The notes beneath the pieces are model-generated. The model did not search any database, had not been told where the DNA came from, and saw nothing but the letters and a program-made list of their open reading frames with translations. Of a DNA stretch of 64,000 nucleotides, positions 1 to 64,000 are shown piece by piece. The stretch's first letter is position 1, and each line of letters starts with the position of its first letter. Source of the stretch: Marinactinospora thermotolerans DSM 45154 (GTDB lineage Bacteria; Actinomycetota; Actinomycetes; Streptosporangiales; Streptosporangiaceae); contig NZ_FUWS01000006.1 of assembly GCF_900167435.1 (NCBI RefSeq), positions 124,001 to 188,000 on the forward strand, written 5' to 3'. The position numbers and the translations under genes are program-made.

Positions 1-602
1 GGACGGGCGGCCGGACGGGTTCCACCCGGCTGGTGCTCTCGGGGGTCGTGGTCGGGCAGGTGTTCCTGTCGGCGTCGAGCCTGCTGATCATGACCTCGGG
101 CGACCCGCACGCCTCGACCGCGGTGACCCGGTGGACACTGGGCGGGCTGGGCGGCACGACCTGGCAGACGCTGACCCTGCCGTCGGCGGTGGTGGTGCTG
201 CTGCTCGCGGCGCTGGCGGCGCGGACGCGGTCGCTCAACCTGCTCCTGGCCGGTGAGGAGGCGGCGACGACGATGGGGCTGGCCGTGGGACGGTTCCGGA
301 CCGAGATGTTCCTGTTGACGGCGCTGGTCACCGGGGTGATCGTCGCGGTGAGCGGGGTGATCGGGTTCGTCGGCCTGATGATGCCGCACATCGCCCGGCT
401 GCTCGTCGGCGCCGACCACCGTCGGGCGCTGCCCGTGGCGACGCTGCTCGGTGCGGTGTTCCTCGTCCTGGCCGACCTCGCCTCGCGTACCCTGGCCAGC
501 CCCGAGGAACTTCCGGTGGGCATCCTCACCGCGTTGTCCGGCGCCCCGTTCTTCCTGTGGTTGATGCACCGGGAGTCGCGTGGCCGGCGGGGCCGCCCGT
601 GA
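1..602 (+). CDS. FecCD-family iron-siderophore ABC transporter permease (5' end outside window)
   Basis: The reading frame is open from the window edge (codons from base 3) to TGA at 600-602, so only about the last 200 residues are present. Visible features are several hydrophobic helices and a FecCD-type C-terminal half with SGVIGFVGLMMPHIARLLVG, the conserved loop that contacts the ATPase, followed by LPVATLLGAVFLVLADLASR and PVGILTALSGAPFFLWL. This family forms the membrane channel of importers for Fe-siderophores, haem or B12. The next gene is its likely ATPase, so the pair forms the end of an importer operon. The substrate cannot be told from the sequence. The family call is secure. Confidence 0.9.
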   Translation, partial: TGGRTGSTRLVLSGVVVGQVFLSASSLLIMTSGDPHASTAVTRWTLGGLGGTTWQTLTLPSAVVVLLLAALAARTRSLNLLLAGEEAATTMGLAVGRFRTEMFLLTALVTGVIVAVSGVIGFVGLMMPHIARLLVGADHRRALPVATLLGAVFLVLADLASRTLASPEELPVGILTALSGAPFFLWLMHRESRGRRGRP

Positions 603-615
603 CGACGCCTCCTCC

Positions 616-632
616 GTCCACAGCCTGTGGAC
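616..632. repeat. 17-bp palindrome GTCCACAG-C-CTGTGGAC
   Basis: Eight-base arms surround one central base, in the gap between the importer permease and its ATPase gene. The same 17-mer, differing only at the central base, recurs at 43770-43786, and a related CTCCACAG-G-CTGTGGAG lies inside the hairpin at 33373-33407. It could be an operator or an RNA hairpin. No function is assigned. Confidence 0.5.
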
Positions 633-672
633 ACCCCTTCCACTCCCCTCTTCCGCCCGGGAGGACCACACC

Positions 673-1464
673 ATGAGCCACCACGGCGTCCACCCCGCGT
701 CGTTGTCGCTGCGCGGGGTCGGCTGCCGGGTCGAGGGCACCGACCTGGTGCGCGACGTCGATCTCGACGTCGCGCCCGGCGAGTTCGTCGGCGTCATCGG
801 CCCCAACGGCGCCGGCAAGTCCACGCTGCTGCGCACCGTGCACCGGACCCTGCGGCCCCGGACCGGGAGTGTCCGCATCGACGGCGAGGACCTGTGGGCG
901 CTGTCGCAACGGGCGCTGGCCCGGCGTGTGGCCGCCGTCCTCCAGGAGAACGGCGCGGACTTCGAACTGACCGTCGACGAGGTCGTCGCGATGGGCCGCG
1001 CCCCGCACAAGCGGGCCTTCTCCCCCGACAACGACGACGACCGGCGCCTGGTGATGACCTCACTGGAACTCGTCGGCGCCGCCCATCTGGCCGCCCGGTC
1101 CTATCCGACCCTGTCGGGCGGTGAACGGCAGCGCGTCCTGCTCGCCCGCGCGCTGGCCCAGGAACCCGCCCTGCTGGTCCTGGACGAGCCGACCAACCAC
1201 CTCGACATCGCGCACCAGCTCGACGTGCTGGCCGTCGTGCGCCGGCTCGGCACGAGCGTGCTGGCCGTGCTGCACGACCTGAACCTGGCCGCGCTGTTCT
1301 GCGACCGGCTCTACGTCGTGGACCACGGCCGGGTCGTGGCCGCCGGCACGCCCGCGGCCGTGCTCACCCCCGACCTGCTCGCCGAGGTGTACCGGGTCCA
1401 GGCCGACGTCACCCTCCATCCGCTGACCGGCGCCCCCAACGTCGTGCTGCTCCCACCACGCTGA
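673..1464 (+). CDS. Iron-siderophore ABC transporter ATP-binding protein
   Basis: 263 residues from ATG 673, chosen because GGGAGGACC stands a few bases upstream; a longer frame from 580 would overlap the permease and has no such site. It hydrolyses ATP to drive the FecCD permease just upstream. Walker A GPNGAGKS (about residues 43-50), signature LSGGERQRV (about 147-155), Walker B LLVLDEPTNHLD (about 167-178) and the switch His in VLAVLHDLNLAALFCDR are all intact, as in FecE/BtuD-type ATPases. A 70-base gap with a palindrome separates it from the permease, and a strong hairpin follows it. Confidence 0.93.
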   Translation: MSHHGVHPASLSLRGVGCRVEGTDLVRDVDLDVAPGEFVGVIGPNGAGKSTLLRTVHRTLRPRTGSVRIDGEDLWALSQRALARRVAAVLQENGADFELTVDEVVAMGRAPHKRAFSPDNDDDRRLVMTSLELVGAAHLAARSYPTLSGGERQRVLLARALAQEPALLVLDEPTNHLDIAHQLDVLAVVRRLGTSVLAVLHDLNLAALFCDRLYVVDHGRVVAAGTPAAVLTPDLLAEVYRVQADVTLHPLTGAPNVVLLPPR

Positions 1465-1486
1465 GCCCGCCCGTCGGACACGAGGA

Positions 1487-1519
1487 GGCCCGGCCGGCGC
1501 CTCACACGCCGGCCGGGCC
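1487..1519. terminator. Bidirectional hairpin terminator
   Basis: A 13-bp perfect stem (GGCCCGGCCGGCG at 1487-1499 pairing with 1507-1519) with a 7-base loop lies between the convergent ABC ATPase and nrdB genes. There is no long T run, as is common in high-GC genomes. Confidence 0.75.
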
Positions 1520-1541
1520 GCCCCCTACGCGGATCGACAGG

Positions 1542-2615
1542 TCAGTCCCAGTCCAGGCCGCCCCCTGTCTGGTACTCGATCACGCGGGTCTCGAAGAAGT
1601 TCTTCTCCTTCTTGAGGTCCATCATCTCCGACATCCACGGGAACGGGTTCTCGGTCTCGCCGAAGATCGGCGCCAGGCCGATCTGCTCGGCCCGCCGGTC
1701 GGTGATGAAGCGCATGTACTGCTCGCACAGCCCGCTGTTGAGCCCCAGGATGCCGCGCGGCATCGTCTCGCGGCCGTAGGCGATCTCCAGCTCGCACGCC
1801 TCCGCCAGCATCGAACGCACCTCGGCCTGGAACTCCTCGCTCCACAGGTGCGGGTTCTCGATCTTGATCTGGTTGATGACGTCGATCCCGAAGTTCAGGT
1901 GGATGCTCTCGTCACGCAGGATGTACTGGTACTGCTCGGCGATGCCCACCATCTTGTTGCGCCGCCCCAGCGACAGCACCTGCGCGAAGCCGGTGTAGAA
2001 CCACATCCCCTCGAACACCACGTAGAAGGCGACGAGGTCGCGCAGGAACGCCTGGTCGGCCTCTGGCGTGCCCGTCGCGAAGTCGGGGTCCTCCAGGTTG
2101 CGCGTGTACCTCAGCGCCCAGGCGTCCTTCTCGGTGATCGAGGGGATCTCCCGGTACATGTTGAACAGCTCGCCCTCGTCCAGGCCGAGGCTCTCGCAGA
2201 TGTACTGGAAGGTGTGGGTGTGCACGGCCTCCTCGAACGCCTGGCGCAGCAGGTACTGGCGGCACTCGGGATTGGTGAGGTGGCGGTAGACCGCGAGCAC
2301 GATGTTGTTGGCGACCAGCGACTCCGCCGTGGCGAAGAAGCCGAGGTTGCGCTTGAGCATCAGCCGCTCGTCGTCGGTGAGGCCGTCGGGCGACCTCCAC
2401 AGGGCGATGTCGGCCTGCATCGCCACCTCGGTGGGCATCCAGTGGTTGTTGCAGCCGGCCAGGTACTTCTCCCACGCCCAGTGGTACTTCAGCGGCAGGA
2501 GCTGGTTGACGTCGGCGCGGGCGTTGATCATGGCCTTGTCGCCGACGTCGACCCTGCCGGCGTCGCGCTGGATCTCACCGAGGCCGGTGGTGTCGTTCTC
2601 CGAAACGGTGGTCAT
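1542..2615 (-). CDS. nrdB: Ribonucleotide reductase beta subunit, class Ic type (Phe at radical-Tyr site)
   Basis: 357 residues, the small (radical-generating) subunit that works with the NrdA encoded upstream to make dNTPs. The carboxylate-bridged dimetal ligands can be placed as E98, E129, H132, E202, E236 and H239. The residue seven after E129, normally the radical Tyr, is F136 ([11 protein letters not shown]). The first ligand is Glu (TAESL) rather than Asp. Both traits are those of the Chlamydia trachomatis R2c subclass, which uses a Mn/Fe cofactor in place of a tyrosyl radical, and the sequence resembles that protein along its length ([36 protein letters not shown]). C-terminal residues needed to dock on NrdA are present (GGGLDWD). 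The metal content is inferred from the family. Confidence 0.95.
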
Positions 2616-2647
2616 CTCGTCGTTCTCTCAGGAGGTCGGGTGAGCGG

Positions 2648-2673
2648 GGCCGGGGCGGGGCGCCGCCCCGGCC
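2648..2673. other. Intercistronic hairpin between nrdA and nrdB
   Basis: An 11-bp GC-only stem (GGCCGGGGCGG / CCGCCCCGGCC) with a 4-base loop lies in the 70-base gap between the nrdA stop and the nrdB start. It could attenuate or stabilise the transcript and so set the subunit ratio. This role is inferred. Confidence 0.45.
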
Positions 2674-2685
2674 GGGGGGGCGCCG

Positions 2686-5148
2686 CTACTGGCACGCCTC
2701 GCACTCGGGGTCGTCGATGGAGCAGACCGCGCCCGTGACGGGGGCGGGGGCCGGCGCCGGGGAGGGCGCGGCGGCCGGCGGCGTCGCCGCGACCGCGTTG
2801 AGCCGGCCGTCGGTGCCGCGCAGGGTGCTCTTCTCCACGTGGGTCGCGCTCTGCGAGCGCAGGTAGTAGGTGGTCTTCAACCCGGACCGCCAGGCCCGCC
2901 GGTACAGCTCGTCGAGCTTGCGGCCGCTGGGCGCCGCCATGTAGAGGTTCAGCGACTGCGCCTGGTCGATCCACTTCTGGCGCCGCGCCCCCGCGTCGAC
3001 CAGCCACGACGGCTCGATCTCGAACGCGGTCGCGTACAGCTCCTTCAGGTCGACCGGGATGCGCGCGATCTCGCCGAGGCTGCCGTCGTGCAGTTTCAGC
3101 TCGGTCACCATCTCCTCGTCCCACAGCCCGCGCTCCTTCAGGTCGCGGACCAGGTAGGGGTTGATGACGGTGAAGTCGCCCGACATGTTGGACTTCACGT
3201 ACAGGTTGCGGTAGATCGGTTCGATCGACTGGCCGACCCCGGTGATGTTGGCGATGGTCGCGGTCGGCGCGATCGCCAGCACGTTGGAGTTGCGCATCCC
3301 CTGGGAGCGCACCTTGGCGCGCAGGGCGTCCCAGTCGAGCCGCTCGGTGGTGTCGACGTCGAGGTCGCCGCCGCGCGCCTCGGCGAGCAGCCGCAGCGAG
3401 TCGATCGGCAGCACGCCCCGGCTCCACAGCGACCCGTCGAACGTGGCGTAGGAGCCGCGCTCGGCGGCGAGGTCGCTGGACGCCTCGATCGCGTGGTAGG
3501 AGATGAGCTCCATGCTCTCGTCGGCGAACTCCACGGCGCCGCGCGAGCTCATCGGCAGCCGGAGTTCGAACAGCGCGTCCTGGAAGCCCATGAGCCCCAG
3601 GCCGACCGGGCGGTGGCGCATGTTGGCGCGCTCGGCCTCGGGGATCGTGTAGAAGTTCACGTCGATGACGTTGTCGAGCATCCGCACGGCGGTGCGCACG
3701 GTACGGCGCAGCCGGTCGGCGTCCAACCCGTCCGGGCCGACGTGGGCGGCCAGGTTCACCGAGCCGAGGTTGCACACGGCCACCTCGTCGGCGCTGGTGT
3801 TCAGGGTGATCTCGGTGCACAGGTTGGAGGAGTGCACCACGCCCACGTGCTGCTGCGGGGAGCGCAGGTTGCACGGGTCCTTGAAGGTGATCCACGGGTG
3901 GCCGGTCTCGAACAGCATCGTCAGCATGCGCCGCCACAGGTCGACGGCGCGCACCCGGCGCCACACCCGGATCTCGCCGGCGTCGGCGGCCCGCTCGTAG
4001 GCGACGTAGCGCTCGGCGAACTCCGGCCCGTACAGGTCGTGCAGGTCGGGCACCTCGTCGGGGGAGAACAGGGTCCACTCGGCGCCGGCCTCGACCCGCT
4101 GGAGGAACAGGTCGGGCACCCAGTTGGCGGTGTTCATGTCGTGGGTGCGGCGCCGGTCGTCACCGGTGTTCTTGCGCAGGTCGAGGAACTCCTCGATGTC
4201 GATGTGCCAGGTCTCCAGGTAGGCGCAGACGGCCCCCTTCCGTTTGCCCCCTTGGTTGACCGCCACCGCCGTGTCGTTGGCGATCTTCAGGAACGGCACG
4301 ACACCCTGGCTGTTGCCGTTGGTGCCCCTGATGTGGGCGCCCATGCCGCGCACCGGGGTCCAGTCGTTGCCCAGGCCACCGGAGTACTTCGACAGCATCG
4401 CGTTGTTGGAGATGCCGTGGAAGATCGCCTGGAGGTCGTCGCCGATCGTGGTGAGGAAGCAGGACGAGAGCTGGGGGCGGCGGGTGCCGGAGTTGAACAG
4501 CGTCGGCGTGGAGCACATGAAGTCGAACGACGACAGCAGGTCGTAGAACTCGATCGCCCGGGCGTCGCGGTCGTCCTCGCGCAGCGCCAGGCCCATCGCC
4601 ACGCGCATGAAGAACGCCTGCGGCAGCTCGTAGCGGACGCCGCCGCTGTGCAGGAAGTAACGGTCGTAGAGGGTCTGGAGACCGAGGAAGGTGAACTGGA
4701 GGTCACGTTCGGGGCGCAGCGCCGCGCCGAGCCGGTCCAGGTCGAAGTCGGCCAGTTCGGGGGCGAGCTGGTCCAGCTCGATCCCGCGGGCGATGTAGTC
4801 CTTGAGGTAGGCCGGGTAGCGGGCGGCCATCTCCGCCTGGCCCGCCTCGTCGAACCCGCCGGCCAGGAATCCCAGCGCCTCGCGGCGGAGCTTGTCCAGC
4901 AGCAGCCGGGCGCTGACGTAGGAGTAGCCGGGGTCGACCTCGACGAAGGTCCTGGCCGCCATGACCAGGGCGAGTTCCAGCTCGGCGGGGGTGATGCCGG
5001 GGTAGAGGTTGCGCCGCGCCTCCGCGAGGACCGTCTCCGCCGAGACGCCGGCGAGTCCGGCGCAGGCCTCACCGACCACCATCCGGACCCGTTCCATGGG
5101 GTCGGCGGTTCCTCCCGCTGACGGCGCGACCTCGGTGCCGAGGGACAT
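2686..5148 (-). CDS. nrdA: Ribonucleotide reductase alpha subunit (class I)
   Basis: 820 residues from ATG at 5148 (GGAG five bases upstream). The frame is open further upstream, but that part lies in the riboswitch leader. It is the catalytic subunit that reduces ribonucleoside diphosphates. Family motifs include [12 protein letters not shown] (redox Cys), [26 protein letters not shown] (active-site N-x-C-x-E and the partner Cys), [17 protein letters not shown] and [11 protein letters not shown]. The tail ends in C-x6-C-x2-C ([12 protein letters not shown]), the mobile thiols re-reduced by thioredoxin or glutaredoxin. I see no clear N-terminal ATP-cone (VxKRDG motif), so overall-activity regulation may be absent or altered. 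It lies 70 bases before nrdB, and both are under the B12 riboswitch and NrdR-like boxes. Confidence 0.95.
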
Positions 5149-5297
5149 GGTGACTCCAACCAGGTAGACGGTAACCGGCCGGGTCCTGAGCAGGAGGGCA
5201 CACGTCCGGGAGTGGGCACATGTCAGCCCATGTCCGTCCCTGGTTCGCGCGGCGGCCCTCCCTCGAGGCCCCGTTCCGTGCGCGCACGCGCGCACGC

Positions 5298-5490
5298 CGA
5301 TGGCAGGTCTTCGGACTCACGGGCGTGGGCGGATTCCTCCGGCCCGGCCTACCGGCCGTCGCTTCCCAGGCGTGTGGCACCCAGTGCGTGTTGACGGCTT
5401 CCGTTCCCGTTCACCGCTGCGGGGCAGTCCCGGATTCCCACCGGGTTCCCTCTTGCCTCACCCGGGGAATGCACCGGGTGAACCATCAGC
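5298..5490 (-). promoter_or_regulatory. Cobalamin (B12) riboswitch of nrdAB
   Basis: Read on the minus strand, the leader contains the hallmarks of an adenosylcobalamin riboswitch: a GGGAACCCGGTGGGAATCC segment, then GGACTGCCCCGCAGCGGT (around 5411-5432), a GCACTGGGTGCCAC segment, and the B12 box AGTCCGAAGACCTGCCA at 5302-5318. It ends about 150 bases before the nrdA start. In streptomycetes a B12 riboswitch shuts off the B12-independent reductase when coenzyme B12 is available for the class II enzyme, and the same logic is inferred here. Element boundaries are approximate. Confidence 0.92.
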
Positions 5491-5497
5491 GGGAGAG

Positions 5498-5545
5498 ATA
5501 CTACATCTGGTGGCGACAGGTCGCGACAGCCGCAAGATATCGGCG
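5498..5545 (-). promoter_or_regulatory. Two NrdR-like boxes and putative nrdAB promoter
   Basis: Plus-strand ATACTACATCTGGTGG (5498-5513) matches the NrdR box ACACWAYATMTWGTGT at about 13 of 16 positions. CCGCAAGATATCGGCG (5530-5545) is a weaker second copy, 32 bases away, which is the three-turn spacing usual for tandem NrdR sites. The first box overlaps a minus-strand TAGTAT that could be the -10 hexamer. The site is just upstream of the riboswitch, as expected for NrdR repression of nrd promoters. No nrdR gene is in the window. Confidence 0.55.
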
Positions 5546-5727
5546 CGCCACCGTTGGTTCACCGATCTGGTAGGCGGAACGGACCGTGGCCCCCCGAGCA
5601 CTCCGCGAAGGCGGCCCCGGCGGGTGGAACAGTGGACCGACGAGACGGACCGCTCTGAGGGCGCCTCTCCGCCGCCAGGCGACCGTCGAGGAGGTGCGCA
5701 CGCGAGGGGATCGCGCGGGAGCGGTGC
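5546..5727. other. Region without a recognised gene
   Basis: Between the nrd promoter and the small frame at 5728 I see no recognisable protein or RNA. Frames here are GC-biased on several strands without domain likeness. Confidence 0.4.
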
Positions 5728-5952
5728 GTGGCCTGTGGCGGCTCGCTGTCGGACGGCCCCCTGTTCGGGCACCTGGCGCGCACGGTCGCCGTCAACGCCG
5801 ACCACCACCTCGCCGACATCGCGCGTGTGGACCATCGCGGCACCGACCTGTGGGACGCCTACCTGCTCGGCCGCGGACTGCTGGACGGTTCGGGGGAAGG
5901 ACCGGACACCGCCTCCAGGACCCTCCGGGCGAACCGCGCGCACCAGGCGTGA
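5728..5952 (+). CDS. Short unknown protein overlapping the WYL gene tail
   Basis: 74 codons from GTG 5728. The first 130 bases have nearly all G/C third positions and read as a plausible protein (GHLARTVAVNADHHLADIARVD), preceded in frame by RERCVACGG, a possible CxxC start of a longer lost protein. The last part runs antisense through the 3' end of the WYL regulator. That regulator's own tail (PSPEPSSSPRPSR) looks like run-through. It may be a small real gene or the remnant of one. No family is recognised. Confidence 0.3.
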   Translation: MACGGSLSDGPLFGHLARTVAVNADHHLADIARVDHRGTDLWDAYLLGRGLLDGSGEGPDTASRTLRANRAHQA

Positions 5953-6860
5953 AGGTCCTGCGGCTCGTGGACGGTGAAGTCGGCGTCGAGGAAGGCGAGC
6001 TTGAGCAGGAGCCACTCGGGTGAGTGGATCCAGGTCGTGAGCCGGCTGGTGGCCGCCCCGAGGGGTTCGATCGCGCAGTCCTCCCAGGTGAAGACGTCGG
6101 CGACGGCCGTGGCGGGCGCGTCGACGGTGAGGACCACGCGCCGCCGGTCGGGGCGCATGGCGGTGCGCAGGTAGTCCTCCACCGAGTCGGCGGGGAGGGG
6201 ACGGGGGGTGAAGGACGTCCCGGTGCCGCGCACGCCGCCGATGCGGTCCACCCGGTAGACACGCCAATCGTCCCTGTCGAGGTCCCAGCCGAACAGGTAC
6301 CAGCGCAGGTGGCGCACCACCTGGCGGTGGGGTTCGACGCGGCGGTGCGTGCCGACCCCGTTCCTGTCCTCGTAGTCGAAGGTGACGACCTCGTGGTGGT
6401 GGGCGGCGCCGGCGAGCAGGACGAGCGTCCGGGGGTCGGCGGACGGGCCGGACTGGGGTGCCGCTTCGAGGGTCGCCCGCAGGGCCCGCGCCTTCGGCCG
6501 CAGCGAGCGGGGCAGGAGCTGGTCGATCATGCCGTAGGCGCGCTGCGCGGCGCCGTCGAGCCCGCCGGGGGCGTCGGGCGGCGTGGTGGCCGCGACGATC
6601 GCCAGTCCGACCAGGGTGGCGACCGCCTCGTCGTCGTCGAGGACCAGGGGCGGGAGGGCGCGGCCCGCGCCGAGTCGGTAGCAGCCGCCGGGGCCCGGGC
6701 GCGTGGTGACGGGGTATCCGTAGGCGCGCAGGCGTTCCACGTCGCGGCGCAGGGTGCGGGGGCTCACCTCCAGTCGACGGGCGAGCTCGTCGCCGGAGAA
6801 GCCGCGCCCGCTCTGGAGGGTGGCGAGCAGGTCGAGCATCCGGCGGGTGACATCGGCCAT
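5859..6860 (-). CDS. HTH/WYL-domain transcriptional regulator
   Basis: About 333 residues from ATG 6860 (MADVTRRML); an in-frame start 14 codons earlier is less likely. The N-terminus is a DeoR-type winged helix (FSGDELARRLEVSPRTLRRDVERLRAYGYPV, about residues 20-52) and the middle carries a WYL module (HLRWYLFGWDLDRDDWRVYRVDRI, about 185-210), followed by the WYL C-terminal extension. Such proteins sense ligands, often nucleic acid, and regulate the neighbouring gene. Here that is the divergent UvrA-like ATPase 56 bases away, so regulation of a DNA-damage or drug-response gene is likely. The low-complexity tail may be extended by loss of the original stop. Confidence 0.88.
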   Translation of the reverse strand: MADVTRRMLDLLATLQSGRGFSGDELARRLEVSPRTLRRDVERLRAYGYPVTTRPGPGGCYRLGAGRALPPLVLDDDEAVATLVGLAIVAATTPPDAPGGLDGAAQRAYGMIDQLLPRSLRPKARALRATLEAAPQSGPSADPRTLVLLAGAAHHHEVVTFDYEDRNGVGTHRRVEPHRQVVRHLRWYLFGWDLDRDDWRVYRVDRIGGVRGTGTSFTPRPLPADSVEDYLRTAMRPDRRRVVLTVDAPATAVADVFTWEDCAIEPLGAATSRLTTWIHSPEWLLLKLAFLDADFTVHEPQDLHAWCARFARRVLEAVSGPSPEPSSSPRPSR

Positions 6861-6916
6861 GCCCCCATCATCGCCGGTTTCGCGGTCAGGATCCGGCCAC
6901 ATCTGTTCCTAGCGTC

Positions 6917-9196
6917 ATGGCCATGCAGATGCGACGGCAGGACGGCGCGCAGCGGATGATCCGGATCAGGCGCGCCAGGACGAACAACCTCAAGGGCGTC
7001 GACATCGACGTCCCCCGCAACGCCGTGGTCGTGTTCGCGGGGGTGTCCGGGTCGGGGAAGTCCTCGCTGGTGTTCGACACCATCGCGGCCGAGGCCGGCC
7101 ACCAGTTGAACGAGACCTATCCGCCGTTCGTCCGCAACCGGCTGCCCAAATGGCGTCGGCCGGAGGTGGACCACATCGACGGTCTGTCCCCGGTCGTGGT
7201 GATCGACCAGCGCCGTATCGGGGGCAACGCGCGTTCCACGGTGGGAACGATCACCGACGCCTACACCTACCTGCGCCTGTTGTTCTCGCGGGTGAGCGAG
7301 CCCCACGTGGGCGAGTCGAACCACTTCTCGTTCAACGACCCGGCGGGGATGTGTCCGACCTGCTCGGGGCTGGGGGAGACGGTGGTCAGCGCCGTCGACC
7401 GGTTCCTCGACCTCGACCGGTCCCTGGAGGAGGGGGCGATCCTGCTGCCCGGTTTCGGCAGGGGCGGCTATTGGTACTCCCAGTACGCCGACATCGGTTC
7501 CTTCGAGCCGACCACGCCGCTCCGCGAGTGGAGCGCGGAGCAACGGCGGGCGCTGCTGTACGGCGGCGAGGCCGCGGCGCGGCTCGGCACGCGGCCACCG
7601 AAGGACTACGAGGGGGTCGTCGAACGGTTCGAGCGGATCTACCTGCGCACCTCGGACGACCTGTCCCAGCGCAAACAGGAGGTGCTGGCGCGCTTCACCC
7701 GGCGCGAGGTCTGCCCGGAGTGCCGGGGTGAGCGGCTCGCCGAGGCGCCCAGGACGGCGACCGTCCTGGGCCGCACGATCGGCGAGATGACGCGTATGGA
7801 GGTCGCCGACCTCGCCGCGCTGGTCGCCGGCGTCACGCGGCCCGATGTCGCCCCGGTGGTGGAGGCGCTGCGGGAGCGCCTGGACGCGATGACACGGATC
7901 GGCCTGGGCTATCTGTCCCTGTCCCGGGCCACCACGACGCTGTCGGGCGGCGAGTCCCAGAGGATCAAGACCGTCCGCCACCTGGGCAGCAGCCTCGCCG
8001 AGATGGTGTACGTGTTCGACGAGCCCACCGTCGGCCTGCACTCCCACGACGTCACGTCCATGATCGACCTGTTGCTGCGGTTGCGGGACAAGGGCAACAC
8101 GGTGCTGGTGGTCGAGCACGATCCCGCCGTGATGCGGGTGGCGGACCAGATCGTCGAGATCGGTCCGGGCGCCGGCGACGCCGGCGGGAACGTCGTCTTC
8201 CAGGGCCCCTGGGAGGAGCTTCGTCGGGCCGACACGCCCACCGGCCGCGTGGTGCGGGCGCGCTCGGCGTCCGCGCCGCCGCGGCGCCGGCCCACGGGGG
8301 CTCTGACGGTCCGCGGGGCGTCCCGCAACAACCTGCGCGACGTCACCGTGGACATCCCCACCGGTGTCCTCACCGTGTTGACCGGTGTCGCCGGTTCGGG
8401 CAAGTCCAGCCTCGCCGCGGAGCTCGTGGAGCGGCACGACGCCGTGGTCATCGACCAACGTCCGGTGTCCACCGGTCGCCGATCGACCCCGATGACCTAC
8501 ACCGGCATCGCTCCGGCGATCCGCCGGCTCTTCGCCCGGGCCAACGGGGTCGGTGTGAAGTTGTTCAGCGCCAACTCCGAGGGAGGCTGTGCCCCGTGTG
8601 GCGGGCTGGGGGTCATCTACACGGACCTGGCCTTCATGGACGGCCAGGAGGTCACCTGCGAGGCGTGCCAGGGGCGGCGTTTCTCCCCTGAGGCGCTGGC
8701 GCATACCGTCGGCGGGCTCAGCATCGCCGACGTCGACGACCTCACCGTCGCCGAGGCGGTGGAGCGCCTCGGCGACGAGGCGGTCGTGCGGACGCTGGAC
8801 GTGCTGCGTACCGTCGGGCTGGGCTATCTCCGCCTGGGCCAGCCGCTCGGCACCCTTTCGGGCGGTGAGTGCCAGCGTCTCAAGATCGCCCGGGAACTCG
8901 CCGGCGACGCGCGGCCCGCCGCCCTTTACGTCCTGGACGAGCCGACGACCGGGCTGCACCCGTCCGACACCGCGACCCTGTTGCGCGTCCTGGACAACCT
9001 GGTCGACTCCGGTGCCGGCGTGGTCGTCGTGGAGCACGACCTCGACGTCATCTGGCACGCCGACCGGGTGATCGATCTCGGTCCCGGTCCGGGCCGGCAC
9101 GGCGGCCGGGTGATCTTCGAGGGCACCCCCGACGAGCTCGCCCGGGAGGAGGGCTCGTTGACCGGGGCGGCGTTGCGGGGCCGGGCGTTCGGCTGA
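6917..9196 (+). CDS. Short UvrA-like ATPase (UvrA2/DrrC type)
   Basis: 759 residues, clearly shorter than the usual 940-1000 residues of UvrA. It has two ABC halves: Walker A VSGSGKSS (about 44-51) and VAGSGKSS, signatures TLSGGESQRIK and TLSGGECQRLK, Walker B MVYVFDEPTVGLH and LYVLDEPTTGLH. Two zinc modules are visible (CPTCSGLG with CPECRGER; CAPCGGLG with CEACQGRRF). The length suggests the UvrB-binding insert is missing, as in the UvrA2 group found in radiation- or drug-resistance loci. It could bind damaged DNA or DNA-binding antibiotics without UvrBC. ATG 6917 has no obvious ribosome site, so a downstream ATG (6956, MIRIRRART) is possible. It is divergent from the WYL regulator. Confidence 0.88.
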   Translation: MAMQMRRQDGAQRMIRIRRARTNNLKGVDIDVPRNAVVVFAGVSGSGKSSLVFDTIAAEAGHQLNETYPPFVRNRLPKWRRPEVDHIDGLSPVVVIDQRRIGGNARSTVGTITDAYTYLRLLFSRVSEPHVGESNHFSFNDPAGMCPTCSGLGETVVSAVDRFLDLDRSLEEGAILLPGFGRGGYWYSQYADIGSFEPTTPLREWSAEQRRALLYGGEAAARLGTRPPKDYEGVVERFERIYLRTSDDLSQRKQEVLARFTRREVCPECRGERLAEAPRTATVLGRTIGEMTRMEVADLAALVAGVTRPDVAPVVEALRERLDAMTRIGLGYLSLSRATTTLSGGESQRIKTVRHLGSSLAEMVYVFDEPTVGLHSHDVTSMIDLLLRLRDKGNTVLVVEHDPAVMRVADQIVEIGPGAGDAGGNVVFQGPWEELRRADTPTGRVVRARSASAPPRRRPTGALTVRGASRNNLRDVTVDIPTGVLTVLTGVAGSGKSSLAAELVERHDAVVIDQRPVSTGRRSTPMTYTGIAPAIRRLFARANGVGVKLFSANSEGGCAPCGGLGVIYTDLAFMDGQEVTCEACQGRRFSPEALAHTVGGLSIADVDDLTVAEAVERLGDEAVVRTLDVLRTVGLGYLRLGQPLGTLSGGECQRLKIARELAGDARPAALYVLDEPTTGLHPSDTATLLRVLDNLVDSGAGVVVVEHDLDVIWHADRVIDLGPGPGRHGGRVIFEGTPDELAREEGSLTGAALRGRAFG

Positions 9197-9448
9197 GCCT
9201 CGTCGGGGCGCGTTCCGCCCGGCGCCGGACCGGGGACCGTCGTTCGGGCCGAGCAGGTGGGATCGCTCCCGGGCAGAGCGGTCCCCGCGCCGGCCCGTGA
9301 CGTGCCGGCGCCGCCGGTCCGCGCGGCCGTGCCGCCAGGGCCTGGTGCGAAAACGCCGGTCACCGCCGGTTCGGCCCTCAGGTGCGGCTCGTTGTCAGCG
9401 GCGCCGGGCATGATCGGCCCGTCGGTTCTTCCAAGGGGACGGGACACT

Positions 9449-9790
9449 ATGCCGATCACCAATCCGCAGGTGGCGGGGCACGCTTTTCTGCGACAGCTGT
9501 ACGCGGACTCCTACTTCCCCGATCACGTCGTCGACAAGGGCCGGATGGTCCTGCTGCGGCTGTGCGAGCGGATCGAGGCTGAGCGGCCGTCGGATCTGGC
9601 GGCCCTGTACGCGCTCACCCAGGCCGCGACGGAGGAGTTCAACCTCCTGGAGGCGGAGTTCGAGGCGGCCGGGAGCGAGATCGAGACGGTTGCGCGGGAG
9701 GAGATCGCTGAGGGCTTCTGGTTCGTCGCGTCCGGCTACGGGTTCCCGGACGCCGACGTCGAGGAGCTGATCGCCACCCGGGACTGGTGA
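9449..9790 (+). CDS. DUF5713 family protein
   Basis: 113 residues from ATG 9449, with AAGGGGACGGG upstream. It is all-alpha and soluble, starting MPITNPQVAGHAFLRQLYADSYFPDHVVDKGRM-like and ending DADVEELIATRDW, the pattern of DUF5713. No function is known. It stands alone between the UvrA-like gene and a convergent TPR-like gene. The 250 bases before it hold no recognised gene. Confidence 0.75.
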   Translation: MPITNPQVAGHAFLRQLYADSYFPDHVVDKGRMVLLRLCERIEAERPSDLAALYALTQAATEEFNLLEAEFEAAGSEIETVAREEIAEGFWFVASGYGFPDADVEELIATRDW

Positions 9791-9849
9791 GCGGCGTCCG
9801 GCAACGGGATCGGGCCGCCGGTCAGGGCCATCCGTTTTCGCGACAGGCG

Positions 9850-10404
9850 CTAGCCGTCGAGCAGCCGGTCGAGGTCGTCCTCGGTGAAGCCGAGGTCCAT
9901 GCGGATCCGGAAGCGGATGCGCAACAGCTCCAGCAGGAGGTCGTGCATGTAGGGCGAGACGTCCTGGTGGCGGAAGCGCTCCACCCCGAGGGTGGCCCAC
10001 TCGTGGGCTCCGGTGAGGTCGTCGTGCGCCTGTAGGGTCTCGGCGATGTGGATGTAGGTGGGGAGGTTGCGGGGTCCCTCGGCGCGGAGCCGGTCGAGCT
10101 GGGTCCGGGCCTCCTCGACACGGTCGAGTTCGAGAAGGGCGCCGCACTGCAACGCGCGGGCGTCGATGATGGTGACGCCCCCGTCGTCGATGGCGCGCTG
10201 GTAGATGGCCACGGCCAGTTCGAACTCCTGGGCCATCTCCCACTGCTCACCGGCGCGGACGAACAGCTCGGCGCGACAGATCTCGCTGTCGGCGTCGACT
10301 TGGTTGGCCAGGTCGGCCAGCTCCCTCGCGACCTCGGCGTGGTCGCCGGACTGCACGGCCCGGAATTCCAACCGATCGAGGTCTGCCGTCGTCACCCGGG
10401 TCAC
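9850..10404 (-). CDS. TPR-like helical repeat protein
   Basis: 184 residues from GTG 10404, chosen for the strong GGGAGGTG site six bases upstream. The sequence is helical with TPR-like pairs (ELFVRAGEQWEMAQEFELAVAIYQRAIDD; ALQCGALLELDRVEEARTQLDRLR; YIHIAETLQAHDDLTGAHEWATLG), a scaffold for protein contacts. It starts 31 bases after the NYN gene stop on the same strand and is probably co-transcribed with it. It may therefore be a partner of that nuclease-like protein. The ORF ends with an acidic EDDLDRLLDG tail. Confidence 0.7.
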   Translation of the reverse strand: MTRVTTADLDRLEFRAVQSGDHAEVARELADLANQVDADSEICRAELFVRAGEQWEMAQEFELAVAIYQRAIDDGGVTIIDARALQCGALLELDRVEEARTQLDRLRAEGPRNLPTYIHIAETLQAHDDLTGAHEWATLGVERFRHQDVSPYMHDLLLELLRIRFRIRMDLGFTEDDLDRLLDG

Positions 10405-10435
10405 TTGCCACCTCCCTGTGCTTGCCGCCGGCGAT

Positions 10436-12058
10436 CTACTGTGCGTGCGAACGTTCGAGGGCCTCCCAGAAGCCCTGCCGCAGTGCGTGGCGGACCTCGT
10501 CACGCAGCAGGTAGTCGATCGGCAGCACCGAACCCTGGAGCAGCCGCGCCTCCAGGTCGGAGGGCATGCGCGGCTTGCGTGCCAGCACGGCCTCCCGCCA
10601 GAGGGCCGGCGCGTCACGCGCGATGGATTCGGCGAAGCCGTCGCCCTCTTTCCGCGCGATGGCGACGGCCTCCTCGACGGTCCGTGCCGGCGACCGCGGC
10701 AGGACATGGTGCCCCGGCCGGGGGACCGGGTCGGTGTGGGGACCGTGGTGGACACGGTCGGCGGGGCGGGGGCCAGTAGCGGTCCCGGAGTCCTGTCCGG
10801 CTCCGGGGATGCTCCTGAACGCGGGATCAGTTCCCGTACTGGCCCCAAAAGTAGGGTTTGGTCCGGTATTACCTCCGAATCCCGGATTCTCCCCTGTGGC
10901 GGGCCCGTACCGTGGATCGGGCCCCGGCGGGGCCCCGCGTGTCGGTGGCGCCTCGCGTTCGTAGGGCGAACCCCCCATCACCGGATTGCGGTGGGCTCCC
11001 GTGGGGTGCTGTTGCGGCTGCCCCTGCGGCGGCGTGCCGTACCCGCCCTGCTGCATCCCGCGCATGCCCGGGTGGGCCCCGGTCTGCGGTGGCACCGCGT
11101 GACTCGGGTTGGGCCCCGTGGAGGCGGAGGAGTGCGCCATGCTCGTGTGCGCCCCGGTGGCCGGCTGCGCCGGCGGTGGCGTGTGCCCGCCCGTGGGGAA
11201 TCCGTCGGCGTCGACCCCCGCGGCGGCGCCTCCCCGAGGTTCCATGCCGCTGGAGCCCTGGGGGGCGAGATGGTCGCCGCCGCGCTGCTGGGCGATGCTC
11301 TGCCGCATCGCGCGCAACTGCTCCATCGCGCTACCGGACGGCGCCTGCTGGGCTCCGGTGCCGGCGAAGACCGCGTCCAGGCCGGAGGGGGCGGGCTCCA
11401 CCCGTGCGGCCCCCGCGTGCGCGGAGACCGGCCGGCGGTTGACCTCGCGCTCGGCCGAGCGCGAACGCCCGTTGCTCAACGGGGAGTGCGACGCGGGCGC
11501 CGCCTCCTCGCCGTTTCCGCTCCCGGCGAGCAGGTTGACGTAGGGACGCAGGTGACCGGCCCCGATCTCGATCAGGTCGTCGCACTCGCGGCGCAACGCC
11601 CGCGAGATCGTCCAGTTCCCCTCGACGGAGACGTGGATGACGGTGACCCGCACGCCGAGGTCCTGGACGTCGGCCACGACCTGCGCCATGTCCTCGTCCC
11701 CGCCGACCAGGACGGCGTCGCACAGCCTCCCGGTTCCGGCGAGCGTGATCAGATCCCGTTGGACATAGCTCTCGACGCCCTCCCGTCTGCCCGGACGGAT
11801 GCGCGCGGCTCGGAACTTGACACCGGGAATGTCGGCGATGCCGTCCTGCTCCTGGTTGCGGCGTCCCTCGGGGGTCGCCTCGTACCAGTAGCAGCGCAGC
11901 ACCGGAAGCCCCGTGCGGTCACGCGCGACCTCGTTGAGGAGCTGTACGAGTCCCGCATAGTCCCAGGACACGGAATCGCGGTTGCGGGTTCCGTGCACGG
12001 CCATCGCGCCGTCGGCCAGGAGGTAGCCGGCGTCAACGAACAACGCGCAGCGATCCAC
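10436..12058 (-). CDS. NYN (PIN-like) domain protein with long disordered linker
   Basis: 540 residues from GTG 12058, with AAGGGGCGG upstream. Residues 1-170 form a NYN/PIN-like nuclease fold: MDRCALFVDAGYLL with the first catalytic Asp, GIADIPGVKF, and AVLVGGDEDMAQVVADVQDLGVRVTVI with the later acidic cluster. A Pro/Gln/Gly-rich linker follows (about 190-450, many TGAHP-like repeats). The conserved C-terminus (TVEEAVAIARKEGDGFAESIARDAPALWREAVLARK then LPIDYLLRDEVRHALRQGFWEALE) may bind RNA or protein. NYN proteins are thought to cleave RNA. It is upstream of the TPR-like gene in a two-gene operon. Confidence 0.82.
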   Translation of the reverse strand: MDRCALFVDAGYLLADGAMAVHGTRNRDSVSWDYAGLVQLLNEVARDRTGLPVLRCYWYEATPEGRRNQEQDGIADIPGVKFRAARIRPGRREGVESYVQRDLITLAGTGRLCDAVLVGGDEDMAQVVADVQDLGVRVTVIHVSVEGNWTISRALRRECDDLIEIGAGHLRPYVNLLAGSGNGEEAAPASHSPLSNGRSRSAEREVNRRPVSAHAGAARVEPAPSGLDAVFAGTGAQQAPSGSAMEQLRAMRQSIAQQRGGDHLAPQGSSGMEPRGGAAAGVDADGFPTGGHTPPPAQPATGAHTSMAHSSASTGPNPSHAVPPQTGAHPGMRGMQQGGYGTPPQGQPQQHPTGAHRNPVMGGSPYEREAPPTRGAPPGPDPRYGPATGENPGFGGNTGPNPTFGASTGTDPAFRSIPGAGQDSGTATGPRPADRVHHGPHTDPVPRPGHHVLPRSPARTVEEAVAIARKEGDGFAESIARDAPALWREAVLARKPRMPSDLEARLLQGSVLPIDYLLRDEVRHALRQGFWEALERSHAQ

Positions 12059-12287
12059 GCGACACCGCCCCTTCCCTTGTGTTCGGTTGCCCGGGTCGGT
12101 GGCCGGGTTCACCCGAAGATCGGTACTCGGCCAAAGACAGGCCGGGCCACAGCCTAACCAAGTCTGTGACGTTTTGTGTGCCGGGCCGCACACCTGGGAT
12201 CGGGGAAGGGGATACGGTCCTGGAGCCGGGTCGTTTCGGGGCAGGGCGGTGACCCGCGCAAACGCCCACTGCCCGGGTCCGGGCCGC

Positions 12288-12950
12288 TCAGTCGTCGGTG
12301 TGCAGGATCGCACCGTCCTCGGCGCTCACGCCGATCTCGCGGTCATCGTCGACCTCGACCTCCCAGCGGGCGATCCGCTCTTCGGCGTCGTCATCGTCGT
12401 CGTCACGCTCGGCTGCCTCGAACTGCACGCTGGTGACGGTGCCGCCGAGTTCACGCTCGGCCGCCTGCGCGGCCTCCACCAGACCGACCCCGGCCTGCGC
12501 GGCCCGCATGTCCTCGTCATCGGCGCGACCCTCCCGCTCCGTGCTGACCGCGCCGCTCCGGTCCACGCACAGTTCGTACTCGCGCTCCTCGTCGAGGACG
12601 ACGACGTCGATCTCCCACCCGGCGCCCCCGCGTTCCACGTCGTGGACGACACCGTCGGGGACGGCCTCCTCGGCCAGGTTCAGGACGCGGGCCAGGTCGA
12701 GGATCGTCTCCTCGGAGCCGCCGGCCGGTTCGGCCGGGCCGCTCGACTCGCCGCCCGCGGACCGGGCGGGTTCGATGTCGGGCGTGGAGGACGCCGCCTC
12801 CACGTGCTGTCCGTCGCCGCGGGCCTCCGCCGGCGCGTCGGCGCCCAGGCCGGAGGCGAAGGCCAGTCCGGCACCGCCCAGGGCGATCAGCCCGACCGCC
12901 GCGGTTCCCGCGAGCAGCAGGGGGGTGCGTCCGAATCCATTGGCGGCCAT
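12288..12950 (-). CDS. PepSY-domain exported protein
   Basis: 220 residues with GGGGCACC before the ATG. An N-terminal hydrophobic segment (TPLLLAGTAAVGLIALGGAGLAFA) acts as signal or anchor. Two PepSY-like units follow (ILDLARVLNLAEEAVPDGVVHDVERGGAGWEIDVVVLDE and AAQAAERELGGTVTSVQFEA...RWEVEVDDDREIGVSAEDG), separated by an acidic stretch (AERDDDDDDAEER). PepSY modules are extracytoplasmic inhibitors or sensors and often sit beside two-component systems. None is adjacent here. The protein is very acidic overall. Confidence 0.8.
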   Translation of the reverse strand: MAANGFGRTPLLLAGTAAVGLIALGGAGLAFASGLGADAPAEARGDGQHVEAASSTPDIEPARSAGGESSGPAEPAGGSEETILDLARVLNLAEEAVPDGVVHDVERGGAGWEIDVVVLDEEREYELCVDRSGAVSTEREGRADDEDMRAAQAGVGLVEAAQAAERELGGTVTSVQFEAAERDDDDDDAEERIARWEVEVDDDREIGVSAEDGAILHTDD

Positions 12951-13254
12951 GTGGTGCCCCTCTCGTCTGTGTCGCGGCGCGCTTGCGCCGACATGTCACA
13001 GACTCGCGTGTCGCGTGCTAGCGGTGCGCTGCGCCGACGTTAAGGCCGCGCTAAGAGGGCCGGGCGGGAGTCTCGGCGGTGTGCCTGTCGGTCTGGATGC
13101 CCGTCGGCTCTGCTGCGGGGAAGGGGCGGGTGCGTCTTTGAGAACCGTGGTGGGGAGCCGTGGTCACCGGTGGGACCGCTGCCGTCCCCGGGGCATGGCG
13201 GGGCGGCCGGACCCGTCCCGGGCGGTGATCGCCCCTCCCGCATCCGGGCCGCCC
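12951..13254. other. Intergenic region upstream of the PepSY gene
   Basis: It contains the PepSY gene promoter region and no recognisable coding sequence. The right side runs into the transposase remnant. Confidence 0.4.
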
Positions 13255-13640
13255 GACACGGGCCGGTGGCAGGCACCTCGCCCTCGTCGCCACCCGGGGA
13301 ATCCCGCTCGCGGTGGCGCCGGCCAGCGGTTCCCGCAACGGCGCCGCCCAGCCGCAGCGCCGCGGGCCGAAGCGCCGCCGTGCCCGGTCGGCCGGCTCCG
13401 GCGATGTCCCGGCAGCGTGCCCGGCGACCGCGGCGGGTATCGCCGGCCGCGGCGGGCCTGGGGACCACGCCGGTCATCGCCGGCGATCGGTTCCGCGCGG
13501 CTTCGGCGTGCTCCTTCACCGCTGGAGCGGCGAGCGGCCCATCGTCCGGCTTGTCCCGCCCGCGCGGCCATGGAGCGACGCGACGACATCCACGCGGCCG
13601 AGCCCTCCTGAGGCGAAGCAGGTTCAGCGATCCCTGGCGA
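13255..13640 (+). pseudogene. Remnant of an IS5-family transposase
   Basis: No intact frame remains, but pieces in successive frames line up in order with the C-terminal half of IS5-type DDE transposases. In frame 2 from about 13250, GRPTRAGG then HLALVATRGIPLAVAP; in a second frame GDRGGYRR (cf. ADRGYD) and GTTPVIAG; in frame 2 again RWSGERPIVRL (cf. RWVVERTIAWL); finally in frame 1 ERRDDIHAA (cf. RWERRDDIHEA). At least three frameshifts are needed. No terminal inverted repeats are seen, so this is an old fragment. It abuts the 3' end of the hydrolase-like gene. Confidence 0.6.
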
Positions 13641-14220
13641 GCAGATCGGCCGCGAGCCCCAGCAGCGCGCCGGCCGGGGAACCGGGACCGGACGGGGACT
13701 CGACGACGGGCCAACCGCGCAGGCGGGCCAGCCGGGCGCAACCGGCGTATCCGGGGTCGGAGAGGAGGTAGCCGCAGGGCGCGTCCGGCCAGTCGGCCGT
13801 CACGGGGAGCGGCTCGGTGTCGTATCCCGGGGGCGGCGGCGGGCCGGTGTGGTGGACGTGGGGCAGCTGCGCGGCGGCGAGGGCGGCCCGCGTGGGCGTG
13901 CCCGGTTGCGGGAGCGGTCCGTCGGCGAGGACGTATCCGGCGACGCGGCGGTGCGCGGCGCGCTGGGCCGCGGCGACCCCCGGCAGCAGCGGTGCGGCCC
14001 CGCCCTCGCCGACGAGCAGGAGCGGGGCCGAGGGAGCCGCTCGGCGGATCTCCAGGGCCGCCCCGGCGACGTAGCGCGCGGCGTAGGGGGCGGTGTCGCC
14101 CACGACGACCTCGGGGACCACCACCTCGATCCCCTCCTCGGCGAGGTCGGCGGGCAGGGCGCCCCAATCGGCCGGCCCGCGCAACGGGTCGTGGAGCAGG
14201 ACGACGGAGAACGGGGTCAC
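13624..14220 (-). CDS. Alpha/beta-hydrolase-like protein
   Basis: 198 residues from GTG 14220, which overlaps the cutA stop (GTGA), so it is translationally coupled. The start FSVVLLHDPLRGPADWGALPADLAEEGIEVVVPE has the strand-turn pattern of an alpha/beta hydrolase, and LLLVGEGGAAPLLPGVA resembles the nucleophile elbow. The expected Ser is not evident in G-E-G-G-A, so catalysis is doubtful. A Pro-rich loop (HHTGPPPPPGYD) is present. The substrate is unknown. Confidence 0.65.
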   Translation of the reverse strand: MTPFSVVLLHDPLRGPADWGALPADLAEEGIEVVVPEVVVGDTAPYAARYVAGAALEIRRAAPSAPLLLVGEGGAAPLLPGVAAAQRAAHRRVAGYVLADGPLPQPGTPTRAALAAAQLPHVHHTGPPPPPGYDTEPLPVTADWPDAPCGYLLSDPGYAGCARLARLRGWPVVESPSGPGSPAGALLGLAADLLARDR

Positions 14221-14561
14221 GTCTTCGGGCCGGTCTCGGCGCTCACCCAGGCGAGGTAGCCGGCGGATCCACCGGTGACGGGGACCGCCACGACCTCGGG
14301 TTCGTCATAGGGGTGGAGGTCGAGGAGGCGGGCGGTGAGCTCGTCGAGGCGGGCGGCGGTGGTCTTCATGACGACCGTCCACTCCTGGTCCGCCTGGACC
14401 TCCCCCTCCCAGCGGTAGAAACTCGTGATGGGGCCGCCGACCTGGGCGCACGCGACGAGGCGGGCCTCGACCACCGCGCGGGCCAGCCGTTCGGCCGCGG
14501 CCCGGTCGTCGACCGTGGTCTCGACCCGCACGTGTCCGGCCGCGGACCGAGGATCCGTCAT
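14217..14561 (-). CDS. cutA: CutA1-type divalent cation tolerance protein
   Basis: 114 residues from ATG 14561, preceded by GGAGGAGG; a longer frame to 14612 lacks such a site. The CutA1 core is clear: VRVETTVDDRAAAERLARAVVEARLVACAQV, PITSFYRWEGEVQADQEWTVVMKTT and LHPYDEPEVVAVPVTGG. CutA1 forms PII-like trimers implicated in copper and other metal tolerance. It is divergent from pyrE, 56 bases away, and coupled to the hydrolase-like gene. Confidence 0.93.
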   Translation of the reverse strand: MTDPRSAAGHVRVETTVDDRAAAERLARAVVEARLVACAQVGGPITSFYRWEGEVQADQEWTVVMKTTAARLDELTARLLDLHPYDEPEVVAVPVTGGSAGYLAWVSAETGPKT

Positions 14562-14617
14562 GTCGCGCCTCCTCCGCTGCTCAGGGCAGTGATCCGCACG
14601 TCCTAGGCTCATGGGAC

Positions 14618-15163
14618 ATGAGCGACCGCGAGGATCTCCTCCGACACATCAACGATAAGGCCGTGGTGCACGGCAAGGTCACCCTGTCCTCGGGCATCGA
14701 GGCCGATTACTACGTCGATCTGCGCCGGGTGACGCTGGACGGCCAGAGCGCTCCGCTGGTGGGCCGCGTGATGCTGGACACCACGGCGGACCTCGACTAC
14801 GACGCCGTGGGCGGCCTGACGCTGGGCGCCGACCCGGTGGCCACCGCGATGCTGCACGCGGCGTCCGCCCGCGGACGGCGGCTGGACGCTTTCGTGGTGC
14901 GCAAGGCCGGTAAGGCGCACGGTCTGCAACGGCGTATCGAGGGACCCGACGTCAAGGGATGCCGGGTGCTGGCGGTCGAGGACACCTCGACCACTGGGGG
15001 ATCGGTGCTGACCGCCGTGGAGGCGTTGCGCGAGGCCGGCGCCCATGTCGTCGGCGTCGCCGTCATCGTGGACCGAGGCGCGCGCGCCAAGGTCGCCGGC
15101 GAGGGACTGGAGTACCGCGCCGCGTTTGAATTGTCCGATCTGGACGTCGGGGAAGGCCGCTAA
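14618..15163 (+). CDS. pyrE: Orotate phosphoribosyltransferase
   Basis: 181 residues. It makes orotidine 5'-phosphate from orotate and PRPP in pyrimidine synthesis. The family start (REDLLRHINDKAVVHGKVTLSSGIEADYYVDLRRVTLDG), the GGLTLGADPVATAM loop, FVVRKAGKAHG with the catalytic Lys, and the PRPP motif VLAVEDTSTTGGS are all intact. The stop overlaps the stop of the convergent downstream gene by two bases. Confidence 0.96.
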   Translation: MSDREDLLRHINDKAVVHGKVTLSSGIEADYYVDLRRVTLDGQSAPLVGRVMLDTTADLDYDAVGGLTLGADPVATAMLHAASARGRRLDAFVVRKAGKAHGLQRRIEGPDVKGCRVLAVEDTSTTGGSVLTAVEALREAGAHVVGVAVIVDRGARAKVAGEGLEYRAAFELSDLDVGEGR

Positions 15164-15549
15164 CCCTCCTGTTCCACGGTGAAGGCGTAGTCCGGACCCT
15201 CACCGCTGATGTCCTTGGGCCTGCCGTTGACGTGGACCTCGACCGCGTCTGGATCGCCGATGGTGACGTCCAGGCGCGGTTGGTCATAGGTGGCGTACTG
15301 GCCCTGTTGCATGGTCGTGTCGGTGATGACCTCCCCGCCGGGGATCCTGACGAGCACGTCGCTGGATTCTCCGACGACCCGGATGTAGAGCACCTTCTTG
15401 TCGGTGATCTCGTCCTGCGGCTCGGCCAGCGCCGCGGATCCCTCGGGGACCACGACGTCGCCGGTTCCGGGTAGGGAACGGTAGAAGAAGTACCCGCCCA
15501 GGACCACCAGGATGATCAACAGCACGACCGCTCCGACGATGGCCAGCAT
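15160..15549 (-). CDS. Membrane-anchored protein with DUF4115-like domain
   Basis: About 129 residues from ATG 15549; an alternative GTG at 15588 would add 13 polar residues, and neither has a strong ribosome site. One N-terminal membrane helix (MLAIVGAVVLLIILVVLGGYFFYRSL) is followed by an extracellular domain with VLYIRVVGESSDVLVRIPGGEVITDTTMQQGQYATYD and LDVTIGDPDAVEVHVNGRP, the pattern of the RodZ C-terminal DUF4115 fold. Its function is unknown; a cell-envelope role is inferred. Confidence 0.7.
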   Translation of the reverse strand: MLAIVGAVVLLIILVVLGGYFFYRSLPGTGDVVVPEGSAALAEPQDEITDKKVLYIRVVGESSDVLVRIPGGEVITDTTMQQGQYATYDQPRLDVTIGDPDAVEVHVNGRPKDISGEGPDYAFTVEQEG

Positions 15550-15589
15550 TTGGCCAACGCCCCGAGGATCATTGCGATGTCGTCCCACG

Positions 15590-15902
15590 GTGCTGAATGT
15601 AGCGTGTATCACCCGGGGGGTTCGACGGGCGGGGGCACTCTCGCCGCCGCCCCCCACGGCCGGTCACGCAGCGCGTCAGCGGTGGTACCCACCGTGCGCC
15701 GCTCCCCTCGGCGGGACGCGGTTCGGCACGATGGATCCGAGAGGTCATTTCCGGCTTTTTGGTCTAGACCTTTCGTGGGCACCCGGTGTTCGCGATACTT
15801 GCACCGGAAACCCGACGGGACATCCCGTGCACGACCCGGCCCCGGGAGCCCCCGGAGCCGTTCTCATCGACAACTCCAAGGCCAGAGCAGGGAGTCATCA
15901 CC
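15590..15902. other. fba upstream region
   Basis: This 313-base gap holds the fba promoter region, the DasR-like palindrome at 15761-15770 and the GGAG ribosome site before ATG 15903. I see no gene in it. A longer in-frame extension of fba (from 15786) has no family likeness. Confidence 0.5.
15761..15770. promoter_or_regulatory. DasR-like (dre) operator core GGTCTAGACC
   Basis: The 10-bp palindrome TGGTCTAGACC-type core is the centre of the streptomycete DasR site (A-C/G-TGGTCTAGACCA-G/C-T). The flanks here are TTTT and TTTC, so it is a partial match. It lies 133 bases before the fba start. DasR is the N-acetylglucosamine-responsive GntR regulator. Control of fba by it is inferred. Confidence 0.45.
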
Positions 15903-16925
<1,023 letters not shown>

Positions 16926-16939
16926 CCACGCGCCTGTCA

Positions 16940-16965
16940 GGGCCTCCGGCCGCGGCCGGAGGCCC
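16940..16965. terminator. Hairpin terminator after fba
   Basis: A 12-bp stem GGGCCTCCGGCC / GGCCGGAGGCCC with a tiny loop starts 15 bases after the fba stop. Confidence 0.7.
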
Positions 16966-17009
16966 CTCGGCTGCCGCGGAAGGCGCCCGCGCGCTGGCAG
17001 GATGGGGGC

Positions 17010-17423
17010 ATGGACCTGTCACAGAACCTGCTGGGGGAGCCCCCGGCGACCCGTCTGCCCGAGAACGAGGAGGCCCGCGCCGCTCTCGCCGCCGGCGACC
17101 CGGCCGAGGTCGCGGCCCGCTTCCCCGCCTACTCCGCCGCGTGGGCCACGCTCGCCGAGCGGGCGCTCGCCGCCGGCGACCCCGTCGCCGCCTACGCCTA
17201 CGCCCGCACCGGCTACCACCGGGGGCTGGACCAGTTGCGGCGCTCCGGTTGGAAGGGGCACGGCCCCATCCCCTGGGAGCACGAGGCCAACCGCGGTTTC
17301 CTGCGCTCGCTGCACGCCCTCGGCCGCGCCGCGGCCGAGATCGGCGAGACCGACGAGGCCGAGCGCTGCTCCACGTTCCTGCGGGACAGCAGCGCCGAGG
17401 CCGCCGCGGCGCTGTCCTCCTGA
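17010..17423 (+). CDS. DUF3151 family protein
   Basis: 137 residues, starting MDLSQNLLGEPPATRLPENEEAR and containing AYAYARTGYHRGLDQLRRSGWKGHGPIPWEHEANRGFLRSLHALGRAA, the conserved DUF3151 segment. It is a soluble helical protein of unknown role that is nearly always found by fba or purA in actinobacteria. It ends 175 bases before purA. Confidence 0.88.
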   Translation: MDLSQNLLGEPPATRLPENEEARAALAAGDPAEVAARFPAYSAAWATLAERALAAGDPVAAYAYARTGYHRGLDQLRRSGWKGHGPIPWEHEANRGFLRSLHALGRAAAEIGETDEAERCSTFLRDSSAEAAAALSS

Positions 17424-17476
17424 GCTGGGACGCCTCCCCCGGGCGGGGAGCCCGGTGACGCCCTTAACGTCCCGTT

Positions 17477-17534
17477 GAGGGTCGTGTACCCTCGATATGC
17501 AAGAGCCCCTGTCGTTTTCTTGCGCCAGGGGCTC
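17477..17534. promoter_or_regulatory. Two inverted repeats upstream of purA
   Basis: GAGGGT-N5-ACCCTC (17477-17493) is followed by a hairpin GAGCCCCTG / CAGGGGCTC (17503-17511 and 17526-17534) with a 14-base loop. The first could be an operator; the second could be a terminator of the DUF3151 unit or a leader structure of purA. A specific purine-sensing element is not recognised. Confidence 0.4.
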
Positions 17535-17598
17535 AGGCATGTGCAGGGACACCGTGCCATGGTCCTCGGTCGGACAGAGATTGAAGAGGTAGACGCGG

Positions 17599-18882
17599 AT
17601 GCCGGCGATCACGCTCGTTGGGGCCCAGTGGGGGGACGAGGGGAAGGGCAAGGCCACCGACCTGGTCGGCAACCGCGTTGACTACGTCGTGCGCTATCAG
17701 GGCGGCAACAACGCCGGCCACACCGTCGTCATCGGCGACCAGAAGTACGCGTTGCACCTGCTGCCGTCGGGCATCCTCTCCCCCGACGTCGTCCCGGTCA
17801 TCGCCAACGGCGTCGTCATCGACCCGGCCGTGCTGTTCGAGGAGCTGCGCGGCCTCCAGGAGCGCGGTGTCTCCACCGAACGGCTGCTGATCTCGGCGAA
17901 CGCGCACCTGATCATGCCCTACCACCGGGCCTTGGACAAGGTCAGCGAGCGCTTCCTGGGCAAGGGCCGCATCGGCACCACCGGGCGCGGCATCGGCCCG
18001 ACCTACGCCGACAAGATCTCCCGCGCGGGCGTGCGGGTCCAGGACATGTTCGACGCCAAGATCCTGCGCAAGAAGCTGGAGCTGGCGCTCAACGACAAGA
18101 ACCAGATCCTGACCAAGGTCTACAACCGTCGCGGTCTGGAGCTGGAGCAGATCCTCGACGAGTACCTGGGCTACGCCGAACAGCTGCGCCCCTACGTGGC
18201 CGACACCTCCCTGATCCTCAACAAGGCCCTGGACGAGGGCAAGACGGTCTACCTCGAGGGGTCGCAGGGCACGCTGCTGGACATCGACCACGGCACCTAC
18301 CCGTTCGTGACCTCCTCCTCGCCCACCGCGGGCGGCGCGTGCGCCGGTTCGGGTATCGGCCCGACCCGCATCACCAAGGTCGTGGGCATCCTCAAGGCCT
18401 ACACCACCCGGGTCGGATCGGGGCCGTTCCCGACCGAGCTCCTGGACGAGTCGGGCGAGTGGCTGCGCCGCCAGGGCCACGAGTACGGGGTGACCACGGG
18501 TCGCAACCGCCGCTGCGGCTGGTTCGACGCCCCGATCGCGCGCTACGCCACGCGGGTCAACGGCATCACGGACTTCTTCCTCACCAAGCTCGACGTGCTG
18601 TCGGGCCTGGACCGCATCCCGGTGTGCGTGGCCTACGACGTCGACGGCGTGCGCCACGACGAGATCCCGATGACCCAGACCGACTTCCACCACGCCACGC
18701 CGATCTACGAGTACTTCGACGGCTGGAACGAGGACATCACCCACGTCCGCGCCTTCGAGGAGCTCCCCAAGAACGCCCAGGCCTACGTCCGCGCGCTGGA
18801 GGAGATGTCCGGCGCGCCGATCTCGGCGATCGGCGTCGGCCCGGGCCGTGACCAGACCCTGGAGCTGCGCTCCCTCGTCTGA
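17599..18882 (+). CDS. purA: Adenylosuccinate synthetase
   Basis: 427 residues, full length. It makes adenylosuccinate from IMP, aspartate and GTP, the first step from IMP to AMP. It starts [18 protein letters not shown] with the GTP-binding loop and catalytic Asp. NNAGHTVV with the catalytic His, [35 protein letters not shown] and [13 protein letters not shown] are all present. It leads the purine cluster purA, purD, purB, purC on the same strand. Confidence 0.97.
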
Positions 18883-19005
18883 CCCGTCCGCTTCCCCACG
18901 TTGGTCTCGACGTCGGGGCCCTCTCCCGGCCACTGGGGGAACTCCGTCGCGGGATCGCCGTGGGGACGTCCCGTCCGTTTCCTCACACCCCCTGGGGTTC
19001 CTCCT

Positions 19006-20256
19006 GTGATAACCCTCGTCCTCGGTGGTGGCGGCCGCGAGCACGCCCTCGTCCGCGCCCTGTCGCTCGACCCCGACGTGACCGCCGTGCACTGCGCGCC
19101 CGGCAACCCGGGCATCGCCGACCTGGCGGAGCTGCACCCCGTCGACCCCGCCGACGGCGGGGCCGTGGCCGATCTCGCCGAGCGCGTCGGCGCCGGGCTC
19201 GTCGTCATCGGCCCCGAGGCGCCGCTCGTCGCGGGCGTCGCCGACGAACTGCGCGCGCGTGGCATCCCGGTGTTCGGCCCGGGCCGCGAGGCGGCCCGGC
19301 TGGAAGGCTCCAAGGCGTTCGCCAAGGAGGTCATGGAGGCCGCCGGCGTGCCCACCGCGCGCGCCAGGGTCTGCGTCACCGAGGCCGAGGCCGCCGAGGC
19401 GCTGAAGGAGTTCGGCGCGCCCCACGTGGTGAAGGACGACGGGCTGGCCGCGGGTAAGGGCGTCGTGGTCACCGACGATCTCGAAACGGCCCTGCGGCAC
19501 GCCCGCGCCTGTGACCGGGTGGTCATCGAGGAGTACCTCGACGGCCCCGAGGTGTCGCTGTTCGTGCTGTGCGACGGCGTCGACGCGGTCCCCCTGCTGC
19601 CCGCGCAGGACTTCAAGCGCGCCCTGGACGGCGACGAGGGCCCCAACACGGGCGGGATGGGCGCCTACACGCCGTTGCCGTGGGCTCCGGAGGATCTGGT
19701 CGCGCAGGTCATGGCCGCCGTGGTGCGCCCCACCCTGGCCGAGATGGCCCGGCGCGGCACGCCCTACCAGGGGCTGCTCTACGTCGGCCTGGCGCTGACC
19801 TCGCGGGGTCCGCGGGTGGTGGAGTTCAACGCGCGTTTCGGCGACCCCGAGACCCAGGTCGTGCTGGACCGGCTGGCCACGCCGCTGGGATCGCTGCTGC
19901 TGGCCACCGACACCGGTGGGCTGGGGGCGCTGCCGGAGCTGCGTTGGCACCCGGGCGCGGCGGTGACCGTGGTGGTCGCGGCCGAGGGCTACCCGGGGAC
20001 GCCGGCGAAGGGCGACGTCATCACCGGCCTGGACGCCGCGAACGCGGTCGAGGGCGCCTACGTGCTGCACGCCGGGACCTCCCGGGACGCTGACGGCAGG
20101 ATCGTCGCCTCGGGCGGCCGGGTGCTCAGCGTCGTGGGCACGGGCGAGGATCTGGAGGCGGCCCGCGAACGCGCCTACGCCGCCGTCGCCGAGATCGGGT
20201 TGCGGGGGGCGCACCACCGTAGCGACATCGCCGAGGCCGCTGCCCGGAACACGTGA
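19006..20256 (+). CDS. purD: Phosphoribosylamine-glycine ligase
   Basis: 416 residues from GTG 19006 (VITLVLGGGGREHAL), an ATP-grasp ligase that joins glycine to phosphoribosylamine in purine synthesis. Visible motifs are APGNPGIAD, GSKAFAKEVMEAAGVPTA, VVKDDGLAAGKGVVV, GPEVSLFVLCDG, GPNTGGMGAYTPLP and VVEFNARFGDPETQ. An in-frame extension to 18901 has no family likeness. The ribosome site is weak (GGGGTT). It follows purA by 123 bases. Confidence 0.95.
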   Translation: MITLVLGGGGREHALVRALSLDPDVTAVHCAPGNPGIADLAELHPVDPADGGAVADLAERVGAGLVVIGPEAPLVAGVADELRARGIPVFGPGREAARLEGSKAFAKEVMEAAGVPTARARVCVTEAEAAEALKEFGAPHVVKDDGLAAGKGVVVTDDLETALRHARACDRVVIEEYLDGPEVSLFVLCDGVDAVPLLPAQDFKRALDGDEGPNTGGMGAYTPLPWAPEDLVAQVMAAVVRPTLAEMARRGTPYQGLLYVGLALTSRGPRVVEFNARFGDPETQVVLDRLATPLGSLLLATDTGGLGALPELRWHPGAAVTVVVAAEGYPGTPAKGDVITGLDAANAVEGAYVLHAGTSRDADGRIVASGGRVLSVVGTGEDLEAARERAYAAVAEIGLRGAHHRSDIAEAAARNT

Positions 20257-20343
20257 CACTGCCGGACGTCGGGTTTCTCGGCGTCCGCGAAGTTCGTCCT
20301 CCCTGTCGGGAAAGATGTGCTTTTTCGCGGGCAGGGAGGCGGC

Positions 20344-20604
20344 ATGGAAGATATCGCGTCCCGCGCCGAAGAGGCCTACGTCACCGACGACGGCTCGATC
20401 CTCTTTCCCGAGAAGGTCCTGGCCCAGGCACACCTGCGGCCCGGCGACCGGGTCGCGGTCCGGGTGGTCGGGCAGGGCGCGCTGTCGGTGCGCGCCCTGC
20501 CCGGCGCCGCGGATGTGGCCCCGCCCGTGGTGGGAGGGACCGCCGCGCCCGCGGGTGGTGAGGCCGCGCCCGACAGCGCCCCGACCGTCCCCCTCCCCCG
20601 TTGA
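20344..20604 (+). CDS. Small AbrB-like (swapped-hairpin) protein
   Basis: 86 residues from ATG 20344, with a good GGGAGG site. The segment ILFPEKVLAQAHLRPGDRVAVRVVGQGALSVRAL resembles the AbrB/SpoVT swapped-hairpin DNA-binding fold, followed by a disordered Ala/Pro tail. Size and pattern suggest a small DNA-binding or antitoxin-like protein, but no toxin partner is adjacent. It sits between purD and purB on the same strand and may simply ride in the operon. Confidence 0.6.
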   Translation: MEDIASRAEEAYVTDDGSILFPEKVLAQAHLRPGDRVAVRVVGQGALSVRALPGAADVAPPVVGGTAAPAGGEAAPDSAPTVPLPR

Positions 20605-20680
20605 GATCCCGCCGGGCCGTCTCCCCGCGCAACCGCGCACCGCCTGCCCCCGCGTGGCGGACACCTGCCAAAATGGTCCC

Positions 20681-21988
20681 GTGATCGAGCGCTACACCCT
20701 CCCCGAAATCGGCCGCGTCTTCAGCGACGCCCACAAGTACGAACTCTGGTGCCGGGTCGAGACCCTGGTGATGGAGGCACACGCGGCGGCGGGGACGATC
20801 CCGGCCGACTCCGTGGAGCCGGTCCGCCAGGCGCCGCCGCCCACCCCCGAGCGGGTCGCCGAGATCGAGGCCGTCACCCAGCACGACGTCATCGCCTTCC
20901 TGACGGCCTGGGCCGACAACACCGAGCCGCGCGAGGCGGCCAAGTGGGTCCACTTCGGCATGACCTCCTCCGACCTGCTCGACACCGCGCTCGCCGCCCA
21001 ACTGGTCGAGGCGACCGACATCCTGCTGGCCAAGGCCGACACGCTCGTCGCCACGCTGCGCGACCACGCGCTGGAGCACCAGGAGACCCTACGGGTGGGC
21101 CGCACCCACGGCATCCACGGCGAGCCCGACGTGTGGGGCCACCGCGTCGCCGACTTCGCCTTCGCCATGGCGCGCTCCCGCGACCGGCTGCGCCGCGCCC
21201 GCGAGTCGGTCGGCGTGATGGCGATCTCCGGACCGGTCGGCACCTACTCCAACATCGACCCCGCGGTCGAGTCCTACGTCGCCGAGCGGCTGGGGCTGCG
21301 CCGCGCCGACGTCTCCACCCAGGTGGTCATCCGCGACGGCATCTCCGAATGGGTGTCGGCGCTCGCGATCATCGCGACCGTGTGCGAGGCGATCGCGCTG
21401 GAGGTCCGCCACGGCCAGCGCACCGAGGTCCGCGAACTGTGGGAGCCGTTCGGCAAGGGGCAGAAGGGCTCCAGCGCCATGCCCCACAAGAAGAACCCGA
21501 TCATGTCGGAGCGCGTCGCGGGGATGGCCCGCATCGTCCGCGCCCAGATCGTGCCGGTCATGGAGGGCATCCCGCTGTGGCACGAGCGTGACATCTCCCA
21601 CTCCTCCACCGAGCGCATCGCGCTGCCCGACGCGGCCATCGCCACCGACTACCTGCTGCACCTGACCAACCGGCTGGTCACCGGCCTGGTCGTGGACGCC
21701 GAGCGGATGCGCGCCAACCTCGACTCCACGCACGGCCTCATCTACTCCTCCACGGTCGTCTCCGAGCTCATCGAGGGCGGGTTGTCGCGCGAGGACGTCT
21801 ACGCGCTGGTGCAGACCGCGGCGATGCGGACGTGGGAGAACGGCACCCCCTTCCGCGAGACGCTGCGCGAGGAGGCCGCCTCCCGCGACATCGAACTGGA
21901 CGAGGCCCGGCTGGACGAGGTGTGCCGCCCCGAGCGCTTCGTCGAACGGCTCGGCGGCGTCTTCGACCGGCTGAAGAACCTGTCCTGA
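20681..21988 (+). CDS. purB: Adenylosuccinate lyase
   Basis: 435 residues from GTG 20681. It cleaves adenylosuccinate and SAICAR to release fumarate. The start VIERYTLPEIGRVFSDAHKYELWCRVE is typical of the family; TSSDLLDTALA, RTHGIHGEPDVWGHRVADF with catalytic His, ISGPVGTYSN and the signature GSSAMPHKKNP are all intact. The stop TGA overlaps the ATG of the next gene. Confidence 0.96.
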   Translation: MIERYTLPEIGRVFSDAHKYELWCRVETLVMEAHAAAGTIPADSVEPVRQAPPPTPERVAEIEAVTQHDVIAFLTAWADNTEPREAAKWVHFGMTSSDLLDTALAAQLVEATDILLAKADTLVATLRDHALEHQETLRVGRTHGIHGEPDVWGHRVADFAFAMARSRDRLRRARESVGVMAISGPVGTYSNIDPAVESYVAERLGLRRADVSTQVVIRDGISEWVSALAIIATVCEAIALEVRHGQRTEVRELWEPFGKGQKGSSAMPHKKNPIMSERVAGMARIVRAQIVPVMEGIPLWHERDISHSSTERIALPDAAIATDYLLHLTNRLVTGLVVDAERMRANLDSTHGLIYSSTVVSELIEGGLSREDVYALVQTAAMRTWENGTPFRETLREEAASRDIELDEARLDEVCRPERFVERLGGVFDRLKNLS

Positions 21989-22623
21989 TGATGCGGCCCG
22001 ACCAGTACACCGAGGTCGTCCGGCGACGCCTGTACGCCGCGCGCGCCAGGGTCACCGAGGAGCAGCGGCTCGGCCCCGGCACGGCCCTGGTCGGGCTGCT
22101 CTCCGACACCGTCGCCCTGTCCCCGGTCACCCTGTGCCTGGCGGTGACCAGGGCCGAGGTCGCGACCGCGCCGATGCTGCGCGACTTCTGCGGGCACGCC
22201 GCCGCCCACACCCGCGCGGTGGTGGGCGGCGGGGTCGGCCTCCTGGAGGGCGCGTGCACGATCGCGGCGGTCGTCGCCGTCCACTCGGATCCCCCGGCGC
22301 AGGCCGCCGCCTCGGCGAAGACCGCGGTCGGGTTCGGCACGATGCTGCGCCCGGTGCTGGTCGACCTCTCGACGGGGACGGTGCACACCTGGACCGGGAC
22401 GCGGCTGCTCGGTCTGGCCGCCATGGGCTACATCCGCGACAGCGTCCGCCGTCTCCTGCCGCCGCCGGGCGAGGCGCTGGCGGAGCTCGGTGGTCCCACC
22501 CGGCCTGTTGGACCGCCGCACCCTCCGGGGCCGTCCGGCCACGATGGCCGTTTCGGCCCGCGGCCTCAGCCTCCCGGCCACTGGCCGCCCGGTCCGCCCC
22601 CGCCTCCTCGGCGGGGTCGCTGA
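21988..22623 (+). CDS. Unknown protein coupled to purB
   Basis: 211 residues. ATG 21988 overlaps the purB stop (TGATG), so translation is coupled; a second ATG follows at once. Residues 1-160 are moderately hydrophobic with Gly-rich helices (TRAVVGGGVGLLEGACTIAAVVAVHSD; LLGLAAMGYIRDSVRRLLP). The last 45 residues are a Pro/Gly-rich tail (PPHPPGPSGHDGRFGPRPQP). No family is recognised. The location suggests a link to purine synthesis or only a shared transcript. Confidence 0.7.
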   Translation: MMRPDQYTEVVRRRLYAARARVTEEQRLGPGTALVGLLSDTVALSPVTLCLAVTRAEVATAPMLRDFCGHAAAHTRAVVGGGVGLLEGACTIAAVVAVHSDPPAQAAASAKTAVGFGTMLRPVLVDLSTGTVHTWTGTRLLGLAAMGYIRDSVRRLLPPPGEALAELGGPTRPVGPPHPPGPSGHDGRFGPRPQPPGHWPPGPPPPPRRGR

Positions 22624-22670
22624 GCGGCCTCGTCCCGTCCTTACGCATCTGAGAGCACAGCGAGCACACC

Positions 22671-23579
22671 ATGAACGGTTTCGTCGAAAAGCCCGTCCCC
22701 GTCGAGGTCCCCGGGTTGACCCACCTGCACACCGGCAAGGTCCGCGACCTCTACCGGACGGAGAGCGGCGACCTCGTCATGGTCGCCAGCGACCGCGTCT
22801 CCGCCTACGACTGGGTGCTGCCCACGGAGATCCCCGGCAAGGGACGGATCCTCACCCAGATGTCGCTGTGGTGGTTCGAGCGCCTGGCCGACCTGGTGCC
22901 CTGCCACGTGCTCTCGGACACGCCGCCGCCGGGCGCCCCCTCCGACTGGGCCGGCCGCACGCTGGTCTGCCGCGCCCTGGACATGGTGCCGGTGGAGTGC
23001 GTGGCACGCGGCTACCTCACCGGTTCGGGCCTGGCCGAGTACCGCGTCGACGGCACGGTCTGCGGTGTCGAACTGCCCGGGGGCCTGGTCGACGGGTCAC
23101 GCCTGGAGGAGCCGATCTTCACACCGGCGACAAAGGCCGAGGTCGGCGAGCACGACGAGAACGTCTCCTACGAGGCCGTTGCGGCCCGCCACGGCGAGGA
23201 GCTGGCGGCCGAGCTGCGCCGGCTCACCCTGGCCATCTACACGCGGGGCCGCGAGATCGCCGAGGAGCGCGGCATCATCCTCGCCGACACCAAGTTCGAG
23301 TTCGGCCGTGACGACGAGGGCGGGCTGGTCCTGGCCGACGAGGTCCTCACCCCCGACTCGTCGCGGTTCTGGCCGGCGGACTCCTGGGTCCCCGGCCGTC
23401 CCCAGCCCTCCTACGACAAGCAGTACATCCGCGACTGGTTGACCTCGCCGGCCTCGGGATGGGATCGTGCCGCCGACACCCCGCCGCCGCCGCTGCCGGC
23501 GGAGGTGGTCGAACACACGCGCGCCACCTACGTCACCGCCTTCGAGCGTCTCACCGGACGCTCCGTCGACGCCGGGTGA
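22671..23579 (+). CDS. purC: Phosphoribosylaminoimidazole-succinocarboxamide synthase
   Basis: 302 residues, full length. It makes SAICAR from CAIR, aspartate and ATP. HTGKVRDLYRTESGDLVMVASDRVSAYDWVLPTEIPGKG at the start, VPVECVARGYLTGSGLAEY, ATKAEVGEHDENVS, ILADTKFEFG and LTPDSSRFWP are hallmarks of the family. It is the last gene of the purine run. Confidence 0.97.
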   Translation: MNGFVEKPVPVEVPGLTHLHTGKVRDLYRTESGDLVMVASDRVSAYDWVLPTEIPGKGRILTQMSLWWFERLADLVPCHVLSDTPPPGAPSDWAGRTLVCRALDMVPVECVARGYLTGSGLAEYRVDGTVCGVELPGGLVDGSRLEEPIFTPATKAEVGEHDENVSYEAVAARHGEELAAELRRLTLAIYTRGREIAEERGIILADTKFEFGRDDEGGLVLADEVLTPDSSRFWPADSWVPGRPQPSYDKQYIRDWLTSPASGWDRAADTPPPPLPAEVVEHTRATYVTAFERLTGRSVDAG

Positions 23580-23908
23580 TCCCGGCCACGATGGCCCCAG
23601 GGAGCGCGCCCAGCACTTACAGTGGTAACCGGTCCGTTCGGTCGCATGGGGCCGTGATCCCCTCTTGCGCGTAGGACCGTCCGCATTCGCCGGCGGGCGA
23701 TCTGCCTTGGTTGCATATGGCGCGTTTTCCCGGGTAACCGGTGATTCGTTGCGGGATGATCAGGCGTACGAAGTACGTTGCTATAGAGTCATCGCCAGAT
23801 GGCCACCGGTTGAGCCCATTCTCGTCGGAGCGCTCCGCGTGAAACCCCGCGTTCGACGGTTATGCATTCCCGGCGAGTACCACCAGATTCTGCCTCACGA
23901 AGGAGCTT
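23580..23908. other. murA upstream region
   Basis: This 329-base gap is visibly richer in A/T than its surroundings. It holds an inverted repeat CGTAC-GAA-GTACG at 23765-23777 next to a possible -10 TATAGAGT near 23782, and a strong AAGGAG ribosome site at the end. It probably carries the murA promoter and operator; no gene is seen. Confidence 0.45.
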
Positions 23909-25210
23909 ATGAGCATGGGCCAGGAGGTTCGTTACCGCGTTCGAGGCGGCCGTCCCCTCACCGGAACCGCGTTCATCCAGGGCGCGAAGAACGCCGTCCT
24001 GCCGATGATCGGCGCCGCACTGCTGGCGTCCAAGGGGCGCACCGTCCTGCGGAACGTTCCGATCATCGAAGACGTCCGCCGCGCTCTGGAACTCGCCGAG
24101 CACATCGGCGCGAAGGTCGAGTTCCACGAGCCCGAGCGCACGATCGTCATCGACGCCTCCCAGCTCAACGACCCCGAACGCGCGGTCCTGCCGGCCGACA
24201 TCGCGGCCCGCTTCCGCGGCTCGGTGCTCTTCGTGCCGGCGCTCATGCACCGCATGGGCCAGGCCCGGATCGAGGGCGTGGGCGGCTGCAACCTGGGCAG
24301 CCGCAACCTCGACTTCCACTACCGCGGGTTCGCCCGTCTCGGCGCCGAGGTGACCGAGGACGCCGAGCGCAACCACATCAACATCAAGGCCGGGAACCTC
24401 AAGGGCGGCCACCTCTACCTCGACACCCCCTCGCACACCGGCACCGAGAACCTCATCATGGCCGCGGTCCTCGCGCCGGGAACCACGGTCATCGAGCACG
24501 CCGCGCTGGAGCCCGAGGTCCTCGACGTCATCGACTTCCTCACCCGCATGGGGGCGAAGATCACCGGCGGCGGCACCGGCTTCATCACGGTCGAGGGCGT
24601 CGAGGAGCTCAGCGCCGTCGAGCACACGATCATGTCGGACCGCATCGACGCCGGCGTGTTCGCGATGATGGCGGCGGCCACCGGCGGTGAGGTCAGCCTG
24701 GTCGGCGCGCACCTGGAGCACCTGGGCGTGGCCCGCTGGAAGCTGGAGCAGATGGGCGTGGAGTTCGCCCAGCAGGGCGCCGTGCTGCACGTACGCCGCG
24801 ACCCCGCCACCCAGCTGCGGCCGATCAACGCCGTCACCTCGCCCTACCCGGGCTTCGCGACGGACCTGCAGTCCCCGTTGATGGCGCTGGCGACGCTGGC
24901 CGAGGGTGAGAGCTACATCCACGAGGCCATCTACGACGGCCGCTTCGCGCTGGCCGACGAGCTCAACAAGATGGGGGCCAAGGTCGAGGTCGACGGGACC
25001 CGCGCGATCGTCCACGGTCCGACGGCGCTGCACGGGGCCGAGGTCGTCGCCCACGACCTGCGCACCGGCGCCGCGCTGGTGCTGGCCGGTCTGGTCGCCG
25101 ACGGGGAGACGATCGTCGCACCGGGCTACCTCGTCGACCGCGGTCACTCTCAGTTCGCGACGCGTCTGGCCGCTTTGGGCGCCGACGTGTCACGGGAAGA
25201 GGTTGGTTGA
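23909..25210 (+). CDS. murA: UDP-GlcNAc 1-carboxyvinyltransferase, possibly a second (MurA2-type) copy
   Basis: 433 residues from ATG 23909 with AAGGAG upstream. It transfers enolpyruvate from PEP to UDP-GlcNAc, the first committed step of peptidoglycan synthesis. Key residues are kept: the GAKNAVLP Lys-Asn pair near the start, the reactive Cys in VGGCNLGSRNLDFH with the following Arg, TDLQSPLMALATL with the catalytic Asp, and RGHSQFATRLAALGA near the end. The reactive residue is Cys, so fosfomycin could act on it (mycobacterial MurA has Asp). The sequence differs from the actinobacterial MurA I know, so it may be the MurA2 paralogue. Confidence 0.85.
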   Translation: MSMGQEVRYRVRGGRPLTGTAFIQGAKNAVLPMIGAALLASKGRTVLRNVPIIEDVRRALELAEHIGAKVEFHEPERTIVIDASQLNDPERAVLPADIAARFRGSVLFVPALMHRMGQARIEGVGGCNLGSRNLDFHYRGFARLGAEVTEDAERNHINIKAGNLKGGHLYLDTPSHTGTENLIMAAVLAPGTTVIEHAALEPEVLDVIDFLTRMGAKITGGGTGFITVEGVEELSAVEHTIMSDRIDAGVFAMMAAATGGEVSLVGAHLEHLGVARWKLEQMGVEFAQQGAVLHVRRDPATQLRPINAVTSPYPGFATDLQSPLMALATLAEGESYIHEAIYDGRFALADELNKMGAKVEVDGTRAIVHGPTALHGAEVVAHDLRTGAALVLAGLVADGETIVAPGYLVDRGHSQFATRLAALGADVSREEVG

Positions 25211-25235
25211 TCACGTAACGTCCCAGTTCACGGCG

Positions 25236-25266
25236 GGGCGGGGGGGTGGTCCCCCGCCCGGCCTTT
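25236..25266 (+). terminator. Rho-independent terminator after murA
   Basis: A 9-bp GC-only stem (GGGCGGGGG / CCCCCGCCC) with a 6-base loop is followed by GGCCTTTT, just after the murA stop. Confidence 0.8.
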
Positions 25267-25405
25267 TGACGTTCTGTGGCAAACGATCTTCATGGCCCCC
25301 GAACAATGGGTACGATCTCGGCAATCATGCCGTGACAGGAATTGGGTCGGGACCAGTGGGCGCACATAGTGAAGAGCGTGGAATGGTAGCGGGGAGCAAC
25401 CCGAG

Positions 25406-26725
25406 GTGAGTGCGCAGCGTACCGGCGATTTGACGATCGGCGTCATCGGGCCGCACGAGGTGGTCGAGCGCGTCATGCTCATGGGCCCGGGCTCGACGGG
25501 ACCGCTCAACGCCAGACTCATCGCCGCCGCCTATCGAGACGAGCAGGAGGCCACCGACAAGGTCCTCCGTCTGGGGTCGGCCATCGACGCCTATTTGTTC
25601 GCGAGCCCGGTCCCCTATGAGTTCGCGCGCAAGGCCGGCGTCTTGACCATGCCCGCCACCTATGTGCCGCTCGGCGGGGCGAGCCTGCACGAGGCGCTGC
25701 TGCGGGCCACCCTCGATGAGCGCTACGACCCCACCCGGGCCAGTCTGGACGTGCTCAGCCGCGCCGACGTGGTCGAGGCCTACTCCGAGGTCGACCTGCC
25801 CGTCGACGGGATCCACGTGCACGAGGAGCTCGCCAGCACCGCGGCGCTCACCTCGTTCCACGAGGGGCTGTGGCGCCGCAAGGCCACCCGCATGGCCATC
25901 ACCTGCGTGCGGGGGGTCGCCGAACGGCTGGAGGCGGTCGGGGTCCCCACCCTGCGGTTGCGCCCGACCAACGCGGGCGTGCGCAGCGCGTTGCAGACCG
26001 CCGGCCTGCTCGGTGCCCACCATCGTCTGGAGGAGGCCCAGCTCGGCGTGGTCATCGTGGACGTTCCCACGCTGCGCGACTCCACCCGCCGCTCGACCCC
26101 CCGCTACTGGCGGGACGAGCTGCGCCTGTCGCTCCAGCGGCTGCTGTTGCAGGAGGCGCACCGCATCAACGCCACGGCGCACCCGGTGGACGACCACACC
26201 TTCATGGTCACGGCCACCCGCGGCTCCCTGGTGAGCGCCACCGAGGGATTCCGCCAGCCCCCGTTCGTCGAGCGGATCAAGTCCGAGCTGGGCATCACCA
26301 TCGAGGTCGGCATCGGCATGGGCCGCACCACCCAGGACGCCGAGGCGCACGCCCGCGCGGCGCTGAGCAGGGCCCAGGCCACCCGGCAGAGCTTCGCGGT
26401 GGACCGCGAGGGCCGTTCCCTCGTCCCCGCCCAGCGCGCGCCCCAGCGCCAGTCCGGCGAGCCGTTGCGCACGAAGGGACGCGAGACCCTGCTGCGCCTC
26501 TCCGAGAAGATCGCCGAGGAGGACGCGCCGCTCGTGGTCGACGCCGAGGGCGCCGGGCGGATGCTCGGCGTCACCCCGCGTACCGCGCGCCGGCTGCTGC
26601 GCACGCTCGTCGAGGAGGGGCTGGCCTGGCCGCTGCCGCCCAACCGGACCCTCCAGCCCGGTCGTCCCCGGCAGTTGTACCGCCTGATCGTCGAGAAGCT
26701 CGACAAGGACAAGGCCGGGAAGTAA
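25406..26725 (+). CDS. Regulator with GGDEF-like domain and C-terminal winged helix
   Basis: 439 residues from GTG 25406, with GGGGAG upstream. The N-terminus (DLTIGVIGPHEVVERVMLMG...YLFASPVPYEFARKAGVL) looks like a periplasmic-binding or receiver-like sensor fold. The middle has a diverged nucleotide-cyclase/GGDEF-like core ending GITIEVGIGMGRTTQDAEAHARAALSRA, with no GGDEF signature, so it is likely a ligand sensor. The C-terminus (AGRMLGVTPRTARRLLRTLVEEGLAWPLPPNRTLQPGRPRQLYRL) is a winged helix. It is separated from murA by a terminator and ends in a strong convergent terminator. The target is unknown. Confidence 0.6.
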   Translation: MSAQRTGDLTIGVIGPHEVVERVMLMGPGSTGPLNARLIAAAYRDEQEATDKVLRLGSAIDAYLFASPVPYEFARKAGVLTMPATYVPLGGASLHEALLRATLDERYDPTRASLDVLSRADVVEAYSEVDLPVDGIHVHEELASTAALTSFHEGLWRRKATRMAITCVRGVAERLEAVGVPTLRLRPTNAGVRSALQTAGLLGAHHRLEEAQLGVVIVDVPTLRDSTRRSTPRYWRDELRLSLQRLLLQEAHRINATAHPVDDHTFMVTATRGSLVSATEGFRQPPFVERIKSELGITIEVGIGMGRTTQDAEAHARAALSRAQATRQSFAVDREGRSLVPAQRAPQRQSGEPLRTKGRETLLRLSEKIAEEDAPLVVDAEGAGRMLGVTPRTARRLLRTLVEEGLAWPLPPNRTLQPGRPRQLYRLIVEKLDKDKAGK

Positions 26726-26737
26726 CGGCGTGGCCGC

Positions 26738-26782
26738 ACGGGGGCGGCCCGGTCGCCGGACGCGCGACCGGGCCGCCCCCGT
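26738..26782. terminator. Bidirectional hairpin terminator
   Basis: A 19-bp perfect stem (26738-26756 with 26764-26782; arm ACGGGGGCGGCCCGGTCGC) with a 7-base loop lies between the convergent regulator and aminotransferase genes. Confidence 0.8.
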
Positions 26783-26794
26783 CGGCGTCCCGTC

Positions 26795-27874
26795 TCAGTT
26801 GCGCGTCGGGTAGGACCGCGCCACCGCGAGGAAGGCGTCGTTGTCGGCCGGCTCCCCGATGCTGACGCGCGCGCCCTCACCGGCGAAGGGACGCACCGCC
26901 ACGCCCGCCGCCTCGCACGCGGCGGCGAAGTCCGACGTGGCCTCGCCCAGCCGCAGCCAGACGAAGTTCGCCTCGGTCGGGGGGACCGTCCAGCCGTCGG
27001 CGAGGAGCGCGCCGCGCACCCGTTCACGCTCCTTGACCGTGCTCTCCACCCGCTCCAGCAGCTCCTCCTCGGCCTCCAGCGAGGCGACGGCCGCGGCCTG
27101 GGCGAGCGCGTTCACCGCGAACGGCACCATCGTCTTGCGCACCGCCTCGGCGACGTGGGGGTGGCCGACGAGGAAGCCGACCCGCAGCGCCGCGAGCCCG
27201 TAGGCCTTGGAGAAGGTGCGCAGGACCGCCACGTTGGGACGGTCGCGGTAGAGGGAGAGCCCGTCGGGAACCGCGGGGTCGCGGACGTACTCGCGGTAGG
27301 CCTCGTCGAGGACGACCAGCACGTGGTCGGGAACCCGGTCGAGGAAGGCGGTGAGCTCCTCCCCGCGCACCACCGTGCCGGTGGGGTTGTTGGGGTTGCA
27401 CACCAGGAGGAGCCGGGTGCGCTCGGTGACGGCCGCGAGCAGGGCGTCGAGGTCGTGCGTCTCGTCGCGGAGCGGCACCTGGACCGACGTCGCGCCGGAG
27501 AGGCCCGCGAGCAGCGGGTAGGCCTCGAAGGACCGCCAGGCGTAGACGACCTCGGCGCCGGGTTCGGCGACCGTCTCCAGGAGCTGCTGGAGGATGCCCA
27601 CGGACCCCGCTCCGAGGGCCACGTGCTCCTCGGGGACGTCGAAACGGCGGGCGAGCGCGGCGGTGAGTTCGGCCGCTCCGTTGTCGGGGTAGCGGTTGAT
27701 CCCGGTCGCCGCCGCCGTGATGGCCTCCAGGACCGAGGGCAGCGGCCCGTAGGGCGACTCGTTGGAGGAGAGCTTCGCCGATCGGCCGTCGGGACCGACC
27801 ACCGCGCGGCCCGGCCGATAGGGGGGGATTGTCCCGAGTACGGCCCTGAAGTATGGCGAGTTCCGCTCCGACAC
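26795..27874 (-). CDS. HisC-family (histidinol-phosphate/aromatic) aminotransferase
   Basis: 359 residues from GTG 27874, with GAAGG upstream. It is a PLP fold-type I transaminase: [11 protein letters not shown] near the start, [56 protein letters not shown] and the PLP-Lys in [19 protein letters not shown]. The [13 protein letters not shown] end carries the substrate Arg. It acts on histidinol phosphate or aromatic amino acids; no his or aro neighbour decides which. It is divergent from the lipoprotein gene. Confidence 0.88.
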
Positions 27875-27986
27875 CGCTGACCTTCCTCGATACTCTACGT
27901 ATATGGGGTGTCACGCAGGGCGAGCCCATCCGGTGCCCGCTGTCACCCCCTCTCCCGAAATATCGCACAGGACAGGAAAGCGCACC

Positions 27987-28691
27987 ATGGAGCACCCCCG
28001 GAACACCCTGAAGGCCAGCGTGGCGGCCCTGGGGGCGGCGGCCCTCCTGTGCGCCCTGTCGGGCTGCGCGGGCAACGTCGCGCCGGCCCCCACCGATCCC
28101 GGGGCCGAGGCCGCGGCCCGGCTCGGCACGGCCCAGATGGTCGAGTACGGCGCGCTCAAGTTCGTCGCGGACCAGAGCGAGACCGGCACCTATGAACGGC
28201 TCGCCTCCGTGCGCCAGTTGGAGTCGGTCCGCCAGGAGGCCGACTCCGACAAGCCCGCGTGCATGGACGCGGCGAACCGCTGGGGGCGCATCCCCGAGGT
28301 GCGCACGGCCCCCGCCTCGCTGGCGACCTTCGTCTCCGACTCCACGACCGTCACCCACCTGTTGTTGGCGCTCCCCGAGGAGACGGCGCGCGCGGTCCTC
28401 GACTCCGGGCCGCCGCGCGAGTGCGCCTCCTACACCATCACCCTCGGCGGCGTGCCCACCTCCTACCGGGTGCGCGATCTCGACCTGGCCGGCATCGGCG
28501 AGGAGAGCCGGGCCTTCTCCGTCTCGGCCACCTCGCGGGGGGAGCGGGTGTGGATGCACAATCTCGTCTACCGTGACGGCGGGCACGTCGCGATGACGAC
28601 GCTCATCAGCGGTTCCGACGACACCACCACGACCCTGGAGGGCTTCGCCGACGCCGCGCTGGAGCGTGAGCGCAGGGTGCTGCTGGGCTAG
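27987..28691 (+). CDS. Exported lipoprotein, sensor-domain-like
   Basis: 234 residues from ATG 27987 with AGGAAAG upstream. The signal peptide ends in a lipobox (ALLCALSGC, about residues 19-27), so the protein is lipid-anchored outside the membrane. The mature part has two Cys (KPACMDAANRW and RECASYTI), matching the two-disulfide-style PknH/LpqN-like sensor fold found in actinobacterial lipoproteins. It shares a 112-base divergent promoter region with the aminotransferase. Family assignment is tentative; the lipoprotein call is firm. Confidence 0.7.
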   Translation: MEHPRNTLKASVAALGAAALLCALSGCAGNVAPAPTDPGAEAAARLGTAQMVEYGALKFVADQSETGTYERLASVRQLESVRQEADSDKPACMDAANRWGRIPEVRTAPASLATFVSDSTTVTHLLLALPEETARAVLDSGPPRECASYTITLGGVPTSYRVRDLDLAGIGEESRAFSVSATSRGERVWMHNLVYRDGGHVAMTTLISGSDDTTTTLEGFADAALERERRVLLG

Positions 28692-28862
28692 CGCGCCTTC
28701 CCCCACCCCTGGTCCGCCCGATCCCCCGTCATCCACGCCGCGCCCGTCCCGGCCTCGGCGTGCCCACCCCTCCCCCTTTCCGCCGTCCCCGTCGCGAGGG
28801 CGGTCTTCCCACGACTTTCCCCAACCCGCCCCAAGGCGCTGGCACGCCGCCGGAGGATCCAC

Positions 28863-28893
28863 TACAGTCATACCGAGTCGAACACTTGTTCGA
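28863..28893 (+). promoter_or_regulatory. Promoter with perfect actinobacterial SOS box (LexA site)
   Basis: TCGAACACTTGTTCGA at 28878-28893 is an exact match to the actinobacterial/Gram-positive LexA consensus TCGAAC-N4-GTTCGA. It lies right after a possible -10 TACAGT (28863-28868) and 20 bases before ATG 28913. LexA bound there would block transcription of the ATPase gene until DNA damage. Confidence 0.8.
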
Positions 28894-28912
28894 CGAAAGG
28901 GGGAGGGGGAAC

Positions 28913-30157
28913 ATGACCACGGCAGCGCTTCCACCGTTCCGGACGGCGGTACGGCACGGTGGGGTCGGACAGGTCCCCCTCCCCCACCCCGACGAACGCC
29001 ACGCCCTGCGCCGGATCGACTGGGCGGCCACCTCATCGGCGGCCTTCTACCGCTCCCTGGAGGCCGCGCTGGACCCCGCGCCCGTGTCCGGGCGTCCCGA
29101 CCCCCTGCACAACCCCTACACCCCCGGCGCGGGTCGTCGCCCTCCGGAGCTCGCCGGTCGCGAGATCCCGCTCCGGCGCTTCGACCTGCTCCTCGATCGC
29201 GTCGCGCACGGCCGCCCCGACCGCAGCGTGCTCCTCACCGGGCCACGCGGGGTCGGCAAGACCGTCCTCCTCGACACCTTCCGCTCGATGGCGTCCGGCC
29301 GGATGTGGGGCACCGGCGGCTTCGAAACCCGTCCCGGCCACTCCCTGCGCCGTCCGATCGCCACCGCGGTGCACACGGCGCTGCGCGAGCTCGCCCCCCG
29401 CCACCGTGCTCCCGAACGCGCCGACCACGCCCTGGGCGTCCTCAAGTCGTTCGTCCTGGCCTCCCCCGCCCCGGCCGCCGGCGCGGGCCGTGGGGCCGTC
29501 CCCCGTCGCCGGCCCGTCGTCGACGCCGTGGCCGTGCGCGGTCAGGCCGACTCCGGCGACCTCGAAACCGACCTCGCCGACCTGTTCACCGCCGTGGCGT
29601 CGGTGGCCACCGACCTCGGCGTGGGCATCTGCCTGCTCGCCGACGAGCTCCATGACGCCTCCCACGACGACCTCTCGGCGTTGTGCGCGGCCTGCCACCG
29701 CATGGCCCGCAGCGGCGCGCCCCTCGTCGTCGTCGCGGCCGGGCTGCCCGACCTTCCCAGGGCGCTGTCGACCGCCAAGGGATACGCCGACCGTCTGTTC
29801 CAGCATCTGGGCCTCGGTCCCCTCGACCGCGCGGCCACCGAACACGCCCTCGTCGCGCCCGCCCGGGCCCGGGGTGTCGCCTTCACCCCCGAGGCGCTCG
29901 ACGAGCTCTACCGGGCCACCGGCGGGCACCCGTTCCTCGTCCAGTCCTGTGGCCGGGCCGCGTGGGACCTCGCGGAGGGGGCGACGATCCGCCGCGCCGA
30001 CGCGCGGGCCGCCGTGGCCGAGGTGAAGGACGAGATCGGCCTACACGGGGACGCCCCCGCCCCGTCCCGCCCGGCCTCCGTTGCCGGGGCGGGCCGTCGC
30101 CCCGGCACGCGTCACGGCCCCGCCGATTCCCCGCCAGGCGCTCACACGGCTTCGTAG
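28913..30157 (+). CDS. SOS-box-controlled AAA/ORC-type ATPase
   Basis: 414 residues from ATG 28913, with GGGAGGGGGA upstream. After an 80-residue leader with a NPYTPGAGRRPPELAGRE entry motif comes an AAA_16/Orc1-like ATPase: Walker A LLTGPRGVGKTVLL (about residues 104-117), Walker B GICLLADELHD (about 243-253), sensor region PLVVVAAGLPDLP, and a C-terminal lid (FTPEALDELYRATGGHPFLVQSCGRAAWD). A disordered Pro-rich tail follows. Similar single ATPases of unknown role occur across actinomycetes. The perfect SOS box points to a DNA-damage or prophage-like role. Confidence 0.85.
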   Translation: MTTAALPPFRTAVRHGGVGQVPLPHPDERHALRRIDWAATSSAAFYRSLEAALDPAPVSGRPDPLHNPYTPGAGRRPPELAGREIPLRRFDLLLDRVAHGRPDRSVLLTGPRGVGKTVLLDTFRSMASGRMWGTGGFETRPGHSLRRPIATAVHTALRELAPRHRAPERADHALGVLKSFVLASPAPAAGAGRGAVPRRRPVVDAVAVRGQADSGDLETDLADLFTAVASVATDLGVGICLLADELHDASHDDLSALCAACHRMARSGAPLVVVAAGLPDLPRALSTAKGYADRLFQHLGLGPLDRAATEHALVAPARARGVAFTPEALDELYRATGGHPFLVQSCGRAAWDLAEGATIRRADARAAVAEVKDEIGLHGDAPAPSRPASVAGAGRRPGTRHGPADSPPGAHTAS

Positions 30158-31014
30158 GGAGCCCTGGCGGCCCCGTCCCCGCCTCGCGCGCGGTCGGACC
30201 GCGACAGCCCGGCGACCTCGCCGAAACCCACCAGCGTCGTCCCGGTCTCGGCGTCGACGATCACGGCGCGCACGCCCGACTTGCCTCCGGTGATCGGCAC
30301 CCCGAACACGACGTCCACGTCCCGCCCGTTACGGCGGCCCGCGAACCGCACGAACCTCCAGCAGCCGTGCCGCCACAGGTCCACAGGTTCGGCCGAGGTG
30401 ATGGTGGCCCGGTTGGACTCCCACAGATCACTGGCGCGCAATCGGGCCATCGTCCGGCGTAGCGGAACCTGACGCAGCTCGCACGGTGTCCGGTGCGTCA
30501 ACCGGAACGCGATCTCCTTGAGTTCCGGCGACAGCGCGCCGAGCACCACGATCTCGGCGCCCAGCACGATCGCGTGGGCCGAGGCGGATCCCAGCAGTGC
30601 CGTCACCCCCGACACCGGCAGGCCGACCGTACTCACCGCCGCGACGGCCAGCAGGCCCGCGCGGGTGATCGTGCGCCAGCCCACGGGTTCGCTGCTCAGG
30701 CCGCCGAAGCAGCCGCACCCCATCTCCGGATCGCGTTTGCGCAACTGGATCAGCGTCACGACCGCCAGGACGAACATCAGCGCGGTGGCGCCCCGGACGA
30801 TGTTCCCCGGCTGGCCCTTCAGCACCAGCAGTCCCACCGCCAGCGCGGCCTCGGTGCCGCCGTGCAGGAGCGCGACGGGCCGGTGGAACCGCACGGGCAG
30901 CAGCCCCGCCGGACCCTGCCCGTTGATGGAGCGGTCGGTGAACTTCGCCGCGGCGCCCAGCAGCAGCATCACGGCGAGGACCAGGAGTTGGATCTCGCGG
31001 ACGACGTCGATCAT
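30142..31014 (-). CDS. MauE/DoxX-like membrane protein
   Basis: 290 residues from ATG 31014. It has four N-terminal membrane helices (IQLLVLAVMLLLGAAAKF; TEAALAVGLLVLKG; GATALMFVLAVVTLIQL; TRAGLLAVAAVSTVGL) and the MauE-type redox motif MGCGCFGG after the third. A soluble C-terminal part follows (residues about 170-290). MauE-like proteins help form disulfides or mature exported cofactor proteins. The start lies two bases after the stop of the upstream Cys-rich protein, which is the likely substrate or partner. The 3' end overlaps the ATPase gene end by 16 bases. Confidence 0.78.
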   Translation of the reverse strand: MIDVVREIQLLVLAVMLLLGAAAKFTDRSINGQGPAGLLPVRFHRPVALLHGGTEAALAVGLLVLKGQPGNIVRGATALMFVLAVVTLIQLRKRDPEMGCGCFGGLSSEPVGWRTITRAGLLAVAAVSTVGLPVSGVTALLGSASAHAIVLGAEIVVLGALSPELKEIAFRLTHRTPCELRQVPLRRTMARLRASDLWESNRATITSAEPVDLWRHGCWRFVRFAGRRNGRDVDVVFGVPITGGKSGVRAVIVDAETGTTLVGFGEVAGLSRSDRARGGDGAARAPYEAV

Positions 31015-31016
31015 GA

Positions 31017-31964
31017 TCAGCCCACCGTCAGGGTCGCGTTGAAACAGCCCGCCTCGGGGAGCCCGCCCAAGGCGATGAAGCTGGTCAGGGTGAGTTGCGC
31101 GATACGGCCCCGCTCCTCGGACCCGCACGTGGCGCAGCGGTCGCAAAAGCGCGCGGTGGCCGATCCGCAGGCGATGACCTGGAGCGCCGCGGAGCGGCCG
31201 GTGCAGTCGTTGCGCAGCCGAAAGGAGGTGCCGATGGACAGCAATGGCAGCGGCGCGCAGCTGGTGACCTGGTCGCAGCCGGGACCGCAGTCGGCGGACC
31301 GGTCGAGCGCGGGGTAGGCCGCGCCGGTCGCGGTCGCCAGCGGATCGCCGGAACGCCCCTCGGCCGGGTCGTACCATCCCACCGTGCCCGAGACCGTCGT
31401 GGGCCGGCGTCGTACCGCGGGCCGGCGCGGCGTCTCCGCCACCGGATAGGGCGGCTGGGAGGACACGGGGATCATCGCCTGGAACTCGCCGTCCTTGTCC
31501 AGCCCGACCGCGTCGAACAGGTAGCCGGGTTTGAGGATGGGGTGGCGCACCTGGATGCGGCCGGAGGAGCGGTAGGGGATGGCGACGACGCTGTTACGGC
31601 GGTCGTGTCCGGTGTCGACCTCCAGGAGGCCGTCCTCCTCCGCGACGATCACACCGGTGACCCGGGCCAGCCCGGACCACACGCGCTGGGCCACCCACCG
31701 GTTGTCGGGGTGGGTGCGGACGATGACGTCCTGGCCGGGGCTCAGCTCGGTGACGTCGGCGACCCGCCCCCGCCACAGGACGCTGTCCTCCGCGAGGACG
31801 AAGCGCTCCTCGCCTTGAGGCGTGGCGACGCTGATCAGGTGCGGGCCGATGTCGACCAGCGTGCCGCGCACGACCCCCGGATCGGGTTCGTCGGGAACCG
31901 GGGCGGTCCCACCGCCCAGCAGGGCGGCGGTAAGCCTGCGGCGCTCCCGCGTGTCCACCGGCAT
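31017..31964 (-). CDS. Cys-rich protein paired with MauE-like protein
   Basis: 315 residues from ATG 31964 (AAGGGGGAC upstream). The N-terminal half is a beta-rich domain (GVVRGTLVDIGPHLISVATPQGEERFVLAEDSVLWRG...VTGVIVAEEDGLLEVDTG). The C-terminal third has about ten Cys (CGPGCDQVTSCAP, NDCTGRS, ACGSATARFCDRCATCGSEERG, GCFNATLTVG) and resembles a disulfide-rich barrel. I see no typical signal peptide, which is odd for a disulfide protein; a different start upstream is possible. No family is recognised. Confidence 0.65.
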   Translation of the reverse strand: MPVDTRERRRLTAALLGGGTAPVPDEPDPGVVRGTLVDIGPHLISVATPQGEERFVLAEDSVLWRGRVADVTELSPGQDVIVRTHPDNRWVAQRVWSGLARVTGVIVAEEDGLLEVDTGHDRRNSVVAIPYRSSGRIQVRHPILKPGYLFDAVGLDKDGEFQAMIPVSSQPPYPVAETPRRPAVRRRPTTVSGTVGWYDPAEGRSGDPLATATGAAYPALDRSADCGPGCDQVTSCAPLPLLSIGTSFRLRNDCTGRSAALQVIACGSATARFCDRCATCGSEERGRIAQLTLTSFIALGGLPEAGCFNATLTVG

Positions 31965-32393
31965 CAGCGTCCCCCTTCCGCGAGTTACGGCTTTGCGGTC
32001 CCTCGGGACCGCAACCGCCATGTTCCCGCACGGCCACTGCGCGGGCGACACGTGCCCGGGGGCCGCGCGTCCGGACATGACGGTCTTTCCCGGCATTGTT
32101 CGTACCAGCCGAGGCCGCCAGAGGACTGACACTCCGACCTATCAGGAAATATTTCCTATGTCGTTCTCACCTCATGGTCTTCTCCTCCGCTCCCCCGCCG
32201 TATCGGCGGATTCGCCGCCGAACACGCCCGTCGGGGGACAGATCCACCTCCTCATCAGGGGACCTGTTTCGCCTATCGGGACGCTCCTCTCACTCGCCCA
32301 TAGATCCGGTTTGTCGGAAGATGGGGCTCTTGTGAGCCGGTGATGACAGAGGCCGTGCGACAGTGAGGGGCGTGAGGATGTGACGAAGAGCGC
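31965..32393. other. Intergenic region before the sigma factor gene
   Basis: This 429-base gap between divergent genes holds the palindrome AGGAAATATTTCCT at 32144-32157, in an A/T-rich patch, and no gene that I can support. Confidence 0.45.
32144..32157. promoter_or_regulatory. 14-bp palindrome AGGAAATATTTCCT
   Basis: A perfect palindrome in a divergent intergenic region, likely an operator for either the Cys-rich/MauE pair or the sigma factor gene. The binding factor is unknown. Confidence 0.4.
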
Positions 32394-32960
32394 GTGTCCG
32401 GGTTCTGGGGACGCGCTCGCGGGAAGCAGGTCGGTGGTCGTGTGGACGGAGCAACGCGGCAGAGTAGGTACGAGGAGTTCTCCGACTACGTCGCCAGCCG
32501 CGGACCGGCCCTCCTGCGCATGGCCCAGTCGCTGACCGGCAACCACGCCGACGCGGAGGATCTCCTCCAGGCCGCCCTGGTCAAGACGTTCTTCTCGTGG
32601 GACCGCATCGCCAATCCGCGCGCCCGCGACGGTTACGTGCGCCGGGCGATGGTCAACACCCAGATCTCGGAGTGGCGCCGCCGCCGCGTGGACGTCTACC
32701 CGACCGACGAGATCCCCGAGCAGCGGATGGACGACCCCACCTGGCAGACCGATCTCGCCGACGCGGTGGCGCGGGCGGTGAACCGGCTGCCACAGCGCCA
32801 GAGGGTGACCGTGGTGCTGCGCTACTACGAGGACATGTCGGAGGCGGAGATCGCGTCGAGGCTGGGGGTGAGCGTCGGCACGGTGAAGAGCACGGTCTCC
32901 CGCGCGGTCGCCAAGCTCCGCCGCGACGCCGATCTCGCCATCGAGCGGGCCACCTCCTGA
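32394..32960 (+). CDS. SigE-family RNA polymerase sigma factor (ECF type)
   Basis: 188 residues from GTG 32394; a GTG at 32439 is an alternative giving 173 residues. Region 2 is EFSDYVASRGPALLRMAQSLTGNHADAEDLLQAALVKTFFSWDRI, with RDGYVRRAMVNTQISEWRRRR. Region 4 is AVNRLPQRQRVTVVLRYYEDMSEAEIASRLGVSVGTVKSTVSRAVAKLR. This is the short SigE/SigM-like group of actinobacteria. No anti-sigma gene follows; the next gene is a tRNA. Confidence 0.9.
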   Translation: MSGFWGRARGKQVGGRVDGATRQSRYEEFSDYVASRGPALLRMAQSLTGNHADAEDLLQAALVKTFFSWDRIANPRARDGYVRRAMVNTQISEWRRRRVDVYPTDEIPEQRMDDPTWQTDLADAVARAVNRLPQRQRVTVVLRYYEDMSEAEIASRLGVSVGTVKSTVSRAVAKLRRDADLAIERATS

Positions 32961-33030
32961 CGTCCGGTGACGCCGCTTCCCGAGTTCGTTTTGCTCCCGG
33001 CCCTCGCTCTCGGTACGCTTGTCCCAGCCA

Positions 33031-33119
33031 GGAGGATTCGCCTAGTCCGGTCTATGGCGCCGCACTGCTAATGCGGTTAGGGTTCACGCCCTTCCGGGGT
33101 TCAAATCCCCGATCCTCCG
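33031..33119 (+). tRNA. tRNA-Ser (anticodon GCU)
   Basis: The 89-base gene has acceptor stem GGAGGAT / ATCCTCC (33031-33037 with 33112-33118) and discriminator G at 33119. The anticodon stem-loop is CGCACTGCTAATGCG with anticodon GCT, followed by a long variable arm typical of Ser (TTAGGGTTCACGCCCTT), and the T arm is CGGGGTTCAAATCCCCG. CCA is not encoded. tRNA-Ser genes are common integration sites, and the disturbed region starts just downstream. Confidence 0.95.
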
Positions 33120-33127
33120 CAGGTCGG

Positions 33128-33163
33128 AAGGGGCCTCGCGCTTCGGCGCGGGGCCCCTTCTTC
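33128..33163 (+). terminator. Terminator after tRNA-Ser
   Basis: AAGGGGCC(TC)GCGC-TTCG-GCGC(GG)GGCCCCTT forms a stable TTCG-capped hairpin followed by CTTC. Confidence 0.8.
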
Positions 33164-33206
33164 ATGGGCTAGTCGCGGTCCTAGTTGCAGTCGCACGCGG
33201 AAGCAC
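33161..33206 (+). repeat. Direct repeat, left copy
   Basis: The 46-base segment starting TTCATGGGCTAGTCGCGG matches 33945-33990 at about 37 positions, including exact GTCGCGGTCCTAG and CAGTCGCACGC blocks. The two copies bracket the truncated serine hydrolase and could be att-like or recombination scars. Confidence 0.6.
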
Positions 33207-33426
33207 GGTGTCTCGGCGCCGTCATGGCCACACCTCGAACCGCCTGCGTGGCGGAAAGCCCCAACAGGTACCCGCACCGACACGACCGCTTCGCTCCGAG
33301 TCACTGACACCGGCCGGTACCCGACGCGCACCAGCCGCACCGGATGGGGCATGCCGTTGTCCACAGCGTGAAGGCGCCCCGCTCCACAGGCTGTGGAGCG
33401 GGGCGCCCTTTCGTGTCGCCGTGGTT
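33207..33426. other. Intergenic region with hairpin
   Basis: No gene is recognised. It contains a lone DnaA-box-like TTGTCCACA (33357-33365) and the long hairpin at 33373-33407. Confidence 0.4.
33373..33410. terminator. Long inverted repeat, likely terminator
   Basis: A 17-bp perfect inverted repeat (GGCGCCCCGCTCCACAG at 33373-33389, complement at 33391-33407) with one central base, followed by CTTT. It lies just past the 3' end of the serine hydrolase remnant. Confidence 0.65.
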
Positions 33427-33990
33427 CTAGGCGAACAGACTTGCAGCGACCTCGCGCACCTCGGCAAGTCCGACACGGGCGCGCCCGTAGGCGATCGCGT
33501 TCGTCAACAGCACCAGGTACCGCCCCGTCTGCGGATGCAGGTACAGGCTGGTTCCGGTGAATCCGTGGTGGTAGACGAGGCCGCTGTCTGCGAGCAGCCA
33601 GGCAAGCCCGCGGTGCGTCGCCTGATCGACGCGTACAGCCGATTCCCACGACTCGCGCACGTAGGCACCGAACGCCGAGTCGGCGCTCCACGCTTGCAGG
33701 ATCACGCCCGCGTAGTCGGCGAGTCCATCGGCCGTGGCGAACACGCCCGCGTGTCCGGCCATACCGCCCAGGGTCGCGGCGTTCTCGTCATGCGTGGTCC
33801 CGTGGACAGGGTGACCGCCCGTGAGCCGACGCTCGGTCGGCGCCACCTGCGGGCCCCGTGCGAGCGGACCATAGGAGACACCGCTCACACCGGTCTCGCT
33901 CGTGTACTCCTCGAGGAGTTGCCCGAGCGTCGCCCCGCGCAGGCTTCGTGGGCTGGTCGCGGTCCTAGGCTCAGTCGCACGCCAGAGCAT
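33427..33990 (-). pseudogene. Truncated beta-lactamase-family serine hydrolase (C-terminal part)
   Basis: The frame keeps the C-terminal half of an EstB/class C-like hydrolase: VAPTERRLTGGHPVHGTTHDENAATLGGMAGHAGVFATADGLADYAGVIL, then GLAWLLADSGLVYHHGFTGTSLYLHPQTGRYLVLLTN. HHGFTGTS corresponds to the third active-site box (HTGxTG). The N-terminal half, including the catalytic SxxK and YxN motifs, is missing. Likeness stops near 33945, exactly where the right copy of the direct repeat begins. The fragment is therefore a remnant and not active as an enzyme. Confidence 0.75.
33945..33990 (+). repeat. Direct repeat, right copy
   Basis: Partner of 33161-33206 (starts TTCGTGGGCTGGTCGCGG). It sits at the point where the serine hydrolase remnant loses its N-terminal half. 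Confidence 0.6.
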
Positions 33991-34020
33991 GCGATCTCCC
34001 CCTGCCTTTACTCTGCCGAC

Positions 34021-34351
34021 GACCTCATGAGCTGGGACCTAGGGGTCGGCGACTTCGTGATCTTTCATCCGCGTATCCTCCACGGCGCCTCCGGCACCGG
34101 ACCGGATTCCGGAGGCAGGGCCTTTGTATCCCGCTGGATCGCGGACGGTGTGACGTTTGAGCCCGAGCACGCCGTGCTCCCGCTTTTGTGGAAGCACGGA
34201 CCGAAACCGGAGATCCGATCTCCGGCACCCTGTCCCCCAGGTGCTCCCCCACACCATCGAAAGCGAGTCAGCCTTGCGCTGGGAACATCCAGAAACTGAA
34301 GCCGAGGAGCGGTTCCTTGAAATCATCGACCTACTCCGAGAAAGGGAGTAG
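34021..34351 (+). pseudogene. Remnant of a phytanoyl-CoA dioxygenase (PhyH) family gene
   Basis: Only the C-terminal part is left: SWDLGVGDFVIFHPRILHGASG, with the second iron His and the partner of the 2-oxoglutarate Arg in GGRAFVSRW, then VTFEPEH. At about 34220 the frame shifts and continues as PQVLPHTIESESALRWE and EAEERFLEIIDLLRERE to a stop at 34351. The N-terminal HxD iron motif is absent. It is a decayed gene abutting the MFS transporter. Confidence 0.7.
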
Positions 34352-34385
34352 AGTGATATCCATTTGATTCACAGAAGAGGACCGC

Positions 34386-35624
34386 GTGAAGAATAATCCG
34401 AATCCCATCATCGACGTTCTGAAGATACCGAAGTTCAGAAGACTGATAGCCGCACGCTTTCTTGCACTATTGGGGAACGGAATAGCCCCGGTCGCACTCG
34501 CTTTCGGTATCCTAGCGACGGGCGGCTCAGGGGCGAGCATTGGGATTGTCGTCGCTGCTCGGGGATTCGCCCTACTACCAGGTCTGCTGTTCGGCGGGGC
34601 GCTCGCCGACCGGTTCTCCCGGACATCCATCATGGCCTGGTCCGATTCCGTCGCCGGACTGAGCGCACTCGCCACAGCCTACCTATTCGTGAGCGGCAGC
34701 GCCGAGACCTGGAATCTCGCCGCCATCCAGCTCCTCAACGGCGCAGCCGCGTCTTTTTTCATTCCGGCTTCACAAAGCGTCATGCCCATGATCGTTCCGG
34801 CCGAGAAACGACAGGCCGCGAACTCCCTGATGTCGCTGTCGATGCAGCTCGGTGTCATCATCGGCGCAACCGGTGCTGGGCTCATCGTGGCCAACCTGGG
34901 CGCCGGATGGGCCATGTCCGTCAACGCACTGACCTTCCTCCTCAGTGCCCTGTTGATCTCTCGGATGCTTCTCCCCGCCATCGCGTCAACCGGGGAGAGC
35001 ATGTTCCAGAGCATCCGCACCGGCTGGCGGGAGTTCTACTCACGGCGTTGGGTCTTCATCGTCGTGCTCCAATTCATGGTGATCATGGCAGCCGTCTACG
35101 CGACACTGAACGTCCTTGGTCCCCTCGCCGCCGATCTTCACCTCGACGGAGCGACGTCCTGGGGGTTCATTCTCTCCGCCAACTCCCTGGGCTACGTCCT
35201 GGGTGGCTTCATCGCACTGAGAATCAGGACGAAGTACCCGTTAAGGACCGCGGTGTTCATGACGCTGCTGTTCGCCGCGCCCAGCATCTTCCTGGCCATC
35301 GCCACCGGCAACACCTGGATCATCGCCCTCGGGGCGGTCATCAACGGCGTCGGCGCCACGGTCTTCAACGTCCTGTGGGACACGACGGTCCAGGAACGGG
35401 TACCCCCCCAGTACCTTTCCCGCGTCGCTTCCTACGATGCGCTCGGTTCACTAGCCGCGGTGCCGATCGGTACCGCCGCCGCCGGCTTCCTGTCAGAGGC
35501 CATCTCGCTGGATGTGGCCCTGTGGATCTGCAGCGCGGTCATCATCGTCTCAGGTGTCATCACGCTCTGTTTTCGGGAGGTCAGGACCCTCACCAGCGAA
35601 GAGGAGAATTTGTCGAAGACCTGA
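34386..35624 (+). CDS. MFS transporter (MFS_3 / transmembrane secretion effector type)
   Basis: 412 residues from GTG 34386, with AGAGGA upstream. It has about 12 membrane helices, a start FRRLIAARFLALLGNGIAPVALAFGIL, the loop-2 motif GALADRFSRTSIMAWSD and the repeat-region PQYLSRVASYDALGSLAAVPIGTAAAGFL, as in MFS_3 exporters. Codons are visibly less GC-rich than the neighbours and the gene lies among broken genes, both signs of transfer. Given the RiPP remnant beyond it, it may once have exported that peptide or given resistance. The frame appears intact. Confidence 0.88.
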   Translation: MKNNPNPIIDVLKIPKFRRLIAARFLALLGNGIAPVALAFGILATGGSGASIGIVVAARGFALLPGLLFGGALADRFSRTSIMAWSDSVAGLSALATAYLFVSGSAETWNLAAIQLLNGAAASFFIPASQSVMPMIVPAEKRQAANSLMSLSMQLGVIIGATGAGLIVANLGAGWAMSVNALTFLLSALLISRMLLPAIASTGESMFQSIRTGWREFYSRRWVFIVVLQFMVIMAAVYATLNVLGPLAADLHLDGATSWGFILSANSLGYVLGGFIALRIRTKYPLRTAVFMTLLFAAPSIFLAIATGNTWIIALGAVINGVGATVFNVLWDTTVQERVPPQYLSRVASYDALGSLAAVPIGTAAAGFLSEAISLDVALWICSAVIIVSGVITLCFREVRTLTSEEENLSKT

Positions 35625-35631
35625 TCCGGGG

Positions 35632-35821
35632 CGGGTACCGCAGTTGCACTACCGATCTCCAGCACTTTCGCCCCTGGGCGCACGTCGAGGCCGTCGAGGG
35701 TCGACGCGATCAACGTCGCCGCGGTCGTCTACGTGAGGAGTGACCCGTCGGGGTTGAGCGTGTAGGTGTCTTCGTCGACGGCCGACAGGGCAGCGGTCAC
35801 GTGGGAGCTGTACCGGGTCAT
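35632..35821 (-). pseudogene. Broken protein-isoaspartate-type (PCMT/PIMT) methyltransferase
   Basis: ATG 35821 overlaps the stop of the B2-like gene (ATGA). The first 30 codons (MTRYSSHVTAAL...DTYTLNPDGSLLT) run into an in-frame TAG at 35729-35731. The same frame then goes on as TTAATLIASTLDGLDVRPGAKVLEIGS, the SAM-binding motif I of PCMT enzymes, and loses likeness where GTGTGYSAAL should follow, near the MFS gene end. It therefore has one nonsense codon and a 3' truncation. PIMT homologues beside lasso-peptide B2 genes form aspartimide in known lasso peptides (for example from Thermobifida). Confidence 0.6.
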
Positions 35822-36207
35822 GGCGCCTTTCGGGTTCGGGTGATCACGGTGAACGGCCGGTCGGGTTCCACCTGTTCTCCAACAGGGATTCCCTCTGCCT
35901 CGGCCCAGGCGTGAGCGGCGTAGGGCGTCAGGCGAACGCCGATGCACCAATCGACCGACCGCCGCGTCAGTATTGTGGTCAGCGCGGCGACCAGGGAGTT
36001 TTCCAGGCAGGCGGCGCGCCCGGGGAACCAACGCGCGGCAGCCCGCACTGCGGCGACCGCGTCGGCCGCCTCGGTAACAACAGCGGCGGCGCGGGTACGG
36101 CGTTTGAGCGCGGCGAGAACCGCCAGGCTGTGCTTGAGCTGGAAACGCAGCAGCAGGACGGCACCCCAGAACCCGACTCCGAATCGGGGGTCGTCAGGCG
36201 GTACGTC
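35818..36207 (-). pseudogene. Lasso-peptide B2-type leader protease (5' end lost or unclear)
   Basis: In minus frame with stop at 35818, the protein reads FWGAVLLLRFQLKHSLAVLAALKRR... then FPGRAACLENSLVAALTTILTRRSVDWCIGVRLTPYAAHAWAEAEGIPVGE and PFTVITRT. The Cys in RAACLENS and the His in AAHAWAE are the B2 (transglutaminase-like, PF13471) catalytic pair, and WCIGVR..P..AHAW..A.G.PVGE is the family signature. No ATG or GTG start with a ribosome site is seen; upstream the frame overlaps the XRE gene. B2 removes the leader peptide during lasso maturation. No A, B1 or C gene is near. Confidence 0.7.
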
Positions 36208-36503
36208 GTCAGTGCTGTACGGACCGTCGGCAGCGCCTCGTGGGCGTCCCGTGTGATCGTCGTCGCTGAAAGCCGCTCCCCTCCCGTGAGCTCGGCCAGG
36301 TCCTGCACCTGGAGAACCTCAGCGAGTCGAAGCAACAGGGGAAGCCGAGGAACGCCGAGACGGCCGGTCTCTATCGCCCTCACCCACCCGGCCGAGCGGC
36401 CGACCAGACCGCCCACGACCGCGCGGGTCTGTCCGTTGCGTGTGCGGTAGAACTGCACGCGCTTCCCGAAACCGGCTGTTGTTGGCGGGGTATCGTTGGG
36501 CAT
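35979..36503 (-). pseudogene. XRE-type regulator, frameshifted after the HTH part
   Basis: From ATG 36503 the first ~105 residues are a normal XRE regulator: GFGKRVQFYRTRNGQTRAVVGGLVGRSAGWVRAIETGRL with the HTH (about 12-50), then LPLLLRLAEVLQVQDLAELTGGE and HEALPTVRTALTTYR. Such proteins are usually about 400 residues with a TPR-like tail. Here the frame after about 36190 is low-complexity Cys/Ser/Pro and runs antisense-like over the B2 frame, so it is a frameshift or deletion fusion. It may have been the regulator of the lost RiPP locus. Confidence 0.6.
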
Positions 36504-36614
36504 AGGCCCTGTCCCTTCCTGATCAGGTCGCACTATCAGGCTAAAGACAGGGCCTCGCCCTTGTAGGGAATCGGGTTCCGGTCCCTGGCCCACCCGTGGT
36601 GAACACGAGTGCGG

Positions 36615-37385
36615 CTACTTCGGCAGGGTGAGGATCTCGGCTCCGTCGTCGGTGATGGCGATCGTGTGCTCGCTGTGCGCCGTCCGGCAGCCCGTCGCGC
36701 TTCGGAGCGTCCACCCGTCGGCGTCGGTGACGAGCCTGGCGGTGTCCGCCATGACCCACGGTTCCAGTGCCAGCAGCAGCCCCGGGCGCAGCCGGTACCC
36801 ACGGCCGGGCCGTCCGGTGTTCGAGATGTGCGGGTCCTGGTGCATCGTCGATCCGATGCCGTGGCCTCCGAACTCGGTGTTGACCTGGTAGCCCGCCTCG
36901 CTGAGGACCGTGCCGATGGCGTGGGAGATGTCGCCGGTGCGGGCCCCGGGCCGGGCGGCGGCGATCCCCGCGGCCAACGCGCGTTCGGTCGCGCTGATCA
37001 GCGCGACGCTCTCCTGGGGCCTCGCGTCGCCCACGATGAAGCTGATGGCGGCGTCCGCGGCGACCCCGCCTTGGGAGACGGCGAGGTCGAGCGACAACAG
37101 GTCGCCGTCGGCGAGCGCGTAGTCGTAGGGCCGCCCGTGGAGCACGGCGTCGTTGACGCCCGTGCAGATGTAGTGGCCGAACGGGCCGCGGCCGAAGGAC
37201 GGCGCGTAGTCGACGTAGCAGGACACCGCCCCGGCCTCGACGATCATCGCCTTGGCCCACTGGTCGATCTCCAGCAGGTTCGTGCCGACCGTGCTGCGCC
37301 TCTTCAGTGTCTGCAGGATGTCGGCGACCAGGGCGCCCGTGTCCTTCGCCTGGGCCAGCTCGGCGGGTTTCAGGATCTCGATCAT
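36615..37385 (-). CDS. map: Type I methionine aminopeptidase
   Basis: 256 residues from ATG 37385. It removes the initiator Met. The five metal ligands are visible: Asp in LLSLDLAVS, Asp in AADAAISF, His in GGHGIGS, Glu in ALEPWVM, and Glu in AHSEHTIAI; the substrate His is in GPFGHYICTGVNDAVLHG. It is likely a second MAP beside the usual secY-linked copy. Its start is 65 bases from the divergent XRE gene, and the shared operator suggests joint control. Confidence 0.95.
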   Translation of the reverse strand: MIEILKPAELAQAKDTGALVADILQTLKRRSTVGTNLLEIDQWAKAMIVEAGAVSCYVDYAPSFGRGPFGHYICTGVNDAVLHGRPYDYALADGDLLSLDLAVSQGGVAADAAISFIVGDARPQESVALISATERALAAGIAAARPGARTGDISHAIGTVLSEAGYQVNTEFGGHGIGSTMHQDPHISNTGRPGRGYRLRPGLLLALEPWVMADTARLVTDADGWTLRSATGCRTAHSEHTIAITDDGAEILTLPK

Positions 37386-37413
37386 GCGGCGTCTCCTCAC
37401 GGGACCGATAACT

Positions 37414-37437
37414 ATACCGGTCATATTATCCCGGTAT
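37414..37437. promoter_or_regulatory. Operator ATACCGG-N10-CCGGTAT between map and XRE genes
   Basis: Perfect 7-base arms with a 10-base spacer (TCATATTATC) fill most of the 65-base divergent promoter region, the only A/T-rich spot around. It probably overlaps both promoters and binds the XRE protein encoded at 37451. Confidence 0.6.
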
Positions 37438-37450
37438 TACAATCGGATCC

Positions 37451-37753
37451 ATGGTCAGGTTGCCGCTCACTCCCGCAGAGATCGAACGCGGACAGCGCCT
37501 CGGCGCCCTCCTACGTCGCGCCAGGGGGGAGCGCTCGATGCTCGATGTCGCGCTCGACGCGCGCGTCTCACCCGAGACCCTCCGCAAGATCGAGTCGGGT
37601 CGCGTGGCCACCCCCGCCTTTCCGACCATCGCGGCGATCGCCGATGTCCTTGGCCTCTCCCTTGACGCGGTGTGGGCCGAGATCAACCGGTCCGAACCCG
37701 GCGGCGAACCGACCACCTCCGGTCACGGCGCGCGCGAGCGGCTGCCCTCCTAA
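37451..37753 (+). CDS. XRE-family HTH regulator
   Basis: 100 residues. The HTH spans about 13-70: RLGALLRRARGERSMLDVALDARVSPETLRKIESGRVATPAFPTIAAIADVLGLSLDAVWAEI. A short disordered tail follows. It is divergent from map with an inverted repeat between them, so it likely regulates both genes. The pairing of an XRE regulator with a MAP paralogue recurs in actinomycetes. Confidence 0.88.
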   Translation: MVRLPLTPAEIERGQRLGALLRRARGERSMLDVALDARVSPETLRKIESGRVATPAFPTIAAIADVLGLSLDAVWAEINRSEPGGEPTTSGHGARERLPS

Positions 37754-37865
37754 GCCTCGGACCCGCGGTCGCGTCGGAGATCGCGGGAGGAGAGGACCGG
37801 GCACGGCGCCCCGGCACGCCACCAGGCCGGCCCCGCCATGAGCAGGCCAAGGGCCCGTGGAGCGG

Positions 37866-38498
37866 TCACCCCTCGCCCGGCGCCCGCGCCCCCGCGAGGT
37901 GGCGCCGCGCGGACGGCGCGCACAACAGCGCGAACGCCGTCCAGCAGCCGACCGCGGCCACCCCTGCCGCGAACACCCCCGCTCCGGCGCCGAGGAACAC
38001 GAGAGCGGCAAGGGCCACTCCCCCCAGAACGCCCTCGAACACCACGGACCAGATCCACGCCCTGAAACACCGGCGGCGAAGCCGGGCGGCGAGGAGCAGG
38101 GCCGGCACCGCGACTCCCAGGCAGACCAGGGAACCGACCGCCGCCACGATGGCGACGCCGGCCCCCACCGCCATGGGGCCGGGCCCCAGGTAGTCGTCCT
38201 CCAACGGGACCGTGGACGCCTCCAGCCCCGCCACGACCGCCGCCACCAGGAGGCCGGCCCCCGCCAGGCAGCACAGGAGACCCTGCGCGGCCATGATCAC
38301 CCGCGCCACCACCAGGGGAACGGGGACCGGGCCGGAACGGACCTCCGGAGGCGGCGCGGGCGCGCCGGCGTCCCGGCCGGACGGCGTCCGCCCATCGTGG
38401 ACCGGACCCCCGGGGGCGGCGCCGCTGGGATTTTGGCCGGGACCTGCGGGAACGTCGCGTTGCGACGGACGGGAACGAGCCGGACGCGAGACGGACAT
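37866..38498 (-). CDS. Four-helix membrane protein with Pro-rich N-terminus
   Basis: 210 residues from ATG 38498 (MSVSRPARS). The first 70 residues are Pro/Gly/Ala-rich and disordered. Four membrane helices follow (VARVIMAAQGLLCCLAGAGLLVAAVV; AVGAGVAIVAAVGSLVCLGVAVPALLLA; WIWSVVFEGVLGGVALAALVFLG; GVFAAGVAAVGCWTAFALL). It is a DUF-type actinobacterial membrane protein of unknown function. It converges with the XRE gene. Confidence 0.7.
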   Translation of the reverse strand: MSVSRPARSRPSQRDVPAGPGQNPSGAAPGGPVHDGRTPSGRDAGAPAPPPEVRSGPVPVPLVVARVIMAAQGLLCCLAGAGLLVAAVVAGLEASTVPLEDDYLGPGPMAVGAGVAIVAAVGSLVCLGVAVPALLLAARLRRRCFRAWIWSVVFEGVLGGVALAALVFLGAGAGVFAAGVAAVGCWTAFALLCAPSARRHLAGARAPGEG

Positions 38499-38785
38499 CG
38501 TCGGTGCTCCGATCTTCGGGACCTGACCGCGGGCGGTCCTCACCACGGGTCTCGGCCGGGCCATGACCTGCCGGGCAGACCACCCTTCGCCCACGCCCCC
38601 CTCGCTTCGGGAACCCCTCGATGACTACAGTGAGCGACTGCTATATTCCTCACAGTGACGAGGTCGGCGGAAACGCGGACCAGCCTCCCCTCCCACAACC
38701 CACGCGTGCCCCCGACCGGCCGCCACTCCCCGGGCACGCCCCACCCGGTCGCGAGGGCGCGCACGCCCATCGGAGGTCATGTCCC

Positions 38786-39376
38786 ATGCAGGTTTCGAGC
38801 CCCAACCCGCTCGACGAGCTTCGCGTCCAACGCGATCGGCTGGCCGGCCCCCTCACGGGCCGGCGCGCTCCCAGCACCGACTCGCACGAGCGGATCGTCG
38901 AGGCGCTGGACCAGCTCCTCACCGCCTGCCTCCTCGACCCACCCGCACCCCACGCCCACGACCCGCGCCACCGTCTCCTCGACGCCGTGCTGGAACTGTG
39001 CCGGCGGATCCCCGAACCGGACTCCCGCGACGGCGAGGGGGACGACCACCTTCTCGACCATCTCATCCTCCTGGTCGATCAGATCCTGGCCGCCTCCCGC
39101 ACCGACCGCGCCGGGACGGCGTTCACGCGGCGGGTGAGCGCCCAGCGTCTGCGGGTGGCCCTGGGGCCGGTCGTGAAGGCCGGCCGCCCCCATCCGACGG
39201 TCCTGCGTCTGGTCACGCTGGCCGACGAACTCTCAGCCTGCCGAGACCAGGGCGTCCCCACGGGTGGGACAGCGGCCACCCGGACATCGGAGACCCGGGT
39301 CGCCGACATCGGGATCACGGGCCTGGGCCGGCGCGTGACGACGGCGGGTCAGGCCAGTGGCTGGCAGACCACCTGA
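38786..39376 (+). CDS. Unknown helical protein
   Basis: 196 residues from ATG 38786 with CGGAGG upstream. Helical segments (HERIVEALDQLLTACLLD; HRLLDAVLELCRRIPEPDSRDGEGDDHLLDHLILLVDQILAASR; VSAQRLRVALGPVVKAG; PTVLRLVTLADELSAC) suggest a small alpha-helical bundle. No family is recognised. The 300 bases upstream hold a possible -10 TATATT at 38642. Coding bias supports a real gene. Confidence 0.6.
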   Translation: MQVSSPNPLDELRVQRDRLAGPLTGRRAPSTDSHERIVEALDQLLTACLLDPPAPHAHDPRHRLLDAVLELCRRIPEPDSRDGEGDDHLLDHLILLVDQILAASRTDRAGTAFTRRVSAQRLRVALGPVVKAGRPHPTVLRLVTLADELSACRDQGVPTGGTAATRTSETRVADIGITGLGRRVTTAGQASGWQTT

Positions 39377-39473
39377 CACCCCACCGGGCCGTCGTACACC
39401 GGTTTCCCCCCGGTCGGGGCCGGATCCGATCCGGGGACGTGCGTGCCCGTCCCGGTGACGTTGATGTCACCGA

Positions 39474-40085
39474 TCAGGCATCCTCCCGGCTTCCCGATCC
39501 CCCCACCTCCACGTCGACGCCGGAAACATCGTCCACCACAGCCGGAGCCCCGGGATCGGCCGCGGGCTGTCCCGCGCCATCGGCTCCCTCCACCACCCCG
39601 CCCGGGTCTTCCGCCGTGGCGGCCGGTTGTCCCGTGCCGGGGTCCGCCGAGACGGCCGCGGGCTGTGCCGCCTCGACCTCCTCGGGGGCGTCTCCGGGCT
39701 GCCCCGCCCCGCCCGGGTCCGGCGCCGCGCCCCCGGGAGTGCCGCCCGCCGCTTCGGGCTTCCCGGCCGGAGACGGGGTGACGGCACCCGGATCCCCCGT
39801 TGCCTGCGGTTCGGTGACGACGCAGCCCGCGTTGGCACTCACCAAGCCTTCGCGGCCGTCACCCCACCTGACCAGGTAGGTGATACCGCGCTCCCCCTTG
39901 CTCACGCCGATGATCTCCCCCTTGTGGATCTGCCCGGTGAAGGAACAGGAACAGTGGATCATGTCCCCCACCCCTCCCCCCGAAGCCGGGGACGCGGCCC
40001 CCATCGTCACCGTCATCGCCCCGATGACCATCCCCATGGTCAGCACGCGACGTAGCTCCATGACGCCCACCTTCTTCACCGACAC
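39474..40085 (-). CDS. Secreted protein with DUF1918-like beta barrel and acidic Pro/Gly tail
   Basis: 203 residues from GTG 40085; a GTG two codons on and ATG 40061 are alternatives after AAAGGGGGC. The signal peptide is MELRRVLTMGMVIGAMTVTMGAASPAS. The domain DMIHCSCSFTGQIHKGEIIGVSKGERGITYLVRWGDGREGLVSANAGC is an SH3-like barrel close to DUF1918 (YLVRWDDGHEGL), with three Cys. The last 110 residues are an acidic, disordered Pro/Gly/Ala-rich tail (PGTGQPAATAEDPGG-like repeats). It is exported; the role is unknown. Confidence 0.72.
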   Translation of the reverse strand: MSVKKVGVMELRRVLTMGMVIGAMTVTMGAASPASGGGVGDMIHCSCSFTGQIHKGEIIGVSKGERGITYLVRWGDGREGLVSANAGCVVTEPQATGDPGAVTPSPAGKPEAAGGTPGGAAPDPGGAGQPGDAPEEVEAAQPAAVSADPGTGQPAATAEDPGGVVEGADGAGQPAADPGAPAVVDDVSGVDVEVGGSGSREDA

Positions 40086-40448
40086 CGCCCCCTTTCAGAC
40101 GATGCCTCACGACGCCGGACCGATTACCTACAGTGACGAAGTGGACGCATTTATTTGCGCTAGGTAGTCAATTCCTTGCTGCGGCCATTCCTCCAAAAAC
40201 AAGAAAGCCGCTCATTTTCGCCTTTTCCCCTCCGCTCACCACGCTCCCCCTCCCTCTCCAGACGATCCCTCGACGACGCGAAGGAGACGCGCGACCTCTC
40301 GAACGCACGAGGAGCACACATGAGAAGTTTTAGAACATCCTCGGGTTTTTGCTGTCCAAGGCGCTGTGGGACACGACCCGACGGCGGACCGGCCCGCCCC
40401 TTCCCCCGGGGGCGGGGCGCGAGGAGCGGGCCGCGACGTCCCAGGGGG
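40086..40448. other. A/T-richer intergenic region
   Basis: 363 bases between two same-strand secreted-protein genes. It holds a possible promoter element TACAGTGACGAAG near 40130 but no gene. Frames there lack domains or ribosome sites. Confidence 0.4.
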
Positions 40449-41027
40449 TCACGGCCGCGTCAGCGGCGAGAAACGCGAATCGCCCGCGGCGGGGTCCACG
40501 CAGATCCGATCGGCCCCCCGCGTCGGGACGTACTCCGCCCCCTCGTCATTGCGGAAGAAGAGGTGGACGCCGGCCACCTCGACCGGGTCGCACTCCCCCG
40601 GATCGCGTCCGTCCGGATCGGGTTTGGCAACGGTCAGCCGGGCCGCCTCGCCGGGGAAGAGCGCGAACGGATCACCTCCCGCGCCATCACGCACCCCGGG
40701 CGCGCCGATCGGGTTGCCCTCGGAGTCGCCCCAGTACATGGCGGCGAGGTCGCCGTACATGACGCACGCCTCGTCGTCGTAGGGGGTTCTGGGCGGGAGC
40801 TTGACGATCTCGAAATCGATGTGGGTGGTCCCGTCCACCGTGCGCCTGCCGACCTCGTCGACCTCCAGCACCGCGGCGGTACAGTCGGCCACGCTCAACG
40901 GGGCGCTCACGGGTCCCGCCGCGAGCGCGTTCGTCGCCCCCGCCGTCACCAGGACGGTCGAGGTGGCACCCACCAGCAGGGCCGTACCGGTCACGCGAGA
41001 ACGGGACATGGGGGTCTTCTCGGACAT
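40449..41027 (-). CDS. Secreted DUF4232 protein
   Basis: 192 residues from ATG 41027 with GGAGGGG upstream. The signal peptide is RVTGTALLVGATSTVLVTAGATNALAA. The DUF4232 pattern follows: SVADCTAAVLEVDEVGRRTVDGTTHIDFEIVKLPPRTPYDDEACVMYGDLAAMYWGDSEGNPIG, then FALFPGEAARLTV, CDPVEVAGVHLFF and ICVDP. Four Cys are likely in two disulfides. Extracellular; function unknown. Confidence 0.85.
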   Translation of the reverse strand: MSEKTPMSRSRVTGTALLVGATSTVLVTAGATNALAAGPVSAPLSVADCTAAVLEVDEVGRRTVDGTTHIDFEIVKLPPRTPYDDEACVMYGDLAAMYWGDSEGNPIGAPGVRDGAGGDPFALFPGEAARLTVAKPDPDGRDPGECDPVEVAGVHLFFRNDEGAEYVPTRGADRICVDPAAGDSRFSPLTRP

Positions 41028-41508
41028 GTTTCCCCTCCGGGGGCCGTCGTCCTTCGTCTGCCATCCTGACGCCGGCCGCCCCCACGGGGTTGCCCCTCGA
41101 ACGCGGCCTGGACCCGCTCCGCCCTTCCGACCTGCCCGTCCTATCGGCCGGTCGGCCGCGTTCCCCTCCTCACGGACCAGCCGAAACCAATATCCCCGCA
41201 TGTCACAAATCCGATAATCACCCTCTGTAGGGGTGAGGTGACTAGTTTCGGCCTAGGCAATGGCCCAGCTGGGCCATATCGAAAATGGGCCTAATGGGGC
41301 CTGTTGGCTGTGCACGGTGAGCCGTAATTTCATCACCAGCGGCAACGAGGAAGGCCGCGTCGCAACGGTCATGACCCCCACGGCCGGACGCCCCCGTCCG
41401 GTTCGTCTTCCTTTCCCGACGCCCGCCCCTCGACGCCGCATGCCGACGACCGCGCCCGTCGGCAGGAACACCACAACACAACACATGCTGATCTTGGGAG
41501 TGGGGCAC
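41028..41508. other. Long upstream region of the whiB-type gene
   Basis: A 481-base divergent gap. It holds TCACCC-N6-GGGTGA-type repeat (about 41218-41236) and the perfect 18-bp palindrome ATGGCCCAGCTGGGCCAT (41260-41277). A long regulatory leader is typical of wbl genes. No other gene is supported. Confidence 0.5.
41260..41277. promoter_or_regulatory. 18-bp palindrome upstream of whiB-type gene
   Basis: ATGGCCCAG followed directly by its complement CTGGGCCAT, 230 bases before the start codon. It is a candidate operator or leader hairpin. Confidence 0.4.
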
Positions 41509-41799
41509 ATGTGGAACACCAATTGGGCCAACGAAGGGGCGTGTCGGGGGTCCGATCCCGACGCGCTCTTCGTCCAGGGAGCCGCGCAGAACCGAGCCAA
41601 ACTCATCTGCCGGGGCTGCCCGGTACGTACCGAGTGCCTGGCCGACGCATTGGACAACCGGGTCGAGTTCGGTGTCTGGGGAGGGATGACCGAACGCGAA
41701 CGCCGTGCCCTGCTACGCCGCAGGCCCGAGGTGAAGTCGTGGCGTGACCTCCTGGAGGGCGCCCGCGAGCAGTACGAACAGTCGCGACAGCCCGCCTGA
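41509..41799 (+). CDS. WhiB-family transcriptional regulator
   Basis: 96 residues from ATG 41509 with GGGAGTGGGG upstream. The four iron-sulfur Cys are in GACRGSDPDALF and LICRGCPVRTECL, followed by the turn GVWGGMTERERRALLRR, all diagnostic of Wbl proteins, which bind a 4Fe-4S cluster and sigma factor region 4. Its length is like WhiB/WblE. It stands alone. Confidence 0.95.
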   Translation: MWNTNWANEGACRGSDPDALFVQGAAQNRAKLICRGCPVRTECLADALDNRVEFGVWGGMTERERRALLRRRPEVKSWRDLLEGAREQYEQSRQPA

Positions 41800-41977
41800 C
41801 CCGACCACGGCGCACCCGGAGGTGACCGTCCCCGGCAGGACAACGGGGGCGGCGCCTTCGGCCGGCGGCGGTCACGCCACCCGCCGGCCCCGGGCACGCC
41901 AGAATGCTACGTCAACGACCTGCGAGCCCGCAGGACTTCCCACGACACCACGCCGGCCGCCCGCGGTCCCGACCCGA

Positions 41978-42655
41978 TCACGCGGCGGTCCACACACCCG
42001 AACTGCCGCGGCGATGGCTGCCCAACAGGTGGGTGTCGACCATGCCCACCGCCTCCATCAGGGCGAACATGGTCGTGGGACCGACGAACGCGAACCCCTT
42101 ACGGCGCAGCGCCGCCGACAGCGCGGCCGACTCGGCCGAACGGGTCGGCACCTCGGCCATGGTCCGCGGAGCGGGGGTCCGCGCCGGCCTGAACGACCAG
42201 ACGAAATCGGCCAGGCCACCCTCGTCGCGAAGCGCGAGGGTGGCCTTGGCGTTGGTGATGGTGGCGCGGATCTTGCGCTCGTTGCGGACGATCCCCGCGT
42301 CGGCCATGAGCCGGGCGACGTCGTCCTCCGTGTACCGCGCCACCGCCTCGGGATCGAATCCGTCGAACGCGGCGCGGAAGGCGGGCCGCTTACGCAGGAT
42401 CGTCGCCCAGGACAGACCCGCCTGGAACGCCTCCAGGCTGATCCGTTCGTACATCCCCTGCTCGTCTCGGACCGGCATCCCCCACTCGGTGTCGTAGTAG
42501 GCCCGCAACAACGGGTCGGCCGCGGCCCATGGGGGACGGGCCAGGCCGTCCTCACCCACCACCAGCCCGGTCCCCTCCGGCCCCGGTTCCCCGGTGACGG
42601 TCCCGACCCGCCCCGGCCCGCCGGCCTGGTCCTGCGTCTCCCCGATACGGTCCAT
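41978..42655 (-). CDS. tag: DNA-3-methyladenine glycosylase I
   Basis: 225 residues from ATG 42655, with GGGGAGGAC upstream. It excises 3-methyladenine from DNA. Family motifs are RPPWAAADPLLRAYYDTEWGMPV, LEAFQAGLSWATILRKRPAFRAAFDGFDPE, IVRNERKIRATITNA and GFAFVGPTTMFALMEAVGMVDTHLLGSHRR. The first 35 residues are a disordered Gly/Glu-rich extension. It lies 81 bases downstream of ogt on the same strand, so the two form an alkylation-repair unit. Confidence 0.95.
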   Translation of the reverse strand: MDRIGETQDQAGGPGRVGTVTGEPGPEGTGLVVGEDGLARPPWAAADPLLRAYYDTEWGMPVRDEQGMYERISLEAFQAGLSWATILRKRPAFRAAFDGFDPEAVARYTEDDVARLMADAGIVRNERKIRATITNAKATLALRDEGGLADFVWSFRPARTPAPRTMAEVPTRSAESAALSAALRRKGFAFVGPTTMFALMEAVGMVDTHLLGSHRRGSSGVWTAA

Positions 42656-42736
42656 CCGTCCTCCCCGGAAACGGCGACTGGCGCCGGAACGGCACGGGCC
42701 GCTCCGGGCAATGAGCGTAGACGAGGCGACGACGCG

Positions 42737-43342
42737 CTAGGCCGCCTCCAGGTCGAGCAGGACCCGCTTCGCGTCGACGCCGCCGATGTAACCGCCGATC
42801 CCCCCGTCGCTTCGCACGACCCGATGGCAGGGAAGGACGACGGGCAAGGGGTTGGTGGCGCAGGCCGTTCCCGTGGCCCGCACGGCGCGGGGGCTCCCCG
42901 CCGCCGTCGCCAGGGCCGCGTAGCCGACGGTGGTGCCATAGGGGACCTCGGCGAGCCGGGTCAGGACCTCGCGGCGGAATCCGGAGGTCAGACGCAGGTC
43001 GATCCCCAGATCGAAGGAGGTGCGGCGCCTCGTGAAGTACTCCTCGACCTGGCGCGCGGCCGCGTCCAACGGCGCGGGAGCGGCCAGGACGCGCGGTCCG
43101 ACACGCGCGGCGAGGGTGCCGAGGACCCGGTCGAAGTCCTCGACCTCGAAGGCGACCCGGACCAGGCCGCGCTGGGTGGCGGCGAGCAGGAGCGGGCCGA
43201 CCGGGCTGTCGACGGTCCGGTAGGCGACGTCGAACGGGTCCTCGTCCGATGCCCCCGTCACGGGACGCCGGCGGTGTGGTGTGGTCCCGTCCTTGTCCGC
43301 CGGGTCGGTGAAGGAGGTGCTCACGGTGTCGCGTTCGTTCAT
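42737..43342 (-). CDS. ogt: Methylated-DNA-protein-cysteine methyltransferase
   Basis: 201 residues from ATG 43342. It repairs O6-alkylguanine by moving the alkyl group to its own Cys. The active site is VVLPCHRVVRSDGGIGGYIGG, preceded by EVPYGTTVGYAALATAAGSPRAVRATGTACATNPLP with the DNA-binding helix and Arg finger. The first 35 residues are disordered. No Ada regulatory domain is fused. It probably heads an operon with tag. Confidence 0.95.
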   Translation of the reverse strand: MNERDTVSTSFTDPADKDGTTPHRRRPVTGASDEDPFDVAYRTVDSPVGPLLLAATQRGLVRVAFEVEDFDRVLGTLAARVGPRVLAAPAPLDAAARQVEEYFTRRRTSFDLGIDLRLTSGFRREVLTRLAEVPYGTTVGYAALATAAGSPRAVRATGTACATNPLPVVLPCHRVVRSDGGIGGYIGGVDAKRVLLDLEAA

Positions 43343-43945
43343 GGTGCCGCTCCGGTGCGGTGGGTTCTGCGCGGTTCCCCATGCCGTCGACGACGGGCGA
43401 GGGGGCGGAGGCCGGGGTGGGCCGCTGTCCGCGTAGCACGGCCCTCGACGCCTTCCGCTCGATCCTGAGAACAGGGGGCGGGAAGACGGTCCGTGGGTGA
43501 GGGGGCCGGCCACGCCTCGACGCCGCTCCCCCGACACTAGCCGGGAATGGGGGCGGGGTCGCGGGGAGCCTTCCCGGCCCGGTGTCCGCCGCGCCGTCCG
43601 GATCGGGGACTCCGGCACGGTGGGGCCGGGTCAGGCCATGACCTGCTGGAACGACGGCGGGTCCGCGAACGGTGGACATCAGCCGACGGACGCGAGGTCA
43701 TCCGGATGCCGGGGTGTGGCCCGCTCCGCGCGCGGCGCCGGAGTCCTCCCGGCTCGGCGACGTTGCGCCGTCCACAGGCTGTGGACGACCGCGCGCCCCA
43801 CCACTTCCATCCCGCCGATCGCCGCGCTCATGGCCACCGCGTCCCCGGGGACGCGGACGGGCCGGGCGGGGGCCGCGCAACGCCTCGGACCGGTCCTGTC
43901 ACACGTTCCCCGAGGTGTCGGCCGCGGGCGTACGGGGACCGCCGG
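43343..43945. other. 603-base region without a recognised gene
   Basis: It holds the upstream region of ogt and the palindrome at 43770-43786. Frames on both strands (for example 43497-43955) are Arg/Pro-rich without domains and I do not accept them as genes. Confidence 0.5.
43770..43786. repeat. 17-bp palindrome GTCCACAG-G-CTGTGGAC
   Basis: Second copy of the palindrome seen at 616-632, in intergenic DNA. Confidence 0.5.
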
Positions 43946-44577
43946 TCACCCGTAGAGCCGCTGGGCGTACTGTTCGCCGTAGTAGGTCTCCAGCTCCTCC
44001 AGCGTCTCCTCACGGTCCTCGACCGCCTTGGCGATGCGCGGGCGGCTCGGGAGCACCTCGGGGTTCCACGTCTCCGGCTTCCACAGCGAGGAGCGGAGGA
44101 ACGCCTTCGCGCAGTGGTGGAACACCTGCTCGATCTCGACGACCAGGGCGAGGGAGGGCCGGTGCCCCCTGACCACCATCCGGTCGAAGAAGGGGGCGTC
44201 GCTCACCAGGCGCGCCCGCCCGTTGATGCGCAGCGTGTCGCCCCGCCCGGGGATCAGGTAGACCAGACCGACATGGGGGTTGGCCAGCACGTTGCGGAAC
44301 CCGTCGACGCGCCGGTTGCCCGGACGGTCGGGGATCGCGATCGTCGTGTCGTCGAGGACCAGGGTGAATCCGGGCGGGTCCCCCTTCGGGGAGACATCGC
44401 AGGACCCGTCCGCCCCGGAGGTCGCGATGAGGCAGAACGGGGACGCCGCCAGCCACTCCCGGTCGAGGTCCCGCAACGCCCTCCGCTCCTTGGCGATGGA
44501 CTGCGGCATCGGCGCACCGACCAGTTTCGCGAGCTCGGCCTCAGAGGTTATCTCCACCAGGCCGTCGATGTTGTGCA
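43946..44577 (-). CDS. Pyridoxamine 5'-phosphate oxidase-like FMN protein
   Basis: 210 residues from ATG 44577 with GGAGG eight bases upstream. The PNPOx-like split barrel is clear: WLAASPFCLIATSGADGSCDVSPKGDPPGFTLVLDDTTIAIPDRPGNRRVDGFRNVLANPHVGLVYLIPGRGDTLRINGRARLV. It then has VFHHCAKAFLRSSLWKPETW, the mark of the MSMEG_1061-like subgroup. It probably binds FMN or F420; the substrate is unknown. Confidence 0.88.
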
Positions 44578-45081
44578 TGTCATCCGCCTCCAGGTGTGAC
44601 CCTGCCGTCGCCCAGGCGCGCCGGCCGCGACCAGCCTTGCGCAGGCGTTCCCCGCGCGCCACCGTTTTCCGGTGGCCGATACCGGTACGCGCGGGCGGGA
44701 GCGGCGGGTGCCACCGGTCACATCCGGCGCAAGGGGAAATAGCGGAGGGGGAGGTCCTGTTGTACCGGGTGCAGGTCGATGCGGTAGCAAGTGTCCCCCG
44801 GGCCTCACCTATCGCCTTCGTGGAATACCGCGTCCGGCCCCGCCCTCGGCGGGAATCCGGACGGCCTCGGAGCCACGTTGTGCCCCGCGCCGAGAGGCGA
44901 CCGCCGCATCGTCCTGGCAACGTGCGCGAGCCCCGGTGGAGATCCCTCCACCGGGGCTCGCGTGTTCTCACGGGGCGCGCGCCGCCGGCCATGGACAGGT
45001 GAATGGCGGAACGGCCCGCCGACATCGAGACGCGCGCCGGCCACACCGCGCCGGCCCCCGGGCCGGGGGCCGTGTCCGGGG
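44578..45081. other. Intergenic region with terminator
   Basis: 504 bases with no supported gene. It contains the strong hairpin at 44925-44962. Confidence 0.45.
44925..44962 (-). terminator. Hairpin terminator
   Basis: A 17-bp stem (CGCGAGCCCCGGTGGAG pairing with its complement ending CTCGCG) and a 4-base loop lie about 120 bases past the stop of the minus-strand HTH gene. Confidence 0.7.
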
Positions 45082-45531
45082 TCAGTTCGTTTCGGTGCCC
45101 TCGGTGGTCTCCGTCCGGGCGGTGCGGCCGGCGAGGCGGTCGTGGCGTTGCCGGGCGGCCTGGGCGGTGCCCAGTCCCAGGCCGAAGGCGATCTCCTGCC
45201 AGGTCATGCCGCGCCCACGGGCCATCTGAAGGAGGCCGGCCTCCAGCGCGTCGAGCTCGGAGCGGGCGCGCGGGGCGAGGGTCAGCGCGGCGGTGATGTC
45301 CTCGGCGTCGACGGCGGGCTCGTCCGGCGCGGTCGGGGCGACACCGGAGGCGAGGTCGGCGACGCGGCGGACCGCGTCCAGGGGCTCCATCGGGATACGC
45401 CGCTCGTCCCACCTGCGGCGCGCCTCGTCGATGGCGTGGCGCTCGGTGATCCGGAACAGCGCGGTGTGGACACGCCTGCGGCGGGCGTCCTCAGGGTCGG
45501 GAGGGGAGAAGGGGGCGTGCTCGTCGGTCAT
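45082..45531 (-). CDS. Small HTH DNA-binding protein
   Basis: 149 residues from ATG 45531. GGAGG lies only one base before this ATG, so a TTG start slightly upstream is possible. The C-terminal HTH is LEAGLLQMARGRGMTWQEIAFGLGLGTAQAARQRHDRLAG. The front part (DARRRRVHTALFRITERHAIDEARRRWDERR) is basic and helical. The promoter region has two palindromes that suggest autoregulation. Confidence 0.7.
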   Translation of the reverse strand: MTDEHAPFSPPDPEDARRRRVHTALFRITERHAIDEARRRWDERRIPMEPLDAVRRVADLASGVAPTAPDEPAVDAEDITAALTLAPRARSELDALEAGLLQMARGRGMTWQEIAFGLGLGTAQAARQRHDRLAGRTARTETTEGTETN

Positions 45532-45558
45532 GCCTCCACTCTGCGACTCAAGCAAGTC

Positions 45559-45593
45559 GTTGTCAACGGAATATGTTGAACAATTTGTTCAAC
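45559..45593. promoter_or_regulatory. Promoter and operator of the HTH gene
   Basis: GTTG-T-CAAC (45559-45567) overlaps a minus-strand TTGACA that can be the -35 hexamer. A 19-bp palindrome GTTGAACAA-T-TTGTTCAAC (45575-45593) lies just upstream of it. Both share GTTG/CAAC ends, so one regulator may bind both. Confidence 0.55.
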
Positions 45594-45713
45594 GACCGTC
45601 TTCACCATCCCCCTTCTCCCCGTTCCACCGCGCAGCCCGGCGGACGCCGGCGGCACCGGTCCGCCCCCGGAAGCGAGAGACGTGGAATGGGTTCCACCTC
45701 GTCCGGGGTTATA

Positions 45714-45737
45714 TTTGAACTGACCAGTCAGTTCAAA
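45714..45737. promoter_or_regulatory. 24-bp perfect palindromic operator before the exporter operon
   Basis: Arms TTTGAACTGAC and GTCAGTTCAAA of 11 bases around CA, 23 bases before ATG 45761. Size and symmetry are like a TetR-family operator, as usual for YhgE/Pip export operons. No TetR gene is within the window near it. Confidence 0.7.
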
Positions 45738-45760
45738 AAGTGTCCGGTAGGAGCTCCGAC

Positions 45761-46465
45761 ATGCGATTCGCGACGGGGGCCCGGGTCCAGGCCCACGAGC
45801 TGTCCCTACGGACCGGCCGGGGATGGGTCTACCGTGACGTCGACCTCACCGCCGCGCCCGGATCCCTCACCGCGCTACAGGCCGAGTCGGGCGGTGGCCG
45901 CACCGCGCTGCTGCTCACCCTCGGCGGCCGGATGCGCCCCAGCTCGGGTTCGGCGCGGGTCGACGGCCACGAACTTCCCGGCGCCGAGGCCAAGGTGCGG
46001 GGCATCGCCGCGCTCGGTCTGAGCGACGGCGTCAACGACCTCGACGGCCGGCTGCGCGTCCGCGAGCACCTGCGCGAACGCCTGCACCTCCGGTTGCGCC
46101 CGGCCCGCCGCTCCCTCACCCGCGCCGCGTTGCGCGCCGCGGGCCTCGACGACCTCGACACCGCCCGCCCCGTGGGCGGGCTCTCGGCGGAGGAGCGGCG
46201 CCGGCTCGGTGTCGCGCTCGCCCTCGTCGACGAACCCCGGCTGCTCCTCGTCGACGACGCCGACCGCGGCCTGCCCCACGATCGGCAACGGGAGCTGTGG
46301 CGGACGTTGCGCGAGCTCGCCGACGGCGGGCTGACCGTCATCGCCGCCTGCGCCGACGCCGGGGCCGCCCACGACCTGGCCGACGTGGTCGCGCTGGGCC
46401 GCCCCGGCGACGATCCGGCGACACGCCCGGCCGACGGCTCCGAGACGGGGGAGGCGCGGCCGTGA
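45761..46465 (+). CDS. ABC-type ATP-binding protein with degenerate motifs
   Basis: 234 residues from ATG 45761 with AGGAG upstream. It keeps the ABC fold, but the key motifs are altered: the Walker A region reads AESGGGRTALL (Arg where Lys is expected), the signature is GGLSAEERRRLGVALAL, and Walker B is RLLLVDDADRGL with Asp in place of the catalytic Glu. ATP binding may persist, while hydrolysis is probably weak or lost. Its stop overlaps the GTG of the YhgE/Pip gene (GTGA), so the two are made together. Confidence 0.8.
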   Translation: MRFATGARVQAHELSLRTGRGWVYRDVDLTAAPGSLTALQAESGGGRTALLLTLGGRMRPSSGSARVDGHELPGAEAKVRGIAALGLSDGVNDLDGRLRVREHLRERLHLRLRPARRSLTRAALRAAGLDDLDTARPVGGLSAEERRRLGVALALVDEPRLLLVDDADRGLPHDRQRELWRTLRELADGGLTVIAACADAGAAHDLADVVALGRPGDDPATRPADGSETGEARP

Positions 46466-48573
46466 GACGACCGCGACCGCGCGGGATCCCCGCGCTGCGA
46501 CTCGGCGGGCTGTCGATGCTCTCCTTCCTGCGGGCCCCCCTGCCCGCCGCCGCCCTCGCGGCGCTGGTGCTCATCCCATTGCTGTACTCCGGGCTGTACC
46601 TGTGGTCGTTTTGGGACCCGTTCGGCCGGATGGACCAGCTGCCGGTCGCGCTGGTCGACGAGGACCGGCCGGTGGAGGTCGGCGGAGAGGAGCTGGACGC
46701 GGGCGGCGCGCTCGCCGACGAGCTGGTCGAGGGCGGCGACCTGGACTGGAACCTGGTCGACGCGCAGGAGGCGGAACAGGGGCTGCGCGAAGGCCGCTAC
46801 TACGTGTCGCTGCGGATCCCCGAGGACTTCAGCGAGCGCCTGGCCTCGCCCTCACGTGACGACGCGACGCCCGTGCCCGCGATGTTGGAGGCCCACTACG
46901 ACGACTCCAACGGCTACATCGTCCGCTCCCTGATGCGGTCGGCCTTCACCGAGGTGCAAAACGCCGCGGCCTCCTCCGCGATCGCCGACTACCTCGACGA
47001 GATCTTCCTCGGCTTCAACGACATCCACGAGGCCACGCGGGAGGCCGCCGACGGCGCCGCCGAACTCGCCGACGGCGCCGGGACGGCCAAGGACGGTTCG
47101 GGGGAACTGGCGAGCGGCGCGTCCGAGGCCGCCGCGGGCTCCAGTGACCTGTCCAGCGGCCTGGGAACGCTGTACTCCGGGTCGCAGGAACTGGCCGACG
47201 GGGCGACCTCGGCGTCGGACCAGGTGTCGGCCGCCACCGACGAGCTCGACACGATCGCCGACACCTACATCCCGCTGCTGCGCGACAACGCCCCCGAGAT
47301 CGAGACCGCGGCCGACGCCATCTCGACCGCGGCCTCGAACCTGTCGTCCGCGCTCGGCGACCTGCCCACGGGGACGCGGTCGCGGGTGGCCGACCTCCAG
47401 GACGACCACCAGGCCCTCCAGGAGTACGTCACGGCGCACCCGGAACTGCGCGAGGACCCGGCGTTGAAGGAGGCCGTGGACGGGCTCCTGTCCAGCGCTG
47501 ATGAGGCCGTGAGCCAGGCGACCGCCTTCGACGACTACGTCCAGGGCCACGCCGCCGACATCTCCGACATCGCCGAGCAGGCCGACACGGTCTCCGGCAT
47601 CGCCGCCGACATCGCCGACGCCGCGCCGACCCTCGCCGACGACGCCGAGGCCGCGCGGGACAAGGTCGACGCCCTGGACGCCGGCCTGGCCGAGCTCGCC
47701 CAGGGCAGCCGTGACCTGCGGGACGGGCTGGCCGACGCCTACGACGGCAGTGCCGACCTCGGTGAGGGGCTGAGCGCGCTGGAGGAGGGCGCGGTCCGGC
47801 TCGACGACGGTATCGGCGAGCTCAGCGACGGTTCCGCGACGCTGTCCGACGGCCTGGCCGACGGGGTCGAGCAGGTGCCCACCTACGACGACGCCTCCCG
47901 GGCCGAGCACGGCGACATGATGAGCTCGCCGGTGCGGCTGAGCAGCGACATCGACAACGAGGCCCCCGACTACGGCACCGGGTTCGCCCCGTTCTTCCTC
48001 CCGTTGTCGCTGTGGGTCGGCGCGATGGTGACCTACATGGTGCTGCCCGCGGTGTCCGGTCGGGCGTTGGCGGCCAACGCCCCCGCGTGGCGGATCGCCC
48101 TGGCGAACTGGTCGCCGGCGTTGGTCATCGGTGTCGCCCAGACGCTGGTGATGCTGGCGGCGCTGCGTGTCGGTCTCGGGTTGGACGCCGCCCGCTGGCC
48201 CGGCCTGGTCGGCGTGCTCGCGCTCACCGCCGCGACCTTCACCGCCGTCGTGTACTGGGCGAACGTGCGGTTCAACGCCGCTGGCCGGATCGTCGCGCTG
48301 GTCCTGCTGATGTTGCAGCTCACCTCGGCGGGCGGAACCTACCCGATCGAGACCAGTCACGGCTTCTTCCAGGCGATCGCGCCGTTCCTGCCGATGAGCT
48401 GGGTGGTCGCGGCGACCCGGCACCTGATCTCGGGCGGGGACCTCACCGTGGTGTGGCAGGCGTGCGGGGTGCTCGGCGCCTACCTGGCGGGAGCCCTGTT
48501 GCTGACATGGCGGTCGGTGGCCGGAAGGCGGGTCTGGACGATGGCGAGGTTGCATCCGGACCTGAAGCTGTAG
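46462..48573 (+). CDS. YhgE/Pip-type ABC-2 membrane protein
   Basis: 703 residues from GTG 46462. One N-terminal helix (PLPAAALAALVLIPLLYSGLYLWSFWDPF) is followed by a large extracellular region with PVALVDEDRPVE, then repeated LADGA/ELASGA/LSDGSATLSDGL segments of the Pip domain (about residues 190-470) that form long coiled coils. Five or six C-terminal helices follow (FFLPLSLWVGAMVTYMVLPAVSG onward). Such proteins resemble phage-infection protein and MmpL/ABC-2 exporters and work in envelope transport. The palindromic operator upstream controls the pair. Confidence 0.9.
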   Translation: MRRPRPRGIPALRLGGLSMLSFLRAPLPAAALAALVLIPLLYSGLYLWSFWDPFGRMDQLPVALVDEDRPVEVGGEELDAGGALADELVEGGDLDWNLVDAQEAEQGLREGRYYVSLRIPEDFSERLASPSRDDATPVPAMLEAHYDDSNGYIVRSLMRSAFTEVQNAAASSAIADYLDEIFLGFNDIHEATREAADGAAELADGAGTAKDGSGELASGASEAAAGSSDLSSGLGTLYSGSQELADGATSASDQVSAATDELDTIADTYIPLLRDNAPEIETAADAISTAASNLSSALGDLPTGTRSRVADLQDDHQALQEYVTAHPELREDPALKEAVDGLLSSADEAVSQATAFDDYVQGHAADISDIAEQADTVSGIAADIADAAPTLADDAEAARDKVDALDAGLAELAQGSRDLRDGLADAYDGSADLGEGLSALEEGAVRLDDGIGELSDGSATLSDGLADGVEQVPTYDDASRAEHGDMMSSPVRLSSDIDNEAPDYGTGFAPFFLPLSLWVGAMVTYMVLPAVSGRALAANAPAWRIALANWSPALVIGVAQTLVMLAALRVGLGLDAARWPGLVGVLALTAATFTAVVYWANVRFNAAGRIVALVLLMLQLTSAGGTYPIETSHGFFQAIAPFLPMSWVVAATRHLISGGDLTVVWQACGVLGAYLAGALLLTWRSVAGRRVWTMARLHPDLKL

Positions 48574-48745
48574 CGTCGCGCGGCCGCGGTTCCCGGCCGA
48601 CGGGTGAGGTTCGCCATGGCCGCCGCCCGCCGGGCCCGGAGTTTAGCCGCGCGGCACGTGGTCAGCCGGGCGGGTGAGGGCCGCCGTCGTCCGCGACGTT
48701 CGACGGCGGCCGAGTGCTATCCGTCCGACGACGAAGAGGTGTGTG

Positions 48746-49903
48746 ATGGCCGGGACGAACTCGAAACCGACGACCCGCTCGCTGATCTCCCCGGCCCGTT
48801 ACGTGCAGGGCCCCGGGGCCATCGCCGAACTCGGCTCCCATGTCGCGCGGATCGGCGCCAATCCGCTGCTGTTGTCCGATGACGTGGTGCGTGGATTGAC
48901 CGAGTCCGCGATCACCTCCTCCTTCGAGGAGGCGGGACTGCCGGTGCGGTTCGAGGAGTTCGGTGGTATGCCCACCGCGGCGGAGGCCCGCCGGGTCGCC
49001 GAGATCATCGACAAGCACGGCGTCGACGTGGTCGTCGGGTTGGGGGGCGGAGCGGCGATCGACACCGCCAAGGCGGCCGGGGACAACGCGGGGATCCGCT
49101 GGGTGAGCGTGCCCACGGCGGCCTCCACCGACGCGCCCACCTCGGCGTTGTCGGTGGTCTACACCGAGGAGGGCGCGTTCGAGTCCTACCGCTTCTACAC
49201 GCGCAACCCCGACCTGGTCCTCATCGACACCCGGCTCGTCGCGAACGCGCCGGCCCGGTTCCTCATCGCCGGTGTCGGGGACGCGCTGGCCACCTGGATC
49301 GAGGCGCGGGCGGTGCAGCGCGGCAACGGCCCGACCATGGCCGGGGGACGCGCCACCCGGGCCGGGACGACGCTGGCGCGGCTGTCGTGGGACATCCTGT
49401 GGGAGCACGCCCTCCCCGCGATCGAGGCGGTGCGGGCGAACCTGGTCACCCCCTCCGTCGAGGCGGTGGTCGAGGCGAACACGCTGCTGTCGGGGCTGGG
49501 GTTCGAATCGGCGGGTCTGGCCGCGGCGCACGCGATCCACGACGGTCTGACCGCGGTGCCGCACACGCACGGGCTGGCCCACGGTGAGAAGGTCAACATC
49601 GGGTCGATCACCCAGCTCATCCTGGAGGGCGCGCCGACCGCCGAGATCCGTGAGTTCATCGAGTTCACGACGCGGGTGGGGCTGCCGACCACGCTGACCG
49701 AGGTGGGCCTGGGCGACGTGGAGGACGACGTGCTGCGCACCGTGGTGGAGGCGGCGACCGCGCCGGAGGAGACCATCCACAACATGCCGTTCGAGGTGGT
49801 GGCCGAGGACGTGTTGGACGCGCTCAAGGCGGTGGAGCCGCTGGCGCGCTCGGTGCGGGCCGCGGCCGGCCTGCCCGAGCCGAAGGCGCCGAAACGGCAC
49901 TGA
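48746..49903 (+). CDS. gldA: Iron-type glycerol dehydrogenase family enzyme
   Basis: 385 residues from ATG 48746 with GAGGTG upstream. It oxidises glycerol to dihydroxyacetone with NAD. YVQGPGAIAELGSHVARIG, DVVVGLGGGAAIDTAKAAGD (NAD loop), VPTAASTDAPTSALSVVYTEEGAF, then zinc ligands in GVGDALATWIEA (Asp), AAAHAIHDGLT (His) and HTHGLAHGEKV (His). It has its own terminator. Confidence 0.92.
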   Translation: MAGTNSKPTTRSLISPARYVQGPGAIAELGSHVARIGANPLLLSDDVVRGLTESAITSSFEEAGLPVRFEEFGGMPTAAEARRVAEIIDKHGVDVVVGLGGGAAIDTAKAAGDNAGIRWVSVPTAASTDAPTSALSVVYTEEGAFESYRFYTRNPDLVLIDTRLVANAPARFLIAGVGDALATWIEARAVQRGNGPTMAGGRATRAGTTLARLSWDILWEHALPAIEAVRANLVTPSVEAVVEANTLLSGLGFESAGLAAAHAIHDGLTAVPHTHGLAHGEKVNIGSITQLILEGAPTAEIREFIEFTTRVGLPTTLTEVGLGDVEDDVLRTVVEAATAPEETIHNMPFEVVAEDVLDALKAVEPLARSVRAAAGLPEPKAPKRH

Positions 49904-49984
49904 GGACCGGCGTCCCCCGCCGCCGCGCCGTGGCGGGGAGACGCCGCCCTTCCGTGCCGACGTCCCCCGCACCGCCGTCCCGTC

Positions 49985-50013
49985 CGGTCACCCGTTTCCA
50001 CGGGTGACCGTTT
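49985..50013 (+). terminator. Terminator after gldA
   Basis: An 11-bp stem CGGTCACCCGT / ACGGGTGACCG with loop TTCC, followed by TTTCC. Confidence 0.75.
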
Positions 50014-50498
50014 CCGGCCGCCCGGCCGAACGGGACGCGTCCCTGAAAGCTCGGCAAACCACACAGATGCCGTCGAAGTCTTCTTTCGCCCGAAACGGCA
50101 TCACCACTCCAGATCCGGAGGTCTCGCCGCGAATCCCTGTCCTCACAGGGCTCCCGGCTCTTCTAGACTCTTTTCTTCAAGGTCCGGAAGCGTGGCCTTA
50201 CTACTTCGGTGACCCTTGATCGTCCCGGACACCGGACGGCCTGTGAACCGACGGGTCGCGCACCGATGCCCGGGGATCCACGATCAGCCGACCTCATCAG
50301 CATCCCGATGGGGCGTTTCGCCGTGCGCAAGTGTCCTCCCCTACAGGGGGTGCGATCGCCTGCGCGGCGGGCAGGGACGGGTCACCGAGGAAGGCCACCG
50401 GCGGGACACGGACACGTCCCGCCGCGGCCTGGTGGGCGGGAACCGTCCGTCCGCCGTCGACCATAGGTGCCCGCGCGCCGTGGAGATCTCCGGACCCG
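50014..50498. other. Upstream region of the first ANTAR gene
   Basis: 485 bases, less GC-rich around 50040-50200, with a possible -10 TAGACT near 50165. No gene is supported. Confidence 0.4.
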
Positions 50499-51275
50499 AT
50501 GAAGAACAGCCGAGCGAACGACCGTTCAGCAGCCACGGAAGGCGTCGCCCTTCCCTCAACAGAAGAACTGGTTACCGACCCCCGCCCCAACGGCGTGGGC
50601 GACACCACCGCGTTCGCCCGCCGCCTGGTCACCCTGGCGGAGGAGGTCGGCACGAGCGGCAGCGTCGAGGAGGCCGCACAGCGGGTCGTCGACGCGCTGG
50701 TCGGCAGTCTGTCCCTGTGCGACCACGCCTTCCTCTCCGCGCGTACCGGGAAGAACAGTTCCCCTGTGACCGCCTACAGCGACGACGTGGCCAAGCAGCT
50801 CGGCGACTCCCAGGTCTTCCTGGGCTCCGCGCCCCGCCTGCACGTCACGTTGGCGGACCCGGGATCCTACAGCCTCACCGACCACAGTGACGACTCGTGG
50901 AACGGCTTCCTGGAACGCGCGGCGGCGTTGAACATCCGCAGCCTGTACGCGGCCCGCCTGGCCAGCGCCGAGCGACGCATCGGCCTGATCACGATGTACT
51001 CGACGTCCCTCGAATCGTTCGACCGGCACGAGCCGGGCCTGATCACGGTCGCCATCGACCACATCGCGATCGAGCTCCAGCACCGCATCGAGGTGGCCAA
51101 CCTCAACCGGGCGCTGAGCACCCGCAGCCTGATCGGGACGGCGCTGGGCATCCTCATGGAACGGCACGGCATCTCCGAACCCGAGGCGTGGAAGCTGCTG
51201 AGCAAGACCTCGCAGGAGCTCAACATCCGGTTGGTCGACATCTGCCGCCGTCTGGTCAACGGCTCCGAGGGGTGA
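50499..51275 (+). CDS. GAF-ANTAR RNA-binding regulator
   Basis: 258 residues from ATG 50499. The GAF sensor spans about 30-190 (TLAEEVGTSGSVEEAAQRVVDALVGSLSLCDHAFLSA...LNIRSLYAARLASAERRIGLITMYST). The ANTAR domain is TRSLIGTALGILMERHGISEPEAWKLLSKTSQELNIRLVDICRRLVNG. ANTAR proteins bind paired hairpins in mRNA leaders to prevent termination. A second GAF-ANTAR gene follows 153 bases on. Confidence 0.92.
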   Translation: MKNSRANDRSAATEGVALPSTEELVTDPRPNGVGDTTAFARRLVTLAEEVGTSGSVEEAAQRVVDALVGSLSLCDHAFLSARTGKNSSPVTAYSDDVAKQLGDSQVFLGSAPRLHVTLADPGSYSLTDHSDDSWNGFLERAAALNIRSLYAARLASAERRIGLITMYSTSLESFDRHEPGLITVAIDHIAIELQHRIEVANLNRALSTRSLIGTALGILMERHGISEPEAWKLLSKTSQELNIRLVDICRRLVNGSEG

Positions 51276-51428
51276 GCGGCGACGACGATGGCCCCTGGAC
51301 CGGATTGAACGTCCTGTTCAGGGGCAAGGGGGCCTATGACAGGGCTTCGCGCTCCTCCGGCACCGCCCCCGCTCGTGTCCACGGACGCCGGGCGTCACCG
51401 CGGAGCCACCGACCGGCCGAGGAGCGTC

Positions 51429-52169
51429 ATGACCGACTCTTTTCCGCGGCTCCCCTCCCCGGGGGAGATCTATGATCTCCTGGTCTCGCTGGAGACCGTG
51501 GAGGAGCAGCTGAACGAACTCGCGCGGCTGTCGGTGCGCGTCCTGCCCGAACAGGTGCACTGCGGTATCACGATGCGTCACCGCGGCCGGACACCGGTGA
51601 CGGTCGCCAGCAGCGACGCGGTCGCGCTCCAGCTGGACGAACTCCAGTACGGCTACGACGACGGGCCGTGCCTGCGCTCGCTGCGCACGGGCGAGCGCAT
51701 CGTCGTCCAGGACATGGCCTCCGACCCTCGCTGGGGCGAGTACGGGATGCAGGCCGTGGCCAACGGGGTCCTGTCCGCCATGGCGGTCCCCGTGGAGGCG
51801 AACGGTGAGCGGCTGGCCGCGTTCAACTTCTACGGCGACAAGCCCCACATGTTCGACGATGACCGCATCACCGCGATCGAGTCCTTCGCCCAGCAGGCCA
51901 CGGGCATGCTGCGGCTGTTGCGCCGCTTCTCCGACCAGGAGCACACGACCGGGCAGTTGCGCCAGGCGCTGATCTCGCGCGCCGTGATCGATCAGGCGAT
52001 CGGGATCGTGATGGCCCAGGCCCGTTGTGACGCCGACGCCGCGTTCGAGATCCTGCGGCGGGCCTCCCAGCAGCGCAACCGCAAGCTCCGCGACGTGGCC
52101 GCGGACATGATCACCGCGATCACCGGCGAGCCTCCGAGGATGGGGCGGGAGTTCGTCGAGCCCGCGTAG
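51429..52169 (+). CDS. GAF-ANTAR RNA-binding regulator (second copy)
   Basis: 246 residues from ATG 51429 with GAGGAG upstream. GAF: VEEQLNELARLSVRVLPEQVHCGITMRHRGRTPVTVASSD, DDGPCLRSLRTGERIVVQDMASDPRWGEYGMQAVANGVLSAMAVPVEANGERLAAFNFY. ANTAR: LRQALISRAVIDQAIGIVMAQARCDADAAFEILRRASQQRNRKLRDVAADMI. This is the common actinomycete stress-type form. It is in tandem with the gene before, but the two are not close copies. Confidence 0.93.
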   Translation: MTDSFPRLPSPGEIYDLLVSLETVEEQLNELARLSVRVLPEQVHCGITMRHRGRTPVTVASSDAVALQLDELQYGYDDGPCLRSLRTGERIVVQDMASDPRWGEYGMQAVANGVLSAMAVPVEANGERLAAFNFYGDKPHMFDDDRITAIESFAQQATGMLRLLRRFSDQEHTTGQLRQALISRAVIDQAIGIVMAQARCDADAAFEILRRASQQRNRKLRDVAADMITAITGEPPRMGREFVEPA

Positions 52170-52284
52170 AGGCGGATGACCGAGAGCGGCCCCAAAACAA
52201 CGACATATCACCTGAGATGGGGTTATTTGCTGGTCATCGGGAAGAAATCGTACAAGGCTCTCTAGGAGAGATAGAGGTGCGACT

Positions 52285-52557
52285 GTGGAGATCACCGGCA
52301 TCATCAGCGCGCTCGTCATCGGCCTGGTCATCGGCGCCCTCGCCCGGCTCATCCTGCCGGGCAAGCAGAACATCCCGATCTGGCTGACCATCCTCGTCGG
52401 GATCGTCGCCGCGTTCATCGGCACCGCCATAGCGGGGTTCTTCGGCTACGCCGAGACCCCGGGGATCGACTGGTGGGAGCTGATCACGCAGCTCGTCCTG
52501 GCGGTCATCGGCGTCTACCTGGTGGCCGGCGTCTACGCGGGACGCTCCAGGAGATAG
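52285..52557 (+). CDS. GlsB/YeaQ/YmgE-type membrane protein
   Basis: 90 residues from GTG 52285. Three membrane helices: GIISALVIGLVIGALARLILPGKQNIPIWLTILVGIVAAFIGTAIAGFFG and ITQLVLAVIGVYLVAGVY. The ARLILPGKQ loop is the family mark. These small proteins are induced by envelope or general stress. A second copy follows, with a terminator between. Confidence 0.92.
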   Translation: MEITGIISALVIGLVIGALARLILPGKQNIPIWLTILVGIVAAFIGTAIAGFFGYAETPGIDWWELITQLVLAVIGVYLVAGVYAGRSRR

Positions 52558-52577
52558 ACGGGACATCCATACGCGAC

Positions 52578-52609
52578 CGAGGGCCCGGCGTCCACACGCC
52601 GGGCCCTCG
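52578..52609 (+). terminator. Terminator after first GlsB-type gene
   Basis: A 14-bp stem CGAGGGCCCGGCGT / ACGCCGGGCCCTCG with a 4-base loop. Confidence 0.75.
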
Positions 52610-52747
52610 CCCGTGCGGGACCACCGAGAGCGAACACCCCTTTCCCGACCTGCCGATTCGCCCACTTTTCCGGATGAGAAGTTGATTCGTCCCGCGTGCG
52701 GGCAGGGGTCGTGTCGACAAGGAAACGAGCGACCGGAAGGCAGGGAC

Positions 52748-53008
52748 ATGGAGATCGGCGGCATCATCAGCGGACTGATCATCGGTCTCATCGTCGGTGC
52801 GCTGGGACGGCTGGTCGTGCCGGGGAAACAGGACATCCCGATCTGGCTGACCATCGTCATCGGTATCGTCGCGGCCCTCATCGGCGCGGCGATCAGCGGT
52901 GGCCTCTCGTTCTGGCTGACGCTCGTCATCCAGGTGGTCCTCGCCGCTGTAGGCGTCTACCTCGCCGCGCTGATCCGCGGCCGGGGACGCGGGCACGCGC
53001 ACGCCTGA
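52748..53008 (+). CDS. GlsB/YeaQ/YmgE-type membrane protein (second copy)
   Basis: 86 residues from ATG 52748 with GGAAGG upstream. It is about two-thirds identical by eye to the preceding protein in the first half (GIISGLIIGLIVGALGRLVVPGKQDIPIWLTIVIGIVAALIG), so the two are a tandem duplication. The tail ends in RGRGRGHAHA. It has its own promoter region and terminator. Confidence 0.92.
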   Translation: MEIGGIISGLIIGLIVGALGRLVVPGKQDIPIWLTIVIGIVAALIGAAISGGLSFWLTLVIQVVLAAVGVYLAALIRGRGRGHAHA

Positions 53009-53024
53009 CGCGCACGACGACGTG

Positions 53025-53059
53025 GACGAGGACCCGGGCGCTCGACCCGGGTCCTCGTC
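53025..53059 (+). terminator. Terminator after second GlsB-type gene
   Basis: A 14-bp stem GACGAGGACCCGGG / CCCGGGTCCTCGTC with a 7-base loop, 17 bases after the stop. Confidence 0.75.
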
Positions 53060-53604
53060 ATGTCGGGGCGTGGACCGGCCGGAACCGGGCGCGGGCGAGG
53101 TCGAGCCCCGATGCTCCCATCCCCGGGCGCGCGGGTCGGCGGTGGTGAACCACCCCTCAACCGGGCCGTACCGGGAGGCGGCGCCGGACCCGGCCGGTCC
53201 CGGGCCGCGCACCCCGTGTCCTGGCGGGATCTCGCGCGGTCGCGGCCGGCGGAGCCGGCGTGGAAGGACCGCGCCGCCGCGCCTGGACGGCGGGTGACAT
53301 CGGCACCGCCGTGGCGGTGGCGGCCGCGATACCCGCCACCGACGCCGACCGTCTTACGGAACCGCGCGGCGCTCCTCGCGACGGAACCCGGCAGAGGAGA
53401 AGGCGACATCGGGATCCACGACCTTCCGGTCTCCCCCACGCATGGGCTTCGGCGGCCGGGAAGGTCCGCGCTATCACAGCCCCGGCCCCGCCTCTCGCGG
53501 CTTCCCCACCCACCACATCGGATTTTCGGCGCATCAAACATGTAACCGGCACACTTCCCGGTAATGTGCCGTCTCGTCAGCACGGCGAGTACGGCAGGAC
53601 GAGC
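53060..53604. other. Upstream region of the TPR-AAA gene
   Basis: 545 bases without a supported gene. It holds an inverted repeat CGGCACA-N11-TGTGCCG at 53547-53571, 33 bases before the ATG, in an A/T-richer patch that is probably the promoter. Confidence 0.45.
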
Positions 53605-54867
53605 ATGGACATCAGCCCGGCGCTCCTCGCGAGCATTCGCGCCGCCGCCGAGGCAGCGCCCGACAACGTGGAACTACGGGTCCACCTCGGGGAGCTTCTG
53701 CTGACCAGCGGGGACACGGCCGCCGCCATCACCGAGGCGGGCCGCGCCCTCATGGTCGACCCGCACTCGGAACAGGCTCGCTCCCTCATGGCCCGGGCCC
53801 TGGACGTCCCTCCACCTCCGGCGTCCCCCGCCCCCTCCGGCACCGGCCCCCTCTCCTCGGGATCGGACCGGGCCGCCCCCGAGGAGCCTCCCGCGCCGTC
53901 CGCCGGATTCGACTGGGCCGCCGCCGAAGAGGAGGTGCGGGGCATCGCCGAGCCGCGATTCCGCTCCCCCTCCCCCGGTGATCCCGTCCTCCCCGTCCAC
54001 GACGTCGAACGCCCCACCCTCACCCTCGCCGACGTGGGCGGCATGGAGCACGTCAAACAGCGCCTGGAAGCCGCCTTCCTCGCCCCGATGCGCAACCCCG
54101 AACTGCGCCGCCTCTACGCCAAGAGCCTGCGCGGAGGACTGCTGCTGTACGGCCCGCCCGGCTGCGGCAAGACGTTCCTGGCCCGCGCGCTCGCCGGCGA
54201 GCTCGGCGCGCACTTCCTCTCCGTGGGCATCTCCGACGTCCTCGACATGTGGGTCGGCAGTTCGGAGCGCAACATCTCGGCGTTCTTCGACCAGGCCAGG
54301 CGCACGGCCCCCTGCGTGCTGTTCATCGACGAGCTCGACGCGCTCGGCCGTCGTCGTGGCGCCTCCTCCGGCCCCGGCTCCACCGTCCACCAGCTGCTCA
54401 CCGAGCTCGACGCCGTGGACAGGGACAACGAGGGCCTGTTCGTCCTCGCCGCCACCAACCAGCCCTGGGACGTCGACCCCGCCCTGCGGCGCCCCGGACG
54501 CTTCGACCGCACGGTCCTGGTCCTTCCGCCCGACGCGCCCGCGCGCCGCGCGATCCTGGAATACCACCTGCGTGACCGGCCGATCGAGGGCATCGACCTC
54601 GCGAACCTGGTCGAACGCACCGACGGCTTCTCGGGGGCCGACCTCGCCCACGTGTGCGACACCGCCGCCGAACGCGCCCTGGTGGACTCGGCCCACAGCG
54701 GCGAGGTGCGGATGGTGAACATGGCCGACTTCGAGGCCGCGCTGGGCGACGTCCGTCCCTCCACGGGGCCGTGGTTCGACGCGGCACGCGGCGTGGCGCT
54801 GTTCGCCAACGAGGGCGGCGCCTACGACGACCTCGTCGCCTACCTACGGGGGCGCGGGCGGGGGTGA
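53605..54867 (+). CDS. AAA+ ATPase with N-terminal TPR-like segment (VCP/FtsH type)
   Basis: 420 residues from ATG 53605 with AGGA upstream. Residues 1-70 are TPR-like (APDNVELRVHLGELLLTSGDTAAAITEAGRALMVDPHSEQARSLMARAL). A disordered Pro/Ser linker follows to about 125. The AAA domain has LADVGGMEHVKQRLEAAF, Walker A LLYGPPGCGKTFLARALAGEL, pore loop MWVGSSERN, Walker B CVLFIDELDALGRRRG, sensor LAATNQPWDVDPALRRPGRFDRTV with two Arg fingers, and lid DGFSGADLAHVCDTAAERAL. It is a remodelling ATPase of VCP/spastin type rather than EccA type. A TPR protein gene follows. Confidence 0.9.
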   Translation: MDISPALLASIRAAAEAAPDNVELRVHLGELLLTSGDTAAAITEAGRALMVDPHSEQARSLMARALDVPPPPASPAPSGTGPLSSGSDRAAPEEPPAPSAGFDWAAAEEEVRGIAEPRFRSPSPGDPVLPVHDVERPTLTLADVGGMEHVKQRLEAAFLAPMRNPELRRLYAKSLRGGLLLYGPPGCGKTFLARALAGELGAHFLSVGISDVLDMWVGSSERNISAFFDQARRTAPCVLFIDELDALGRRRGASSGPGSTVHQLLTELDAVDRDNEGLFVLAATNQPWDVDPALRRPGRFDRTVLVLPPDAPARRAILEYHLRDRPIEGIDLANLVERTDGFSGADLAHVCDTAAERALVDSAHSGEVRMVNMADFEAALGDVRPSTGPWFDAARGVALFANEGGAYDDLVAYLRGRGRG

Positions 54868-55001
54868 CCCGTCTCCCGGCCCCGACGGCGCCGGACGCGC
54901 CCATGGCCGGGAGGCGCGGCGGTGGCGGCGGCCGGCTGAGACGGGCGGAGCGCGCCCTGCGACCACGCGCGGAACACCAGGCCGAGGAGAGGAGAGCCAC
55001 C

Positions 55002-56261
55002 ATGGACCCCACCGAGGATCCGCGCTCGCGGCGTCTCTCGGCACTGGTGCGGCTGCGCCGCCCCGAACAGGCCGAACGGGCCGCCCGCGAACTCCTCGCG
55101 GAGGCGCCCGACCACCCGCTCGCCCTGTTCGCCCTCGCCTGGGCCCAGCACACCCTCGGCGACCTCGACGGCGCGGCGCGTTCCGCCCAGCACCTCGTGA
55201 CCGCCCACCCCGACCTGCCCTACGGATACGGCTGGTACGCCGCGTTGCTCGTGGACGGGCACGGACACCACGCGGAGGCGTTGCGCTACGCGCGGCACGC
55301 GGCCGGCCTGGCCCCCGACGACCCGTGGGCGCTGCGCGTCCTCGCGCTCGCGGCCATGGAGGTTCCCGGGTGCGGCGAGGAGGCGCTGGCCGCGGCCACC
55401 GAGGCCCTGCGTCTGGACCCTGATGCCCCCGACGGCCACGACACGCTACGGGCGGTCCACTGCTCCGCGGGCGAGTGGGGGAAGGCCGTGGAGGCGGCCC
55501 GGGCGGCCGTCGCCCTGGCCCCGGGCGACCCGGGGCTGCGGTTCCGGCTCGGCCAGGCGCTGCTGCGCCTCGACCGCCACGCCGAGGCCGGTGAGGCCCT
55601 TCTCTCGGCGCTGCGCGAGGCCCCCCTCAAGTGGACCCGCGCCACCTGGGGGACCCTGCTGAGCGTCGGCGTCCCCGAACCGCTGCGCGGCCTCTACCTC
55701 GACACCTGCGCGGCCCTGGGGCTGCCCGACCTCACCGTGCCCCACGCCGCCGGCGACGACCCCGACCTCGCCCAGGAACAGCTGGACGTCGCGTTCCGCC
55801 TGGCCTCCGCCGGATCGGCCCGTCGGGCCCGCGAGATCCTGGACGCCCTGGTCCACGACCAGCCGCACAACCCCGACGCCCGCGGCTGCCTGGGGGTGCT
55901 GCTGGAGGAGGCCGGCGAGCACGAGCGCGCCGCCGAACTCCTGCTCCCCCTGGTCAGGTCCGGCCACCACGACGTCGACGTCCACTCCTCAACGGTCCAC
56001 GCGCTCTACGGCCTGGGGCGGCCCGGCGACGCCGCCGAGGTCGCGCGGGCCGCGTCCGAGCTGTTCCCCTCCGTCGATCTCTTCCCGTACCTGGACGCGG
56101 TGCTCCGCAACGAGTTGGGGGACCGGCGCGCGGCCCTGGCCGCCGCCGAACTCACCCTGTCCCGCAACCCCGACCATCCCGACGCGCCCGCCGAGCGCGC
56201 GATCGCGCTGCGCTCCCTCACCTGCGCGGCCGAGGAGGGGACGCCGCGCGGGACGCCGTGA
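55002..56261 (+). CDS. TPR-repeat protein next to the AAA ATPase
   Basis: 419 residues from ATG 55002 with GGAGAGG upstream; a GTG at 54864 overlapping the ATPase stop is possible but less supported. It has at least nine TPR-like helix pairs (for example PLALFALAWAQHTLGDLDGAARSAQHLVTAHPDLPYGYGWYAALLVDG; GLRFRLGQALLRLDRHAEAGEALLSALREAPL; GCLGVLLEEAGEHERAAELLLPLVRSG). No membrane segment. It is probably the adaptor or substrate-recruiting partner of the ATPase, 134 bases upstream on the same strand. Confidence 0.85.
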   Translation: MDPTEDPRSRRLSALVRLRRPEQAERAARELLAEAPDHPLALFALAWAQHTLGDLDGAARSAQHLVTAHPDLPYGYGWYAALLVDGHGHHAEALRYARHAAGLAPDDPWALRVLALAAMEVPGCGEEALAAATEALRLDPDAPDGHDTLRAVHCSAGEWGKAVEAARAAVALAPGDPGLRFRLGQALLRLDRHAEAGEALLSALREAPLKWTRATWGTLLSVGVPEPLRGLYLDTCAALGLPDLTVPHAAGDDPDLAQEQLDVAFRLASAGSARRAREILDALVHDQPHNPDARGCLGVLLEEAGEHERAAELLLPLVRSGHHDVDVHSSTVHALYGLGRPGDAAEVARAASELFPSVDLFPYLDAVLRNELGDRRAALAAAELTLSRNPDHPDAPAERAIALRSLTCAAEEGTPRGTP

Positions 56262-56473
56262 CCCCCGCAGGACGACGGAGGCGCCCACGCCCCGGGGCCG
56301 GCCCGATCCGGTGAAGCCGCGGACCGGTCCCGCGGCGGTTCCCCGCCGTCACGCCGGCCACGCCCTCACCCGCGCTCCCCGTGTCCGCGCCGTACGGACC
56401 GGCCGCGCCCCACGACCCGGGAGAAACCGGAGCTGACCGGCCCTCGGCCGGCCCGCCCGCGCGGGTGCCGGGT

Positions 56474-57364
56474 TCAACGCTCCCCGTCGAAGCTCGCCAG
56501 GTACGCGGCGGCCATGTCCCGTCCTCCGTGCCCCTCCCGTACCGCCCGTTCGAACCGCCGCGCGGTCGCCTCGGCGACGTCGAGGCGTATCCCCTCCCTT
56601 TCGGCCGCGTCCAGGATCAGCCGCGCGTCCTTCGCCGCGTTGGCCACCGAGAAGTCGGGGGTGAAGTCCTCTTCGAGGATGGCCTCCGCCTTGGCCCTGA
56701 GGTATCCCGCGTCCAGCGGGCCTCCGGCGACCGTTCCGAGGAAGTACTGGGCCTCCACGCCGAGGGCCCGGGCCAGGGCCAGGGTCTCCCCGGTGGCCGT
56801 GTTCAGGGCGAGCACCCAGTTGTTGACGACGAGCTTGAGCCGGCTGGCCGCGCCGGGGCCCCCGTCCAGCCAGACCGTCTCGGAGCCGATCGCGTCGAAG
56901 ACCGCGACGAGCCGGTCACGGACGTCGGCGTCGCAGGCCGCGAGGACCTTCAGCCCTCCCGCCTCGGCCGGTCCGCGGGTCCCGACCACGGGCGCGTCCA
57001 CGAACGCCATCCCCCGCTCGGCGGCCAGGTCGGCGAGGCGCGTGGCCGCCTCGGGGCCCACCGTGGTGGTCTGCGCCCACACCTTTCCCTCCAGGGAGAC
57101 CCCGATGCCGCGCATCACCTCCTCCACGGCGGGACCGTCGGTGAGCATGGTGAGGACGATGTCGGCGGTCCGTACCGCGGCGGCGGGGTCCTCGGCGACG
57201 GTGATCCCCGCCTCCGCGAGCGATTCGGCCTTGGCGCGGGTGCGGTTCCACACGTGCACCGCCAGTCCCGCCGCGGCGATGTTGCGCGCCATGGGAGCGC
57301 CCATGACGCCGGTGCCGAGGACCGCGACGGTCGGGGCGGGCAACTTGTCGACTGATACGTGCAT
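56474..57364 (-). CDS. 3-hydroxyisobutyrate dehydrogenase-family oxidoreductase
   Basis: 296 residues. The Rossmann start is TVAVLGTGVMGAPMARNIAAAGLAVHVWNRTRAKAESL, the substrate loop FVDAPVVGTRGPAEAGGLKVLAA, and the catalytic Lys in ASRLKLVVNNWVLALNTATGE. Members reduce or oxidise beta-hydroxy acids with NAD(P). The substrate is not decided; the gene stands alone, divergent from a small dimeric-barrel gene. Confidence 0.9.
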   Translation of the reverse strand: MHVSVDKLPAPTVAVLGTGVMGAPMARNIAAAGLAVHVWNRTRAKAESLAEAGITVAEDPAAAVRTADIVLTMLTDGPAVEEVMRGIGVSLEGKVWAQTTTVGPEAATRLADLAAERGMAFVDAPVVGTRGPAEAGGLKVLAACDADVRDRLVAVFDAIGSETVWLDGGPGAASRLKLVVNNWVLALNTATGETLALARALGVEAQYFLGTVAGGPLDAGYLRAKAEAILEEDFTPDFSVANAAKDARLILDAAEREGIRLDVAEATARRFERAVREGHGGRDMAAAYLASFDGER

Positions 57365-57479
57365 GCCCGCACGCTAACCCGGCTTCCGGCCGCTAACCGG
57401 AGGCACCACAGCGAACAGCCCCCGCTCGAATCCGGAACGTGCTGTAGCCGAAGGACTCCGACCATCCCTGGGGGCTCTC

Positions 57480-57779
57480 ATGCCGGTCATCACGCAGCAC
57501 CGTGTCTCCACCGTCCGCGACGGCCTGCTGGACGAGTGGGTCGAGCGGTGGCGCGCCGAGGTGGTTCCGCTGCGTCTGGAATTCGGTTTCACCATCGACG
57601 GAGCATGGATCGATCGGGATCGGAACCAATTCGTGTGGGCACTGTCCTATGACGGCCCCGAGAGCTTCGAGGAACGCAACCGCCGATACTGGGAGTCCGC
57701 CGAGCGGAAGGCGATGCGGCTGAACCCCGGGGACTACCTTCTCTCCACCGAGAAACGCGAGGTGATCCGCGTCTACTGA
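57480..57779 (+). CDS. Small NIPSNAP/monooxygenase-like ferredoxin-fold protein
   Basis: 99 residues. ITQHRVSTVRDGLLDEWVERWRAEVVPLRLEFGF then QFVWALSYDGPESFEERNRRYWESAERKAMRLNPGDYLLSTEKREV follows the NIPSNAP or antibiotic-monooxygenase alpha-beta barrel pattern. It is likely a dimer; no cofactor site is visible. Its function is unknown. Confidence 0.75.
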   Translation: MPVITQHRVSTVRDGLLDEWVERWRAEVVPLRLEFGFTIDGAWIDRDRNQFVWALSYDGPESFEERNRRYWESAERKAMRLNPGDYLLSTEKREVIRVY

Positions 57780-58266
57780 TCCTCCTCGGGGGAACGGGGG
57801 GCGTCACCGTTCGCCGTTCCGGCGACGATCGCGGCCACCGATCCCGGCTCGAAACGCGCCCTTCGCGGGACGTTCACGGGGTGGTCCGACGCGCTCCGCC
57901 CTTGGCGGCGCGGGGATATATCGACATGGCGCACCGCCGTCCGGCGGTTCACGACGCCGGAACCTCGGGACGGGGACGCTTTCTCACGCGCCGATCGAGA
58001 AGCCGCGGACGCGGGCCTTCCCGCCGAAGTCCCCTCGTCCCGTCTTCCACCGCCCCGACTCCTCCAAGCCCGAAAACACGCACGGACAGAACGGTCCAGG
58101 CCGTGACCGCACCCCTCCGGCCACGCGGGGGCCGCGCGGCTCCCCGGGGGCGCCCGCGTCTCGTCCACCCGGCGACGGCGGGTGCCGCGCGCCGGTGGCG
58201 GCATCGGAGTGCCCCTGCCCCGCCGGGCGGGTGACGCCCCGTCCCGCGCCGGGCCGTGCGGGACGA
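57780..58266. other. Region without a recognised gene
   Basis: 487 bases downstream of the small barrel gene. Frames on both strands (57881-58234, 57984-58598) are Arg/Pro-rich with no domain. I see no gene or RNA. Confidence 0.45.
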
Positions 58267-58503
58267 TCACCCGGGGAGGTCGTCGAGGGGGTCGAGGCGG
58301 ACGGCGATGTGGCCGCCACGGGCGAAACGGCAGAGCACCGCCTGCACGGCGGCGGCGACCCGGGGGAGGGCGTGTCGGTGGCGGGCGCGGATATGGAGTT
58401 CGAGGGCGTCCCCACGGCCGAGGGGATGGGGGACCACGGCCACCACCTCGGGGATCCTGAGCACCCGTTGGGCGATGTCGCGCGGAATGACCGCCTGGCG
58501 CAT
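58267..58503 (-). CDS. Small Asp23/Gls24-like protein
   Basis: 78 residues from ATG 58503 with GGAG upstream. IAQRVLRIPEVVAVVPHPLGRGDALELHIRARHRHALPRVAAAVQAVLCRFARGGHIAVRLDPLDDLPG has the strand-helix-strand order of the Asp23/Gls24 envelope-stress fold in a short form. The GlsB-type genes 5 kb away fit such a role. The coding frame is real by third-position bias; the family is tentative. Confidence 0.6.
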   Translation of the reverse strand: MRQAVIPRDIAQRVLRIPEVVAVVPHPLGRGDALELHIRARHRHALPRVAAAVQAVLCRFARGGHIAVRLDPLDDLPG

Positions 58504-58527
58504 GGGGATTCTCCTGTCCTGACACGG

Positions 58528-58559
58528 CGCGTGGCCGCCCCGACCGGGACGGCCACGCG
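58528..58559 (-). terminator. Terminator after the ALDH gene
   Basis: A 10-bp stem CGCGTGGCCG / CGGCCACGCG with a 12-base loop, about 90 bases past the ALDH stop on the minus strand. Confidence 0.6.
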
Positions 58560-58646
58560 TGAAGACAACGGGGAAGGGTCATGGCTCACCCTCATCATCC
58601 CGTGCCATGCGTCACACGTCTGCGCGGGTCCCCCGGGTCCGGACGG

Positions 58647-60107
58647 CTACCCCGGGTGCTTCGCGGGCTCGATGTGGACGACCTTGACCGTCGTCATCTC
58701 GTCCAGCAGCTCGGGACCGTACCCGAACCCCTGGCCGCTGACGCCCCTCGGCTGCGCCGCACCTCCCGGCGCTCCCCCGAAGACGGCGTTCACCTTGACG
58801 GTGCCCACCCGGAGCTCCCGCCAGGCCCGCTGCGCGTGTTCCATGGACGGGGTGAGGACGGTGGCGGCGAGCCCGTGGCGGTCGTCGCCGGCCTCGTCGA
58901 GCGCCTGGTCGAAGGAGTCCACCACGCGCACCGCCGCGACCGGACCGAACGTCTCCTCGCGCATCACCGTCATCGCCGGGGTGCAGCCGGTGAGGACCGT
59001 CGCCGGGTAGTAGGCGCCGGGGCCGTCCGGCATCTCGCCCCCGATGAGGCGGGTCGCGCCCGCGCGCACCGCCTGCTCGACGTGGGCGTGGACGGCGTCG
59101 CGGTGCCGCCGGTCCACGAGCGGCCCCAGCTCGACCTCGCCGGCCGCGGCCGACTCCGGGACGCGCCGCGCGGCTTCGGCGACAAGGGCCTCGACGAAGC
59201 GGTCGGCGAGCGCGCGGTGCACGTAGATGCGCTCCACGGAGGTGCAGATCTGTCCGCTGTTGGCGAAGCTGCCGATGGCGGCCTGGTGTGCGGCCCACTC
59301 CGGGTCGACGCCCTCGTCGACGATGAGCGGGTCGTTACCGCCGTTCTCCAGCAGCGCCTTGGCGCCGGTGTGCGCGGTGGCCTGCCGGATGGAGTCCCCG
59401 GTGGCGGTCCCCCCGACGTGGGCGACCACGTCGGCACGCGGGTCCGCGGCGAGCGCCGCCCCGACAGCGCCGTCACCGGTGAGTCCGTTGAGCACCCCCT
59501 CGGGCAGGCCCGCGGCGACGATCTCGGCGAACAGCGCGCCGGTGTGCGGGGCGCGCTCGCTGGCCTTGTACAGGACGGTGTTGCCGGTGGCCAACGCGGC
59601 GCCGACGATGCCGCAGCTCACGGCGACCGGATCGTTCCACGGGGTCAACGCGACCACGACACCGCGGGGTTCGGCGACCATCAGATCGGTGGCCGACCAG
59701 TCCCCGACGAGGCTGCGGCCACGGTGCAGCGGCCCCAGTTCGGCGTACTGCTCGAGCGTCCCCGCACCGGCGGTGACGCCCTCGCGCGCCTCCGCGACGG
59801 GACGGCCCGTCTCGCGGGCGTTGAGCACCGCGAGGTTGTCGACGTTCTCCCGCAACGCCGCTGCCGCGGCGCGCAGCGCGGCCCCCCGCTCGGTGGCGGG
59901 GGTACGCGCCCAGCCGGGAGCGGCCCGGCGGGCGCGTTCGAACGCCGTGTCGATGTCGGCGCGCGTCGCCATGGGGACACGGCCGACGGTGGAGCCGTCG
60001 CGCGGGTTCAGGATCGTCAGGTCACCGCCACCGACCGGATCGCGGCCGGACCGGACCTGCGGCACCCGGACCTGGGGCGCGGCCGGGGCGTGTGCCTGCT
60101 CAACCAC
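58647..60107 (-). CDS. Aldehyde dehydrogenase
   Basis: 486 residues from GTG 60107 with GGGGAG upstream. NAD(P)-dependent oxidation of an aldehyde. VVVALTPWNDPVAVSCGIVGAALATGNTVLYKASERAP binds the cofactor; the general base Glu is in KALLENGGNDPL and the catalytic Cys in SGQICTSVERIYV; MREETFGPVAAV is the C-terminal Glu motif. LENGGNDP replaces the usual LELGGKSP, a small departure. Its start overlaps the end of the Rieske gene by eight bases, so the two are coupled. Confidence 0.93.
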   Translation of the reverse strand: MVEQAHAPAAPQVRVPQVRSGRDPVGGGDLTILNPRDGSTVGRVPMATRADIDTAFERARRAAPGWARTPATERGAALRAAAAALRENVDNLAVLNARETGRPVAEAREGVTAGAGTLEQYAELGPLHRGRSLVGDWSATDLMVAEPRGVVVALTPWNDPVAVSCGIVGAALATGNTVLYKASERAPHTGALFAEIVAAGLPEGVLNGLTGDGAVGAALAADPRADVVAHVGGTATGDSIRQATAHTGAKALLENGGNDPLIVDEGVDPEWAAHQAAIGSFANSGQICTSVERIYVHRALADRFVEALVAEAARRVPESAAAGEVELGPLVDRRHRDAVHAHVEQAVRAGATRLIGGEMPDGPGAYYPATVLTGCTPAMTVMREETFGPVAAVRVVDSFDQALDEAGDDRHGLAATVLTPSMEHAQRAWRELRVGTVKVNAVFGGAPGGAAQPRGVSGQGFGYGPELLDEMTTVKVVHIEPAKHPG

Positions 60108-61062
60108 GCGCGCTCCCCTTCGCGCGCGTCTTCTCCGCGGCGGCCTCCTCCGCGCGCTGCGCGGGTACCGCCACCCCCGCATCGGCCCGCCGCACGCTGA
60201 CGATGCCGTCGCGTACGCGCGTGCGCAGCACCGGCTGCGAGGTGGTGGCCGGGCCGTTGACGACCGACCCGTCGGTGACGCGGAAGGTGCTGCCGTGCCA
60301 CGGGCAGGTGACACACCCGTCGGCGTACTCGCCCTGCGAGAGCGGACCGCCCATGTGGACGCACTCGTCGGCCATGACGTGGACGTCGCTGCCGGTGCGG
60401 ACGATGACCAACGGGATGTCACCGAGGACACCGTGGACCGGCCGCCCCTCGGGGAACTCCGACAGGGTGCCGATGTCGTGCCAGCCGTCGGGGATCCGGT
60501 CGGGAACGTGGTCGGCATGGTTGGCGCCGCCCGACAGCGCGTAGGAGATGTGCGCGCCGAGCAGGCCGCTGACGCTGACCACTCCCAGTCCGGCCATCCC
60601 CAGCGCCTTGCCGAGCCCGTGCCGCCCGCTGTGGCGGGCCAGGGACGACGCGCCGTACAGCATGGTCGCGACGGTGTTGAGACCCGCGTGGACGACGCCG
60701 ACCCGCTTGTGCCGTTGCTGCTGTTGCGACCAGTCGGTCGAGCCGGCCAGCGCGGCGGGCAGGCTGGCGACCAGCCCGACGTCGACGAGCCGCCGCGCGG
60801 CCCGCTCCGAGCCGGGCGTGAAGTCGAGTACCGCCGCCGACAGCCACGCGCCGATCGGAACCTGTACGAGGAGGGGGTGCAGCGGGTGCCCCAGCTGCAC
60901 CCCGTGTAGTACGTCGCGCACCCCGCCCTCGGGGATGCGGTCGGTGACCCGTTGCATGGCGGTGACCGCCCGGTCCAGGCCGGTGGCCCGCTCGATCCGG
61001 TGGATCCGTTCTCCCAGTCTCATGGGCGGGCGGCTACCCGCGAGTCCCGCGTTGAATCCCAT
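60100..61062 (-). CDS. Membrane DUF2231 protein fused to a Rieske 2Fe-2S domain
   Basis: 320 residues. Residues 1-185 are a DUF2231-type part with membrane helices (HPLHPLLVQVPIGAWLSAAVLDF; GLVASLPAALAGSTDW; VVHAGLNTVATMLYGAS; GLGVVSVSGLLGAHISYAL). Residues about 195-295 are a Rieske domain with ECVHMGGPLSQG (C-x-H) and CVTCPWHGSTF (C-x2-H). It is a membrane-tied electron carrier. The downstream ALDH may be a redox partner or just a co-transcribed stress enzyme. The C-terminus is Ala/Glu-rich. Confidence 0.92.
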   Translation of the reverse strand: MGFNAGLAGSRPPMRLGERIHRIERATGLDRAVTAMQRVTDRIPEGGVRDVLHGVQLGHPLHPLLVQVPIGAWLSAAVLDFTPGSERAARRLVDVGLVASLPAALAGSTDWSQQQQRHKRVGVVHAGLNTVATMLYGASSLARHSGRHGLGKALGMAGLGVVSVSGLLGAHISYALSGGANHADHVPDRIPDGWHDIGTLSEFPEGRPVHGVLGDIPLVIVRTGSDVHVMADECVHMGGPLSQGEYADGCVTCPWHGSTFRVTDGSVVNGPATTSQPVLRTRVRDGIVSVRRADAGVAVPAQRAEEAAAEKTRAKGSARG

Positions 61063-61093
61063 GGCGCGCTCGTCCGGGCGGCGACGTGCCAGG

Positions 61094-61327
61094 TCAGGGT
61101 CTGGGGACGTGGTCGTGGGCGGAGCCTCCGGTCGAGGGCCCCTCGTCGCGGGAGCGGGCCCGCTCGTCGTCGTCCTCGCGCGGGATGTCGGTGGGCACCC
61201 CGGTCCCGGTCACCTGACGTCCCTCCTCGCGGGGACGCTGGCCCTCCTGTTCCTCGTCGTCGCGCAACAGTGGCGCGACATCGCGGTCGTGGGTGGTACG
61301 CGGCTCGTGGCCGAGCGGTTCGGACAC
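61094..61327 (-). CDS. Small disordered acidic protein
   Basis: 77 residues from GTG 61327, with AAAGGAG at a good distance. It is charged and without hydrophobic core (RDDEEQEGQRPREEGRQ, REDDDERARSRDEGP). Similar small disordered proteins occur near stress genes in actinomycetes. No family is recognised. It is probably in the same transcript as the Rieske gene. Confidence 0.55.
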   Translation of the reverse strand: MSEPLGHEPRTTHDRDVAPLLRDDEEQEGQRPREEGRQVTGTGVPTDIPREDDDERARSRDEGPSTGGSAHDHVPRP

Positions 61328-61364
61328 GACGGCTCTCCTTTCCGGGGAACGGTGGACGCGGCGC

Positions 61365-61622
61365 CTACTCGAACAGCGAGTCGTACCCGGAACCCCGCCG
61401 GCGCCGGCGGACGATGACGACGCAGATGTCGACGACGCCGATGATCGCGAGCACCCCCAGCAGGACCGCGAGGATCATAAACCCGTTGACCAGGGCCAGG
61501 ACCCCCAGCGCCACGCACATCACCACACCGAGGATGGCCAGCGCCAGCCGTAGGTTGAGAGCGCTTCGGGGGCGTTCCGGGGTTCCCCTCGCCGGCCGTC
61601 CCGGCCGTTCGCCGCCGCGCAT
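61365..61622 (-). CDS. Small two-helix membrane protein (DUF6343-like)
   Basis: 85 residues from ATG 61622, chosen for GGGAGGA five bases upstream; ATG 61634 is possible. A basic front (RGGERPGRPARGTPERPRSALNLRLALAIL) leads into two membrane helices (LAILGVVMCVALGVLALV; MILAVLLGVLAIIGVVDICVVIV). RSALNLRLALA is like the DUF6343 mark. It lies just downstream of the response regulator. Confidence 0.65.
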   Translation of the reverse strand: MRGGERPGRPARGTPERPRSALNLRLALAILGVVMCVALGVLALVNGFMILAVLLGVLAIIGVVDICVVIVRRRRRGSGYDSLFE

Positions 61623-61681
61623 CGGTCCTCCCATGTCCGGTCGGGGCCACGCGGTGGGCGTGGCCCTCCGTTCCCTTCCGG

Positions 61682-62434
61682 CTATCCGGACAGGGGACCG
61701 CCAAACCCACCCCCCGGATCGGTCCACCCGGGCAGGGAGCGGACCAGCGCGACCGCCTCCAGCTGTGAGGAGACCTCCAGTTTGGTGAGGATGGAACGGA
61801 TCTGGGAGCGCACGGTGGCGATGGAGACGACCGAGTCCCGCGCGATCACCGCGGCTCGTCGGCCGGCCACCAACTCGTTGAGGACCTCACGCTCCCGAGC
61901 GGTGAGCCGCCCGAGCAGTTCCCGCCCCGTCCGCCGGTGCGTCCGCGCCCGTCGGTGGATATCGAGCAGGTGCTCGCGTTCCTGGGCCGAGATGACGGGG
62001 CGGCCCGCGACGGCGTCGACGATCATCCGGACCAGGTCGGGGAAGGGCGCCGACTTGGAGATCCAGCCCACGGCCCCCGCGGCGATGGCCGCGGCGATAC
62101 GGGTCTTCTCGGTCGTCCCGGTCAGGATCAGCACGATCCAGCCCTCCGCGCGGAGGTCCTCCGCCATGAGCATCCCGTCCACCGGGACGCCGTCGGCGCC
62201 GCTGCCCAGGTCGAGGTCGAGCAGCAGAAGACCGGCCGGACCATCCGCTGCGGCGGCGCGCACGGAGTCGGGGTCGAGCGAGCGCGGCCGAAAGGCGGTG
62301 ATGCCCTGCGCGCGCAGGGCGAGCTCCATCGTCGTGCTGAGCAGTTCGTGGTCGTCGACGATGAGGACGCGGGACGCCGAAACGGTGTTGCGCGCCGCGC
62401 CCCCGGAACCGGGGTCAGGCACCGGCACGGTCAC
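61682..62434 (-). CDS. LuxR-family response regulator
   Basis: 250 residues from GTG 62434. The receiver has VLIVDDHELL (acidic pair), the phospho-Asp in LLLLDLDLGSG and the Lys in GWISKSAP. The LuxR HTH is RLTAREREVLNELVAGRRAAVIARDSVVSIATVRSQIRSILTKLEVSSQLEAVAL. It overlaps the 3' end of the histidine kinase gene by 20 bases and is its partner. Confidence 0.93.
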   Translation of the reverse strand: MTVPVPDPGSGGAARNTVSASRVLIVDDHELLSTTMELALRAQGITAFRPRSLDPDSVRAAAADGPAGLLLLDLDLGSGADGVPVDGMLMAEDLRAEGWIVLILTGTTEKTRIAAAIAAGAVGWISKSAPFPDLVRMIVDAVAGRPVISAQEREHLLDIHRRARTHRRTGRELLGRLTAREREVLNELVAGRRAAVIARDSVVSIATVRSQIRSILTKLEVSSQLEAVALVRSLPGWTDPGGGFGGPLSG

Positions 62435-63938
62435 CTCCGAGCGTGTGCGGGCGTTCGCCCCGTGCCGTCCCGTGCGCCAGAGGCGCCCATCCCTGACGCA
62501 CGGGACGGGCGGGCAGATCGACGAGGACGGTGCAGCCCGGTTCCTCGGGAGGGGCCGAGACCAGCCGTAACCGTCCCCCGTGGGCGGACAGCAGCTCGCG
62601 GCACAGGTGCAGGCCGATGCCCTGCCCGGGCGAGCCCTCCCGTTTGACGCCGCGGCGCAGCACCTCTTCCTGCTGTCCCGGGGGCACTCCGGGACCGTCG
62701 TCGTGGACGCGGATCCTGATCTGATCTCCGGTCCGGTAGGCCGTCACGGTCACGCGCGCGCCGGGGGCGTGCCGCTCGCAGTTGGCGAGCACGTTGGTGA
62801 CCACCTGGGCGATGACCCGGTGGGGGGCCGTCGAGGCGAGGTCCTCCTCCACCGACAGGTCGATCCGCATGCCGGTGGTACGCCGGATCAAGACGAGCTG
62901 CCGTAACAGGCCGGCCAGTCTGACGGGCTCCTCCGGCCGGGAGGACACCCCCTCGTCGAGCAGGGCGCGCATGCGGCCGAGTTCGGCCGACAGCGCGGCG
63001 CGCAGCGCCGCCCGGTCCAGTTCGACGTCCCCGCCCTCGCCGAGCGCGAGCAGGTGGGCGACCCCGTCCACCCCGGCCAGCGCGTTACGCAGCTCGTGGA
63101 CCTGCTCCGACATGCGTTCGCGGGTCTGGGACGCCTCGGCCCGGGCGTCGCGTAACTGTTCGCGGTCGAGGGTGATCTGGCGGTGGACGAGGAAGGCGAC
63201 CCGCAGGACGACACAGAGGATGAGGAGGAGGCCCACCAGGCGCATCCCGGGAACCAGCAGGACCGAGGAGACGATCGGCTCCCCCAGCAGCAGCCGGGGA
63301 GCGTGCCCGCTGATGATGGCGATCACGCCGACGCCCGTCCAGGCGGATACGGGACGGTAGCGGATCAGCCCCGAGGCGATCATGAGGAGCCCGGCGTCGA
63401 CCCACAGCAGCGATACCGCCGCCCCCATGAGCGGTGACGTGACCAGGGGTGCGGCCACCTCGGGCGCCGAGGCGGCGGCGAGCACCGCGACCAGGGTGCA
63501 GCCGAGCGCGATGGCGACCCCGCGCGAACCCCCCGCCGGGGTCCGAAACCCCGGAAGTCTCCAGGGACGCGGCCGGTCGTAGGGGGAGGCCGAGGCGAGG
63601 AGGAGCAGCGCGGTACACAGGCCGGCGGCGTGCCGGGCCGTCGCCAGCAGGACGGTCGCGGTGTCTCCCCCGTCACCGGCGGCGGTCGCGGGCACGACGA
63701 CGAGCGCGTAGACCGCCATCGCCGCCGAGATCCGGCGCAGCGGCGGGTGTCCGCTGATGCGCGCGGTCAGTTCCGCGAGGAAGGAGGTGGCGACCGCGGT
63801 CCCGGAGGCGAACATGGCCAGGGTGGCGGGCACGTCGCCGCTGACCCTCTCGGTCCCGGTTTCGACCTGCTGGAGGACCATCGCCGTGGCGGCGACGGCG
63901 GGAAGCGCGAGGGAGATTTCGAAGACGAGTTTTCGCAC
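62415..63938 (-). CDS. Membrane sensor histidine kinase
   Basis: 507 residues from GTG 63938. About eight membrane helices (residues 5-255) form the sensor. A coiled linker (HRQITLDREQLRDARAEASQTRERMSEQ) leads to the H-box VHELRNALAGVDGVAHLL, N-box VTNVLANCERHAPG, G1 RVHDDGPGVP and G2 GSPGQGIGLHLCRELL. The signal is unknown. It is followed by the coupled LuxR response regulator. Confidence 0.92.
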   Translation of the reverse strand: MRKLVFEISLALPAVAATAMVLQQVETGTERVSGDVPATLAMFASGTAVATSFLAELTARISGHPPLRRISAAMAVYALVVVPATAAGDGGDTATVLLATARHAAGLCTALLLLASASPYDRPRPWRLPGFRTPAGGSRGVAIALGCTLVAVLAAASAPEVAAPLVTSPLMGAAVSLLWVDAGLLMIASGLIRYRPVSAWTGVGVIAIISGHAPRLLLGEPIVSSVLLVPGMRLVGLLLILCVVLRVAFLVHRQITLDREQLRDARAEASQTRERMSEQVHELRNALAGVDGVAHLLALGEGGDVELDRAALRAALSAELGRMRALLDEGVSSRPEEPVRLAGLLRQLVLIRRTTGMRIDLSVEEDLASTAPHRVIAQVVTNVLANCERHAPGARVTVTAYRTGDQIRIRVHDDGPGVPPGQQEEVLRRGVKREGSPGQGIGLHLCRELLSAHGGRLRLVSAPPEEPGCTVLVDLPARPVRQGWAPLAHGTARGERPHTLGGDRAGA

Positions 63939-64000
63939 GTTGCTCGGGGCTCTTTCGGCGGAGGGAACGCGATCGGGGGCGCCGGGCCGGTGGGCATGGG
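63939..64000. other. Right edge of window
   Basis: Upstream region of the histidine kinase gene; too short to call another gene. Confidence 0.4.

Follow-up and report, generated by a model that had tools for sequence, protein, structure and literature searches.

The Orc1-like ATPase gene described here is probably a LexA-regulated, formerly self-repressing gene, present as a derived, fast-evolving copy with a largely intact ATPase core in a 64,000-nucleotide stretch of the Marinactinospora thermotolerans DSM 45154 genome (the window; contig NZ_FUWS01000006.1, positions 124,001 to 188,000). Comparison with its relatives suggests that the gene began as a DNA-binding ATPase silencing its own gene, and that the window copy kept the damage switch alone and lost the DNA-binding part. 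Judged from sequence, the SOS switch is real, and counterparts of the gene throughout an order of soil bacteria have it too. The gene extends the SOS response of an actinobacterial order by a conserved member that is apparently undescribed, and the predicted binding site of an otherwise unannotated ATPase family makes function directly testable.

LexA box and promoter

The exact actinobacterial LexA palindrome TCGAACacttGTTCGA lies at 28878–28893 (12 of 12 positions matched), with no other exact match in the window (0.001 expected per 64 kb from base composition); the score of the 18-bp GTCGAACacttGTTCGAC was reached by none of 100 shuffles. Upstream are TGGCAC (28840–28845), a 17-bp spacer and the −10 hexamer TACAGT (28863–28868), taken together as promoter P1 (28840–28868, forward strand), and downstream a purine-rich ribosome site and the ATG at 28913. 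The ATPase frame (28913–30157, forward strand; 414 aa; stop codon 30155–30157) is open throughout and free of internal stops. The first-pass annotation had placed a perfect LexA box between a plausible −10 and the ribosome site of a lone gene, and this description held in each part: the MauE-family gene that follows is convergent, and operon partners were not found, the neighbours being convergent or lineage-specific. P1 was not called by a generic sigma-70 consensus scan, but it is supported because TACAGT or TAGAGT recurs before the box at the same position in relatives (loci L066–L069). LexA bound at 28878–28893 would overlap the transcription start. An E. coli-type LexA box was rejected, the single exact match in the window (50764) being away from the ATPase gene. 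Positions 30142–32960 hold the convergent MauE-family gene, a gene whose 371-aa product has no match in Pfam, and a gene of the sigma-70 family; this neighbourhood is conserved with the ATPase in Streptosporangiales.

Orthologous loci from Nocardiopsaceae, Thermomonosporaceae and Streptosporangiaceae (56 in number, L066–L120 and L127, one of them a MAG) were searched for the box, the check that the first-pass annotation had proposed. In 54 of them the 600 bp upstream contain a box with no more than one mismatch, against a background of about 0.0023 per 600 bp; the other two, both Herbidospora, have a box with two mismatches. Many loci carry a second, weaker box, usually 43–44 bp upstream of the first but 31 bp for Nonomuraea pusilla and Actinocorallia, all of these distances being near whole helical turns. 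The box was not found in Micromonosporaceae, Jiangella and the other sampled families, nor in four MAGs labelled as or placed near Streptosporangiales (L122–L125); a single one-mismatch box was present in one genome of another family (L215). About 0.1 exact palindromes are expected per genome by composition and three were found, at least one of them inside a gene, but a chance match is scarcely conceivable, position and palindrome being conserved over more than 50 species while the spacer bases vary freely.

The host genome encodes LexA, with two one-mismatch boxes (TAGAACtgacGTTCGA and TCGAACgtttGTTTGA) upstream of lexA, and contains 33 exact CGAACN4GTTCG sites versus two for the reversed control. 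Clear intergenic exact sites precede uvrA, recA and the genes for a HEPN_SAV_6107 protein and a DUF6504 protein; most other exact matches fall within called frames. Because the box is conserved before orthologues with a freely varying spacer and also marks recA and uvrA here, the SOS regulation put forward in the first-pass annotation, that is, LexA control of the window ATPase, is strongly supported at the level of sequence. Elsewhere in the same genome (contig C13, L003:1500-1515), an exact TCGAACN4GTTCGA is followed, about 65 bp on, by an ORF that includes MTTNYNTVINNEGPGGQFVIG and has no Pfam match, a possible further SOS gene.

Protein family and TCTA operator

The window protein matched AAA_16 (Pfam PF13191) with an E value of 1.8e-19 and 71.3 bits (gathering cut-off 32.6), in agreement with its earlier naming as an AAA_16 ATPase, and has AAA+ Walker A (GPRGVGKT, residues 110–117) and Walker B (DE, residues 244–245) motifs. 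The accompanying label Orc1-like stood in part: the window copy matched TIGR02928 (Orc1-like) weakly (E 0.011, 14.6 bits; cut-off 181.3), whereas the full-length orthologue gave archaeal Cdc6/Orc1 on origin DNA as its top PDB match in Foldseek; RuvB and the archaeal ATPase 2qen were among its other matches. The window copy matched a clamp loader, Orc1 and TnsC; all of these fold matches are partial (TM 0.4–0.5 by query). AlphaFold models were obtained with a pLDDT of 90.3 for the full-length Nocardiopsis ansamitocini orthologue and of 86.0 for the window copy, in which residues 382–414 are disordered. NCBIfam, PADLOC and PHROGs gave no identity for the window protein. Orthologues elsewhere start at (M/V)DPVRNPY and end with about 80 residues of winged-helix sequence, and the family consists of orphan AAA+ ATPases of Actinomycetes with a predicted Orc1/Cdc6-like architecture (ATPase, lid, C-terminal winged helix). 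Distant paralogues are orphan genes, several of them on plasmids (L307–L310). One paralogue (L196) has a different inverted repeat, GCACTTTATTggatccaAATAAAGTGC, before its start, and because this repeat differs, other branches may have operators of their own.

Most relatives carry a 38-bp operator of four half-sites, TCTA-N6-TCTA-N10-TAGA-N6-TATA, which covers the −35/−10 region of an apparently leaderless promoter and whose fourth half-site is the −10 itself; in lineages without a LexA box this half-site reads GATA, TATA or CATA, follows TAGA after N6 and is part of the −10. Among the sampled genomes, 28 of the 63 that have the gene contain the exact TCTA pattern, and none of the 85 that lack it does (Fisher 5e-13; reversed-pattern control, p 0.83). 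Most copies in complete genomes are at the promoter and near the 3′ end of the gene, where a second copy is often seen. In Streptosporangiaceae, symmetric 38-bp copies with all four half-sites stand directly at the gene's 3′ end (L048:9359-9396, L055:7685-7722, L056:7684-7721); the Nocardiopsaceae have a copy that ends in TATA, about 0.1–1.3 kb downstream of the gene. A role as plain terminators was ruled out for the promoter sites and several 3′ sites, where the N6 arms are unpaired; in Microbispora it is possible because these arms nearly pair.

Winged helix and operator occur together in 126 of 134 loci. When up to one mismatch was allowed genome-wide, no TCTA site was found in four genomes in which the helix is lost or diverged (G000, G200, G428 and G431), versus at least one site at the gene in all five relatives with an intact helix. 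We infer that the family's own winged helix binds the TCTA element and that the protein therefore represses its own gene. The element is not always private to the ATPase gene, because TCTAN6TCTAN10TAGA is also present between gyrB and what we take, by eye, to be gyrA in six genomes (L249–L254, Micrococcaceae-like family f26); this site possibly links the ATPase to gyrase expression. Its occurrence there would also fit a different regulator bound to the element, with the ATPase merely a target, but this is quite unlikely, since among the sampled genomes the pattern is limited to those encoding the ATPase, where most copies lie at the locus itself, and since genomes with a missing or diverged winged helix have no copy left anywhere.

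In Streptosporangiales a second promoter, with one or two LexA boxes, lies upstream, and the open frame runs on through the old operator as an N-terminal extension. In these lineages the operator DNA is at the same place and encodes a conserved-looking stretch, FYGNLRRPLYPVIKSES; the upstream promoter precedes the extended frame, and the old promoter and the internal start remain. Since the old operator DNA became coding at the same place, the upstream LexA promoter would drive the extended frame, and both promoters are presumably used.

State of the window copy

Compared with orthologues elsewhere, the window protein is longer by 62 residues at the N-terminus and has no C-terminal winged helix. 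The extension (residues 1–62; 28913–29098, forward strand) is the one found in LexA-box lineages. The former operator and internal promoter lie under its last third, and a degenerate remnant of operator and −10, TCTAccgctcCCTGgaggccgcgcTGGAccccgcGCCCGTGTC, is seen at 29046–29088 on the forward strand, where intact relatives have TCTAccgctcTCTAgaagcggcgcTAGAgacgcgTATAGAGT; CCC (29096–29098) stands in place of the internal ATG/GTG start. The place of the winged helix is taken by a low-complexity tail (about residues 379–414; 30047–30154, forward strand), predicted to be disordered from residue 382. No frameshifted winged helix was detected in open frames of at least 100 aa within 1.5 kb, where the convergent MauE frame leaves little room.

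Operator and internal −10 are lost together in the window, in Actinorugispora, in the N. potens type and in genome G146. The winged helix gave no match in the first two and is diverged in the latter two (60–94 bits versus about 140), and the second TCTA site is also gone or degraded in the lineage of the window. In the tree these operator-less cases form one group with long branches, set apart from all others by a 100/99 split, and a single event may therefore explain the co-loss of operator and helix.

As read from these comparisons, the window copy is an atypical, truncated family member, derived and fast-evolving, with an ATPase core that appears largely intact; either its role has changed to that of a LexA-only ATPase or it is decaying. 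Decay, in which the gene became functionless after loss of the DNA-binding domain and operator, leaving the exact LexA box as a remnant, is the rather unlikely alternative. It would account for the longest branch in the tree (2.37 versus a median of 0.076), the raised dN/dS (about 0.5 versus 0.13 between intact relatives), the low-complexity tail and the absence of the gene from many related genomes within its family, with a 46-residue remnant alone in G008. However, no stop interrupts the 414 codons and dN is below dS. Nearly all invariant ATPase residues are kept, including Walker A, DE and the conserved R294 (31 of 36 columns invariant in 43 other sequences, with two of the five lost lying in the missing helix). 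The truncated form is common to Actinorugispora, and the LexA box is exact in all degraded lineages though its spacer varies.

Proposed history and known systems

According to the history favoured here, the winged helix of the ancestral full-length protein would have bound its own 38-bp element in self-repression. In Streptosporangiales a LexA promoter would have been added upstream and the old operator turned into coding sequence, and damage-induced cleavage of LexA would switch on the N-extended ATPase form. In the lineage of the window, LexA alone would control the gene, which would be silent until DNA damage; the ATPase core would no longer bind the old sites, and any activity that it has in the SOS response would depend on ATP-driven oligomerisation or protein contacts. 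The regulatory path would thus lead from self-repression, through a LexA promoter on top with the operator made coding, to loss of the operator and DNA-binding domain.

A broader reading is possible, though doubtful: bacterial Orc1/Cdc6-like DNA-binding ATPases, with their own 38-bp element once or twice per chromosome beside the gene (or gyrBA), may serve replication or chromosome maintenance, with SOS control gained through the added LexA promoter in one order and the window lineage a LexA-only effector without DNA binding. That such a family with its own 38-bp element is undescribed is put forward with the same reserve. Genes which we take, by eye from the sequence, to encode Fpg/Nei-type glycosylases adjoin the ATPase in Micrococcales-like genomes, as does that of what is presumably a PHP-domain protein in Micromonosporaceae; with the gyrB–gyrA sites, these neighbours are circumstantial evidence that would fit a DNA-maintenance role.

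An anti-phage component, as also suggested by the first-pass annotation, or a plasmid-type element protein is very improbable. Homologues of about 41–43 percent identity are found on Rhodococcus, Arthrobacter, Clavibacter and Sphingomonas plasmids, and there is a remote match to a PHROG without assigned function; but orthologues occur in 282 of 343 genomes of the family, on the chromosome and nearly always as a single copy, a single unannotated record is phage-labelled, no significant PADLOC match was obtained (best E 0.0063), and no defence neighbours were noticed at the loci.

No SOS member of this kind was described in the literature searched, in line with what had been stated at first pass. 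As far as the main text of the study on the Streptomyces venezuelae LexA regulon goes (PMC9380542), lexA and recA belong to the targets of LexA, for which a peak is also seen at uvrA; the same SOS-box sequence class is found at the promoter here, and recA, uvrA and lexA carry the box in the host. A term search of that main text returned no ATPase, AAA or ATP-binding target by name. Archaeal and STAND-type ATPases (ATPase_2, 2qen) have an AAA_16-type core and a G-x-P motif (GHP/GYP) in the lid region in common with the family, which differs from them in having no sensor repeats and in scoring under the Pfam cut-off for ATPase_2 and nSTAND1. Archaeal Orc1/Cdc6 (2qby, 1fnn, 2v1u) differ in sequence (about 15 percent identity), with a partial TM-score and a winged helix missing from the window copy, but share with the modelled full-length orthologue the predicted AAA+ core, lid and C-terminal winged helix. 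Archaeal Orc1/Cdc6 initiators have binding elements beside their own gene, and the TCTA element is like these by analogy.
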